Origin: Actinomycetes bacterium
GTDB lineage: Bacteria > Actinomycetota > Actinomycetes > Streptosporangiales > Streptosporangiaceae
Assembly (NCBI GenBank): GCA_021792405.1
Contig: JAJYUU010000026.1
Location: 1-40,148, forward strand
Direction: 5' to 3'
DNA length: 40,148 nucleotides
The notes under the pieces were generated by a model. That model saw only the letters and a program-made list of their open reading frames with translations, was not told the DNA's origin and searched no databases. The first letter of the stretch is position 1. Every line of letters starts with the position of its first letter. Made by a program: the position numbers and the translations under genes. Positions 1-40,148 of this stretch are shown here, piece by piece.

Positions 1-415
1 AGCCGTCGAGCGCCTGCAGAATGTGGTCGAGCGCAGCGGCTTTCTGGCCTTGGCGGAGTTCGACCCGGGCGATGTCGGCCAGCGTCAGAGACGCATCCTC
101 GGCATCGAGCATCGCCGACCACTCCGATTCGGCCTGGCGGTAGGCAGCCAGAGCCTGCGTCGGCTGTTTAGCTTGAGCCAGCAGATCGCCTTCAGACTCG
201 AGCAGCAGCGCATGGGTCGCTGCTTCTTTGCTGGTTGCGGCCAGGGCAATGGCTTGCTTAAGCTCCGCCAGCGCGGCCGCGCCGCCGGCCAGGCCACCGC
301 GCAGCACGTCACGGCGCGTGACGCGGCGGCTGGTCAGGCCACGCCAGCTCGGCAGGCCGACGTCCGCGGGCCGCGCGATCCGGGCGGTTATCCGCCTGGC
401 TGGCGGTCGAGCCAT
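1..415 (-). CDS. TPR-like helical protein, 3' end outside window (partial)
   Basis: This reading frame is open from an ATG at 415 to the window edge, giving 138 residues with no stop. The start is supported by a strong GGAGGA ribosome site a few bases upstream. The N-terminus is Arg/Pro-rich and has an RRVTRRDVLRGG stretch (about residues 30-41) that resembles a twin-arginine motif. The following segment is Ala/Gly-rich rather than clearly hydrophobic, so Tat export is doubtful. From about residue 50 the protein is amphipathic helix with TPR-like spacing (SEGDLLAQAKQPTQALAAYR, then LADIARVELRQGQKAAALD). I infer a tetratricopeptide-type protein; the partner and role are unknown. It lies 120 bp downstream of the aldehyde dehydrogenase gene on the same strand and could be co-transcribed with it. 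Confidence 0.6.
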   Translation of the reverse strand, partial: MARPPARRITARIARPADVGLPSWRGLTSRRVTRRDVLRGGLAGGAAALAELKQAIALAATSKEAATHALLLESEGDLLAQAKQPTQALAAYRQAESEWSAMLDAEDASLTLADIARVELRQGQKAAALDHILQALDG

Positions 416-535
416 AGGGCGGTCCTCCTCGGCGCAGCGGCACCAGACCCTCGCTGAACCCACTGATCCTCGCAGAAACCGGATCAGACATGCCGGCCTT
501 TGCCGCTAAAGCGAGCCGGCGTCTGCCAGCCGGCA

Positions 536-2002
536 TCACGCGCCGATGTTGCTCATCACGTGCTTGATCCTGGTGTAGTCATCGAACCCGTAGCCGGACA
601 GGTCCTTGCCGTAGCCAGAGTGCTTGAAGCCGCCGTGCGGCATCTCCGAGACGAACGGGATGTGGGTGTTGATCCACACTGCGCCGAAGTCCAGTTGCCG
701 CGCCACCCGCAGGGCGCGGCCGTGGTCCCGCGTCCAGACGCTGGCAGCCAGGCCGTACTTGACGCCGTTGGCCCAGCGCACCGCCTCGTCCTCGGACCCG
801 AACCGCTGCACGGTGACGACCGGCCCGAACACCTCGTCCTGGATCATCTCGTCATCCTGGTGCAGGCCGGTCACGACGGTCGGCGCGAAGCAGAATCCGC
901 GCGAGCCGACCCGGTGCCCGCCGGTGGCGATAGCGGCATGGGCAGGCGCTCGCTCCAGGAAGCCCTGCACCCTGGCCAGCTGCGAGGGGTTGTTCAGCGG
1001 CCCGTAGTAGGCATCGGGCACCTCGCGCCCGCCAGTCCTGACCGTCGCTGCCTTCGCGATCAGCGCGTCGCTCAGCTCGGCGGCAATGCCGGGGCCGGCC
1101 AGCACCCGGGTAGCGGCCGTGCAGTCCTGGCCCGCGTTGTAGTACCCGGCATCCACGATGCCCTGCACTGCCTGCTGCACGTCCGCATCGTCGAACACGA
1201 TGACCGGCGCCTTGCCGCCGAGTTCCAGGTGCACCCGCTTCAGGCCGGCCGCAGCAGCCTGCGCGACCTCGATGCCTGCCCGGACCGAGCCGGTAATCGA
1301 GACCATCTGCGGGATCTCGTGGGACACCAGGGCCCGGCCGGTGTCACGGTCGCCGCAGATGACGTTGAGCACGCCCGGCGGGAAGAATTCGGCCGCGATC
1401 TCAGCCAGCAGCAGCGTCGAGACCGGAGTCGTATCGGACGGCTTCAGCACGACGGTGTTCCCGGCCGCGATCGCCGGGGCGAATTTCCATACCGCCATCA
1501 TCATGGGGTAGTTCCACGGCGCTACCTGCGCGCATACCCCGACCGGCTCGCGCCGGATCATCGAGGTATGCCCGCGCAGGTACTCGCCCGCGGACTTGCC
1601 GTCAAGTATCCGGGCGGCGCCGGCGAAGAACCGCAGTTCGTCGGCGAGCGGCGGGACCTCGTCGGAGCGCGTCAGCGCCACCGGCTTGCCGGTGTTCCGG
1701 GACTCCGCTTCGACCAGGTCCTCGGCCCTGGCCTCGATCGCGTTGGCGAACCGCAGCAGCGCGAGGCTCCGCTCGGCCGGCGTGGTGTCGCGCCAGATCT
1801 CGAAGGCCGCTGCCGCCGCCTGCAGCGCCGCGGCCACGTCGGCCGGCCCGGAGACCGGCGCCTGCAGGTATGTCTCGCCAGTGCTCGGGTCGACGACGTC
1901 GCTGGTCCTGCCATCCTGCGACGGCCGGTAGTCGCCTGCGATGAAGTTGGCTAGCACCTGCTGGCGGCCGGGCTGTGCCGCTTCCGCCTCGGCTACTTCC
2001 AC
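536..2002 (-). CDS. NAD-dependent aldehyde dehydrogenase, gamma-aminobutyraldehyde dehydrogenase type
   Basis: A 488-residue member of the aldehyde dehydrogenase superfamily. It oxidises an aldehyde to the acid with NAD(P)+ in the cytoplasm. Visible landmarks are the PWNYP cofactor loop (Asn near 164), Lys in VLKPSD near 187, the ELGGK general-base Glu near 260, and the catalytic Cys in the GQDC motif near 294. The NAGQDCTAATRV context resembles gamma-aminobutyraldehyde dehydrogenases, from memory of that family. I chose the GTG at 2002 because AGGAGGA sits 5 bp upstream; an in-frame start at 2071 would add 23 unlikely residues. The gene is divergent from an Lrp regulator and a diamine-type aminotransferase, which together make putrescine to GABA the likeliest route. 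The exact aldehyde is inferred. Confidence 0.88.
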   Translation of the reverse strand: MEVAEAEAAQPGRQQVLANFIAGDYRPSQDGRTSDVVDPSTGETYLQAPVSGPADVAAALQAAAAAFEIWRDTTPAERSLALLRFANAIEARAEDLVEAESRNTGKPVALTRSDEVPPLADELRFFAGAARILDGKSAGEYLRGHTSMIRREPVGVCAQVAPWNYPMMMAVWKFAPAIAAGNTVVLKPSDTTPVSTLLLAEIAAEFFPPGVLNVICGDRDTGRALVSHEIPQMVSITGSVRAGIEVAQAAAAGLKRVHLELGGKAPVIVFDDADVQQAVQGIVDAGYYNAGQDCTAATRVLAGPGIAAELSDALIAKAATVRTGGREVPDAYYGPLNNPSQLARVQGFLERAPAHAAIATGGHRVGSRGFCFAPTVVTGLHQDDEMIQDEVFGPVVTVQRFGSEDEAVRWANGVKYGLAASVWTRDHGRALRVARQLDFGAVWINTHIPFVSEMPHGGFKHSGYGKDLSGYGFDDYTRIKHVMSNIGA

Positions 2003-2073
2003 GACGATCCTCCTGGTAAAGCGATCCTTGAGCCGGGTACGAACACTGACAGAGAACAAGTTAGCGCACAAGC

Positions 2074-2112
2074 GAATCAGTGACAGATAGCCCTGGAGTC
2101 GACGGAATCAGT
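2074..2112. promoter_or_regulatory. Candidate Lrp-type control region: direct repeat GAATCAGT
   Basis: The 8-bp word GAATCAGT occurs at 2074-2081 and again at 2105-2112. The start-to-start distance is 31 bp, close to three helical turns, inside the divergent intergenic region between the aldehyde dehydrogenase and the Lrp gene. Lrp/AsnC octamers wrap DNA with helically phased contacts, so this is a plausible autoregulatory site. Only two copies are visible and the match is short. Confidence 0.3.
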
Positions 2113-2161
2113 TGATTTACTACCGATAGCATGGCACGATGGATTGCAAAGGAGGCCGCGG

Positions 2162-2686
2162 ATGGCGCACACGCCAGTGACGCCGATCGCCTCGGGCGCA
2201 CGAAACCGGGGCGCGGCAAGCGGCCGCGAACCAGACAGCAAGATCGTGCTTGACGACCTGTCGAAGCGAATCATCGAGCAGCTGCAGCAGGACGGCAGGC
2301 GCTCGTACGCGGCGATCGGCAAGGCGGTCGGGCTGTCCGAAGCTGCCGTCCGGCAGCGGGTTCAGCGGCTGATCGATGTCGGTGCCATGCAGATCGTGGC
2401 GGTCACCGACCCGCTGACGCTCGGCTTCCCGCGCCAGACGATGGTCGGCATCCGCTGCGGCGGCGACCTCGGGCGGGTTGCCGATCACCTGGCGGGCATG
2501 CAGGAGATCGACTACGTCGTCATCACCGCGGGCTCGTTCGACCTGCTCATCGAGGTCGTGTGCGAGGACGACGACCAGCTGCTGGAAATCCTTGGCCGGG
2601 TTCGCTCGATTCCGAGCGTGACGGCGACCGAGACCTTCGTGTACCTGAAACTCTGCAAGCAGACCTACAGCTGGGGGACCAGATGA
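2162..2686 (+). CDS. Lrp/AsnC family transcriptional regulator
   Basis: A 174-residue protein with an N-terminal winged HTH (about residues 27-75: LDDLSKRIIEQL, then SYAAIGKAVGLSEAAVRQRV) and a C-terminal RAM/ligand-binding alpha-beta domain (about 85-165). Proteins of this family respond to amino acids or related metabolites and often control the neighbouring catabolic genes. The ATG at 2162 is chosen because AAAGGAGG precedes it by 6 bp; a TTG at 2144 lies upstream of that Shine-Dalgarno and is unlikely. The stop codon overlaps the next start as ATGA, so regulator and aminotransferase are translationally coupled. The divergent aldehyde dehydrogenase is the other probable target. The effector is unknown; a polyamine or GABA-linked compound is my inference. 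Confidence 0.9.
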   Translation: MAHTPVTPIASGARNRGAASGREPDSKIVLDDLSKRIIEQLQQDGRRSYAAIGKAVGLSEAAVRQRVQRLIDVGAMQIVAVTDPLTLGFPRQTMVGIRCGGDLGRVADHLAGMQEIDYVVITAGSFDLLIEVVCEDDDQLLEILGRVRSIPSVTATETFVYLKLCKQTYSWGTR

Positions 2687-4071
2687 GTACGGCGTACAGC
2701 AACGACGAGATCGCGGCGCTGCAGGAGAAGGCGAAGCGCCACCTGTGGCTGCACTTCACCAGGATGTCGTCGTACGCCGAGAGCGATGTCCCCGTCATCG
2801 TCCGTGGCGAGGGGCAGTACGTCTTCGACCAGCACGGCAAGCGGTACCTGGACGGCCTGGCCGGGTTGTTCGTCAGCCAGATCGGGCACGGCCGCACCGA
2901 GGTCGCCGAGGCAGGCGCCCGGCAGGCCGCCGAGCTTGCCTACTTCCCGCTCTGGTCCTACGCGCATCCCCAGGCGATTGAACTCGCCGACAGGTTGTCT
3001 GCCATGGCGCCGGGTGACCTCAACCGGGTCTTTTTCACCAGCAGCGGATCCGAGGCCGTCGAGTCGGCCTGGAAACTCGCCAAGCAGTACTTCAAGGCGA
3101 TCGGCCAGCCAGCACGGTACAAGGTGCTGAGCCGGTCCATCGCCTACCACGGCACCTCGATGGGAGCCCTCGCGATCACCGGCCTGCCGGACATCAAGGA
3201 GCCGTTCGAGCCGCTGCCGGCGGGAGGCGTCCGGGTGCCGAATACCAACTTCTACCGTGCGCCGCAGTTCGTCGCGGACGACCTGACCGCGTTCGGGCTG
3301 TGGGCGGCCGACGAGATCGAGCGGGCCATCCAGCGCGAAGGCGAGGACTCCGTCGCCGCCGTGTTCCTGGAGCCGTTGCAGAACTCCGGTGGCTGCTTCC
3401 CGCCGCCGCCCGGCTACTTCCAGCGGGTGCGGGAGATCTGCGACCGGTACGGGGTGCTGCTGGTTTCCGACGAGGTGATCTGCGCCTTCGGCAGGCTGGG
3501 CTACTACTTCGGATCCGAGCGGTACGGCTACCAGCCAGACATCATCACCTTTGCCAAGGGAATCACCTCCGGGTACGCCCCGTTGGGCGGAATGCTCGTC
3601 CGGGACGCGCTGATGGAGCCGTTCAGCCAGGGCCAGTCGACATTCCTGCACGGCGTGACTTTCGCGGGACACCCCGTTTCCTGCGCAGTTGCCATGGCCA
3701 ACCTCGACGTGTTCGAGAAAGAGGACTTGCTCGGCAACGTGCGAGCGCACGAGGGCGCGTTCCGGTCCACCCTGGAGAAGCTGAACGACCTGCCGATCGT
3801 CGGTAACGTCCGGGGGGACGGCTACTTCTACGGTATCGAACTGGTCAAGGACAAGGCCACCAGGGAGACCTTCGACAACGACGAGTCCGAGCGACTGCTT
3901 CGCGGCTTCTTGTCGCACGCGCTCTTCGATGCCGGGCTGATCTGCCGTGCCGACGACCGCGGGGACCCGGTGATCCAGTTGGCCCCGCCGCTGACCTGCA
4001 CGCAGGAGCACTTCGACGAGATGGAGCAGATCCTGCGGTCAGTCCTCACCGAGGCGTGGACGAAGATCTGA
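2683..4071 (+). CDS. Class III PLP aminotransferase, putrescine/diamine--pyruvate type
   Basis: A 462-residue fold-type I aminotransferase of class III. The PLP lysine is Lys292 in TFAKGITSGYAPLGG and the pyridine-binding Asp is Asp263 in VSDEVI. The SGSEAVESAWKLA phosphate-binding segment lies near 121-134. Its N-terminus (LWLHFTRMSSY) and overall pattern resemble omega-amino acid/polyamine:pyruvate aminotransferases (SpuC-like) that convert putrescine to 4-aminobutanal. The start is the ATG inside the ATGA overlap with the Lrp gene; an upstream in-frame extension would lie wholly within that gene. Combined with the divergent aldehyde dehydrogenase, it would complete diamine to amino acid oxidation. 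A beta-alanine or other omega-amine substrate cannot be excluded. Confidence 0.87.
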   Translation: MSTAYSNDEIAALQEKAKRHLWLHFTRMSSYAESDVPVIVRGEGQYVFDQHGKRYLDGLAGLFVSQIGHGRTEVAEAGARQAAELAYFPLWSYAHPQAIELADRLSAMAPGDLNRVFFTSSGSEAVESAWKLAKQYFKAIGQPARYKVLSRSIAYHGTSMGALAITGLPDIKEPFEPLPAGGVRVPNTNFYRAPQFVADDLTAFGLWAADEIERAIQREGEDSVAAVFLEPLQNSGGCFPPPPGYFQRVREICDRYGVLLVSDEVICAFGRLGYYFGSERYGYQPDIITFAKGITSGYAPLGGMLVRDALMEPFSQGQSTFLHGVTFAGHPVSCAVAMANLDVFEKEDLLGNVRAHEGAFRSTLEKLNDLPIVGNVRGDGYFYGIELVKDKATRETFDNDESERLLRGFLSHALFDAGLICRADDRGDPVIQLAPPLTCTQEHFDEMEQILRSVLTEAWTKI

Positions 4072-4155
4072 CCGCCGCCCGGCACCGCACGGGCACCGTC
4101 GCCCGCCCCGCCCCGCCCGCCCCTGGCGAAGTTATGCAGTTGTAACCGCCGTGGA

Positions 4156-4187
4156 GCTAACCAAACTGCCCCGTAGTCGTGTCTAAC
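4156..4187 (+). promoter_or_regulatory. Candidate ECF-sigma promoter for the small gene at 4248
   Basis: An AACC-type -35 element (GCTAACC, 4156-4162) is followed 18 bp later by GTCTAAC (4181-4187). The pattern resembles the AAC-/CGTC-like elements read by ECF sigma factors of actinobacteria. The resulting leader would be about 55 nt before the strong ribosome site of the downstream gene. This is a pattern match only. Confidence 0.3.
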
Positions 4188-4247
4188 AGATGAGGGCCAG
4201 GCGGTGCAGCAGGGGCGATCGTCAGGCCCGGGCAGCCGGGAGGAACC

Positions 4248-4532
4248 ATGTCGGGCAGTGACGGTCGGTGGGCCGAACTCTCCAGCAAGAACGAGCGAGT
4301 CATACAGCAGCACGACCCGGCTGCAGCCTCGGCCGGCGGCCCATCCGGAACTGGCCTTACCCGGTGGGCCGCACTGGCCAGCCAGCGCGAACGGCTGGCC
4401 GACATCAGCGATCCGGATTTCCGGCCCGGCAGGTCGAGCCAGGCCACGGCACCTCAGGCCACTGCGGCACAGGCCACGGCGCCTCCTGCCACTGCGAGCC
4501 CGGGTACGCGGCTGGTCGTCGGCGCTGCCTAG
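4248..4532 (+). CDS. Small Ala/Thr/Pro-rich hypothetical protein
   Basis: A 94-residue frame with a near-ideal GGGAGGAACC ribosome site directly before the ATG. The first 60 residues are polar (WAELSSKNERVIQQHD, RWAALASQRERLADISDPDF) and the tail has imperfect QATAPQATAAQATAPP repeats. There is no signal peptide or membrane segment. It is convergent with proS, overlapping the proS 3' end by 4 bp. I do not recognise the family. The case for a real gene rests on the ribosome site, the candidate upstream promoter and balanced codon use; a short conserved WAAL...LADISDPDF segment would be the part to compare. Confidence 0.5.
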   Translation: MSGSDGRWAELSSKNERVIQQHDPAAASAGGPSGTGLTRWAALASQRERLADISDPDFRPGRSSQATAPQATAAQATAPPATASPGTRLVVGAA

Positions 4533-6253
4533 CCGCGCGCTGCCCCGGCCCGCCGCGCCTGTGCCAGCAGCGCCTGGACGTGCTTGACGGCCTGGTCAGC
4601 CGGCACTCGCTCGCGCTCCCCGGTGCTGCGGCTAACCACCTCGACCAGGCCGTCAGCCAGGTCCCGGCTGCCGACGCTGATCCGGAACGGTGACCCGATC
4701 AGCTCGGCGTCCTTGAACTTGACGCCGGGCCGCTCATCGCGGTCGTCTAGGAGCACATCTGCGCCGGCCGCCAGCAGCTCAGCGTAGATCGACTCGGCAG
4801 CCAGCCGGACCGCCTCGTCCCTGACCGACACCATCGTCACAGTGACCTCGGCCGGTGCTACCTGGACCGGCCACTTCAGGCCGGCCTCGTCGTGGTGCAC
4901 CTGCGCGATGACGGCCATCGCGCGCTCGACGCCGATGCCGTAGCTGCCCATTATCGGGACGATCGGCGTGCCGTCCGGGCCGAGTACCGAGACTCCAAGC
5001 GCCGTCGTGAACCTGCGGCCGAGCTTGAAGATATGACCGACCTCGATGGCCCGGATGAGCTGCAGCGCCACTGCGCATCGCGGGCACGGCTCGCCGGCCG
5101 CTACCTCGCGCAGGTCGGCCCAGGTACCCACCCGGATATCACGGTCGACGTCGACGCCCGTCAGGTGCACGTCGTCGGTGTTCGCGCCAGTGGCCATGTT
5201 GCGACGGCCGCGCAGGGCCACGTCAGCGATGACCGGCAGGTCGGTGACACCGACTGCACCCAGGCTGCCGGGCAGCGCGCCGAGGGCGGCCAGGATCTCG
5301 TCCGGCTGCGCCGGGCGGATGTCGCCCACCCCGGTAGCGTCGATCAGCTTCTGGTCCTGCAGCTGATGGTCACCGCGCAGGAGGACGAGCGTGAGCTGAC
5401 CGTTCATCACCTGCACGAGGGTCTTGAGCTGCCGGTCGGCGGCCACGCCGTACTTGACCGCGAGGTCCTCGATAGTGCGCACGCCAGGCGTGTCAAGCCG
5501 CGCCGGCGCGGCCGGGCCCGGCTCGTCGTCGACGGGCGGCAGTGCGGACGTCGCTCGCTCGAGGTTGGCGGCGTAGTCGCAGTTCGGGCAGATCGCGACG
5601 AGGTCCTCGCCCGCCGGCGACGGGCACATGAACTCCAGCGAGTCCTTTCCGCCCATCGTCCCGTTCGACGCCTCGGCGGCGATAGCCGGGATGCCGAGAC
5701 GGGCGAAGATCCGCTCGTAGGCGCCCCGGTGCGCGTCGAATGACTTGTCCAGCCCGGCATCGTCCACGTCGAAGCTGTAGGAGTCCTTCATGGTGAACTC
5801 GCGCACCCGCAGCAGGCCGCTCTTCGGCCGCGCCTCGTCCCGGAACTTGGTCTGGAACTGGTACCAGAATTGCGGCAGCTCACGGTAGGAAGCCAGCTCG
5901 GCCGCCACGGTCGTGAAGATCTCCTCGTGGGTGAAGCCGAGCACCAGGTCCGTGCCCTTGCGGTCCTTCAGCCGGAACATGACGTCAACCGTCCCCAGCC
6001 GGCCGGTCCGCTCCCAGATCTCGGCCGGGTGCATGCACGGCAGCAGGAACTCCTGCGCGCCGATCGCGTTCATCTCCTCGCGGATGACCTCGATGATCTT
6101 GGCGCGCACCCGAATGCCGAGCGGCAGCATCGAGTAGTGACCTGCCATCAGCTGGCGGATGAAGCCGGCCCGCAGCAGCAGCCGGTGACTGGCCGCATCG
6201 GCGTCCGCCGGATCCTCTCGCAGGGTCGGGATGTGCAACTGTGACCAGCGCAT
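4529..6253 (-). CDS. proS: Prolyl-tRNA synthetase, bacterial type with editing domain
   Basis: A 574-residue class II aminoacyl-tRNA synthetase that charges tRNA-Pro with proline. The order is catalytic core part 1 (residues 1 to about 225), the YbaK-like INS editing domain (about 235-385) that hydrolyses mischarged Ala-tRNA-Pro, core part 2 with the motif 3 segment GSYGIGVERAMA, and the C-terminal anticodon-binding domain (about 475-574). Visible motifs include the GFTHEE proline-pocket loop (108-111) and the motif 2 region FRDEARPKSGLLRVREF (137-153). The ATG at 6253 has AGAAGG about 9 bp upstream. Length and domain order match the long bacterial ProS. I see no T-box in the leader. Confidence 0.97.
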   Translation of the reverse strand: MRWSQLHIPTLREDPADADAASHRLLLRAGFIRQLMAGHYSMLPLGIRVRAKIIEVIREEMNAIGAQEFLLPCMHPAEIWERTGRLGTVDVMFRLKDRKGTDLVLGFTHEEIFTTVAAELASYRELPQFWYQFQTKFRDEARPKSGLLRVREFTMKDSYSFDVDDAGLDKSFDAHRGAYERIFARLGIPAIAAEASNGTMGGKDSLEFMCPSPAGEDLVAICPNCDYAANLERATSALPPVDDEPGPAAPARLDTPGVRTIEDLAVKYGVAADRQLKTLVQVMNGQLTLVLLRGDHQLQDQKLIDATGVGDIRPAQPDEILAALGALPGSLGAVGVTDLPVIADVALRGRRNMATGANTDDVHLTGVDVDRDIRVGTWADLREVAAGEPCPRCAVALQLIRAIEVGHIFKLGRRFTTALGVSVLGPDGTPIVPIMGSYGIGVERAMAVIAQVHHDEAGLKWPVQVAPAEVTVTMVSVRDEAVRLAAESIYAELLAAGADVLLDDRDERPGVKFKDAELIGSPFRISVGSRDLADGLVEVVSRSTGERERVPADQAVKHVQALLAQARRAGAARG

Positions 6254-6366
6254 GGGTACAGGCCTTCTCGTCGTATCGGCGGGTTGCGGGCACTAAGGCC
6301 AGCGCCAGGGATAGTCGCGGAGGAGCGCAAGTCTAGAGCCCCGGCCCGGCCTGAGCCATCTAGATT

Positions 6367-6555
6367 GTGCTTGCGCGCCCGTGGGCGCCTCCCTTGACTC
6401 TACTTCGGCTGGCGCCTGGCCAAGACCGCCAGACCCGGGATCGCCAGCGGCCTATAAAATGGTGCGCATGCGGACATGCGCCGCCGAATGGCCCAGACTG
6501 CCTGTTTTGCCACCGGCGAGCGTTTGACCGGTTCCTGACCGGGCACCAAAACTGA
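6367..6555 (+). CDS. Possible zinc-ribbon micro-protein
   Basis: A short frame (up to 62 residues) ending in a convincing metal-binding pattern: WCACGH, eight residues, then CLFCHRR, which is two Cys pairs as in small zinc ribbons. The start is uncertain. GTG 6367 and TTG 6394 are in frame but neither has a clear ribosome site, and an AT-rich TATAAAAT lies inside the frame at 6453-6460. Its stop is one base before the next ATG (6557), so it could head a coupled three-gene set. The N-terminal half does not look coding, so the real product may be shorter or the ribbon may be a relic. Confidence 0.35.
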   Translation: MLARPWAPPLTLLRLAPGQDRQTRDRQRPIKWCACGHAPPNGPDCLFCHRRAFDRFLTGHQN

Positions 6556-6556
6556 C

Positions 6557-6790
6557 ATGCCGACGGACAGGTCCGCTCGCCGGGTGCTTTCCATCGCGAT
6601 GGGCATCGCGGCGATTTTCGACCTGACGGGCATGACCGTGTACAGCACGATGCGTCCAGTCCTTCCGCCCAGTCCGCCGCGCGCCGACGATCAGGATCCG
6701 TTCGGCTCGGCGATGAGCACGATCATGTCCGCCCATCGCGAGGCGGCCGGTCGTGCGCGTGATGAGAGCGGTGAGACGTTAGTCGCATGA
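6557..6790 (+). CDS. Small single-pass membrane protein, unknown
   Basis: A 77-residue frame with one hydrophobic segment (about residues 9-30, VLSIAMGIAAIFDLTGMTVY) preceded by Arg-Arg, then a polar acidic/basic tail. The ATG follows the preceding stop by one base and its own stop overlaps the next start as ATGA, which supports translation as part of a set. No ribosome site of its own is evident. Function unknown. The ATG at 6557 is kept because the TM segment begins only eight residues in. Confidence 0.5.
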   Translation: MPTDRSARRVLSIAMGIAAIFDLTGMTVYSTMRPVLPPSPPRADDQDPFGSAMSTIMSAHREAAGRARDESGETLVA

Positions 6791-7506
6791 CCGACATCAA
6801 CCGCGCGCCGACGTCCGCTGTGGCCGGTCCGCAGTACCAGGCCAGCCCGGCCGCGCAGGCGCAATCCCCCAGTCAGCAAATCCCCAGCCAGCCGTCCGTC
6901 GCGCAGCCCGGCGCCAGCGAGATCGCCGACGCCGTGCTCGACCGGATCGGCGACAAGGTCGCCGACAGCCGCGGACCTGCCGGGCAGCCAGCCCGGCAGC
7001 CCAGCATCAGCTCGGTCGACCAGGCGATCGCGCTCCGCGAGCAAGCGCCGGAGATGTACGACCTGTGGCTCACGATCGCCAAAGACAAGGCCGCGACCGA
7101 GAACTACGTCGAGCGGGCACCCTATGAGGTACCAGAACGGCTGGCGCAGTCGGGCCGGCCGCGCGCACTCGGCGCACTGGTCATCGTCCTGTCGTTCTGC
7201 GGCTACCTGGCCTGGCTCGGCGGCCCTGGCCCGTACATCGGCGGCCTGATCGCCATCCTCGACCTGGTCGTGATGTTCGGAATGTTCTTCGGGTTGCGGC
7301 CGGAGCGGCTGCCTGACCCGCAGGAGACCGAGCGTCGGCCACCCCGGCGCCGGTTACCTTCAGCACGGGCTAACCCCCCGCGGCTAACCCGGACCGCGGT
7401 CCAGCACCCGCCGCCGGCTCCCGGCTCCGCTGTGCGATCCTTGGCGGGGCCGGGCGGCCACGCCCGGCCGCAGGCCGGGTCTGGCCGGAGGTGCCCTGGT
7501 GCTTGA
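6787..7506 (+). CDS. Two-TM membrane protein, DUF2335-like layout
   Basis: A 239-residue frame coupled by ATGA to the gene before it. It has a Gln/Pro/Ser-rich disordered N-terminus (1-70), a helical segment (75-120: QAIALREQAPEMYDLWLTIAKDK...), then two hydrophobic helices (about 127-145 and 150-170) and an Arg/Pro-rich tail. A soluble helical part followed by two close TM helices is the layout of DUF2335-type proteins, but I cannot confirm homology. The last 60 residues are low-complexity and may not be translated as shown, since a 3' frameshift would end the protein soon after TM2. It overlaps the GTG of the amidohydrolase by 8 bp. Confidence 0.55.
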   Translation: MTDINRAPTSAVAGPQYQASPAAQAQSPSQQIPSQPSVAQPGASEIADAVLDRIGDKVADSRGPAGQPARQPSISSVDQAIALREQAPEMYDLWLTIAKDKAATENYVERAPYEVPERLAQSGRPRALGALVIVLSFCGYLAWLGGPGPYIGGLIAILDLVVMFGMFFGLRPERLPDPQETERRPPRRRLPSARANPPRLTRTAVQHPPPAPGSAVRSLAGPGGHARPQAGSGRRCPGA

Positions 7507-8365
7507 GGATCGGTTGCTGGTAGATGCCCACGTGCACGTGGCGAGGCTGCCAACGCTGTCAGCGGACTGGCAAGCGTGGGTGAAGACCTTCGGGGGCGGC
7601 ATCCCCATCAGCGAGCTGTACGACGCCGACGGCGTGCCGCTGCCCGCAGCGATCGATGAGCACTTTGCCGCCGAGGGGGCCGATCACGTCCTGCTCTTCT
7701 CCGAGTACAGCCCGAAGTCGACGGGGATCCAGCCCATCGAGGACGTGCTGCCCGTGGTCGAGCACAATCCTGACCGCTTCCGCCCGGTCGCCAACATCAA
7801 CCCGCATGTGCACTACCCGGTGAAAGCCGAACTGGCCCGGCAGGTCAGCCTCGGCGCGGTGGCCTGCAAGATCCACCCGGTGCACGGCGGATTCGAGCCC
7901 GCTGACCGGATGCTGTACCCGGCCTACGCGTTCTGCGAGGAACGCGGCATTCCGGTGATAGTGCATTGCGGCACGTCGACGTTCTCAGGGTCGGCCAGCG
8001 CCTTCGGCGAGCCGGCCCTGCTCGACCCGGTCTTCCGCGACTTCCCGGACCTGACCGTGGTGCTCGCGCACGGCGGCCGCGGCTGGTGGTATGACCAGGC
8101 CGCGTTCCTGGCGCTCATGCGGCCCAATGTCTGGCTCGAGGTGTCCGGGCTGCCGCCGACCCGGCTGCCCGACTATTACGGCACGTCACTGTCCCGGCTG
8201 GCAGCCAAGATGGTGTTCGGCACCGACTGGCCGGGCGTGCCCGGAGTGCGGCGCAACGCAAGCGCGCTCGAGCAGGTGCTGCTGGCTGCGGGAGCTACCG
8301 CCGGCCAGGTGGCGCTGGCCCTCGGGGGCAACGCCAGGCAGATCTTCCGGCTGGCCGAGTGGTGA
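7499..8365 (+). CDS. Amidohydrolase-2 family metal-dependent hydrolase
   Basis: A 288-residue TIM-barrel hydrolase of the amidohydrolase-related family (PF04909-like). The metal-binding signatures are HVHV at residues 11-14 on strand 1, the IVHCGT histidine, the LAHGGRG segment, and the terminal FGTDWPG aspartate. Members hydrolyse C-N or decarboxylate cyclic acids; the substrate here is not evident. GTG 7499 is supported by GGAGGTG about 6 bp upstream. It overlaps the preceding membrane-protein gene and lies 81 bp before the alcohol dehydrogenase, so it may share that transcript. Roughly 280-300 residues is normal for the family. Confidence 0.85.
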   Translation: MLEDRLLVDAHVHVARLPTLSADWQAWVKTFGGGIPISELYDADGVPLPAAIDEHFAAEGADHVLLFSEYSPKSTGIQPIEDVLPVVEHNPDRFRPVANINPHVHYPVKAELARQVSLGAVACKIHPVHGGFEPADRMLYPAYAFCEERGIPVIVHCGTSTFSGSASAFGEPALLDPVFRDFPDLTVVLAHGGRGWWYDQAAFLALMRPNVWLEVSGLPPTRLPDYYGTSLSRLAAKMVFGTDWPGVPGVRRNASALEQVLLAAGATAGQVALALGGNARQIFRLAEW

Positions 8366-8446
8366 GCGGACGCTAGCCTGCCACCCGCTTGCGGTCCTAG
8401 TGTTACGACAAAGGTCGTTTCAGGAGAACTCTTCGGGAGTGTGTGC

Positions 8447-9562
8447 ATGAAGACCAGGGCAGCGATCATGCGTGCGACAGGCAAGGACTGGGAGGTCACC
8501 GAGCTCGAGCTTGATCCCCCGAAGGTCGGCGAGGTCCTGATCAGGTACGTGGCATCCGGCCTGTGCCACTCCGACGAGCACATCCGCACCGGCGACCTCA
8601 CCCCCCGGTTCCCGATCGTGGGCGGCCACGAAGGCGCCGGCGTTGTCGAGGAGGTCGGGCCCGGCGTCACCAGGCTGAAGGTCGGCGACCACATCGTCTG
8701 CTCGTTCCTGCCCGTCTGCGGCCACTGCCGCTGGTGCTCGACCGGACACTCCAACCTGTGCGACCTGGGCGCGACCATCCTGGACGGCTGCCTGCCCGAT
8801 GGCACTTACCGGTTCCACACCGCCGACGGCGAGGACGTGGGCGGGATGTGCATGCTGGGCACATTCTCGGAGTACGCGACCGTGTCCGAGCTGTCCTGCG
8901 TGAAGGTAGACGACGACGTGCCGCTCGACAAGGTAGCGCTGATCGGCTGCGGCGTCCCGACCGGCTGGGGCTCGGCCGTGCACGCCGCCGCGGTCGAGCC
9001 CGGCGACACGATCGCGATCTACGGCATCGGCGGCATCGGCATCAACTCGGTACAGGGCGCCGCGCTGGCCGGGGCCAGGAACGTGATCGCGATCGACCCG
9101 GTCGCCAAGAAGCGCGAGGTGGCGGAGCAGCTCGGCGCCACGCACAGCTGCGCGACCGCCGGCGAAGCGGCGCTGCTGATCCATGAGCTGACCCGCGGCG
9201 TAATGGCCGACAAGGCAATCGTGACGGTCGGCGTGGTGACCACCGAGGTCGTCACGGATGCGTTCAACACCATCCGCAAGGGCGGCACCGTGGTCGTGAC
9301 CGGCCTCGGCGACCTGGTGTCGAACAACATCCAGATCAACAGCTCGATGCTGACGCTGATGGAGAAGCGGCTCCAGGGCAGCCTGTTCGGCTCCGGCGAC
9401 CCGTTCCACGATATCCCGCTGATGATCCAGCTCTACCGGTCCGGCGACCTGAAGCTGGACGAGCTGATCACCACCACCTACCGCCTCGATGAGATCAACC
9501 AGGGCTACCAGGACATGCTGGACGGCAAGAACATCAGAGGCCTCATCCTGCATGGCAGCTGA
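8447..9562 (+). CDS. Zinc-dependent NDMA-type alcohol dehydrogenase (mycofactocin-associated family)
   Basis: A 371-residue medium-chain zinc alcohol dehydrogenase. The catalytic zinc ligands are the Cys in SGLCHSDEH and the His in GGHEGAG; the structural zinc lobe is CGHCRWCSTGHSNLC. The Rossmann motif is GIGGIG. The internal LGTFSEYATV and the C-terminal GKNIRGLILHGS fit the nicotinoprotein/NDMA-dependent group (TIGR03989-like, from memory), whose bound NAD(H) is thought to be recycled through mycofactocin. ATG 8447 is preferred, with GGGAG 7 bp upstream. Its last 11 bases overlap the start of the AAA-VWA gene, so the two are coupled. The alcohol substrate is unknown, and no mycofactocin biosynthesis genes are in this window. 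Confidence 0.88.
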   Translation: MKTRAAIMRATGKDWEVTELELDPPKVGEVLIRYVASGLCHSDEHIRTGDLTPRFPIVGGHEGAGVVEEVGPGVTRLKVGDHIVCSFLPVCGHCRWCSTGHSNLCDLGATILDGCLPDGTYRFHTADGEDVGGMCMLGTFSEYATVSELSCVKVDDDVPLDKVALIGCGVPTGWGSAVHAAAVEPGDTIAIYGIGGIGINSVQGAALAGARNVIAIDPVAKKREVAEQLGATHSCATAGEAALLIHELTRGVMADKAIVTVGVVTTEVVTDAFNTIRKGGTVVVTGLGDLVSNNIQINSSMLTLMEKRLQGSLFGSGDPFHDIPLMIQLYRSGDLKLDELITTTYRLDEINQGYQDMLDGKNIRGLILHGS

Positions 9563-11552
9563 GTCCGTTCCCGGCGCAGTGCAGGTGAGTGGCGGCACGC
9601 CGGTCATCGGTCTGCGCCGGGAACGCGAGGTCCTCACCGTCGCGCTGCAGGCAGCCAGGCACGTCGTGCTGGAAGGCCCGCCAGGGACTGGCAAGTCGAC
9701 ACTCCTCCGGTCGATCGCCCGCGACCTCGGTCAGGCGGTGGTCTTCGTGGAGGGGAACGCCGAGCTGACGCCAGCCCGGCTGATCGGCCAGTACGACCCC
9801 GCGCAGGTGCTCACCGACGGGTACCTGCCGTCGAGCTTTGCCGACGGGCCCCTGCTGCAGGCGATGCGCACCGGCGCGCTGCTGTACCTGGAGGAGTTCA
9901 ACCGGGTGCCGGAAGAGACGCTGAACGTGCTGATCACCGTGCTCACCGAGGGCGAGATTGCGGTGCCACGGTTCGGTGCCGTGCGGGCGGACCCGCAGTT
10001 CCGGCTGATCGCGGCGATGAACCCGTTCGACGCGATCGGCACCGCGCGGGTCAGCCAGGCCATCGCCGACCGGATCTGCCGGGTCGTGCTCGGCTACCAG
10101 GATGCCGGCGCCGAGCGGTCCATCGTCGGGGCCATCACCGGCCACGACGGGACGGTCGTGCCGTTCGCGGTCGAGTTCACTCGTGCCACGCGCTCGCATC
10201 GGGACGTGCGGATGGGCGCATCGGTTCGCGGCGCAATCGACCTGGTGCTGCTGATCGACGGGCTGACCCGGCTGCGCGGCGAGGCCGCGATGACGCGGCT
10301 GACTGCGCGCGATGCCGCCTACGCTGCCCTGTCCGGCCGGATCAGGATTGCCGACGGCTGCGAGCGCAGCCCCGAGTCGGTCCTTGACGAGATCCTCGGC
10401 GAACTCTGGCCGCAGGATGCGGCCGGACCGCGCGCTCCCGCAGATGAGCCCGAGCCGATCGCTGACGGCTCGCCGGGCGGCCAGGGAAAAGCTGACGGCC
10501 CGCGGCCGGACGCGGGCCTTACCCAGCCGGGCGCTGGCCATTCGGCCGCCGGACTGCAGCAAGTATCGCGGTCGAGCCTGCGCCGCGAGCGGACGCAAGG
10601 CCCCGCCCGCCGGACGGTCGGCCGGGCCGAGCTCGCCAGCAGGCATCAGGCCTTCACCGGCATCTCTCCCGGACCCGGAGAGCTCGACGCCGATGCTCTG
10701 GCCGCGCTGCTCGCTGCTGACCCGGACGCCGCCGCCGCGCTGCTGGCCGATCTGAGCCAGGCAACCGACGAACCGCTTCGCGCGATCGCCCGGCAGCTCG
10801 CCGCCAGGGTTTTCATCCAGCTGAGCGCGGCCGGGCGGCAACCGCGCCGCGGCAGCCCGCGCCGGATCTCCTCGGTGCTGCGCGGAGACGGAGACATCGA
10901 CCTGGACCGGACGCTGGACCGGCTGAGCGGCGGCTGGCCGCCGTCGGCCGACGACCTCGTGACCAGGTCGTGGAAGGCGCACCGCCGGTCGGTGTGCCTG
11001 CTGGTGGACTCCAGCGGCTCGATGTCCGGCCTCGCGCTCGCGATGGCCGCGGTCGCCACCGCCAGCGTGCTGCTGGCGGCAGACGGGCGGGTGGACACCG
11101 GGGCTGCCGCTTTCGCCGGCACGGTCACGGTGCTGCAAGCGCCCAGCGCACGTCAGCCGCCGGAAGAGATCGTCGGCCGTCTGCTCGGCTTGCGCGGACA
11201 CGGCGTGACCGATATCGCGGCGGCGTTGCGGGCCGCAGCGGTCCTGCTGTCCGGCGCGGGCCCGGTCTCCGGTACTGGCCTTCGGCCGGGCGGGGCCGCC
11301 GGCGGGCCGGCCGAGCGGTGCGTCATCCTCTTGTCGGACTGCCAGCGCACGGCCGGCGGCGATCCGGCGGCCGCGCTGGCTGGGATCGACCGTCTCGACG
11401 TGCTCTGCCCGCGGGCGGCCGGCACCGAAGCGGACCCGGATTCGGTCGCTGCCGCTGAGCGCCTGGCCCGGCTAGGCGGCGGAGTAGCCCAGCCAGTCCG
11501 CACGCTCAGCGACATCCCGGCCGCGCTGACCCGGCTGCTGTCCGGCCGCTAG
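9552..11552 (+). CDS. MoxR-type AAA+ ATPase fused to VWA domain
   Basis: A 666-residue protein with two functional halves. Residues about 15-290 form an AAA_5/MoxR-like ATPase with an intact Walker A (GPPGTGKST, 42-50) and Walker B (LLYLEEF, 110-116). Residues about 295-430 are a Pro/Gly/Ala-rich linker followed by a helical stretch. Residues about 478-660 form a von Willebrand A domain with a complete MIDAS start, DSSGS (486-490). AAA/VWA pairs such as CbbQ-CbbO, NorQ-NorD and RavA-ViaA remodel or metallate partner enzymes; here both parts are one chain. The 11-bp overlap with the alcohol dehydrogenase suggests that enzyme is the client. The ATG at 9552 is weakly supported; a GTG at 9579 is an alternative. 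Confidence 0.85.
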   Translation: MAAESVPGAVQVSGGTPVIGLRREREVLTVALQAARHVVLEGPPGTGKSTLLRSIARDLGQAVVFVEGNAELTPARLIGQYDPAQVLTDGYLPSSFADGPLLQAMRTGALLYLEEFNRVPEETLNVLITVLTEGEIAVPRFGAVRADPQFRLIAAMNPFDAIGTARVSQAIADRICRVVLGYQDAGAERSIVGAITGHDGTVVPFAVEFTRATRSHRDVRMGASVRGAIDLVLLIDGLTRLRGEAAMTRLTARDAAYAALSGRIRIADGCERSPESVLDEILGELWPQDAAGPRAPADEPEPIADGSPGGQGKADGPRPDAGLTQPGAGHSAAGLQQVSRSSLRRERTQGPARRTVGRAELASRHQAFTGISPGPGELDADALAALLAADPDAAAALLADLSQATDEPLRAIARQLAARVFIQLSAAGRQPRRGSPRRISSVLRGDGDIDLDRTLDRLSGGWPPSADDLVTRSWKAHRRSVCLLVDSSGSMSGLALAMAAVATASVLLAADGRVDTGAAAFAGTVTVLQAPSARQPPEEIVGRLLGLRGHGVTDIAAALRAAAVLLSGAGPVSGTGLRPGGAAGGPAERCVILLSDCQRTAGGDPAAALAGIDRLDVLCPRAAGTEADPDSVAAAERLARLGGGVAQPVRTLSDIPAALTRLLSGR

Positions 11553-11563
11553 GACGGCCGAAG

Positions 11564-11634
11564 ATGCTGACACCAAGGGGTATCGTGTGGGCGGTGCCGC
11601 GACGGGAGCGTCATGACGGCTGATCTGTCAGCAT
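11564..11634. repeat. Perfect 9-bp inverted repeat flanking the leader of the coiled-coil gene
   Basis: ATGCTGACA at 11564-11572 is repeated in inverted form as TGTCAGCAT at 11626-11634, 53 bp apart. The right arm lies inside a possible 27-codon leader frame. The pair could be two operator half-sites or a long-loop RNA stem; the sequence alone cannot decide. Confidence 0.35.
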
Positions 11635-11696
11635 GGAGTGCCAGTGCGGGCGTCGAGCCCTTTCCGGCCGACTGTCGTCCCCGGCGGGTACGGTAA
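11613..11696 (+). CDS. Possible 27-residue leader peptide
   Basis: An ATG preceded by CGGGAG opens a 27-codon frame ending in TAA at 11694-11696, four bases before the GTG start of the coiled-coil protein. The product begins MTADLSAW and ends RPRRVR; it has no recognisable family. It could couple translation to the following gene, which lacks a good ribosome site of its own. Small frames like this often arise by chance in GC-rich DNA. Confidence 0.25.
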   Translation: MTADLSAWSASAGVEPFPADCRPRRVR

Positions 11697-11700
11697 TGCC

Positions 11701-12207
11701 GTGGATAACAGCGAGGAGTTCGACAGTCGCCTGACCGCTGTCGAGGCCCGCGTGGCTGCCGCGGAAGCAGACGCAGCCGCCGCGCGCACAGACGCCACTG
11801 CGACCCGCACCGACTCCGCCGCCGCGCGAACGCTCGCCTCGGGTGCCCACGCCGACGTCGCGGCGGTCAAGGCCGCGCTGAACGCTCACTTTCGCGTGCT
11901 CAATGCGCTTCGTGAAACCCAAGTGGACCACGGCCGGCGGCTCGATCGCCTCGAAGCCAGGTTTGACGGCCTCGAGGTTAAAGTCGACCAGGGCTTCGCC
12001 CGGATCGATCAGAACTTCGCCCAGGTAGATAAAAGCTTCGCTCAGATCGACCAGAACTTCGCTCAGATCGACCAGAACTTCACTCAAGTCAACCAGAACT
12101 TCGCGCAAGTCGAACGACAGTTCTCCGTCGTCAACGTCGGCATCGCGCAGATCACCGCCATGCTCACCAACCTCACCGACCCTGGCAGCCCTGGGGCAGC
12201 CAGATAA
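11701..12207 (+). CDS. Coiled-coil heptad-repeat protein, unknown
   Basis: A 168-residue frame from GTG 11701. An Ala-rich helix (residues about 8-65: LTAVEARVAAAEADAAAA...) leads to a second helix built from seven-residue units of the form QNFAQID, with hydrophobic F and I/V at a/d positions (about 95-140). A short C-terminal amphipathic segment follows. The pattern predicts a long parallel coiled coil without membrane anchor, similar in style to many actinobacterial proteins of unknown role. The start is uncertain; in-frame GTG 11638 also exists, but the frame there looks non-coding. No operon partner is apparent. Confidence 0.6.
   Translation: MDNSEEFDSRLTAVEARVAAAEADAAAARTDATATRTDSAAARTLASGAHADVAAVKAALNAHFRVLNALRETQVDHGRRLDRLEARFDGLEVKVDQGFARIDQNFAQVDKSFAQIDQNFAQIDQNFTQVNQNFAQVERQFSVVNVGIAQITAMLTNLTDPGSPGAAR
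11989..12114 (+). repeat. Six tandem 21-bp units inside the coiled-coil gene
   Basis: Six consecutive 21-bp units, with a consensus near CAGAACTTCGCTCAGATCGAC, encode the seven-residue coiled-coil repeat. Units 3 and 4 are nearly identical at the DNA level, which points to recent duplication; units 1 and 6 are more diverged. The array keeps the frame and could change length by slippage. Confidence 0.85.
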
Positions 12208-12289
12208 GGACCACACCCCCGTACCCGCAGGCCCCTATCGAGTTCCGCGGGAAGGCCAGACCTGCCGGCTCAACGGGTTCGAAGCGGCG

Positions 12290-12482
12290 GCCGGTTCGGC
12301 TCGGCTGCGACGGGCCCCGAGTGGTCCCCCGATGGGGGAAGGATCTACTTCGACACCGAACCTGGGCGTCGATACCGCAAAATTGGCCGCGTCGCTGGCG
12401 CGAGTGGCGGTGTTCGGCGGGCAGGGCACGATCAACGTGAACAGCTGGAGTCTCGACTCCGGCCCGTCTCTTATCCGTCGAG
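12290..12482 (+). pseudogene. Decayed TolB/PD40 beta-propeller fragment
   Basis: Two out-of-frame pieces read like consecutive PD40 propeller blades. One frame gives PEWSPDGGRIYFDTE (about 12318-12362), the classic WSPDG-x-x-I-Y-F motif. The next frame gives GGQGTINVNSWSLDSG (about 12415-12465), matching the GG-x-GT-INV-x-SWSPDS blade seen in TolB-like proteins. A frameshift lies between about 12365 and 12410. The fragment ends at the 3' end of the histidine phosphatase gene on the other strand and has no start codon or upstream blades. I infer a relic of a periplasmic or secreted propeller gene. Confidence 0.5.
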
Positions 12483-13154
12483 GTGAGCAGTGTCGTTGAA
12501 GCCGCGGACGATCCAGCGGTCTGTGGTGATCACGATGCGGGAGATCGACGCGTTCTCCGCGCCAAGAAACGCGAACGGCCGGGATCCGCTTGCCAGCGCC
12601 AGCGCCTGGCCGATCACCCCGCCGTGCGTGAAGGCAGCAATCCGCTGACCCGGATGAGCCGCCGCCAGCCGCTCGATCGCCCGCCGGACCCGGCTTGCCA
12701 GCCCAGCCGCGGACTCGGCGCCGGGAATCACGTCCCACCGTTCCTCGGCAGCCATCCGAAGGCTGATGGGATGGCCTTCCGCGACCATCTTCCGGAAGAT
12801 CCCGCCCTCCCATTCGCCGAGGTAGACCTCGCGAAGGTCCGCTTCCACCCGCGGTTGCAGGCCGAGAAGCCCGCCCAGTGGCGCTGCCGTCTGCGCAGTC
12901 CGGCGCAGGTTAGTGACGTAGACAGCGGCCACCCCGGCTGCAGCGAGCCGGCCGCAGACCCGCTTCGCCTGGTCCTTGCCCTCCGCTGACAGCGGTGGAT
13001 CGCCATGTCCGTCCACCAGCGGGAACAGCGTCCCGTCCAGGTATGCCTCGGAAGCACCGTGCCGCACCAGCAGCAGGTCCGTTGCTCCTGGCGGCACTGC
13101 ATACCGCTGCTGCCGGAATGCGGTGGGTTCCTGCTCACTCGCTGGGCTCGTCAC
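12471..13154 (-). CDS. Histidine phosphatase (phosphoglycerate mutase-like) family protein
   Basis: A roughly 227-residue member of the branch-1 histidine phosphatase superfamily. The phosphorylated His lies in LLLVRHGAS near the N-terminus. The second RxxQT signature is RRTAQTA, the acid segment is REVYLGEWEG, and the second catalytic His is in AAFTHGGVI. These enzymes dephosphorylate small metabolites or sugars through a phosphohistidine; the substrate is unknown. The GTG at 13154 is chosen because the further-upstream GTG (13214) lies inside sequence that looks like a group II intron RNA. Neither has a good ribosome site, so the start is uncertain. Confidence 0.8.
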   Translation of the reverse strand: MTSPASEQEPTAFRQQRYAVPPGATDLLLVRHGASEAYLDGTLFPLVDGHGDPPLSAEGKDQAKRVCGRLAAAGVAAVYVTNLRRTAQTAAPLGGLLGLQPRVEADLREVYLGEWEGGIFRKMVAEGHPISLRMAAEERWDVIPGAESAAGLASRVRRAIERLAAAHPGQRIAAFTHGGVIGQALALASGSRPFAFLGAENASISRIVITTDRWIVRGFNDTAHLDG

Positions 13155-13164
13155 AAGCTGAGTG

Positions 13165-13345
13165 GCCGGGAGAAATCGGCTCTCGCAGAACCCGGCGTGA
13201 GGGTCTCCCCTCACCGGACTCTCACAGGCCGACCTTGCGTGCGCGCGATGAGGTGCCAGTGGACGGAGAGTCTGGGCTGGCGCTGGCGGACAGCCTCCAG
13301 CCAGGATTCACACACGTTCATCTTCTCCTCGCTCACCTGACCCGG
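13165..13345 (-). mobile_element. Group II intron-like RNA fragment (decayed, no maturase)
   Basis: On the minus strand, positions 13220-13179 form a stem TGAGGG-GAGA-CCCTCA with a GNRA tetraloop, framed by CCGG...CCGG and followed by GTTCTGCGAGAGCC. This closely resembles the conserved hairpin that precedes the maturase gene in many bacterial group II introns (form GGTGAAAGTC...ACGGTTCTG). Upstream, AGAAGATGAACGTGTG is also intron-like. No reverse transcriptase frame and no clear domain V are present, so this is a remnant. It lies exactly where the ECF sigma gene breaks off. Identification is from memory of intron sequences. Confidence 0.42.
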
Positions 13346-13371
13346 TCTTGCCGGGCCCTTTCCCGGAACGC

Positions 13372-13533
13372 TCACCACGACCGCTCTTGACGACGTGGCC
13401 ACCGGTCGGCGGCGATGGCGAACGCCTCCTGCGCGGCTTCCTCGGCGAGGTCAAAGTCGCCGAGGAAGCCGATCAGGGTGGCCAGGACGCGGCCCCACTC
13501 CTCCCGGAAGACCTGGTCGAGCGTCGTTACCAA
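13372..13533 (-). pseudogene. Truncated ECF42-type RNA polymerase sigma factor
   Basis: A 53-residue frame starts at TTG 13533, directly after the stop of the DGPF gene and 5 bp behind GGAGGTG. Its sequence, VFREEWGRVLATLIGFLGDF then LAEEAAQEAFAIAADRWPR, is the start of sigma region 2 of ECF42-type sigma factors, which are normally about 400 residues. After RWPR it runs into unrelated residues and stops at 13372; the core-binding and promoter-binding regions are absent. ECF42 genes are known to sit next to DGPF/YCII-domain genes, as here. The break adjoins the group II intron-like fragment. Confidence 0.7.
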
Positions 13534-13830
13534 TTACACCTCCGACGGGCGGATCTCGACGGCGCCACCATAACGTGCCGCCGGCACCCGGGCGGCTACC
13601 TCGATGGCCGCGTCGAGGTCGTCCGCCTCGAGGATGAACAAGCCGCCGACGGCTTCCTTCATCCCGACGAACGGGCCGTCGGTCGTCAGGGTCTTGCCGC
13701 CCTCGACCCGCACGGTGGTCGCGTTCTCCGGCAGGCCCATCGGCAGCCCAGGGGTGACGCCCGGCGTCTGATTGATCCCTTGGTAGTCGGCGTAGACCTG
13801 CTTCTGCTCCTCCTCGGGCAGCGCAGCCTG
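13534..13830 (-). pseudogene. 5'-truncated DGPF/YCII-domain protein
   Basis: The minus-strand frame reads ALPEEEQKQVYADYQ, then VTPGLPMGLPENATTVRV, then TTDGPFVGMKEAVGGLFIL, ending GGAVEIRPSEV. That covers most of a DGPF (YCII-related) domain, which is about 115 residues. The usual first ~15 residues (of the MRY-x-LLIY type) are missing and no start codon exists in frame upstream of ATG 13740, so either a 68-residue product starts there or the gene is dead. The stop abuts the truncated ECF sigma gene, the standard ECF42-DGPF arrangement. DGPF proteins are thought to modulate their partner sigma factor. Confidence 0.7.
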
Positions 13831-14371
13831 TCGCTCAAGCGCGGGGCCCCTGATTCCGGGGGGCCAAGCTATCGCTGCCTGGCCGCACGTGCCGGACAGG
13901 ATAAGTTCCCTGCCGTTCTCGGTGGCGCGACGGCGGCGGGACCGATCCGACGACTCAGGCCTGGTAATACTCCATGCCCGGGTGAGTGATCTGCTCCTCG
14001 CCCATCAGCCAGCGAAGCGTGTTCTTCAGCATAAAGAGCACCAGGTCAAGCACCAGCGGCGCAGCCGCGGTCGGCGCCGACCAGGTCGCGGCAAGCTCGC
14101 GGGACGGCAATGGACTGCCGCCGCCTGTCCCGGAGGAGTAGCGTATGCGATGTTGCTCCGGACCTCGGTGATCGCAAGTCCGCGTTGTGGCGCGGTTGTG
14201 CGGCAAGGTTCGGAGTTTCCTTGTGCAAGGGCCGCCACTGGCCCAGCACGATCGGGACATGGGCGACGGTGGCACGCGGCCAGGGTGACCCCAAGGCGGC
14301 CGGGTGGCCCCGTATTCCGGCCAGGAATCTCGAGGTGGCTGGATCGCGGTCGGCGGTCATGGGAGGTGTCC
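13831..14371. other. Intergenic stretch of about 540 bp, no convincing gene
   Basis: No frame here has convincing coding character throughout. On the minus strand, 13955-14090 encodes a tidy hydrophobic tail (APLVLDLVLFMLKNTLRWLM then GEEQITHPGMEYYQA) that could be the end of a lost gene, but the frame upstream is low quality. A 40-bp segment at 14151-14190 is repeated at 16212-16250. The last 10 bp are the ribosome site of the STAS gene. Confidence 0.4.
14151..14190 (+). repeat. Dispersed repeat, copy 1
   Basis: TGTTGCTCCG followed by GACCTCGGT matches 18 of 19 bases with the copy at 16212, with weaker similarity for about 20 bp further after gaps. Both copies are between genes. Function unknown; it could be a remnant of a shared element or coincidence. 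Confidence 0.35.
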
Positions 14372-14704
14372 ATGTTCAACGTGGAGCTGAGCGTCAGCGG
14401 TCACGGCGGTTACGCCGTGCTCGCCTTGTGCGGCGAGCTTGACCTAGCCGACGCACCGGTTGTCGCATCACGCCTGATCGCGGCCGTAGCGGCGTTCGGG
14501 CCGTCGATCATCGTGGACCTTGCGGGCCTAGAGTTCATCGACTGCTGTGCCCTGGGAGTACTCGTGCGCGTGCTGAAGTGGACCCGGGAAAGCGGTGGGG
14601 ACATGTACCTCGTCGGCCCGCAGCTGCGGGTCCGCAGGGTCGTGGAGGTGACCGGCATGATCGGCGCGAGGCTGGCGCGGCCACTGTCGGCCGCGGCGTC
14701 GTGA
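14372..14704 (+). CDS. STAS-domain anti-sigma factor antagonist
   Basis: A 110-residue single STAS domain, of the SpoIIAA/RsbV type that releases sigma factors by binding their anti-sigma kinase. Typical landmarks are LCGELDLADAP near the N-terminus and the FIDCCALGVLVR helix start near residue 52. In classical antagonists this last motif is DSSG and the Ser is phosphorylated by the anti-sigma kinase; here it reads DCCA, so the usual phosphoacceptor is missing. ATG 14372 has GGGAGG 6 bp upstream. It stands alone, with no anti-sigma kinase or sigma gene beside it. Confidence 0.88.
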   Translation: MFNVELSVSGHGGYAVLALCGELDLADAPVVASRLIAAVAAFGPSIIVDLAGLEFIDCCALGVLVRVLKWTRESGGDMYLVGPQLRVRRVVEVTGMIGARLARPLSAAAS

Positions 14705-14831
14705 CGGCGGCGTTTGGCCGGGGCCGCGCGGCGCCAATCCTGTCCCCGCAATAGAGATTCCGCCGCTGACTCCGCCCGCCGTGGCCGTGGGAGGGAGTCG
14801 GCAGGTGCCCATCCACCGGGCATGCGCGGCG

Positions 14832-14863
14832 GCACGGAACCCGCCATTCGGCGGGTCCCGTGC
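14832..14863. terminator. Hairpin between convergent genes
   Basis: GCACGGAACCCGCC (14832-14845), loop ATTC, then GGCGGGTCCCGTGC (14850-14863): 13 of 14 pairs. It lies between the STAS gene (+) and the GlsB-like gene (-). There is no T-run, as is common for terminators in GC-rich actinobacteria, so it may serve both directions. The rest of the 14705-14934 gap shows no gene. Confidence 0.45.
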
Positions 14864-14934
14864 GTGGCCGGGCAGGACCGGCTGTCAGGCTGCGGCGCTG
14901 TCTGCGCCCGCCCAGGTGAGCCTTCGGCTGTTTG

Positions 14935-15231
14935 TCAGCGGTGCGCAAACCGGCCGGACCGCCGGGAACCGCCGGACTGCCCGCTGATCAGGTGGTAGGC
15001 CAGCAGGAGGACCGCCGCGCCGGCGATCGCGGTGAGCCAGGTGGACAAGTTGAAGAACCCCTGCAGGCTGTGGATGTGGAAGAGCTTAGTGGCTGCCCAG
15101 CCGCCGCCTAGCGCGCCGGCGATGCCGATCAGGCAGGTGAGGATCAGGCCCTGTGATCTCTTTCCGGGGATAATCATGTTGGCGAGCAGCCCTGCGCCCA
15201 GGCCGAGAACGATCCATGCGATGACGCCCAT
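14935..15231 (-). CDS. GlsB/YeaQ/YmgE family stress-response membrane protein
   Basis: A 98-residue integral membrane protein with three hydrophobic segments (about residues 1-20, 30-50 with GIAGALGGGWAA, and 65-88). The Gly-rich IAWIVLGLGAGLLANMIIPGK and the GIAGALGGG loop are characteristic of the transglycosylase-associated (GlsB/YeaQ/YmgE) family, which is linked to envelope and general stress but lacks a defined activity. ATG 15231 is chosen over GTG 15234 because AAGGAG lies 6 bp before it. The C-terminus is a Ser/Arg-rich tail (GGSRRSGRF). Confidence 0.88.
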   Translation of the reverse strand: MGVIAWIVLGLGAGLLANMIIPGKRSQGLILTCLIGIAGALGGGWAATKLFHIHSLQGFFNLSTWLTAIAGAAVLLLAYHLISGQSGGSRRSGRFAHR

Positions 15232-15337
15232 CACCGACTCCTTAGTCAGCTGACCAGGTCACGTACGCGGCAGGTCAGTCATGCTGGGTAGATCGCGGTG
15301 GGAGAGAATTGCCCGCACCGTTTCCGTGTACGAGGAA

Positions 15338-15369
15338 ACAAAAAATCCGGGCCCGCCTGCGGGTCCGGA
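15338..15369 (-). terminator. Canonical rho-independent terminator (minus strand)
   Basis: Read on the minus strand, TCCGGACCCGC and GCGGGCCCGGA form a ten-pair stem with a four-base loop, followed at once by six T residues. It ends transcription of the minus-strand regulator remnant upstream of it and insulates the GlsB-like gene. A U-tract terminator this clean is uncommon in the window. Confidence 0.75.
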
Positions 15370-15399
15370 GCTTCAATCTTCAGACTACACTGCCCTGAC

Positions 15400-15640
15400 C
15401 CCGGGGGGATAGCGCGCCGCTGGAAAGGCCGAGCCGGAACACGCCGGTTGCAGGCTGTACGCCGGTCGGCGCGCGATCCCGGCGGCGGTCGCCGTTCCCG
15501 GTGCCGTCCGCTGCCGAGGCTCGCCGCGACGTCTCGCAGTCGCGCGCCGGGGTCGGGGTGATGCACACCAGCACCCCGGCGTGGCTGGTCAGGAACTTCA
15601 AGCACTCCGCGCCCAGCGACTGTTCCGTAATTCTAGAAAT
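15400..15640 (-). pseudogene. Frameshifted winged-helix transcriptional regulator
   Basis: Three minus-strand frames carry consecutive parts of one small wHTH family that is common in actinobacteria. One gives KFLTSHAGVLVCI, the next gives DPGARLRDVAASLG, and the third gives RRPAYSLQPA, where the family shows the wing and GRRN-x-Y segment. The recognition helix (ITERTAYGIV in intact relatives, from memory) is missing. At least two frameshifts or a deletion have occurred, so no full product is possible. A perfect terminator follows the gene, which suggests it was once an expressed unit. Confidence 0.55.
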
Positions 15641-15783
15641 GAATCGCGCGTTTCATGTTTCATGCATAAACTAAAAGCAGACCCGGACAGTCAGCAGCCG
15701 ACGGCTGCAACGAGATCGGGTCACTCAACGGATGCCCGGCCAGACTTCAGCGGCCCGCCTCCGCTGGCGAAGGAAGCACCGCC

Positions 15784-16155
15784 ATGACCGAGCAACCATC
15801 ACCCGAGAGCGCTACCACGACGATGCCGCCGCAGTCCGCCAACGGCACATCCCCCCAGCTGCCACCCGCTGCCCCGGCGCGTAAGTCCGGGCGGACGCGC
15901 ACCCGGATCAGCGGCATGCGGACCAGCCTCATCGCCGGCTTCGCCGTCCTGATCGTGGTGATGATCTTCATCATCCAGAACGCGCATGCCGTGAACATCA
16001 GCTTCCTGGGTGCGCACCTGCGCCTGTCGCTGGCCGTAGCGCTGCTCCTCGCCGCCATCGCCGGCGCGCTGATCATGGCGGCCGCGGGCACCGCCCGCAT
16101 CACCCAGCTGCGAAAGATCATGCGCCGCGACCGGCGCAACCCCGAGCCCAGCTGA
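15784..16155 (+). CDS. LapA-domain (DUF1049) membrane protein
   Basis: A 123-residue protein with a Pro/Thr-rich cytoplasmic N-terminus (1-45), a first TM helix (about 48-67), the typical IIQNAHAVNISFLGAHLRLS linker, a second TM helix (about 80-102), and a basic tail ending RKIMRRDRRN. The QN-x3-V-x-I-x-FLG pattern is diagnostic of the lipopolysaccharide-assembly LapA/DUF1049 family. In monoderm actinobacteria these proteins have no known LPS role. ATG 15784 has GAAGGAAG upstream. It stands alone and is convergent with the GAF-ANTAR gene. Confidence 0.87.
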   Translation: MTEQPSPESATTTMPPQSANGTSPQLPPAAPARKSGRTRTRISGMRTSLIAGFAVLIVVMIFIIQNAHAVNISFLGAHLRLSLAVALLLAAIAGALIMAAAGTARITQLRKIMRRDRRNPEPS

Positions 16156-16211
16156 CACACCGACCGCCGGTGCCTCTTTGCGCGCGAAGGGAAAGGCGCG
16201 TAATCGCGCCG

Positions 16212-16250
16212 TGTTGCTCCGGGCCTCGGTAGCCGCATCCGCGTCGTTCG
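16212..16250 (+). repeat. Dispersed repeat, copy 2
   Basis: Partner of the copy at 14151. TGTTGCTCCG then GGCCTCGGT is followed by a loosely similar GC-rich segment. It lies between the convergent LapA-like and GAF-ANTAR genes. Confidence 0.35.
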
Positions 16251-16291
16251 GCCCGGGCGCGCGAAGGCGCGGTGTCACGCTACGCGGATCA

Positions 16292-17059
16292 TCACCCTCG
16301 CGCCGGGCGGTCAGCGCCGCGCCGGTTTCTAGCGGGGCCATCGGCGAGCATGTCCGCAGTGCCGCTGATGACATCGGCGGCAAGCTGGGTGAGCGGGTAG
16401 TTGTGGTTGCGCGAGTAGGCCCGCAGCACGATAAATGCCTGATCGGGGGTCACCCGCATCCGCTCGGCGAGGACGCCCTTGGCCTGCTCGATGATCACCC
16501 GGCTGTTCAGGGCCACCTGCAGCTGCCCGGCTACCAGTTCCTGCTCGCGAGTGGCGCGTTCCTGCAGGATGCCGATGGTCGCCACGTCGACCAGCGCCCT
16601 GGCCGCCCGCGCCACTGCCGGATCCAGGCCATCCGGCACGGCGCCGAACAGGTTGAGCGTGCCGATGACCTGCTCACGCAGCCGCATCGGGATGGCGTGC
16701 ACCGCGGCGAAGCCCATCTCGCTGGCGGCCGCCGCGAACCGCGGCCACCGGGCCGCTGCGCCCGCGGCGATGTCGGCGACGATGACCGGCTGCCCGGTGC
16801 GATAGCTGTCCAGGCACGGGCCCTCGTCGTTCTGGATCTGGAACAGCTCCAGGACCCGTGCCTGCTCGGTCGAGGCGGCCACCAGCTGCAACGTCCCGCG
16901 GGCATCGGCCAGCAGCAGTCCCGCCGCGTCCACTTCCAGCAGCTCCACGCACCGCTCGGTCAGCATGTGCAGGAACTCCATCAGGTCAAAGCCGCCGACC
17001 AGCGTGTCCGCCAGCTCAACGAACGTGTGCGCGAGGCGCTGGTCCACTATCGCCGCCAT
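16292..17059 (-). CDS. GAF-ANTAR RNA-binding antiterminator (second of pair)
   Basis: A 255-residue regulator. An N-terminal GAF sensor domain (about 10-165; TFVELADTLVGGFDLMEFLH..., NDEGPCLDSYRTGQPV) is followed by an ANTAR RNA-binding domain (about 180-240; NSRVIIEQAKGVLAERMRVT, then DQAFIVLRAYSRN). ANTAR proteins bind twin hexaloop hairpins in nascent RNA and prevent termination; the GAF ligand is unknown. ATG 17059 gives the usual N-terminus. An ATG at 17140 overlaps the upstream gene's stop by 8 bp and would add 27 atypical residues, but it would couple the two genes. Confidence 0.85.
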   Translation of the reverse strand: MAAIVDQRLAHTFVELADTLVGGFDLMEFLHMLTERCVELLEVDAAGLLLADARGTLQLVAASTEQARVLELFQIQNDEGPCLDSYRTGQPVIVADIAAGAAARWPRFAAAASEMGFAAVHAIPMRLREQVIGTLNLFGAVPDGLDPAVARAARALVDVATIGILQERATREQELVAGQLQVALNSRVIIEQAKGVLAERMRVTPDQAFIVLRAYSRNHNYPLTQLAADVISGTADMLADGPARNRRGADRPARG

Positions 17060-17132
17060 GATGCCAGGGTAGCCTTCTGCGCCACTCGCTGATACCGCAG
17101 CAACACAGCCGTTACCGTAACGCGGGAAGGAG

Positions 17133-17849
17133 TCAGGCATCCGTGCTGGCGCCGGGATCGAAGCGCAGCCGGCGGCTCACCACATCGCCCGCGACGTCGC
17201 CAACAGGGGCGCTGGCCGCGAAGGCGTACGCCCGCAGCCGCGCAAGGGCTTCCGCCAGGCTCACGTCCAGCTGCACCGAGATCATCCCGGTCGCCTGGTA
17301 CACCACCGCCCGGCGGTCCGACAGCCCGTCCAGCGGCCGGTAACCCGGCGACCCGCTGATGCCCGAGGAGGCATCCATCATCAACTGCAGGGCGACGTCA
17401 GCGAACACCAGCACATCGGCGAGTTCCCCGGCCGACAGCGGTCCCGGCAGCGCCCGGTACAGAGACAGCACGCCGACCCGGATAGCCCCAGTCTGCAGCG
17501 GCAGCGCGAACATCGCGTGCGCACCGGCCGCCAGCGCCTCCGGCACGAACCCGGGCCACCGCGCCGCAGCCGACTCCAGGTCCGCGACCAGCACCGGCGA
17601 ACCCAGCGTGAACTCATCCGCGCCCGGACCCTCCCCAGCAGCGAACTGCAACTCCTCCAGCCGGGCACTCAGCTCGTCAGAGGCGAACAGCGGCTCGCTG
17701 ACCAGCAGGCTGCTCATCGCCGTCACGCTCGCGCCATCCACTCCGAGATGGCGCACCGCCGCAGTGCACACCGCAGCCACCGACACCGGCCCATCGCCCT
17801 CGTGCGCCGCCGCGATCCACGCCCAGACCTTGACCGTCCGATCGCTCAC
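17133..17849 (-). CDS. GAF-ANTAR regulator (first of pair)
   Basis: A 238-residue protein with a GAF domain (about 20-160; FAAGEGPGADEF, SPVLVADLESAAARWPGF) and a C-terminal ANTAR-like helical domain (about 170-225; DRRAVVYQATGMISVQLDVS then EALARLRAYAFAAS). The ANTAR part is more divergent than in its neighbour, keeping the A-x3-Y/IQATGMI core. GTG 17849 is chosen because GGGGGAG lies 5 bp upstream. It sits just upstream of the other GAF-ANTAR gene on the same strand; the tandem suggests divergence after duplication or a paired sensor. The RNA target is unknown. Confidence 0.83.
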   Translation of the reverse strand: MSDRTVKVWAWIAAAHEGDGPVSVAAVCTAAVRHLGVDGASVTAMSSLLVSEPLFASDELSARLEELQFAAGEGPGADEFTLGSPVLVADLESAAARWPGFVPEALAAGAHAMFALPLQTGAIRVGVLSLYRALPGPLSAGELADVLVFADVALQLMMDASSGISGSPGYRPLDGLSDRRAVVYQATGMISVQLDVSLAEALARLRAYAFAASAPVGDVAGDVVSRRLRFDPGASTDA

Positions 17850-18018
17850 CACCACTCCCCCATCCTGGACCAGCCAGAAGCGCAGCGAGTACCGGCTCCT
17901 TTTCAAGAGCCGCGGGTTCGGGCCTGCCGAGTGCCGCAGTGCAGGCCCCCGCGCCTCTGGACATTGCAAGGCACGAAGTGGCTCGCGAGCCGCTGGCTGG
18001 CAGCTGCGCGCCGCGCGT

Positions 18019-18882
18019 TCAGCGCGACTGGGGCAGCTTGACCGGGCCCTTCCGGCCAGCGGCCGCGGACGGCGGCGGCACGACCGGCCCGATGTCGCCG
18101 TCCGGAGCCTCGTCCAGGTCGACGATCACCGGTGCGTGGTCACTCGGGCCGGCGCCCTTCCTTGCCTGCCGGTCGACCCAGGCCGCCCGGACCCGGCTGG
18201 CCACGCTGCTGGTGCCCAGCACCAGGTCGATCCGCATGCCGAGATCCTGGTGGAACATCCCGGCCCGGTAGTCCCAGTAGGTGAACACCCGCTGGCTGGG
18301 CCATCGCTCGCGGACCACGTCACGCAGGCCGGCCGACAGCAGGCTGGCCAGTGCTGCCCGCTCCGGCTCGGTAACGTGAGTCTGCCCAACATAGGCCGCC
18401 GGGTCGAAGACGTCGCTGTCGGCCGGGGCGATATTCATGTCCCCGGCCACGATGGCGGCATCCGGGCCTGCCCGGACCGCCTGCTCGAGCGCGGCGAGCC
18501 AGGCCAGCTTGTACCGGTAATGATCTGAGTCGGGGACCCGGCCGTTCGGCACATATACCGAGTGCACCCGGATCCCGCCGCAGGTAGCCGCGATCGCGCG
18601 GGCCTCAGGATCGGGGAAGCCGGGAGCGCCGGCCAGCCCGCGCTCTACCTCGGCCAGCCCGACTCTGGACAGGATCGCCACGCCGTTCCAGCGCGGCTCA
18701 CCGTAGACGGCCGCCTGATAGCCGCGTTCATCGAGATCGGTGCCGAGCAACTCGGAGAACGCGTCGTCGGCGAGCTTGGTCTCCTGCAGGCAGACGACGT
18801 CCGGCTGGCGCTCGTCCAGCCACGGCAGCAACCGTGGTACCCGTTGCCTGACCGAATTCACGTTCCAGGTAGCGACCCGCAC
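18019..18882 (-). CDS. xthA: Exodeoxyribonuclease III / AP endonuclease
   Basis: A 287-residue Mg-dependent exonuclease III family enzyme acting in base excision repair. The full motif set is present: TWNVNSVRQR, the LQETKL metal-binding Glu, WNGVAIL, YVPNGR, GDMNIAP with the catalytic Asp and Asn, and the terminal SDHAPV His. GTG 18882 is the start that gives the standard VRVATWNVNS beginning; upstream in-frame codons would add residues of poor quality. The C-terminal 25 residues (Pro/Gly/Lys-rich) are a non-conserved extension. It lies upstream of the GAF-ANTAR pair with a gap of about 170 bp. Confidence 0.93.
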   Translation of the reverse strand: MRVATWNVNSVRQRVPRLLPWLDERQPDVVCLQETKLADDAFSELLGTDLDERGYQAAVYGEPRWNGVAILSRVGLAEVERGLAGAPGFPDPEARAIAATCGGIRVHSVYVPNGRVPDSDHYRYKLAWLAALEQAVRAGPDAAIVAGDMNIAPADSDVFDPAAYVGQTHVTEPERAALASLLSAGLRDVVRERWPSQRVFTYWDYRAGMFHQDLGMRIDLVLGTSSVASRVRAAWVDRQARKGAGPSDHAPVIVDLDEAPDGDIGPVVPPPSAAAGRKGPVKLPQSR

Positions 18883-19038
18883 CGCGCCTACATTAGCCGC
18901 CGTGGCGGCACGCCTGAAGCGCAACCGCCAGCAGTTCGCCCGCAGGCCGCGCGGGTGCCAGGCGCCGGGTGTCCATGAAGCCCGCTCCGGTACGTCGTGG
19001 TCAAGGAGACAGTCACCGATCTAGCCGGGGAGCTATCG

Positions 19039-19306
19039 ATGAAGTACCTGCTACTGGTCTGCATGGAGCAGCCGCCCGACCCGCCGCGTGAGACCGAGGA
19101 AAACGCCGCCCGCGGCGAAGCCGACGAAACCGGCGACAACGTGGATGGCCGGCTTCGACGTGATCGAGTGCGCCAGCATGGCTGACGCCATCGAAGTTGC
19201 CGCCCTGCACCCGGCGGCCGCGTTCGGCATGATCGAGGTCCGCCCGTTTCTGGCAGTGCCGATGGCAGCAGGTTCAGCTGTGAAGCGCGAGCGAGACCCC
19301 GAGTAG
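19039..19306 (+). pseudogene. Broken DGPF/YCII-domain gene
   Basis: With GGGGAG upstream, an ATG at 19039 encodes MKYLLLVCMEQPPDPPRETE, the standard beginning of a YCII/DGPF protein. A different frame then gives FDVIECASMADAIEVAA, then HPAAAFGMIEVRPF, the standard end. The middle, including the DGPF motif itself, is deleted, and the two parts are out of frame. The 3' end overlaps the convergent VOC gene by about 30 bp. No sigma factor gene is adjacent. This is the second damaged DGPF gene in the window. Confidence 0.7.
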
Positions 19307-20053
19307 GCGCGACAGGTCCGCAGCGCGGCCAAGTTCGGCGGGGCTGAACGGCTCGTCATCGCGGCTGAAGTGCAGCGCGCCCGCCGCGCCCCTGCTGCCC
19401 TGGGCCGCCTGTCCGCTGGCCGCCGCGAGCCCGCTGGCTGCCACCAGGCGCAGCCGCGCCCCGTTCGGCCAGCTCAGCTCGGCCACCGAACGGGCTCCCG
19501 GGCCAGGCTGGCAAACCACCTCGCCCTCCAGCGCCGACTCGAACAGCCGGGTCGCGGCGGCGAGGTCATCCACGTAGTGCTCGACCAGGGTGAATGCCGA
19601 GGGCTGGCCGACCGGGCCGAGTTCGGCCGGGGCGGGCAGCCGGGGCGGCGGGCCAGACTGCTCGGCGACCTGGATCACGATGCCGAAGGCGTCCGCAGGG
19701 CGCAGGAACGCCTCTTTCCAGGCCGGATCATCGAGCCTGACCTGGACCGGCTCGATGCCGAGCGCCGCGACCCGGCGCAGGGTCCGCGTGATGTCGCTGA
19801 CGATGAAGTTCAGGTGATGCGGGCCCGGACCTCTGGTCGCGAGGAACCGCTCCAGGAAAGCCGAGTCCGGCCCCGGAGTCGGCGTGATCAGCTCGATCTT
19901 GGGGCCAGCACGGAAGCGCAGCTGGCCCCACCAGAAGCCCGGTGAGTTCCCGCCGTAGACCCACGTGCCGCCGAGCAGGCCGCCGAACAGTTTCCAGCCG
20001 TCGCCAACCGCACCGGTCCCGATGGAGACGTGATCAAGGACGGTTATCGTCAC
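19274..20053 (-). CDS. Two-module VOC (glyoxalase-like) protein
   Basis: A protein of about 259 residues built from two VOC beta-alpha-beta-beta-beta units. The first (about 1-130) contains LDHVSIGTG, a central IELITP strand and HHLNFIVSDI. The second (about 145-255) contains TLVEHYVDDLAAATRLFESA and LSWPNGARLRLV. VOC proteins bind divalent metals and catalyse lyase, epimerase or dioxygenase reactions, or bind drugs; the substrate here is not evident. The start is uncertain among TTG 20065, GTG 20059 and GTG 20053, all of which precede ITVLDHV; none has a strong ribosome site. Confidence 0.75.
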   Translation of the reverse strand: MTITVLDHVSIGTGAVGDGWKLFGGLLGGTWVYGGNSPGFWWGQLRFRAGPKIELITPTPGPDSAFLERFLATRGPGPHHLNFIVSDITRTLRRVAALGIEPVQVRLDDPAWKEAFLRPADAFGIVIQVAEQSGPPPRLPAPAELGPVGQPSAFTLVEHYVDDLAAATRLFESALEGEVVCQPGPGARSVAELSWPNGARLRLVAASGLAAASGQAAQGSRGAAGALHFSRDDEPFSPAELGRAADLSRLLGVSLALHS

Positions 20054-20305
20054 CGGCACCCGCAATTGCGCACGACGCAGATGCTAGCGGGCGCGACGGA
20101 CGCGCCCTTCCGCCGCTGCCCAGGACTGACCCTTCCTACTCCGATTGCGGTACTAAAAAGCCGCGCAACTGGCAGAGCCAAAGCTCAACCGAACGTACGG
20201 TGTATTCAGCGTGGTTGCTCCATAACCTCTCGACTTATCCGCACCCTTAGGAGTCGCCACGCCCCCTGACGCACGCTCGGCTGCACCCCGTCCCGGAAGG
20301 CGAGA

Positions 20306-21295
20306 ATGAACCCGCTCGCACGTACCCTCGCCCTACCTGCCGCGCTGCTGCTGGCGGGCGGACTGCTGGCGGGCGGACTGCTGGCCGTGGGACTGCCTGC
20401 AATCACCTCGGCGGCAGTCGGCACCACGAGGCTGTGCCACTCGCAGACCGCTCCGGTCGACGGCGGCGCGTACACGGTGGAGAACAACGAGTGGGGCTCG
20501 AGTGCGCGCGAATGCATCACCACCAACGGCAACGCCGATTTCAGGGTGGCGAACTCCTCGATCGTGAGCTCGCAGCACAGCGGGCCGGGCGGCTATCCGG
20601 CCATCTATAAGGGCTGTCACTGGGGCGCGTGCACGCCTGGCAGCGGACTTCCGATTCAGGTAGCGAACATCAGGGCCGGCACGGTGACGACCAGCTGGAG
20701 CACCGCGGAGCCCGGCGGCAGCAGTGTCTACAACGTGGCGTATGACATCTGGTTCAACCGGACGCCGACCACCGGTGGCCAGCCTGACGGCGCCGAGCTG
20801 ATGATCTGGCTGAACCACCACGGCCATGTGCGGCCTTACGGGTCGCAAGTCGCCGGCAACGTCGTCATCGGCGGCCGCAGCTACAACGTGTGGTTCGGCA
20901 ACCAGGGCTGGAACACCGTCTCCTACACGCTCACCACCCCCGCCACCTCGGTCAGCAACCTGGACCTGCGGGCGCTGGTCGCCGACGCGGTGCGCCGCGG
21001 CTACCTCAGCCGTTCGTGGTACCTGATCGACGTGGAGGCGGGCTTCGAGCTGTGGAACGGTGGCGCGAGCCTGGCGACCAGGTCGTTTTCCGTGAGCGTC
21101 GCGGGCCGCCTGGCGTCCCATGCCGTCACGAGCCCGCCTCACCCGGCCGACCACTCGACGACCGATGTGCTGGTGCGCACCGCGAGCCGGGCCATTAGGG
21201 TGACGACGATCGCGTACTTCAGGACCGGGAACCCGCCGCCGGACAGTTCGCGCGAGCGCGCGCGGCCTGGCCAGCATTCCCTACGGCGTGCGTAA
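20306..21295 (+). CDS. Secreted GH12 endoglucanase-like protein, C-terminal domain frameshifted
   Basis: A 329-residue frame. A signal peptide (about 1-37, Leu/Gly/Ala-rich, cleavage near ITSAAVG) is followed by a glycoside hydrolase 12 domain (about 43-265). The nucleophile is Glu164 in DGAELMIWLNH and the acid/base is Glu248 in AGFELWNGG; YTVENNEWG and NADFRV are also typical. GH12 enzymes cleave beta-1,4-glucans such as cellulose or xyloglucan outside the cell. After residue 270 an Ig-like segment begins (DVLVRTASRAIRVTTIAYFR), but its second half lies in another frame. The last ~30 residues shown are therefore off-frame. GGAAGG precedes the ATG. Confidence 0.85.
   Translation: MNPLARTLALPAALLLAGGLLAGGLLAVGLPAITSAAVGTTRLCHSQTAPVDGGAYTVENNEWGSSARECITTNGNADFRVANSSIVSSQHSGPGGYPAIYKGCHWGACTPGSGLPIQVANIRAGTVTTSWSTAEPGGSSVYNVAYDIWFNRTPTTGGQPDGAELMIWLNHHGHVRPYGSQVAGNVVIGGRSYNVWFGNQGWNTVSYTLTTPATSVSNLDLRALVADAVRRGYLSRSWYLIDVEAGFELWNGGASLATRSFSVSVAGRLASHAVTSPPHPADHSTTDVLVRTASRAIRVTTIAYFRTGNPPPDSSRERARPGQHSLRRA
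20351..20380 (+). repeat. 15-bp tandem duplication in the signal-peptide coding region
   Basis: CTGGCGGGCGGACTG occurs twice in tandem (20351-20365 and 20366-20380), lengthening the hydrophobic core of the signal peptide by LAGGL. Perfect identity points to a recent duplication. Confidence 0.8.
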
Positions 21296-21395
21296 CGCGC
21301 CAGCCGGAGTCCACGTCTGGGTCGGCGTCGCCGTTAGCCGCGGTAGCCGGTCGGGCACCTGCTCGACCTGGTTCACGCCGCGGATAGCCCGTCGG
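21255..21395 (+). pseudogene. Out-of-frame end of the GH12 protein's Ig-like domain
   Basis: In the +1 frame relative to the GH12 gene, the sequence reads ASIPYGVRNAPAGVHVWVGV then AVSRGSRSGTCSTWFTPR. This matches the closing strands of the Ig-like domain whose first half ends the GH12 reading frame. The switch must lie in or near the run GCGCGAGCGCGCGCGG (about 21249-21264), a likely slippage site. This frame has no early stop of its own and runs into the convergent permease gene. Confidence 0.5.
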
Positions 21396-21403
21396 CCGGC
21401 CGG

Positions 21404-22903
21404 TCAGTCGAGCAGTTCCTCGACCGGCTTCACCCCGGCGGTACCGCGACGCAAGCGCCAGAACAGCGCGGCCACATACCACAGCAGCGCCAGGCCTGCT
21501 CCGTAGGCCACGACCTTGTCAGCAGCGTGGAACGGTCCGGGTACCGACAGGACGAAGATGATCAGCGCGCTGTACAGCAGCACGAAGATGATCACCGGCC
21601 AGGCCCAGCGGCCCAGCGAGAACGCGCCGGGGATCGAGTCCAGCGTCCGCCGCTTGTACGCATAGCCGGCCGTGATGAGGAAGTAGATGATGTACGGGAT
21701 GATCGCGGTCGCCCCGACCAGCGTCGCGAACGCGCTCGCCTGCAGGTAGCCGTACCAGGTCACGCCGATGTCGACGACGGCGAAGACCAGCAGGGCGACG
21801 ATCGGCGTCTGGGTGCTGGCGTTCACCTTCCGAAGCTGCGTGCTGAACGGCAGCATGTTGTCGCGCGACATCGAGTACGCCAGCCGCGCCTGCGCGCCGG
21901 CGCCGACCACGAGAATCGCGAACATCGAGAAGATGACGAACGCGATGAACACCTTGACCAGCCAGCCCGGCAGCCAGTACCCGGCGATCGCCAGCAGCGG
22001 CAGCGGCGCGGCCTCGACGGTCTTCAGGCTCGGGATCGCGACCGTGAAGCCGATGAGCGCGATCATGCCGAGCACGGCGGACCCCGCCACCGCGACGATG
22101 ACGCCGCGCGGCACGCTTTTGCGCGGGTTGACCGCGTCTTCGGACATGTCGGCGGCGAGCTCAAACCCGACCAGCGTGAAGGCGCCCAAGAGGCCAGCCA
22201 GCGCGAAGGCGTAGATGGTCGGGTTGTGGTAGACCGAGGTGGTGCTGGTCAGGATGCCAGCACCGTACGGTGTCGGCTTGGTCTTCGCCGCCCACAGGAT
22301 GAACAGCAGCACGCCGAACACCACGGTTCCGATGATCTCGGTGAACACGGCAAGGTTGTTCACTCGCGCGGCTACCTGGATGCTGATGATGTTGATGATC
22401 ACCGGCAGCACCATCAGGATGATCGCTACCCCGAACACCAGCCGCGCGCTCGGAGCATTGACGCCGAATTCGCTGAGCAGCAGTGGCGAGGCGACGCCGA
22501 GCATGATCGCGCCGCCGCCGACACTCATGTAGAGCAAGCCGGCAAACCCCACGAACCATCCGTAGGTCGAGTTCACCAGGCGCGCGCTCCACTGGTAGGC
22601 GTATCCGGCCAGCGGGATCCGGGTGCCGAGTTCGGCGACGACGAGCGCGATCATCAAGTTGCCTACCCCGACGATCGGCCAGGTCCAGATCGCCGCCGGC
22701 CCCCAGTAGGAAAGTCCGAAGCCGTAGTTGAGGAAGATCCCGGTGGTGATCGAGATGATCGAGAACGCGATGGCGAACATCGAGAAGAAGCGCAGCGACC
22801 TGCGCAGCTCAGGCTTGTAACCCGCCTTTGCCAGGATGGCCTCCGCGCCGTTGCCGGTCGCCACGGCCGCTCCGGCCGGCCTGGCCGATTCGTCAGTGCT
22901 CAT
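21404..22903 (-). CDS. APC superfamily amino acid/amine permease
   Basis: A 499-residue transporter with about 12 hydrophobic helices, starting with FFSMFAIAFSIISITTGIF near residue 40. It belongs to the APC superfamily (amino acid/amine:cation symporters). The GFELAADMSEDAVNPRKSVP segment, between helices 6 and 8, is typical of the APC family. ATG 22903 overlaps the aminotransferase stop as ATGA and GGCGGAACC precedes it. As the last gene of the aldolase-kinase-aminotransferase operon, it probably imports the compound that the operon degrades. Substrate specificity cannot be read from the sequence. Confidence 0.9.
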   Translation of the reverse strand: MSTDESARPAGAAVATGNGAEAILAKAGYKPELRRSLRFFSMFAIAFSIISITTGIFLNYGFGLSYWGPAAIWTWPIVGVGNLMIALVVAELGTRIPLAGYAYQWSARLVNSTYGWFVGFAGLLYMSVGGGAIMLGVASPLLLSEFGVNAPSARLVFGVAIILMVLPVIINIISIQVAARVNNLAVFTEIIGTVVFGVLLFILWAAKTKPTPYGAGILTSTTSVYHNPTIYAFALAGLLGAFTLVGFELAADMSEDAVNPRKSVPRGVIVAVAGSAVLGMIALIGFTVAIPSLKTVEAAPLPLLAIAGYWLPGWLVKVFIAFVIFSMFAILVVGAGAQARLAYSMSRDNMLPFSTQLRKVNASTQTPIVALLVFAVVDIGVTWYGYLQASAFATLVGATAIIPYIIYFLITAGYAYKRRTLDSIPGAFSLGRWAWPVIIFVLLYSALIIFVLSVPGPFHAADKVVAYGAGLALLWYVAALFWRLRRGTAGVKPVEELLD

Positions 22904-24198
22904 GTGGTTCCGCCTTCGTGTTGTGGTGCCCGGCCTTCGTGTTGTCGTAGCTGCACGGCGGCAAAAGCCTCGTCGGTCGCGGCGAGGACCTTGGCCAGAT
23001 CTGCGTCGGTCATCGCCGCAGAGATAAACCAGTTGTGGCGCGGATGCAGGTATGCGCCGGACCGGATCGCCGCCGCCGCGAACGTGCCGGCCAGTTCGTG
23101 ACCGCGGTCTCCCGCGAAGGTCAGGTACGGCATGGCGGCAGGCCCGGTGTAGTTGATCTCGATGCCCCGCGCCGCGGCCTGCTGCAGGATCCCGGCGCGC
23201 AGCGCGCTTCCGCTCCGGTCCATGGCCTCGATGGCACCCTCGGCGCGCAGCGCGCCGATAGTGGCGATCGCCGCGGCCATCGCGGCGGCCGAAAACCAGA
23301 AGGAGCCGGTCGCGAAGATGCTGGCGGCCGCGTCGGCGTAGTCGCCGCAGCCCAGCACGGCGGCAAGCGGATGACCGTTCGCGATGGCCTTGCTCCATGC
23401 CGACAGGTCAGGCAGCACGCCGATGGGCTCCCAGCTCGACCCGAGGTGCAGCCGGAAGCCGCAGCGCACATCGTCCAGGATCAGCGCCGCGCCGGTCCGC
23501 GTGCACAGCTCGCGCAAGCCGGCGGCGAACGCCGGGTCAACGAGTTCCTGGTCGAAGCCCGCATCGTGCTTGAACGGGCTGACCACGATGCCCGCCAGGT
23601 CCTGGCCGGCCGCCGCGGCTGCCGCCGTGACCGAGTCCAGGTCGTTGAACGTGTAATAGCCGAGGTTGGCGCGATCCGCCGCGGTAACGCCGGCCAGCCG
23701 CGGCGTGCACCATGGCGCGGCCCCGTGGTAGGCGCCGGTGGCCACCAGAATCCGTGACCGGCCGGTGTGCGCCCGGGCGATCGTGACGCACATCGTGGTC
23801 GCGTCGGTGCCGTTCTTGGCGAACATCGCCCAGTCCGCGTGCCGCACGGTGCCGACCAGCAGCTCGGCGAGCTCCACCATCACCGGTCCCGGCCCGTTCT
23901 GGCAGTCGGCGAGTTCGGCCTGCGCGGCCGCGGCGGCCTCGACGGCAGGATGCCGGTGCCCGAGCACGACCGGGCCGTAGCTGCACATCAGGTCGACGTA
24001 CTCGTTGCCATCGACGTCCCAGACGCGCGCGCCGCGTCCCGCCCGCATGAACTGGGGATATTCCGGCGGCAGCGGGCCCGCCGACTGATGCCCGTACATC
24101 CCGCCGGGAATCACCGCCCTGGCCCTGCGGCGCAGTTGCTGATCCGCGTTCCGCGGCCTGAAGTCCCGGTTGTCCGCTCGGGCTAGCTGATCCGTCAT
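22900..24198 (-). CDS. Class III PLP aminotransferase, glutamate-1-semialdehyde aminomutase-like
   Basis: A 432-residue fold-type I PLP enzyme. The catalytic lysine is Lys270 in SAWSKAIANGHPLAAVLG, the cofactor Asp is at 242/243 (LILDDVRCGFR), and NGTDATTMCVTIAR (129-142) is the phosphate-binding helix. The N-terminus (RARAVIPGGMYGHQ) resembles GSA aminomutase and related beta/omega-aminotransferases. True HemL is unlikely, since the gene sits in a catabolic operon. It would transaminate an imported amine or amino acid. The start overlaps the kinase stop as ATGA, and its stop overlaps the permease start likewise. The C-terminal tail has a duplicated QHEG coding segment. Confidence 0.87.
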   Translation of the reverse strand: MTDQLARADNRDFRPRNADQQLRRRARAVIPGGMYGHQSAGPLPPEYPQFMRAGRGARVWDVDGNEYVDLMCSYGPVVLGHRHPAVEAAAAAQAELADCQNGPGPVMVELAELLVGTVRHADWAMFAKNGTDATTMCVTIARAHTGRSRILVATGAYHGAAPWCTPRLAGVTAADRANLGYYTFNDLDSVTAAAAAAGQDLAGIVVSPFKHDAGFDQELVDPAFAAGLRELCTRTGAALILDDVRCGFRLHLGSSWEPIGVLPDLSAWSKAIANGHPLAAVLGCGDYADAAASIFATGSFWFSAAAMAAAIATIGALRAEGAIEAMDRSGSALRAGILQQAAARGIEINYTGPAAMPYLTFAGDRGHELAGTFAAAAIRSGAYLHPRHNWFISAAMTDADLAKVLAATDEAFAAVQLRQHEGRAPQHEGGTT

Positions 24199-25226
24199 GC
24201 CGTCCGCTCCGCTGTGCTGATTGCCGTTGTGCTTGCGCCGAGGAAGTCGAGTACCTGACGCAGGCTCTGCAGGCCGGCGTCAGAGCCGAGACCTGTCGCC
24301 ACCAGCGCACCGCAGGCGACGCCCAGCCGGGCAGCGTCGATGGGGTCGCAGCCGAGCAGCAGGCCGGTCAGCATGCCCGCGTCGAACCCGTCGCCGCAGC
24401 CGGTGGTATCGACCACGGGCACCGCGGGTGCCGGGAGGTGGATCAGGTTTGAGGCGCTGCGGGCGCCACCACGCCTGGCGGTAACCAGGCAGCCGTCCGC
24501 GCCAAGCGTCACCGCCACGCCGCCGGTGCCAAGTGCGAGCACATCAGCGACCGCTAGCTCCAGGTCTGCACGGCCGGTCAGGGCGAGAAGCTGATCGGCG
24601 TTCGGCCAGAACCAGTCCGCGCCGCCGAGCGCCGCGGTGATCCGGGCGAAGTCCTGCAAGCTGCCCGGATGCAGAACGTCGACCGCGACCAGCGCGCCGC
24701 CGTCCTTTGCTGCCGTCACGACGGCCGCCAGATCCGGACCGGACAGGCCGGACAGCGCGTCGGGACCGCCGAGCAGTACCGCATCGAATCCGGCCAGTGC
24801 GGCCAGGTCGATGTCGCCGATCCTGAGCAGCCTGGTGGCGCCGGGCACGTGCAGGGCAGGACGCTCGCCATTCGGCCTGATCGGCAGGATGGTCGCGGAC
24901 GTCTGGGCCGCGGTTGTCCTGACGATGCCGCCGGTGTCGACGCCATGAGCGGCCAGCGCGGCGATGAGGATGTCGGCCAGCAGGTCGGTTCCGACCGCTC
25001 CGATCGAGAACACGCTGTTGCCGAGCTTGGCCAGGTCGACGGCCGTGCCGCCAGCGGTTCCGGCCGCGGTGGCCCGGATCTCGGTGAGCCTGGCGCTGCC
25101 CTGCCCGGCGGGTATCGACTCAACCGGGCGGCCGAGCACGTCCAGGATGTGCGGCCCGATGACCGCTACCCTGCGTGCCGCTGCGCTGCGGGGCGCGGCC
25201 GCGCCGTGCTCCGGGCCGGCGGTCAT
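24195..25226 (-). CDS. PfkB family carbohydrate kinase
   Basis: A 343-residue ribokinase-fold sugar kinase. The C-terminal signature is VVDTTGCGDGFDAGML, which supplies the anion hole and catalytic Asp; here the usual DTTGAGD has Cys for Ala. The N-terminal substrate-side Gly-rich element is GTAGGTAVDLAKLG. PfkB kinases phosphorylate sugars, nucleosides or polyols with ATP. ATG 25226 overlaps the aldolase stop as ATGA and excludes an upstream GTG extension lying inside the aldolase gene. In this operon it probably phosphorylates a hydroxylated intermediate to make it a substrate for the aldolase. The actual sugar or polyol is not known. Confidence 0.88.
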   Translation of the reverse strand: MTAGPEHGAAAPRSAAARRVAVIGPHILDVLGRPVESIPAGQGSARLTEIRATAAGTAGGTAVDLAKLGNSVFSIGAVGTDLLADILIAALAAHGVDTGGIVRTTAAQTSATILPIRPNGERPALHVPGATRLLRIGDIDLAALAGFDAVLLGGPDALSGLSGPDLAAVVTAAKDGGALVAVDVLHPGSLQDFARITAALGGADWFWPNADQLLALTGRADLELAVADVLALGTGGVAVTLGADGCLVTARRGGARSASNLIHLPAPAVPVVDTTGCGDGFDAGMLTGLLLGCDPIDAARLGVACGALVATGLGSDAGLQSLRQVLDFLGASTTAISTAERTA

Positions 25227-25882
25227 CGCTGCCGCCGTTGCCCGTAGCGGCGCCGTCGCGCTTCGGCGGCGACCTCGTCCAGCTCGGCCTGGGACAAGAT
25301 CCTCGGCACGCCGTGAGCGCGGGCAAGCCGGTAGACCCTGGCCAGCCACTCCAGCAGCACCGCCCGGTCGTAGGCCTCCGGCAGCGTCGCGCCGTAGCAG
25401 ACTGCCCCGTGGTTCTGCAGGATCACGGCGCTGCGCCCGGCCAGCGCGGCCACCGCAGCCTCGGCCAGCCCGGCCGAACCGAACCTGGCGTAGGCTGCCA
25501 CCCGGACCGGGCCGCCGAGCCCGGTGATCGCGTAGTGCACGGCCGGCAGCTCAGCCGAGGTGGCGGACACCGCGATCACCTCGGCTGAATGCGTGTGCAC
25601 CACTGCCGCCGCGCCGGTGGCCGCGTAGACAGCCAGGTGCATAGGCAGCTCGCTGGACGGGGTTTCCGGCGCGTCGACTTCCTCGCCAGTCAGCGTCGTC
25701 ACGCAGATGTCGGCCGGGACCAGGTCGGCATAGCTCACCCCGGACGGGGTGATCGCCACCATGTCGCCCGCCCGCACGCTCAGGTTCCCCGCCGCGCCGA
25801 CGGCCAGCCCGTCCGCGACCATCCGCCCGCAGTAGCTCACTAGCTGCTCGCGGGCGGTTTGCAGGTCAGCGTTGCCAGGCAT
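25223..25882 (-). CDS. Class II aldolase/adducin family protein
   Basis: A 219-residue zinc aldolase of the fuculose/ribulose-phosphate aldolase (AraD/FucA) type. Metal ligands are the HTH pair in VVHTHSAEV and the His in ILQNHGAV; the catalytic acid is the Glu in PSSELPMHLAVY. AAGNLSVRAGDMVAITPSGV is the phosphate-binding segment. It would cleave or epimerise a phosphorylated keto compound. ATG 25882 has no ribosome site, and the candidate -10 element places transcription start at or next to it, so the mRNA may be leaderless. It is first in the operon and divergent from the TetR gene. Confidence 0.88.
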   Translation of the reverse strand: MPGNADLQTAREQLVSYCGRMVADGLAVGAAGNLSVRAGDMVAITPSGVSYADLVPADICVTTLTGEEVDAPETPSSELPMHLAVYAATGAAAVVHTHSAEVIAVSATSAELPAVHYAITGLGGPVRVAAYARFGSAGLAEAAVAALAGRSAVILQNHGAVCYGATLPEAYDRAVLLEWLARVYRLARAHGVPRILSQAELDEVAAEARRRRYGQRRQR

Positions 25883-25893
25883 TAGAAAGGATG

Positions 25894-25913
25894 TTAGACG
25901 GACGTCCGACAAA
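25894..25913. promoter_or_regulatory. Palindromic operator for the divergent TetR gene
   Basis: TTAGACGGAC and GTCCGACAAA form an imperfect palindrome of 10-bp arms with 8 of 10 pairs and a perfect CGGACGTCCG core. It lies 11 bp upstream of the aldolase ATG and 55 bp upstream of the TetR ATG, where it would cover the aldolase promoter. Length and symmetry fit a TetR-family site. Confidence 0.55.
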
Positions 25914-25967
25914 AAAACAGACGGTAATGTGCTGGCGGACGGAGCCGGACCTTCGAGCGGAAGTGCG

Positions 25968-26615
25968 ATGCCCAAGATCGTTGACTGGGATGAGCGGCGG
26001 GACGAGATCCTCCTGGCCACCTGGCGGGTGATCGCCCGCGACGGGATCGCTGGCGCGACCATTCGCGCGATTGCCAGGGAAGCGAACTGCTCGCGCGGGA
26101 TTCTCGGCCATTACTTCGACGACAAGGCCGATATTCTCAGCTCAGCCCTCGTGCACTCGCACCGGCGGGTAGGCGCCCGGATGGCGGCGGCGGCCAAGGG
26201 GCTGGCCGGGCTGGCCGCGCTGCGGGCCGTCATGCTGGAAGCACTGCCGCTGGATGACCGCCGTGACCTCGAAGCGCAGATCGAGATCAGCTTCTGGGGC
26301 CGGGCACTCGGCAACCAGGCGATGCGCGACTTGCAGCACAGCGAGTTCGACCGGCTCTGCGACCGGCTGCGCGGCCACCTTGAGGAGGCCGCGGCCCTCG
26401 GTGACCTGGCTGACGGCTACGACCCGGAGTTGGCGACCCACCAGCTGGTCGTGCTCATCGATGGACTCAGCGCCGAGCGCGTCCTCTACCCGGACCGGGT
26501 AACGTCGCAGCGCCAGGTCGAGATGCTCGACCTGCTCCTGAGCAGCTTCCGGGACGGCGCCATGACCGCGGACAGTCGCCGGCTCGCGGACAGCACTCAC
26601 CCGAGCGATCCGTGA
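25968..26615 (+). CDS. TetR family transcriptional repressor
   Basis: A 215-residue protein with an N-terminal TetR HTH (about 10-57; RDEILLATWRVIARDGIAGA, IRAIAREANCSRGILGHYF) and a C-terminal ligand-binding helical domain. The YF-x-DKADIL ending of the HTH is standard. The gene is divergent from the aldolase-kinase-aminotransferase-permease operon and shares the intergenic operator, so it very likely represses that operon until an operon substrate or intermediate binds. ATG 25968 is preferred (GGAAG upstream); in-frame codons upstream lie within the operator region. Confidence 0.9.
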   Translation: MPKIVDWDERRDEILLATWRVIARDGIAGATIRAIAREANCSRGILGHYFDDKADILSSALVHSHRRVGARMAAAAKGLAGLAALRAVMLEALPLDDRRDLEAQIEISFWGRALGNQAMRDLQHSEFDRLCDRLRGHLEEAAALGDLADGYDPELATHQLVVLIDGLSAERVLYPDRVTSQRQVEMLDLLLSSFRDGAMTADSRRLADSTHPSDP

Positions 26616-26639
26616 TCGGTGCCCTGGAGCGGAGCGAGG

Positions 26640-27515
26640 TCAGTTCTCCAGCGGGAGCATCTGCTCGGCGAATTCGCCGATGAACCGGCCGGCGCCCGAT
26701 CCGGCCGCGGCAGGCCTGACCACGAACTTGCTCAGCCCCGCCCCGACGTACTCCTCGATCATGCGGCGCGCCTGTGCCCAGTCCGCCGGAATCAGCGTCA
26801 CCGGGTCGGTACCGGGCCGCCTGCGCTCGATCACCCTGGCGACGTCCGGCGTGACTTCGCCAACCGCAAGGCTGACGCCGAAATGGTCCGGGTCGATCTC
26901 GCGCCCGGCTGCCGCGGCCGCCCGGAGAATCTGCTCGCGCGCCGCCCGCGCCTCTGCCGGGGTCAGGTAACTACCGAGCCAGCCATCGCCGTACCTGCCA
27001 ACCCGGCGGAGTCCTTCCGGCGCGCTGCCGCCGAGCCAGATGTCGAGCGGCCTGGCCGGCAGCGGCCCGACGCTTGCGTCCGTCACAGCGAAGAACGTGC
27101 CGGAGAAGGACACGTTCTGCTGGGTCAGCAGCAGCTTCAGCAACTCCAGGGATTCGTCGAACACGGCAGCGCGGCTGCCCTGAACCGCGAATGCCGCGGT
27201 CTCCGGCAGCCGCGCCGGACGCAGGCCGAACACGGGCAGCACGCGACGCGGTGCGAGCGCCGCGAGCGAGGCCAGTTCCTTTGCCACCAGCACCGGGTGC
27301 CGGCCGGGCAGCACCGCGACGCCAGTGCCAACCTTGAGCCGGCTCGTCCTGGCCAGCGTGTACGCCATCCCGGTCAGCGGATTGACCAGGTCTCCGTAGA
27401 TAACCTCGCTGAGCCACAGCGAGTCGATGCCAGCAGCCTCGATCGGGCCGATCGCGGCTGCCAGCCCCTCGGGCGTCGCGTACGGGCCGAGGCTGATGCC
27501 GATGCGAACCTTCAT
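26640..27515 (-). CDS. LLM class F420/FMN-dependent oxidoreductase
   Basis: A 291-residue luciferase-like monooxygenase-fold protein. It has IEAAGIDSLWLSEV, VGTGVAVLPGRHPVLVAKEL, the RPLDIWLGGSAPEGLRRVGR segment, and GRYGDGWLGSYLTP, all characteristic of F420-dependent LLM reductases of actinobacteria. The substrate is unknown. ATG 27515 has GGAG immediately upstream at short spacing. The 3' end is convergent with tetR, 24 bp from its stop. It lies just downstream of the DUF885 gene on the same strand (gap of about 60 bp), so the two may be co-expressed. Confidence 0.88.
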   Translation of the reverse strand: MKVRIGISLGPYATPEGLAAAIGPIEAAGIDSLWLSEVIYGDLVNPLTGMAYTLARTSRLKVGTGVAVLPGRHPVLVAKELASLAALAPRRVLPVFGLRPARLPETAAFAVQGSRAAVFDESLELLKLLLTQQNVSFSGTFFAVTDASVGPLPARPLDIWLGGSAPEGLRRVGRYGDGWLGSYLTPAEARAAREQILRAAAAAGREIDPDHFGVSLAVGEVTPDVARVIERRRPGTDPVTLIPADWAQARRMIEEYVGAGLSKFVVRPAAAGSGAGRFIGEFAEQMLPLEN

Positions 27516-27575
27516 GACTCCATCCGATCACGGCAGGCCGAGCGGGGCCGGGAACAGCACCGGTGGCGGCCGCCG

Positions 27576-29234
27576 TCAGAGCCTGGCCAGTGCCTCGCGC
27601 AGCGGATCCAGGCCCAGCGCTCCCAGCGCCAGCGCCTGGCTGTGGAAGTCCTTCAGGCTGAACTCCGCGCCCTTGCGCTGCCGGGCCTCATCCCTGGCCT
27701 GCAGCCAGATCCGCTCGCCGAGCTTGTACGCGGGGGCCTGCCCCGGCCAGCCCAGGTACCGGTTCAGCTCGAACCGCAGCATCTCCTCGTCCATGTGCAC
27801 CCGGTTGCGCAGGAACTCCCAGGCCAGCTCGGCAGTCCAGGTCTCGCCGGGGTGCCAGCGGCTGTCCGCCGGGATCGGCAGCTCCAGGTGCACGCCGAGG
27901 TCGACGACCACCCGGGCCGCGCGCAGCAGCTGGGCGTCCAGCATGCCGAGCATGGCCCCCGGATCAGCCAGGTAACCGAGTTCGGCCATCAGCCGCTCGG
28001 CGTACAGCGCCCAGCCCTCGCCATGCCCGGACACCCAGCACAGCAGCCGCTGCCAGCGGTTCAGCGACTGCTTCTCGAAGACCTGCTGGCTGACCTGCAG
28101 GTGGTGGCCGGGCACGCCCTCGTGATAGATCGTGGTGATCTCTTTCCAGGTGGAGAACTGCTCGACTCCGTCCGGCACGGTCCACCACATCCGCCCTGGC
28201 CTGGTCCAGTCCTCGCTCGGGCCGGTGTAATAGATCCCGCCATCGCTCGTCGGGGCGATCATCGCCTCGATCCGCCTGGCGGGCTCCGGGATGTCGAAGT
28301 GCGTCCCGTGCAGCGCGGCAATGGTGCTGTCAGCGAAATCCTGCATCCAGGACCTGAGGTTCTGTGCGCCGTTGAGCTGCCGGGCAGGATCGCCGTCCAG
28401 GTGCGCGGTCGCCTCTTCGACGCTGCCGCCCGGCACGATGAGGCCGGCGACTCGCGCCATCTCAGCCTCGAGCCGGATTACCTCGCCCCAGCCCCAGGCG
28501 TACGCCTCGTCCAGATCGATCACGGCACCGAGAAAGCTGCGTGACGCGAGCGCGTACCTGTCCCGGCCGACGGCATCACGCTCCGGCGCGAGCGGCAGCA
28601 GCTCAGTCTCCAGGAACTTGCCGAGTTCAGCAGTCGCGGCACTGGCAGCGTCGGCGGCCACCCTCAGGTCCGCCAGCAGCGCTCCGGCGGCGCCGGTGCG
28701 ATCAACCAGACCGTGGTAGAAGCCAGCGCCCGGCGCCGACCACTGCGCGCATTGCCGGGCGCACTCGATGACCTGACGGCGCGCGGCCACCCGGCCGCGA
28801 CCCGCCGCCTCGGCATAGGTCTGCCGCAGGTCGGCGTAGGCGGCAGGAACCGCGGCCATCCGGGCTGCGATGTTGCGCTGCGCCTCCTCCCCCTCGGTCG
28901 GCATCAGGTCGAAGACCTGACGCACTCCCTGGACCCAGCTCGCGATCACGTTGAGTTCACTCGCGGTCTCGCCGGCATCGTAGAGCTCGACGGCCAGGCC
29001 GAGCCGTTCCAGCATCGCCGCCCGCGCGACCCGCTCCCGCTCGGTCTCGGTCTTTGCCGCGGTCAGCGCGGCGACAGTCGTCCGGTCCAGCTCGGCCCTG
29101 GCGGCAAATCCGGCAGGGCTCAGGTCAGTCAGCTGATGATCGTGGCCGGCAATCCCGACGCCGGTGGCGAGAACCGGGTCGAGTTCGGTCATCCGGACCA
29201 CATACTGCTCTGCGATGTCGTTAATTACGCCCAT
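27576..29234 (-). CDS. DUF885 family, metallopeptidase-like protein
   Basis: A 552-residue, mostly helical protein of the DUF885 family. The defining motif HEGVPGHHLQ lies near residue 369, a variant of HExxH zinc-binding sites with an inserted residue. It is followed by HGEGWALYAERLM, which supplies the downstream Glu, and by the C-terminal FLRNRVHMDEEMLRFELNR and PGQAPAYKLGERI segments. No signal peptide is seen, so the protein is probably cytoplasmic, unlike many secreted relatives. ATG 29234 has AGGA at suitable spacing; GTG 29243 is the alternative. Peptidase activity is assumed from the motif and not established for most members. Confidence 0.87.
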   Translation of the reverse strand: MGVINDIAEQYVVRMTELDPVLATGVGIAGHDHQLTDLSPAGFAARAELDRTTVAALTAAKTETERERVARAAMLERLGLAVELYDAGETASELNVIASWVQGVRQVFDLMPTEGEEAQRNIAARMAAVPAAYADLRQTYAEAAGRGRVAARRQVIECARQCAQWSAPGAGFYHGLVDRTGAAGALLADLRVAADAASAATAELGKFLETELLPLAPERDAVGRDRYALASRSFLGAVIDLDEAYAWGWGEVIRLEAEMARVAGLIVPGGSVEEATAHLDGDPARQLNGAQNLRSWMQDFADSTIAALHGTHFDIPEPARRIEAMIAPTSDGGIYYTGPSEDWTRPGRMWWTVPDGVEQFSTWKEITTIYHEGVPGHHLQVSQQVFEKQSLNRWQRLLCWVSGHGEGWALYAERLMAELGYLADPGAMLGMLDAQLLRAARVVVDLGVHLELPIPADSRWHPGETWTAELAWEFLRNRVHMDEEMLRFELNRYLGWPGQAPAYKLGERIWLQARDEARQRKGAEFSLKDFHSQALALGALGLDPLREALARL

Positions 29235-29335
29235 AACCGACACATCCTATCGGTCCTAACCGCCTGACTGCCCGGCGGGCGCAAGCCGGGCTACCGAACG
29301 CGGCTGGCGGCGAGCCGGCCCGTTCCCGTAGGATA

Positions 29336-29353
29336 TATCTCGATGTCGAGATA
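29336..29353. promoter_or_regulatory. Perfect palindrome TATCTCGA-TG-TCGAGATA, PadR-like operator
   Basis: An 18-bp inverted repeat with perfect 8-bp arms overlaps the presumed transcription start of the VOC gene; a TAGGAT -10-like hexamer sits at 29329-29334. From memory, ATCTCGA...TCGAGAT palindromes are typical of PadR-family operators in actinobacteria. No PadR gene is in the window, so regulation would be in trans. Confidence 0.6.
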
Positions 29354-29372
29354 CCTATCGAGGTGCGCAGTC

Positions 29373-29732
29373 GTGATTCACCATGTGCAACTGGCCTGTC
29401 CGGCCGGATCCGAGGACTCCTCGCGCGCGTTCTACTCCGGTGTGCTCGGGCTGACTGAGATCGCCAAGCCGCCGGCGCTTGCGGCCAGGGGCGGGTGCTG
29501 GTTCCGTGGCCACGGTGTCGAGTTGCACCTTGGCGTGGAAGCCGATTTCCGGCCGGCCCGTAAAGCGCACCCGGCGCTGCTGGTATCCGGGATCGACGAG
29601 TGGGCGGCGCGGCTGACGGCGGCGGGCTACCCCGCCAGCTTCGACGACGGCTTCCCGGGCATGCGCCGCTTTTACACCAGCGACCCGCACGGCAACAGGC
29701 TCGAATTCCTCGAACCCGCCGATGCCGCGTAG
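29373..29732 (+). CDS. VOC family protein (glyoxalase/dioxygenase superfamily)
   Basis: A 119-residue single VOC domain. IHHVQLACPAGSEDSSRAFY starts the first beta-alpha-beta-beta-beta unit, GVELHLGVE ends it, and RRFYTSDPHGNRLEFLEP carries the terminal metal-side Glu. The DPHGNRLEF motif is standard for glyoxalase/bleomycin-resistance-like proteins. GTG 29373 is chosen because GAGGTG lies 8 bp upstream and because the other candidate, ATG 29343, lies inside the operator palindrome. Substrate unknown; the likely PadR-type control suggests an inducible detoxification role. Confidence 0.85.
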   Translation: MIHHVQLACPAGSEDSSRAFYSGVLGLTEIAKPPALAARGGCWFRGHGVELHLGVEADFRPARKAHPALLVSGIDEWAARLTAAGYPASFDDGFPGMRRFYTSDPHGNRLEFLEPADAA

Positions 29733-29795
29733 CCGGTGTGGGCGCGACGGCTGCGCGATCTGGCGCAACTGACGCGGCTAGTGTCAAAGGGGCCG

Positions 29796-30461
29796 TCAGA
29801 CCGGCCAGGTTTCCCGCCGGTAGCCCATCTCCCAGAACATCCACTCGTAACGACTGGTCGCGCGGAAGCGGCGCTGAATGCGCTCGCGCTCCGCAACTGC
29901 GACCTGCTGGCCGAGCCGGTCGGTGACGGCGATAACCTCGCGCACCTCAGCGCCGAACTCTTCGGCCGCGTAGGTGTCGATCCAGCGCTGGTACGCAGGA
30001 TCGGGCGAGCCCCGCTGAAGCAGGTGCTTGCCTACCTCCCAGTAGATCCAGTAGCACGGCAGCACGGCGCCGACGCCGTCGCCGTACGACTCGCCAGCGG
30101 CGGCCAGCAGGTAACTGGTGTAAGCCGAAGTGGTGGGAGCTTCATCCGCGGCGGCGGCCACACCGGGATCGATGTCAAGGTCGGCCAGCAGCGACTCGTG
30201 CAGGCTCATCTCGACGGCGACCACGCCTGCGGCATGACGCGCGAACATCTCCGTCTCCGCGGGAACGGCGGCCCGGCTGGCCACCGCTGCCAGCGCTCGC
30301 GCGTACTTCCGCAGGTACAGCGCGTCCTGGATGACGTAAAACTCGAACGACTCACGCGGCAGGCTGCCATCGCTCAGGCCGGTGACAAACGGGTGGTCCA
30401 GGATCGCGGCGTAGATGCCGGCGATCCCGCCCCACAACTTTGCGCTGAAGCTGTCAGCCAT
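29796..30461 (-). CDS. tenA: TenA family aminopyrimidine aminohydrolase (thiaminase II)
   Basis: A 221-residue all-helical TenA protein. Expected active-site residues are present: Asp46 in YVIQDALYL, Cys136 in LPCYWIYWEVG, and Glu211 in WMFWEMGY, plus the surrounding Tyr residues. TenA salvages thiamin by hydrolysing aminomethyl-pyrimidine degradation products to HMP. ATG 30461 has GGGAG 6 bp upstream. It lies 36 bp after the aminotransferase-epimerase fusion gene on the same strand, though no functional link is obvious. No thiamin riboswitch is evident. Confidence 0.92.
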   Translation of the reverse strand: MADSFSAKLWGGIAGIYAAILDHPFVTGLSDGSLPRESFEFYVIQDALYLRKYARALAAVASRAAVPAETEMFARHAAGVVAVEMSLHESLLADLDIDPGVAAAADEAPTTSAYTSYLLAAAGESYGDGVGAVLPCYWIYWEVGKHLLQRGSPDPAYQRWIDTYAAEEFGAEVREVIAVTDRLGQQVAVAERERIQRRFRATSRYEWMFWEMGYRRETWPV

Positions 30462-30497
30462 GGCGGACTCCCGATCCCGGCGGCGCGGCTGTTCCTG

Positions 30498-33170
30498 CTA
30501 CCGCTGCCACCTGATGGCCCGCAGCCGGTCGGCTGACACGTAGCCGTTCTCGGCGAACCATTGCGCCGAGTCCTCGATTGCCAGCCGCGCTGGCCGCGAC
30601 TTATGCCCGATCTCGGCACGAGCCCGGTCATCGTTAAAGATCATCTTCGTCGTCGACATGCGCGCCGCCTCGAGCGGTACGTGCGGCTCGCGGCGCAGCA
30701 GCCTGCCCTCGACGAGATCGGAGGCCAGCCCGGCAGCGGCGACGACCCGTCGCGGCACCGCCCAGCGGGGCGTGGGCAGGCCGGTGCCGTCGGCGAGCGT
30801 CTGCAGGATCTCGCGCATCGTCATGTTCTCGCCGCCGAGGATGTAGCTGCGGCCCTGGCGCCCGTGCTCGAGCGCGGCAACGTGACCGAGCGCGAGATCA
30901 TCCACATGGCACACGTTCAGGGCAGTGTCCACGAACCCGGGCATCCGGCCATTGAGGAAGTCGGCCACTACCTTGCCGGTCGGGGTCGGCGCCCGGTCAC
31001 CAGGGCCGAGCGGGAACGTCGGCAGCACCACCGTGACGTTCAGGCCCTCGCCGGCCGCGCGCAGCACCTCGTGCTCCGCCGCGAACTTCGTGCGCTTGTA
31101 GTGGCCGAACAGGTGGCCGACATCGGCATAGCAGGTCTCGTCCGCTGGCTGACCATGCCGGGTACGGTCGAGGCCGAGCACGCCAACCGTGGAGGTGTAC
31201 ACCAGGCGCTCAGCGCCGGCCGCCCGCACGGCGTCGATGACGTTCAGCGTGCCGCCGACGTTAACCTCGTGAAAGATCCGCGGATCGCGAGCCCAGAACC
31301 GGTAGACGGCCGCCAGGTGGAAGACATACCGCGCGCCGGCGACCGCCGACCGGACCGCCGCGGCATCGCGGATATCGACGACTGCGCGTTCCACCTCAAG
31401 GCCGTCGAGGTTGGCGTCCTGGCCGCCCGGCTCGGTAACGGCAACCACCTGCGCGCCCTTGGCCAGCACCGCGCGGGTCACGGCCGACCCGATGAATCCG
31501 CTTGCGCCGGTGATGACTACCCGGTCGCCGGGCTCGATCGGCGCCACAGCCGGGCTGTATCCGGCATCGGCGCTGACGCCATCGGCCCGGTCTGCCCGCT
31601 GCCGCGCTTCCCCGGCCGGGCGAGTCCCGGCCACCGGGCGTTCCCGTACTGTCGCTGCGGCGGCCGGACCCGCGCCCGCCGCCGCCCGATCCGCGCCTGC
31701 CTGCGGTGACGTGCTGGTCGCGGCCCCGTCATGGCGGGGAACGCCCGCAGCGGGGCCGGCCACCGGATGAGGGCTGGCGATGCTGCGCGGCGACTTGCGG
31801 CGGATGAGGCCGCGGGCCATGGTGCGGCCGAACTCGAAGCTGAGCCCGGGGCCGCGCTGTGCGTCCGTGAGGACGTCGTCCAGCGCTGCGACGAAGTAAT
31901 CGACTTCTTGCGGCCCGGAGATCAGCGGCGGCAGCAGCTTGACGATGTTGACGTTGTCCGCCGCCACTTGCGTGATGATCTTGTGCCGGTGGAACAGCGG
32001 GACGACGACCATCTGCGAGAACATGCCGGTCCGCAGCCGCTCCATGGCGCGGAACCGGCGAGCGGCAGACCCCGGCCGCGGTTCGCCGAACTCGATCCCG
32101 ATCATCAGCCCGAGGCCGCGGATGTCGTGGATCACATCGTGCTTGGCGGCCAGCCCGCGCAGCTTGCCCTGCAGGTCGGCACCGGTGCGCTCGGCGCGCC
32201 CGACGATGTCCTCGTCGTCGAACGCCGCGAGCGTGGCGAGCCCCGCGACCATGGCCAGCTGATTGCGCCCGAAGGTCGTGGAGTGCTTGAGCGCGTCCTG
32301 CATCGAGTGATGCACGCTCGCGAAGATCTTGTCGGTGGTCAGCATCGCGCCGACCGGAACGTAGCCGCCGGACAGCGCCTTCGAGACCGTGATGATGTCG
32401 GGCTCCAGGCCCCAGTGCTCGTGGCAGAAGAACTTGCCGCTGCGGCCGAGCCCGGTCTGCACCTCGTCGGTGACCAGCAGGGTGCCATGCCGGCGGCAGA
32501 GTTCCTGGGCTGCCCGCCAGTACTCGCCGGGCGCGCAGTAGACGCCCTTGCCCTGGATCGGCTCGACGATGAACGCGGCGACGTCGCCCGCGCGCAGTTG
32601 CTGCTCCAGCGCGGCCAGGTCGCCGAACGGGACGGCAGCGCTCTCCAGCAGCGTGCCGAAGCCCTTGCGGAACTCCTTGCCGCCGTTCAGCGCGAGGGCG
32701 CCGGTGGTCAGGCCGTGGAAGGAGTGGTCAGCGTGCAGGATCCTGGACCGCTGCGTGAAGTGCCGGGCGAACTTGATCGCGGCCTCGATCGATTCGGCCC
32801 CGGAGTTGCAGAAGAACACGCGGTTGATGGCCGGGTGGGTGCGGGCGACGAGTTGCTCGGCCAGCAGACCGGGCAGCAGCGCGCAGTCCATCTGCACCAT
32901 GTTGGGCAGGTCCAGGTCGAGTGCCTGGTGAAGCGCCGCCTTGACGGCCGGATGGCTGCGGCCCAGAGCATAAACCCCGAAACCAGACAGGAAGTCAAGA
33001 TACCGCTGGCCGGCATCGTCGTACAGGTAACTGCCCTCACCGCGAACGTAGTTGCGATCGAACCCGAGGGTCCTCAGCGTCCGCGCAAGCTGGCTGTTCA
33101 TGAACCGCTCGTGCAGGGCGAAGTTCTCTCCGGAACGCTCGGCGAACGTGCGGGCAACATCGAAGGGCAT
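30498..33170 (-). CDS. Fusion: class III aminotransferase + HpnA-like NAD(P)-dependent epimerase
   Basis: An 890-residue protein with two complete enzyme domains. Residues 1 to about 452 are a class III PLP aminotransferase: Lys264 in TVSKALSGGYVPVGAML, Asp235 in VTDEVQTGLG, and CNSGAESIEAAIKFAR at 121-136. Residues about 453-545 are a disordered Ala/Gly/Pro/Arg linker. Residues about 548-890 are an extended SDR: TGASGFIG (554-561), LAAVYRFWARDP, and the Y691-x3-K695 catalytic pair. The FHLAAVYRFWARDP segment resembles hopanoid-associated epimerase HpnA, and the aminotransferase resembles HpnO-type enzymes (from family knowledge). ATG 33170 has GAGGAT upstream. The combined role in aminohopanoid side chains is inferred. 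Confidence 0.85.
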   Translation of the reverse strand: MPFDVARTFAERSGENFALHERFMNSQLARTLRTLGFDRNYVRGEGSYLYDDAGQRYLDFLSGFGVYALGRSHPAVKAALHQALDLDLPNMVQMDCALLPGLLAEQLVARTHPAINRVFFCNSGAESIEAAIKFARHFTQRSRILHADHSFHGLTTGALALNGGKEFRKGFGTLLESAAVPFGDLAALEQQLRAGDVAAFIVEPIQGKGVYCAPGEYWRAAQELCRRHGTLLVTDEVQTGLGRSGKFFCHEHWGLEPDIITVSKALSGGYVPVGAMLTTDKIFASVHHSMQDALKHSTTFGRNQLAMVAGLATLAAFDDEDIVGRAERTGADLQGKLRGLAAKHDVIHDIRGLGLMIGIEFGEPRPGSAARRFRAMERLRTGMFSQMVVVPLFHRHKIITQVAADNVNIVKLLPPLISGPQEVDYFVAALDDVLTDAQRGPGLSFEFGRTMARGLIRRKSPRSIASPHPVAGPAAGVPRHDGAATSTSPQAGADRAAAGAGPAAAATVRERPVAGTRPAGEARQRADRADGVSADAGYSPAVAPIEPGDRVVITGASGFIGSAVTRAVLAKGAQVVAVTEPGGQDANLDGLEVERAVVDIRDAAAVRSAVAGARYVFHLAAVYRFWARDPRIFHEVNVGGTLNVIDAVRAAGAERLVYTSTVGVLGLDRTRHGQPADETCYADVGHLFGHYKRTKFAAEHEVLRAAGEGLNVTVVLPTFPLGPGDRAPTPTGKVVADFLNGRMPGFVDTALNVCHVDDLALGHVAALEHGRQGRSYILGGENMTMREILQTLADGTGLPTPRWAVPRRVVAAAGLASDLVEGRLLRREPHVPLEAARMSTTKMIFNDDRARAEIGHKSRPARLAIEDSAQWFAENGYVSADRLRAIRWQR

Positions 33171-33190
33171 GCTTATCCTCGCGCTGGATC

Positions 33191-33210
33191 GCTTGTTATC
33201 GCTTGTTATC
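33191..33210. repeat. Tandem 10-bp repeat upstream of the fusion gene
   Basis: GCTTGTTATC occurs twice in direct tandem (33191-33200, 33201-33210), 21-40 bp upstream of the fusion gene's ATG (33170), with a weak third unit beyond. A 10-bp period places both copies on the same face of DNA, as for a repeat-binding regulator; on the minus strand they read GATAACAAGC. Confidence 0.5.
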
Positions 33211-33344
33211 GGTTGCCCTTGGCTGTGAACCAGGGACTAACCACATCCCGTAGTCGACCATCTTCGCGCACCGACATACAAATTGACTCGCTATCGCGGC
33301 GAAGTCGCCGACCGAAGCCACAGGTAGGAGCCCTGCCGGGTGCG

Positions 33345-36300
33345 CTAGCGGAAGTCGCGGCTGCGCGCGGCCGCGACGACGCGGAGCCGCTCGAGCCTGG
33401 TGGCTAGCAGGCTGACAGCACCGTCCAGCCGCTCGACCCGGCCGTGAATGAGCAGCGCGCTGGCGGCTACCCCGATCTTGCGGAACCGCTGCCATACATC
33501 CGGCGGGCAGATGATGTTCGCCATCCCGGTCTCGTCCTCCAGGCTGAGGAAGACCACGCCACGCGCGGTGCCTGGCTGCTGTCGGTGCGTGATCAGCCCG
33601 CCGACAAGCACGCTCCGGCCGTTCCCCGCACCCGCCAGGTGAGCGGCAGGCAGCGCCCCCCGCTCATCGAGCATGGCCCTGATGTGCTCGATCGGGTGCG
33701 TTCCGTAGGTCCCGGTCGCCCACAGGTCGGCAAAAGTCTCCTGCGCTGCCGTCATCGCCGGCAGCGGCGGAGCGGTCATGCCCAGCGTCGTGCCGGGCAG
33801 TTGATCCGCCCGCACGGTGGCCGCCGCGCCAGCCGCCCATAGCGCCTCACGCCTGCTCACGCCGAAGCAGCCGAACGCGCCGCCCATGGCCAGCGCCTCC
33901 AGCGCGGCGACCGGCACCGTGGTACGCCGGGCAAAATCCTCCAGGTCCGCATACGGCTGGCCGGCCACGATCTCCCCCGCTGCCCCGGTGCCCAAGTTGC
34001 GGACTTCAGCCAGGCCAAGCCTGATCGCCGGCTGGCCCCCGGCAGGCAGCCCGCCGCTTGGGACATCGGCCGGCCAGCGGCCGTTCCCGGATTCTTCGTT
34101 CTTTTCCAAGGTCGCCAGCACGCCACTGGCGTTCACGTCCACGCCGCGGACAGTGATGCCGTGCCGGCGGACGTCGCTGATGAGGCTGGCAGGCGCGTAG
34201 AAACCCATCGGCTGGGCGCGCAGCAGCGCAGCGGTGAACGCGGCCGGGTAATAGCACTTCAGCCAGGCGCTGGCGTAGACCAGGTAGGCGAAGCTGATCG
34301 CGTGTGACTCCGGGAATCCGTAGCTGGAGAACGCCAGGATCTTGCCGTAGATGTCCTCCGCGACCTCGAGCGAGATACCGCGCTCGGCCATCCCGGCCAG
34401 TAGCCGCTCGCGCAGTTCCTCGATCCGTTCGGGCGCGCGCTTGGAGCTCATCGCCTGGCGCAGCCGGTCGGCCTCGGTCGGGCTGAACCCGGCGCAGTCG
34501 ATGGCGATCTGCATCATCTGCTCCTGGAACAGCGGAACGCCGAGCGTCTTGCCGAGCGCATGCTCCATCAGCGGATGGGGCAGGTCCGGCTGCTCGTCGC
34601 CGTGCCGGCGGCGCATGTAGGGATGCACCGAGCCGCCCTGGATCGGGCCCGGCCGGATCAGCGCCACCTCCACGACCAGGTCGTAGAACTTCTCCGGCCG
34701 CAGCCGCGGCAGCGTCGCCATCTGAGCCCGCGACTCGACCTGGAATACCCCGACGGTGTCAGCCTTCTGCAGCATCGCGTAGACGCCCGGATCCTCCTGC
34801 GGGATCGAGGCCAGCGTCCAGCGCACCCCGTGCGCCTGCTCCACGAGTTCGAAGCAGTCCCGCAGCGCGGTCAGCATGCCGAGGCCCAGCAGGTCGAACT
34901 TGACCAGGCCCGCGTACGCGCAGTCGTCCTTGTCCCACTGCAGCACGCTGCGGCTGCGCATCCGCGCCCACTCCACCGGGCACACCTCTCCCACTGGCCG
35001 GTCGCAGATCACCATCCCGCCGGAGTGAATCCCGAGGTGCCGCGGCAGCCGCTGCATCCGGCCCGCCAGCTCCACAACCGAGTCGGGAACGCCCGCGTCC
35101 GGGGGAACTGGCTGCCCGGGCCCGTATTGCCGGGGGCCGACCTGCCGGGACCACTCGTTCTGCTGCTCCGGCTCGTAGCCGAGCGCGCGCCCTGCGTCCC
35201 TGATGGCCATCCGCGGCCGGTAGCTGATCACGTTTGCCACCTGGGCGGCATTCTGGCGGCCGTACCTGGAGTAGACGTGCTGGATGACTTCCTCGCGGCG
35301 CCGGTGCTCGATGTCCAGGTCGATGTCCGGCGGCCCGTCCCGGCCCGCGGACAGGAACCGCTCGAACAGCAGCCCGTGCCGCACCGGATCGACGCTGGTG
35401 ATGCCGAGCGCGTAGCAGACCGCCGAGTTCGCCGCCGAGCCGCGGCCCTGGCACAAGATGCCGCTGTCCTCGCAGAACTCCACGATCTCGTGCACGATCA
35501 GGAAGTAGCCGGGGAAGCCCAGCTGCTCGATGACGCCCAGCTCGCGACTGATCTGCGCGTAAGCGCCCGCGACGCGCTCCGCCTCCGGGGTGCCGTAGCG
35601 GGCGGGCGCCTTCCTGGTGACCAGTTCACGCAGCCAGCTAGCCTCGCTGTGACCGTCAGGGACGTCGAAGTCCGGCAGCTTCGGCGCGATGACGTGGAAG
35701 TCGAATGCGCAGTCGGCGGCTAGCTCTGCCGTCCGCTCCGCGACGCCGGGGTAGCGGTCCAGCCGGGCGGCCATCTCCGCGGCCGAGCGCAGGTAACTGC
35801 CGCCGGACGCGGCCAGCCAGCCGTCCATCTCGTCCAGGCTGAACCGGGCCCTGATGGCGGCAAGCGCTTGCGCCAGCCTCGCGTCCTGGGGGGCGGCGTA
35901 GTGCACGTTCCCGGTGGCAATGGTGTCCAGGCCAGCCGCTGCCGCCAGTGCTGTCAGCGCGTCGTTGCACTCGTCGTCGGCTGGGTGGTTGCCGACCGTG
36001 AGCTCGACCTTGACGTTCTCCCGGCCGAACGCGCCGGTCAGCCTGGCCAGTTCGCGGGCAGCCGCATCGGGGCCGTGCGCCGCCAGCGCCGCCCGGACCG
36101 CGCCCTTGCGGCAGCCGGTAAGGACCACCCAGTGCCCGTCGTGCGCGTCGGCGAGGGCCGGCTCGTCGTAGACCGGCAGGCCCTTCTCTCCCCCGGCCAG
36201 TTGCGCGGCACTGATGACCCGGCAGAGCCGCCGGTACCCCTCCGGGTCGCGAGCGAGGACGAGCAGGTGCCGGCCTGCCGGGTCGGGAACGCCCGCCCTG

Positions 36301-36797
36301 GGCGTCCCGGCAGGCCGGGGCGTCCCGGCAGGCCCGACGGCGGGGCGGCGGGCTCCGGGGCGGTTACCGGCCAGCACTGTCCGGTTGGCCAGGTCCAGGC
36401 TGAGCTCGGCGCCGAACACGGTGCCGAGGCTGATGCCGCCGTCCCGCAGCCGCGCCGCAGCCTGGGCGAACTGCGGTACCCCGTACATGCCGTCGTGATC
36501 GGTGATCGCCAGCGCCGACAGGCCGCGTGCCGCTGCCTCGCATACCAGGTCAGCCGGGCTCGAAGCGCCGTCAAGGAAGCTATAGGAGGAGTGGCAGTGC
36601 AACTCCGCTCCGGCAACCTCCCGGCTGGCCTCCCTGGCAGCCCCGGACTGCTTGTCTCCCGCCGGCGCACCGTCCCCCGCCGGCGCACCGTCTCCCGCCG
36701 GCGCACCGTCCCCCGCCGGCGCCTGGCCAGTGTCCTTGCCCCAGGACAGGCGGCGCTCGAACTCCCGCCACGGCACCGGCGGATTGTCCCAGCCCAT
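33345..36797 (-). CDS. dnaE2: Error-prone DNA polymerase DnaE2 (ImuC)
   Basis: A 1150-residue C-family polymerase. It carries an N-terminal PHP domain (ELHCHSSYSFLDGASSP, AITDHDGMYG), the polymerase palm with the catalytic PDIDLDIEH and the KFDLLGLGMLTAL segment, IRPGPIQGG and FQEQMMQIAI motifs, and a C-terminal OB fold (VLVGGLITHRQQPGTARGVV). DnaE2 works with ImuA' and ImuB in SOS mutagenesis in mycobacteria and relatives; those partners are not in this window. ATG 36797 has GGAGGG 7-8 bp upstream. An Ala/Gly/Asp-Pro repeat tract precedes the PHP domain, and a Pro/Gly/Arg-rich insert (about 145-180) interrupts it. A LexA-like box lies upstream. Confidence 0.95.
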   Translation of the reverse strand: MGWDNPPVPWREFERRLSWGKDTGQAPAGDGAPAGDGAPAGDGAPAGDKQSGAAREASREVAGAELHCHSSYSFLDGASSPADLVCEAAARGLSALAITDHDGMYGVPQFAQAAARLRDGGISLGTVFGAELSLDLANRTVLAGNRPGARRPAVGPAGTPRPAGTPRAGVPDPAGRHLLVLARDPEGYRRLCRVISAAQLAGGEKGLPVYDEPALADAHDGHWVVLTGCRKGAVRAALAAHGPDAAARELARLTGAFGRENVKVELTVGNHPADDECNDALTALAAAAGLDTIATGNVHYAAPQDARLAQALAAIRARFSLDEMDGWLAASGGSYLRSAAEMAARLDRYPGVAERTAELAADCAFDFHVIAPKLPDFDVPDGHSEASWLRELVTRKAPARYGTPEAERVAGAYAQISRELGVIEQLGFPGYFLIVHEIVEFCEDSGILCQGRGSAANSAVCYALGITSVDPVRHGLLFERFLSAGRDGPPDIDLDIEHRRREEVIQHVYSRYGRQNAAQVANVISYRPRMAIRDAGRALGYEPEQQNEWSRQVGPRQYGPGQPVPPDAGVPDSVVELAGRMQRLPRHLGIHSGGMVICDRPVGEVCPVEWARMRSRSVLQWDKDDCAYAGLVKFDLLGLGMLTALRDCFELVEQAHGVRWTLASIPQEDPGVYAMLQKADTVGVFQVESRAQMATLPRLRPEKFYDLVVEVALIRPGPIQGGSVHPYMRRRHGDEQPDLPHPLMEHALGKTLGVPLFQEQMMQIAIDCAGFSPTEADRLRQAMSSKRAPERIEELRERLLAGMAERGISLEVAEDIYGKILAFSSYGFPESHAISFAYLVYASAWLKCYYPAAFTAALLRAQPMGFYAPASLISDVRRHGITVRGVDVNASGVLATLEKNEESGNGRWPADVPSGGLPAGGQPAIRLGLAEVRNLGTGAAGEIVAGQPYADLEDFARRTTVPVAALEALAMGGAFGCFGVSRREALWAAGAAATVRADQLPGTTLGMTAPPLPAMTAAQETFADLWATGTYGTHPIEHIRAMLDERGALPAAHLAGAGNGRSVLVGGLITHRQQPGTARGVVFLSLEDETGMANIICPPDVWQRFRKIGVAASALLIHGRVERLDGAVSLLATRLERLRVVAAARSRDFR
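36655..36726 (-). repeat. Four tandem 18-bp units in the dnaE2 5' coding region
   Basis: Four units of 18 bp (plus-strand consensus TCTCCCGCCGGCGCACCG, alternating TCTCC and TCCCC) encode the six-residue repeat PAGDGA. They lie in a disordered segment before the PHP domain. The last unit diverges at its end. The near-identity points to slippage; it is unlikely to affect catalysis. Confidence 0.85.
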
Positions 36798-36894
36798 GCC
36801 TCTGCCCTCCGTACTCCGGGCTAGCCAAACGCTCTCGACCGCTCCAACCTACTCGATTATCGTAACGAGGTGCACTGACATTCCGGCCTGATGA

Positions 36895-36910
36895 CCGAAC
36901 TTAAATTCGA
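36895..36910. promoter_or_regulatory. LexA/SOS box upstream of dnaE2
   Basis: CCGAAC-TTAA-ATTCGA matches 10 of 12 defined bases of the actinobacterial LexA consensus TCGAAC-N4-GTTCGA. It lies 98 bp upstream of the dnaE2 start, between dnaE2 and the aldo/keto reductase gene. dnaE2 is DNA-damage induced through LexA in mycobacteria, so the placement fits. Confidence 0.65.
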
Positions 36911-36934
36911 TGTCGCACGGGTTAGGCCGGCGGC

Positions 36935-37786
36935 TCACTGCGCTAGCGCGAAGATGGCGTTCGCCTCTTCGTTCGTGAGCTCCACCGATGCCGCCGCGAC
37001 ATTGTCGGCGATGTGCTCGGGCGACCCCGAGCCAGGGATCGGCAGTATCTGCGGCGACCTGCCCAGCAGCCACGCGAGCGCGACCTGGCGGGTACTCACG
37101 CCGAGCCGCCGGGCCGCGGTCACGACCGGGATCAGTTCGTCGGCCTGCTGGATTGGCGCCCAAGGCAGGAACACGATGCCCTCGGCGTCGCACAGGTCCA
37201 CCATCGCCTCCGACGACCGGTCGGTCAGGTTGTAGCGGTTCTGCACCGACACCACCGCGGTCAGCTTCTGCGCCTCCCGGAGCTGCTCCTCCGAAACGTT
37301 GGAGACGCCGATGTGGCGGATCTTGCCTTCCTTCTTGAGTTCCGCCAGCACCCCGACAGACTCGGCAATCGGCACCTTCGGGTCAGGGCGGTGGAACTGG
37401 TACAGCGGGATCTGGTCGAGCTTCAGCCTCCGCAGGCTGCCCTCGCATGCCTCCCGCAGGTGCTCTGGCCGGCCGTCTGGCTCCCACCGCCCCGGACCCG
37501 GCCTGAGCATGCCGCCCTTGGTTGCTATCACCAGGTCGTCAGGATATGGATGCAGCGTCTGCGCGATCAGTTCCTCGCTGACGGCCGGGCCGTAGGAGTC
37601 GGCGGTGTCGATGAAGTTCACTCCTAGCTCGACCGCCCGCCGAAGAGCCGCCTTCGCCTTATCCCGGTCCAGCGGCGGCCCCCAGATCCCCTCGCCGGTG
37701 ATCCGCATGGCGCCGAACCCCATCCGGTTGACTGTCAGGTCGCCGCCGATGTCGATCGTGCCTGCTGCTGCTGCGTTTGTGCTCAT
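36935..37786 (-). CDS. Aldo/keto reductase
   Basis: A 283-residue NADPH-dependent oxidoreductase of the aldo/keto reductase (TIM barrel) superfamily. The catalytic Tyr is in DTADSYGP, the Lys in VIATKGG, and the substrate-side His in YQFHRPD; IHIGVSN-like IRHIGVSN and the terminal PIPGSGSPEHI are the usual cofactor-binding segments. ATG 37786 is chosen with GGAGAGGG 5 bp upstream; an in-frame extension to 37996 is non-conserved. The carbonyl substrate is unknown. Its stop is about 140 bp upstream of dnaE2 and just beyond the LexA box. Confidence 0.9.
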   Translation of the reverse strand: MSTNAAAAGTIDIGGDLTVNRMGFGAMRITGEGIWGPPLDRDKAKAALRRAVELGVNFIDTADSYGPAVSEELIAQTLHPYPDDLVIATKGGMLRPGPGRWEPDGRPEHLREACEGSLRRLKLDQIPLYQFHRPDPKVPIAESVGVLAELKKEGKIRHIGVSNVSEEQLREAQKLTAVVSVQNRYNLTDRSSEAMVDLCDAEGIVFLPWAPIQQADELIPVVTAARRLGVSTRQVALAWLLGRSPQILPIPGSGSPEHIADNVAAASVELTNEEANAIFALAQ

Positions 37787-38005
37787 GGAACCCTCTCCGC
37801 GTGAAGACTGAGGATTGAAGCCAGGCTCGGTCGCCGGCTTTTGGTGCACTTCCAGGGTGATGCGCTGACGCGGCGGTCCCCGCGGCCGACCGCCCCGGGC
37901 GCGCCTGGCGGCAGAGCCGTCGGCCAGGACCTGAGCACCTCGCGAGTACCTAGCACCAACCCTAGATGACCGGCCAGCAACCGCCGCCGTGACCACGTCC
38001 CACGG

Positions 38006-38175
38006 CTAGTCGCCACGCCCAAGCACACTGACAAGCAGGGCCTGCGCGATGTCCCGATAGCGCGCCGGATACAAGTGCGCCATGCACAGCGACCAGACGG
38101 CGGCCTCGAGTTCGCGCGCGCCACGGCAGGTCTCCTCGAGATCGATCCATAGCCAGCCACGGCTGGCTATGGCCA
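38006..38175 (-). pseudogene. C-terminal fragment of an aminoglycoside phosphotransferase-like kinase
   Basis: The minus-strand frame ending at TAG 38006 reads GWLWIDLEETCRGARELEAAV, continuing to HLYPARYRDIAQALLVSVLG. The WL-x-IDxEEA/T-x-RGP segment with the metal-binding Asp is characteristic of the APH phosphotransferase fold, but the N-lobe and the catalytic HGD-x-x-x-x-N loop are missing. A perfect hairpin marks the upstream end. I read it as the relic of a deleted gene. The rest of 37787-38213 shows no gene. Confidence 0.45.
38147..38172. repeat. Perfect 11-bp hairpin
   Basis: CCATAGCCAGC (38147-38157), loop CACG, then GCTGGCTATGG (38162-38172). The arms match perfectly. It falls at the broken end of the APH-like fragment, so it may mark a rearrangement joint; no T-run follows on either strand. 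Confidence 0.7.
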
Positions 38176-38213
38176 GCAGGTTGCGCGTTCCCTTAAAGGC
38201 GGGAACGGGGCAT

Positions 38214-38819
38214 TTAGGCAGGCGGAACTACCGTCACCCCCGGCCACCTGTCCGCGACGCGCTGCCTCGCCAGCCGCGCTCGCGAGGCCTCGGGCGTCAC
38301 CCGGGCCGGATTGACCCGCCACACTCCGCCGAGCAGGTCCGCCAGCCCGTGCGGCGCGCATACCTCAACACCCGCCCCGCCGCGCCGGACCGCGACACAG
38401 GTAGCCGTCTCAGGCCAGGTCGCGACGGCGTCATGCACGCAACTGAAGGCGTCCACCGGGCAGCCACCGAAGTACTGGTGATACCAGGTGTGGACGGCCG
38501 CCTGATTGGTCGCCTCCCAGGGCAGGTCCGCCAGCCCCGCGAGGGCGTGCTGCGCTGCCTGATCGCGCTTGGCGCTGAGGTCAGCCGGATCGAAGTAGGC
38601 GACGTCGACGTCCCGGACCGAGTCGGCGCGGAACCCGCCGTGCAGGTGACCCCATACCACATCGCGGATGGCCCCGGCGCCAATCCAGGCATCCGGCAGG
38701 CCGCTCGCGGCGACTGCGTCAAGTGCCCGCACGAGCCAGGGTTCGCCGAGCAGCACGGCCGTCAGCCGCGCGGCCTCACCGGGCCGGGGCCCCGGACAGC
38801 GGTGTACCTCCTGCGACAT
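38214..38819 (-). CDS. Nucleotidyltransferase-fold protein (DUF925 / NTP_transf_6)
   Basis: A 201-residue protein whose core, AWIGAGAIRDVVWGHLHG then SVRDVDVAYFDPADLS, holds the Gly-rich helix turn and the D-x-D pair of the nucleotidyltransferase fold. Downstream WEATNQAAVHTWYHQYFG is a strongly conserved segment of the DUF925 (COG3575-like) family. The molecular activity of this family is not established. ATG 38819 has GGAGG 7 bp upstream. It is divergent from the alpha/beta hydrolase gene, with about 55 bp between them. Confidence 0.88.
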   Translation of the reverse strand: MSQEVHRCPGPRPGEAARLTAVLLGEPWLVRALDAVAASGLPDAWIGAGAIRDVVWGHLHGGFRADSVRDVDVAYFDPADLSAKRDQAAQHALAGLADLPWEATNQAAVHTWYHQYFGGCPVDAFSCVHDAVATWPETATCVAVRRGGAGVEVCAPHGLADLLGGVWRVNPARVTPEASRARLARQRVADRWPGVTVVPPA

Positions 38820-38875
38820 CCACAGCCTCCGATATAGAGATGAACAGGCCGGCCCGCACGGGTTACGGTCGGACC

Positions 38876-39640
38876 ATGCAGACCATGCTGACGGTGGGCG
38901 CCGACAAAATCTGGGTCGAGGACTCAGGCGGCTCGCAGCCTCCGTTGTTCCTGCTGCACGAGGGTGTCGGAGATGCCCGGATGTGGGACCCGCTATGGGA
39001 TGACCTGACGGTTAGCTTCCGCGCGATCCGGCACGAGGTGCGCGGTTTCGGCCGGTCGCCAGCGCCGACCGAGAAGTTCACCCTGCTCGCGGATGCCCAG
39101 TCGGTCCTCGACCAGTTCGGCGTCGGCAGCTGCCATGTCGTCGGCTGCAGCATGGGCGGCCTCACCGCACTTGAGCTCGCGCTCGCCCAGCCTGACCGGG
39201 TGCGCACCCTGGTTCTGCTGTGCCCGGGCATCGGCGGCTACCCCTATCCGGAACATCCCGAGCTCGAAGCCCAGTACGAGGCACTTGCGGCGGCTGGCGA
39301 CCAGGACGGCCTGCTCGGCCTGTGCCTGCAGCAGTGGGGCGCGGCAGGCCCCGATCCGCTGGTGACGGACATGATGCGGTCCGCTCTGCGGGCCTGGGCC
39401 GCCGAGGAAGAGTTCGAGGAGGCCGGCGAGCCGACCTACGACCGGCTCGGCGAACTACGCGTGCCCACGGTGCTGCTGGTCGGAGATAAGGACGAGCCCG
39501 GTCTCATCGCCAGCAACGAGGCGGCAGCGGCCCGGATCCCCGGTTGCGAGCTGATCCGGATGCCCGGCGTCGATCATTACCCGACGGTTCGGGAGCCGAA
39601 GCTAGTGCTCGACACAATCGTGCGGCACTGCACCGGCTAG
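38876..39640 (+). CDS. Alpha/beta hydrolase
   Basis: A 254-residue alpha/beta hydrolase. The oxyanion/HG region is FLLHEGVGDARMWDPLW, the nucleophile elbow is VGCSMGGLTALELA (Ser near 87), the acid is the Asp in LVGDKDEPGL, and the terminal His is in GVDHYPTVREP. The fold is typical of esterases, lipases and haloperoxidase-like enzymes; substrate unknown. ATG 38876 is preferred, giving the conserved beginning TVGADKIWVEDSGG; ATG 38840 is in frame upstream. The ribosome site is weak. No operon partner is obvious on this strand. Confidence 0.88.
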   Translation: MQTMLTVGADKIWVEDSGGSQPPLFLLHEGVGDARMWDPLWDDLTVSFRAIRHEVRGFGRSPAPTEKFTLLADAQSVLDQFGVGSCHVVGCSMGGLTALELALAQPDRVRTLVLLCPGIGGYPYPEHPELEAQYEALAAAGDQDGLLGLCLQQWGAAGPDPLVTDMMRSALRAWAAEEEFEEAGEPTYDRLGELRVPTVLLVGDKDEPGLIASNEAAAARIPGCELIRMPGVDHYPTVREPKLVLDTIVRHCTG

Positions 39641-39942
39641 TACATTGCCTGGCGCGAGGGGCGTCACCGGCTGAGCACTGCCGTCACCGCCCCGGTGCCG
39701 GCGGCGCCGCGAAGACATGACAAGCCAGCTGCCGATCCTCTGCCGGGGGCCCGCAACAATGGCGATGGCACCGTGTTATCGTCTGCTTACTCAGTGCGAT
39801 CAGAGGGACGCACGGGCGCTTGCCCGGGGATTCACAGCCGCTGCGGTCGCCGTCCTCGATCAGGTCCAGACCAGCACCGGGACCAGCGTCAACACGATCA
39901 GGATCCGTCCGTACCCAGCCACCTGTCGAAGGGCAGCAGAAA
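39641..39942. other. About 300-bp leader/promoter region of ctaD
   Basis: No gene is seen here. The region is less GC-rich around 39770-39800 (CACCGTGTTATCGTCTGCTT), which may hold the ctaD promoter, but no confident -35/-10 pair can be assigned. The AAGGG at 39930-39934 is the ribosome site of ctaD. Confidence 0.4.
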
Positions 39943-40148
39943 TGTCGGTGATGCCGAGCAGCCAGCCGACGACCGGCCTCCCGGTGACACCGCGCACCTA
40001 CCGTAAGGGCTCGGTCCTGGCGGACTGGCTGTCCTCGACTGACCATAAGATCATTGGTCATCTGTACCTGATCACGTCGTTCGGGTTTTTCATGGTCGGC
40101 GGCCTGATGGCGATGATCATGCGGGCGCAGCTGATGGGCCCGGACAAT
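39943..40148 (+). CDS. ctaD: Cytochrome c oxidase subunit I, 5' part (partial)
   Basis: Sixty-eight residues are visible before the window ends. VLADWLSSTDHKIIGHLYL is the standard N-terminus of aa3-type oxidase subunit I, followed by the first TM helix (SFGFFMVGGLMAMIMRAQLM). The enzyme reduces oxygen to water in the membrane, with heme-copper catalysis in the part beyond the window. ATG 39943 has GAAGGG 8 bp upstream; the N-terminal 20 residues are a variable Ser/Pro/Thr-rich leader. Confidence 0.93.

Follow-up and report, generated by a model that had tools for sequence, protein, structure and literature searches.

A single-chain fusion of an HpnO-type aminotransferase and an HpnA-type SDR in a genus of uncultured actinobacteria

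Architecture of the fusion gene

The window, i.e. the whole stretch of 40,148 nucleotides that was analysed, carries a gene in which a class III aminotransferase (AT) part and an extended SDR part are joined by a low-complexity linker (Table 1). As originally predicted, both parts lie in one uninterrupted frame. The domain profile search of the fusion protein found Aminotran_3 (PF00202) at residues 40–434 (291.8 bits) and Epimerase (PF01370) at residues 551–779 (116.2 bits). The key residues were found at the predicted positions: the class III PLP fold with the catalytic Lys264 is present in the AT part (PF00202 match and alignment), and TGASGFIG at residue 554 together with Y691-KRT-K695 makes the second part an extended SDR with TGxxGFIG and YxxxK.

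Table 1. Position of the fusion gene and its parts in the window
Feature	Position	Strand	Description
hpnO-hpnA fusion gene	30498..33170	-	890 aa; ATG start; uninterrupted frame without internal stop
HpnO-type class III aminotransferase (AT) part	31791..33170	-	Residues 1–460 including C-terminal tail SFEFGRTMARGLIRRK; PF00202, Lys264
Low-complexity linker	31536..31790	-	Residues 461–545; predicted disorder; composition; fast evolution
HpnA-type extended SDR part	30498..31535	-	Residues 546–890 plus stop; TGASGFIG at 554, Y691/K695
Glu580 codon	31431..31433	-	Residue directly after strand beta2; Arg there in 30/33 unpaired HpnA-like proteins

The linker (~90 residues) is rich in Ala, Pro, Gly and Arg. 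The AlphaFold pLDDT was <50 at residues 453–541, and stretches within the AT part also fell below 50. The model of the whole fusion was of moderate confidence (pLDDT 67.8, pTM 0.48), and the SDR part modelled alone reached a pLDDT of 94.6. Strand beta2 comprised residues 574–579 in the whole-protein model and residues 30–35 in the SDR domain model. When comparing the window with the fused locus L019, purifying selection was found on the AT part (dN/dS 0.102/0.675) and on the SDR part (dN/dS 0.131/0.899), and the linker evolved fast (pN 0.43). A linker that is predicted to be disordered and evolves fast lends no support to the substrate channelling that had been proposed for this protein. The formyl-hopane intermediate named in that proposal likewise gained no support.

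A GTG codon at residue 542, common to the window and L018, was a candidate internal start of the SDR. In the comparison of the window, L017, L018, L019 and L020, the aligned residue was Val encoded by GTC in L017 and L019 and Ala in L020, and an internal restart was rejected. There was no obvious Shine–Dalgarno sequence in the 24 bases read.

Occurrence of the fusion

The original prediction had suggested looking for the fused architecture in relatives, and seven of nine same-genus genomes carried it. The two genomes without the fusion are 77% and 72% complete. The fusion-bearing genus consists of uncultured soil actinobacteria. The window, L017, L018 and L019 have a single fused frame; L020, L172 and L173 are also fused, with the 5' end lost at the locus or contig edge. 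Across the fused copies, 49 to 113 residues separate the aligned domain ends, and the length differences stay in frame.

In Acidimicrobiaceae, AT and SDR are adjacent genes (4 bp overlap in 18/20), and with such an overlap one frame error could be enough to fuse the two. Even so, a sequencing or assembly artefact made from two neighbouring genes is highly improbable: changes in linker length preserve the frame, and selection acts on both domains. The joined frame is genuine and not the sequencing error against which the prediction had warned, because the same fusion recurs with varied linkers in seven genomes.

For the same genus and for other genera of the family, up to 40 candidates were scored per genome in the HpnA search. 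No HpnA match at 1e-80 was found in the 16 genomes from other genera. In the host genome, where all 55 candidates were scored, there were no other HpnA-like proteins of note (next score: 63 bits). A simple scenario, with Acidimicrobiaceae as the source of a separate acquisition, was borne out only in part.

The aminotransferase half

In a search of 72,556 plasmid records, the AT part was 53–54% identical over 98–100% to two Streptomyces genes, and all other matches among the 25 listed had an identity of ≤39.3%. The best annotated match closes a hopanoid cluster of Streptomyces with the gene order hpnC-D-E-polyprenyl synthetase-shc-(hpnG-like)-hpnH-ispG-dxs-AT. Streptomyces HpnO (WP_121548890.1, S. 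fungicidicus) is 53% identical over the domain, and the AT tail SFEFGRTMARGLIRRK resembles its native C-terminus, MWEFGRTLVKQAVANR. In contrast to Streptomyces HpnO, the protein described here has a second enzyme at its C-terminus, and its gene and the hpn cluster lie on different contigs. WP_121548890.1 is annotated only as aspartate aminotransferase family.

In three separate groups (Streptomyces, verrucomicrobial L045 and Acidimicrobiaceae L038), relatives of the AT part belong to a hopanoid cluster or lie close to one. In L045, a standalone homologue adjoins HpnN-, HpnG- and HpnH-like genes and shc. These relatives support an HpnO-type AT part, as had been predicted, in a comparison made outside the alphaproteobacterial HpnO. 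The latter was studied genetically (Welander et al. 2012, as cited in passages of PMC12583986), and HpnO is described there as converting ribosylhopane to aminobacteriohopanetriol. From the AT tree (L020 and L041 left out), only the inner groups were used because the outgroup branches were very long and the root was placed at the midpoint.

No HpnO model was among the best 25 of 100 NCBIfam matches of the fusion. An ornithine/acetylornithine aminotransferase was rejected (best hits to ornithine or lysine aminotransferases would, according to the prediction, have counted against it): these models were far below their own cut-offs (best 25 of 100 matches), and the hopanoid-cluster gene was far closer than the other plasmid matches listed. 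The best NCBIfam model was PigE, a transaminase of prodigiosin-precursor synthesis, for the AT part and for the Streptomyces AT alike. Among solved structures, PigE (PDB 4ppm) is also nearest to the AT part in sequence, and it ranks first among the AT-type fold matches listed. It differs in pathway and in layout, as the match lies at residues 397–751 of 861 in PigE but is N-terminal in the fusion.

The SDR half and its cofactor position

The SDR domain scored 367.2 bits on the HpnA model TIGR03466 (363.6 in the whole protein), just under the curated cut-off of 367.65, and two same-genus copies were above it (G442: 369.6; G443: 368.8). The closest solved structure was 3wj7 (Gox2253), both by sequence (E 2.8e-71, 39% identity) and by fold (TM 0.83; 50 fold matches listed), with the SDR catalytic Tyr/Lys in common. 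The 3wj7 chain itself scores as HpnA (509 bits on TIGR03466). We take Gox2253 to be an NADPH aldehyde reductase and its Arg42 to be a cofactor residue. Since this nearest solved structure scores as HpnA, the label 'sugar epimerase' for HpnA is probably a misnomer, and an oxidoreductase is the better reading. The HpnA-type part of the original prediction was supported, and its epimerase part probably gives way to an oxidoreductase.

The Arg after strand beta2 is absent from the fusion SDR, which has Glu580 instead. Glu occupied this position in 25 of 26 SDRs paired with an AT and in none of 33 unpaired ones, of which 30 had Arg; the Arg criterion was drawn from these 33 proteins and is not a published definition. 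The fusion SDR thus differs from the usual HpnA and from Gox2253 in the cofactor position and in being fused to HpnO or, in relatives, encoded directly behind it.

A true NAD+-bound epimerase, changing one stereocentre in the ribosyl side chain either ahead of HpnO or after it, would fit the TIGR03466 family name, the annotated epimerase 2x4g (second match by sequence and by fold) and the many UDP-glucose epimerases among the 50 listed fold matches. The Glu after beta2 is also compatible with NAD+ retention as in such epimerases, which counts against the oxidoreductase reading. We nevertheless regard an epimerase as unlikely. Gox2253 is the top match by sequence and fold, cinnamoyl-CoA and dihydroflavonol reductases ranked high among the structure matches listed, and the unpaired HpnA-like proteins retain the NADP-type Arg. 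Moreover, the second-best NCBIfam model, although far under its own cut-off, was SdmB, described in passages of PMC10202945 as an NADP-dependent sterol reductase.

Hopanoid genes in the genome and across relatives

Hopanoid genes were found elsewhere in the host genome, as the prediction had proposed to check: shc (757 bits) and hpnH (526 bits) were over the cut-off, and hpnC/D/E/G-like genes were present away from the fusion. The fusion lies on contig C297 and the shc, HpnH and HpnG genes on contig C117, so the fusion is indeed not next to a classical cluster. For comparison, nine HpnA-like loci of the phylum sample adjoin shc (five candidates scored per genome). All five fused genomes searched (of seven) had shc; in one of them (G001/L017), HpnH was not found.

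SHC was over the cut-off in 12 of 25 actinobacterial AT genomes and in 30 of 396 genomes of the phylum sample, two counts that differ in sampling and threshold. Another 12 of the 25 had no SHC over the cut-off, no HpnH (1e-30) and no HpnD (1e-25), and all 12 carried the AT–SDR pair. An association of the pair with hopanoid genes failed: the 23 AT+SDR genomes comprised 10 with SHC over the cut-off, one (G005) with a piece of HpnH only and these 12, whereas both AT-only genomes (L026 and L038) had SHC. L041 was not counted separately, its isolate being shared with L020. In two further pair genomes, both 96% complete (G389 and G378), neither HpnD nor SHC at 1e-100 was found.

Among verrucomicrobial AT genomes (15 of 54 loci searched for SHC, HpnH and HpnA), 14/15 had SHC over the cut-off and only 2/15 had an HpnA match better than 1e-100. 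The 11 SHC-bearing genomes of family f3 had no HpnA match at 1e-60 (five candidates scored per genome), and the AT was present in both f3 loci fetched (L160 and L161). Judging from the f3 genomes and the 13 verrucomicrobial AT genomes without a strong HpnA match, HpnO can apparently work without HpnA.

The hopanoid reading is weakened by the 12 pair genomes without detected shc, hpnH and hpnD, which point either to another substrate or to a limit of MAGs. The pair might act on another lipophilic or polyol aldehyde or alcohol, the hopanoid genes of the genome being coincidental or the pair being borrowed from a non-hopanoid pathway. The nearest neighbours in L163 (G389) and L040 resemble a DMT-type transporter and a Gfo/Idh protein (read from sequence), no lipid genes were seen around the pair at these two loci, and the PigE match would also fit. 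We consider a non-hopanoid role rather doubtful, given the AT relatives in or near hopanoid clusters of three groups, shc in every fused genome searched and PigE as the best model of the hopanoid-cluster AT as well. In addition, most of the shc-less genomes are MAGs; as shc, hpnH and hpnD tend to lie together on one contig, a bin may miss all three at once. Overall, the original interpretation was partly supported.

Proposed function

We favour, with a probability of roughly 55%, a bifunctional enzyme that acts at C-35 of the hopanoid side chain, the polar tail of these sterol-like bacterial lipids. Ribosylhopane would be made by HpnH and HpnG; its open-chain form is a C-35 aldehyde. The HpnO domain, with PLP on Lys264, would transaminate this aldehyde to 35-aminobacteriohopanetriol. 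The HpnA domain would be an NAD(H)-dependent alcohol/aldehyde oxidoreductase (Tyr691/Lys695) interconverting the aldehyde and the primary alcohol bacteriohopanetetrol (BHT). Glu580 in place of the usual NADP-type Arg leads us to favour the oxidising direction, in which BHT would be oxidised to the aldehyde and then aminated by the tethered HpnO domain. The architecture, its conservation, the kinship to aminotransferases of hopanoid clusters, the hopanoid genes of the genome and the Glu/Arg pattern are observations, from which we infer the substrate, the cofactor, the direction of the reaction and whatever the tether may contribute.

A 2025 survey states, in passages, that the function of HpnA and the enzyme of the ribosylhopane-to-BHT step are not established (PMC12583986). 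Passages of PMC5462960 suspect HpnA in this step and cite evidence that Burkholderia does not need hpnA for BHT. More tentatively, HpnA could be the missing C-35 aldehyde/alcohol oxidoreductase, the Arg type using NADPH to turn ribosylhopane into BHT. The subfamily co-translated with or fused to HpnO might have switched to NAD and reversed the step, from stored BHT to aminobacteriohopanetriol, and lineages losing hopanoids might have kept the pair for another lipid.

The fusion physically links HpnA to a known intermediate of the side chain and is a testable clue to the function of HpnA. Gox2253 supplies a candidate chemistry (aldehyde reduction) and points to a specific cofactor residue; two or three purified proteins could therefore be enough to address the HpnA question. 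As hopanoid polyols serve as biomarkers (PMC12583986), the interpretation of sediments would gain from knowing what interconverts these polyols.

No HpnO–HpnA fusion was found in the hopanoid-fusion literature, as far as the passages of PMC5462960 extend. Like the HpnCD fusion described there and the HpnG–IspH fusion, the protein described here would join hopanoid-biosynthesis enzymes, but the enzymes joined are different ones.

Fusion gene and its surroundings

The genome of the window (G000) comprises 5.39 Mb and is 98% complete, and the window is the entire contig C297. The original prediction of a single-chain fusion of a class III aminotransferase (AT) with an HpnA-type protein (SDR) was confirmed by one stop-free frame and by the same joining in same-genus genomes. 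The key residues Lys264, TGASGFIG (at 554) and YKRTK (at 691) were found at the predicted positions.

The polymerase gene lies upstream of the fusion in the loci L017, L018 and L019 as well, and the TenA gene adjoined the fusion in L018 too. The polymerase III alpha-type protein carries a short GAPAGD repeat close to its N-terminus.

Coordinates of the fusion, genes of the window and HpnG-IspH fusions in hopanoid clusters
Feature	Location	Strand	Remarks
Fusion gene	30498-33170	-	890 aa
AT domain, PF00202	residues 40-434 of fusion	-	291.8 bits
NAD-dependent epimerase/dehydratase fold, PF01370	residues 551-779 of fusion	-	116.2 bits
TenA/thiaminase II family gene	29796-30461	-	36 bp downstream of fusion
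DnaE-type, DNA polymerase III alpha-type gene	33345-36797	-	174 bp upstream of fusion
Amino acid permease, second class III aminotransferase, PfkB kinase	21404-25349	-	consecutive, overlapping frames
HpnG-IspH fusion, 545 aa	L097 (G000:C117) 5702-7339	-	between SHC and HpnH
HpnG-IspH fusion, Acidimicrobiaceae MAG	L166:11144-12622		also in hopanoid cluster

Distribution of the fusion

A single frame for AT and SDR was found in the window, in L017, L018 and L019, and in L020, L172 and L173 (5' ends cut off). L017-L020 stem from G001-G004, which are G438, G439, G436 and G441 of the genus and family survey (identical places). Seven of the nine same-genus genomes (own included) had an HpnA match at 1e-80, each with its best match within the fused frame; the other two were 77% and 72% complete. 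At the same threshold and with at most 40 candidates scored per genome, no match was found in 16 genomes from the family's other genera or in the 16 more distant genomes forming the remainder of the survey. The fusion is real and genus-specific. G438 also carries a second, partial HpnA-like frame (L178, on C225) with 72% identity to the window SDR.

The distance between the aligned domain ends ranged from 49 to 113 residues. The linkers are of simple composition and fast-evolving, and that of the window is predicted to be disordered; substrate channelling, as originally proposed, is thus unsupported. In the AT and SDR domains alike, dN was well below dS.

Two-gene form and ancestry

Among 26 actinobacterial loci (L017-L042, drawn from the best 80 of 178 relatives), four were fused, 19 had adjoining separate AT and SDR frames, and three had the AT only (L026, L038 and L041, the last terminating within the gene). 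In 18 of 20 separate pairs (the 19 and L163), the AT stop overlapped by four bases with an ATG or GTG, which lies in the SDR frame according to the locus coordinates. The remaining two, L030 and L031, have CTGA and TTGA there.

The fused ATs formed a group nested within Acidimicrobiaceae in the AT tree (support 91/84 with L022, L023, L025 and L026). Because of this nesting, we read the two-gene state as ancestral to the fusion. The window AT showed 70-73% identity to L021-L025 and 53-54% to Streptomyces genes. HpnH of the window genome was closer to Streptomyces (77% identity) than to three Acidimicrobiaceae clusters (66-71%). SHC (squalene-hopene cyclase), HpnC and HpnD gave no distinction between these groups; HpnG sided with Acidimicrobiaceae, as did the HpnG-IspH fusion. 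Given this mixed kinship of the core hopanoid genes, separate acquisition of the AT-SDR pair is a suggestion only.

Hopanoid genes of the window genome

Hopanoid genes were found elsewhere in the genome: SHC (757 bits) and HpnH (526 bits) were both over cut-off on contig C117. The same contig encodes two HpnD-matching proteins (272 bits, just under cut-off, and 166 bits, under cut-off) and further proteins read as HpnE- and FPPS-like. In the HpnG-IspH frame, the IspH part was over cut-off (298 bits) and the HpnG-like part scored 52.5 bits, far below the cut-off of 187.1. No aminotransferase was recognised in the 20,000 of 21,935 bases of C117 that were read. Apart from the fused SDR, no protein of the genome matched HpnA strongly (next score, 63 bits). 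By its gene content, G000 is probably able to make side-chain hopanoids.

Aminotransferase half

Of 72,556 plasmid records searched with the AT, 1,991 matched. The top two were Streptomyces genes (53-54% identity), and the rest of the best 25 had identities of ≤39.3%. The annotated Streptomyces match is the last gene in the order hpnC, hpnD, hpnE, polyprenyl synthetase, shc, hpnG-like, hpnH, ispG, dxs, AT; the region around the other (L158) is unannotated. The hpnG-like gene is annotated under a different name, and its counterpart in L160 scored 77.5 bits on the HpnG model TIGR03468 (under cut-off).

In the verrucomicrobial locus L045, a standalone AT homologue is followed by HpnN-like (578 bits, under cut-off), HpnG-like (110 bits, under cut-off) and HpnH (over cut-off) genes and shc. 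In L038, the AT lies within ~10 kb of hpnC/D/E-, FPPS- and SHC-like genes. SHC was over cut-off in 14 of 15 verrucomicrobial AT genomes, and HpnH was likewise found in 14 of the 15. Judged by its homologues, the AT half is HpnO-type.

A C-terminal tail is common to the AT clade, e.g. SFEFGRTMARGLIRRK in the window and MWEFGRTLVKQAVANR in L159, and the fusion point follows directly after it. By eye, neither the second aminotransferase of the window nor three distant ones end in such a tail. We suggest this tail as a candidate membrane-touching helix.

An HpnA match better than 1e-100 was found in 2 of 15 verrucomicrobial AT genomes, and none at 1e-60 in 11 f3 genomes with SHC (five candidates scored per genome). 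By this gene content, HpnO can do without HpnA.

Pairs in genomes with no hopanoid genes found

We checked 25 actinobacterial AT genomes (L017-L040 and L042; given without completeness figures). SHC (over cut-off), HpnH (1e-30) and HpnD (1e-25) were each found in 12. None of the three was found in 12 genomes (G006, G008, G013, G014, G016-G021, G023 and G024), all of which have the AT-SDR pair. In G005, the sole match was a piece of HpnH located where a contig ends. G001 (fused) had SHC and HpnD with no HpnH at 1e-30. G389 and G378 (both with the pair and 96% complete) yielded neither HpnD nor, at 1e-100, SHC. Pair loci in genomes with no shc, hpnH or hpnD found were L022, L024, L029, L030, L032-L037, L039, L040 and L163 (from G389, where the search covered HpnD, plus SHC at 1e-100 only).

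SHC-bearing and SHC-less genomes were neighbours in the AT tree (L023/L022 and L042/L040). The SHC share of 12/25 was well above the 30/396 of a phylum sample, although the sampling of the two sets differed. We see two explanations: frequent loss of a single hopanoid cluster during binning, or a pair that functions in the absence of hopanoids too. Our confidence in the hopanoid reading is moderate, mainly because the pair occurs in such genomes.

SDR half

The link of the fusion to hopanoids is fairly well supported for G000, but the sugar epimerase reading of the SDR, which is also the name of the HpnA model TIGR03466, is unsupported. Searches by sequence and by fold both put 3wj7 (Gox2253) first among solved chains; the compared part of it scored 509 bits on TIGR03466, well over cut-off. 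Gox2253 reportedly reduces C7-C10 aldehydes with NADPH, with Arg42 setting the NADPH preference. For the window SDR, the next NCBIfam model was SdmB (204 bits, cut-off 600), described in the consulted part of PMC10202945 as an NADP-dependent reductase in sterol C-4 demethylation. Second by sequence and fold was 2x4g, annotated as a nucleotide-sugar epimerase, and UDP-glucose epimerases were among the fold matches listed. HpnA is probably an oxidoreductase.

In the text available from PMC12583986, the function of HpnA is called unestablished. The available text of PMC5462960 suspects HpnA in the conversion of ribosylhopane to bacteriohopanetetrol, and cites evidence that Burkholderia can do without it.

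Cofactor site and novelty

Glu580 is the first residue past strand beta2 (574-579 in the whole-protein model; 30-35 in the domain model, pLDDT 94.6). An acidic residue just past beta2 of SDRs commonly means NAD rather than NADP. Of 26 SDRs that are paired or fused (L039, too short, not counted), 25 have Glu at this position, the sole exception being L164 (Arg). The 33 unpaired SDRs, a set that takes in distant ones, had 30 Arg and three Leu; those adjoining shc had Arg in all nine cases. L172 and L173, added later and outside the 26, have Glu.

No HpnO-HpnA fusion was found among the open-licence papers listed on HpnO, HpnA, ribosylhopane and hopanoid fusions. The words 'fusion' and 'fused' are absent from PMC12583986, and hpnCD is the fusion named in the available text of PMC5462960. 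Judged by this literature, novelty appears to lie in the joining, in the gene pair with its overlap and in the switch to Glu; the component enzymes are known. The fusion is a familiar type of enzyme, newly arranged, and it suggests a way to test an unsettled step of hopanoid synthesis.

The SDR tree united the paired Glu-type proteins in one group of 24 (support 100/99). L164 fell outside it, beside shc-linked proteins (100/97) and on a long branch; a second, independent AT-SDR pairing is therefore possible. L164 (G378:C23) and L149 stand for a more distant pair of neighbouring AT and SDR genes, in which the cofactor site is Arg and the SDR groups with shc-linked HpnA-like proteins.
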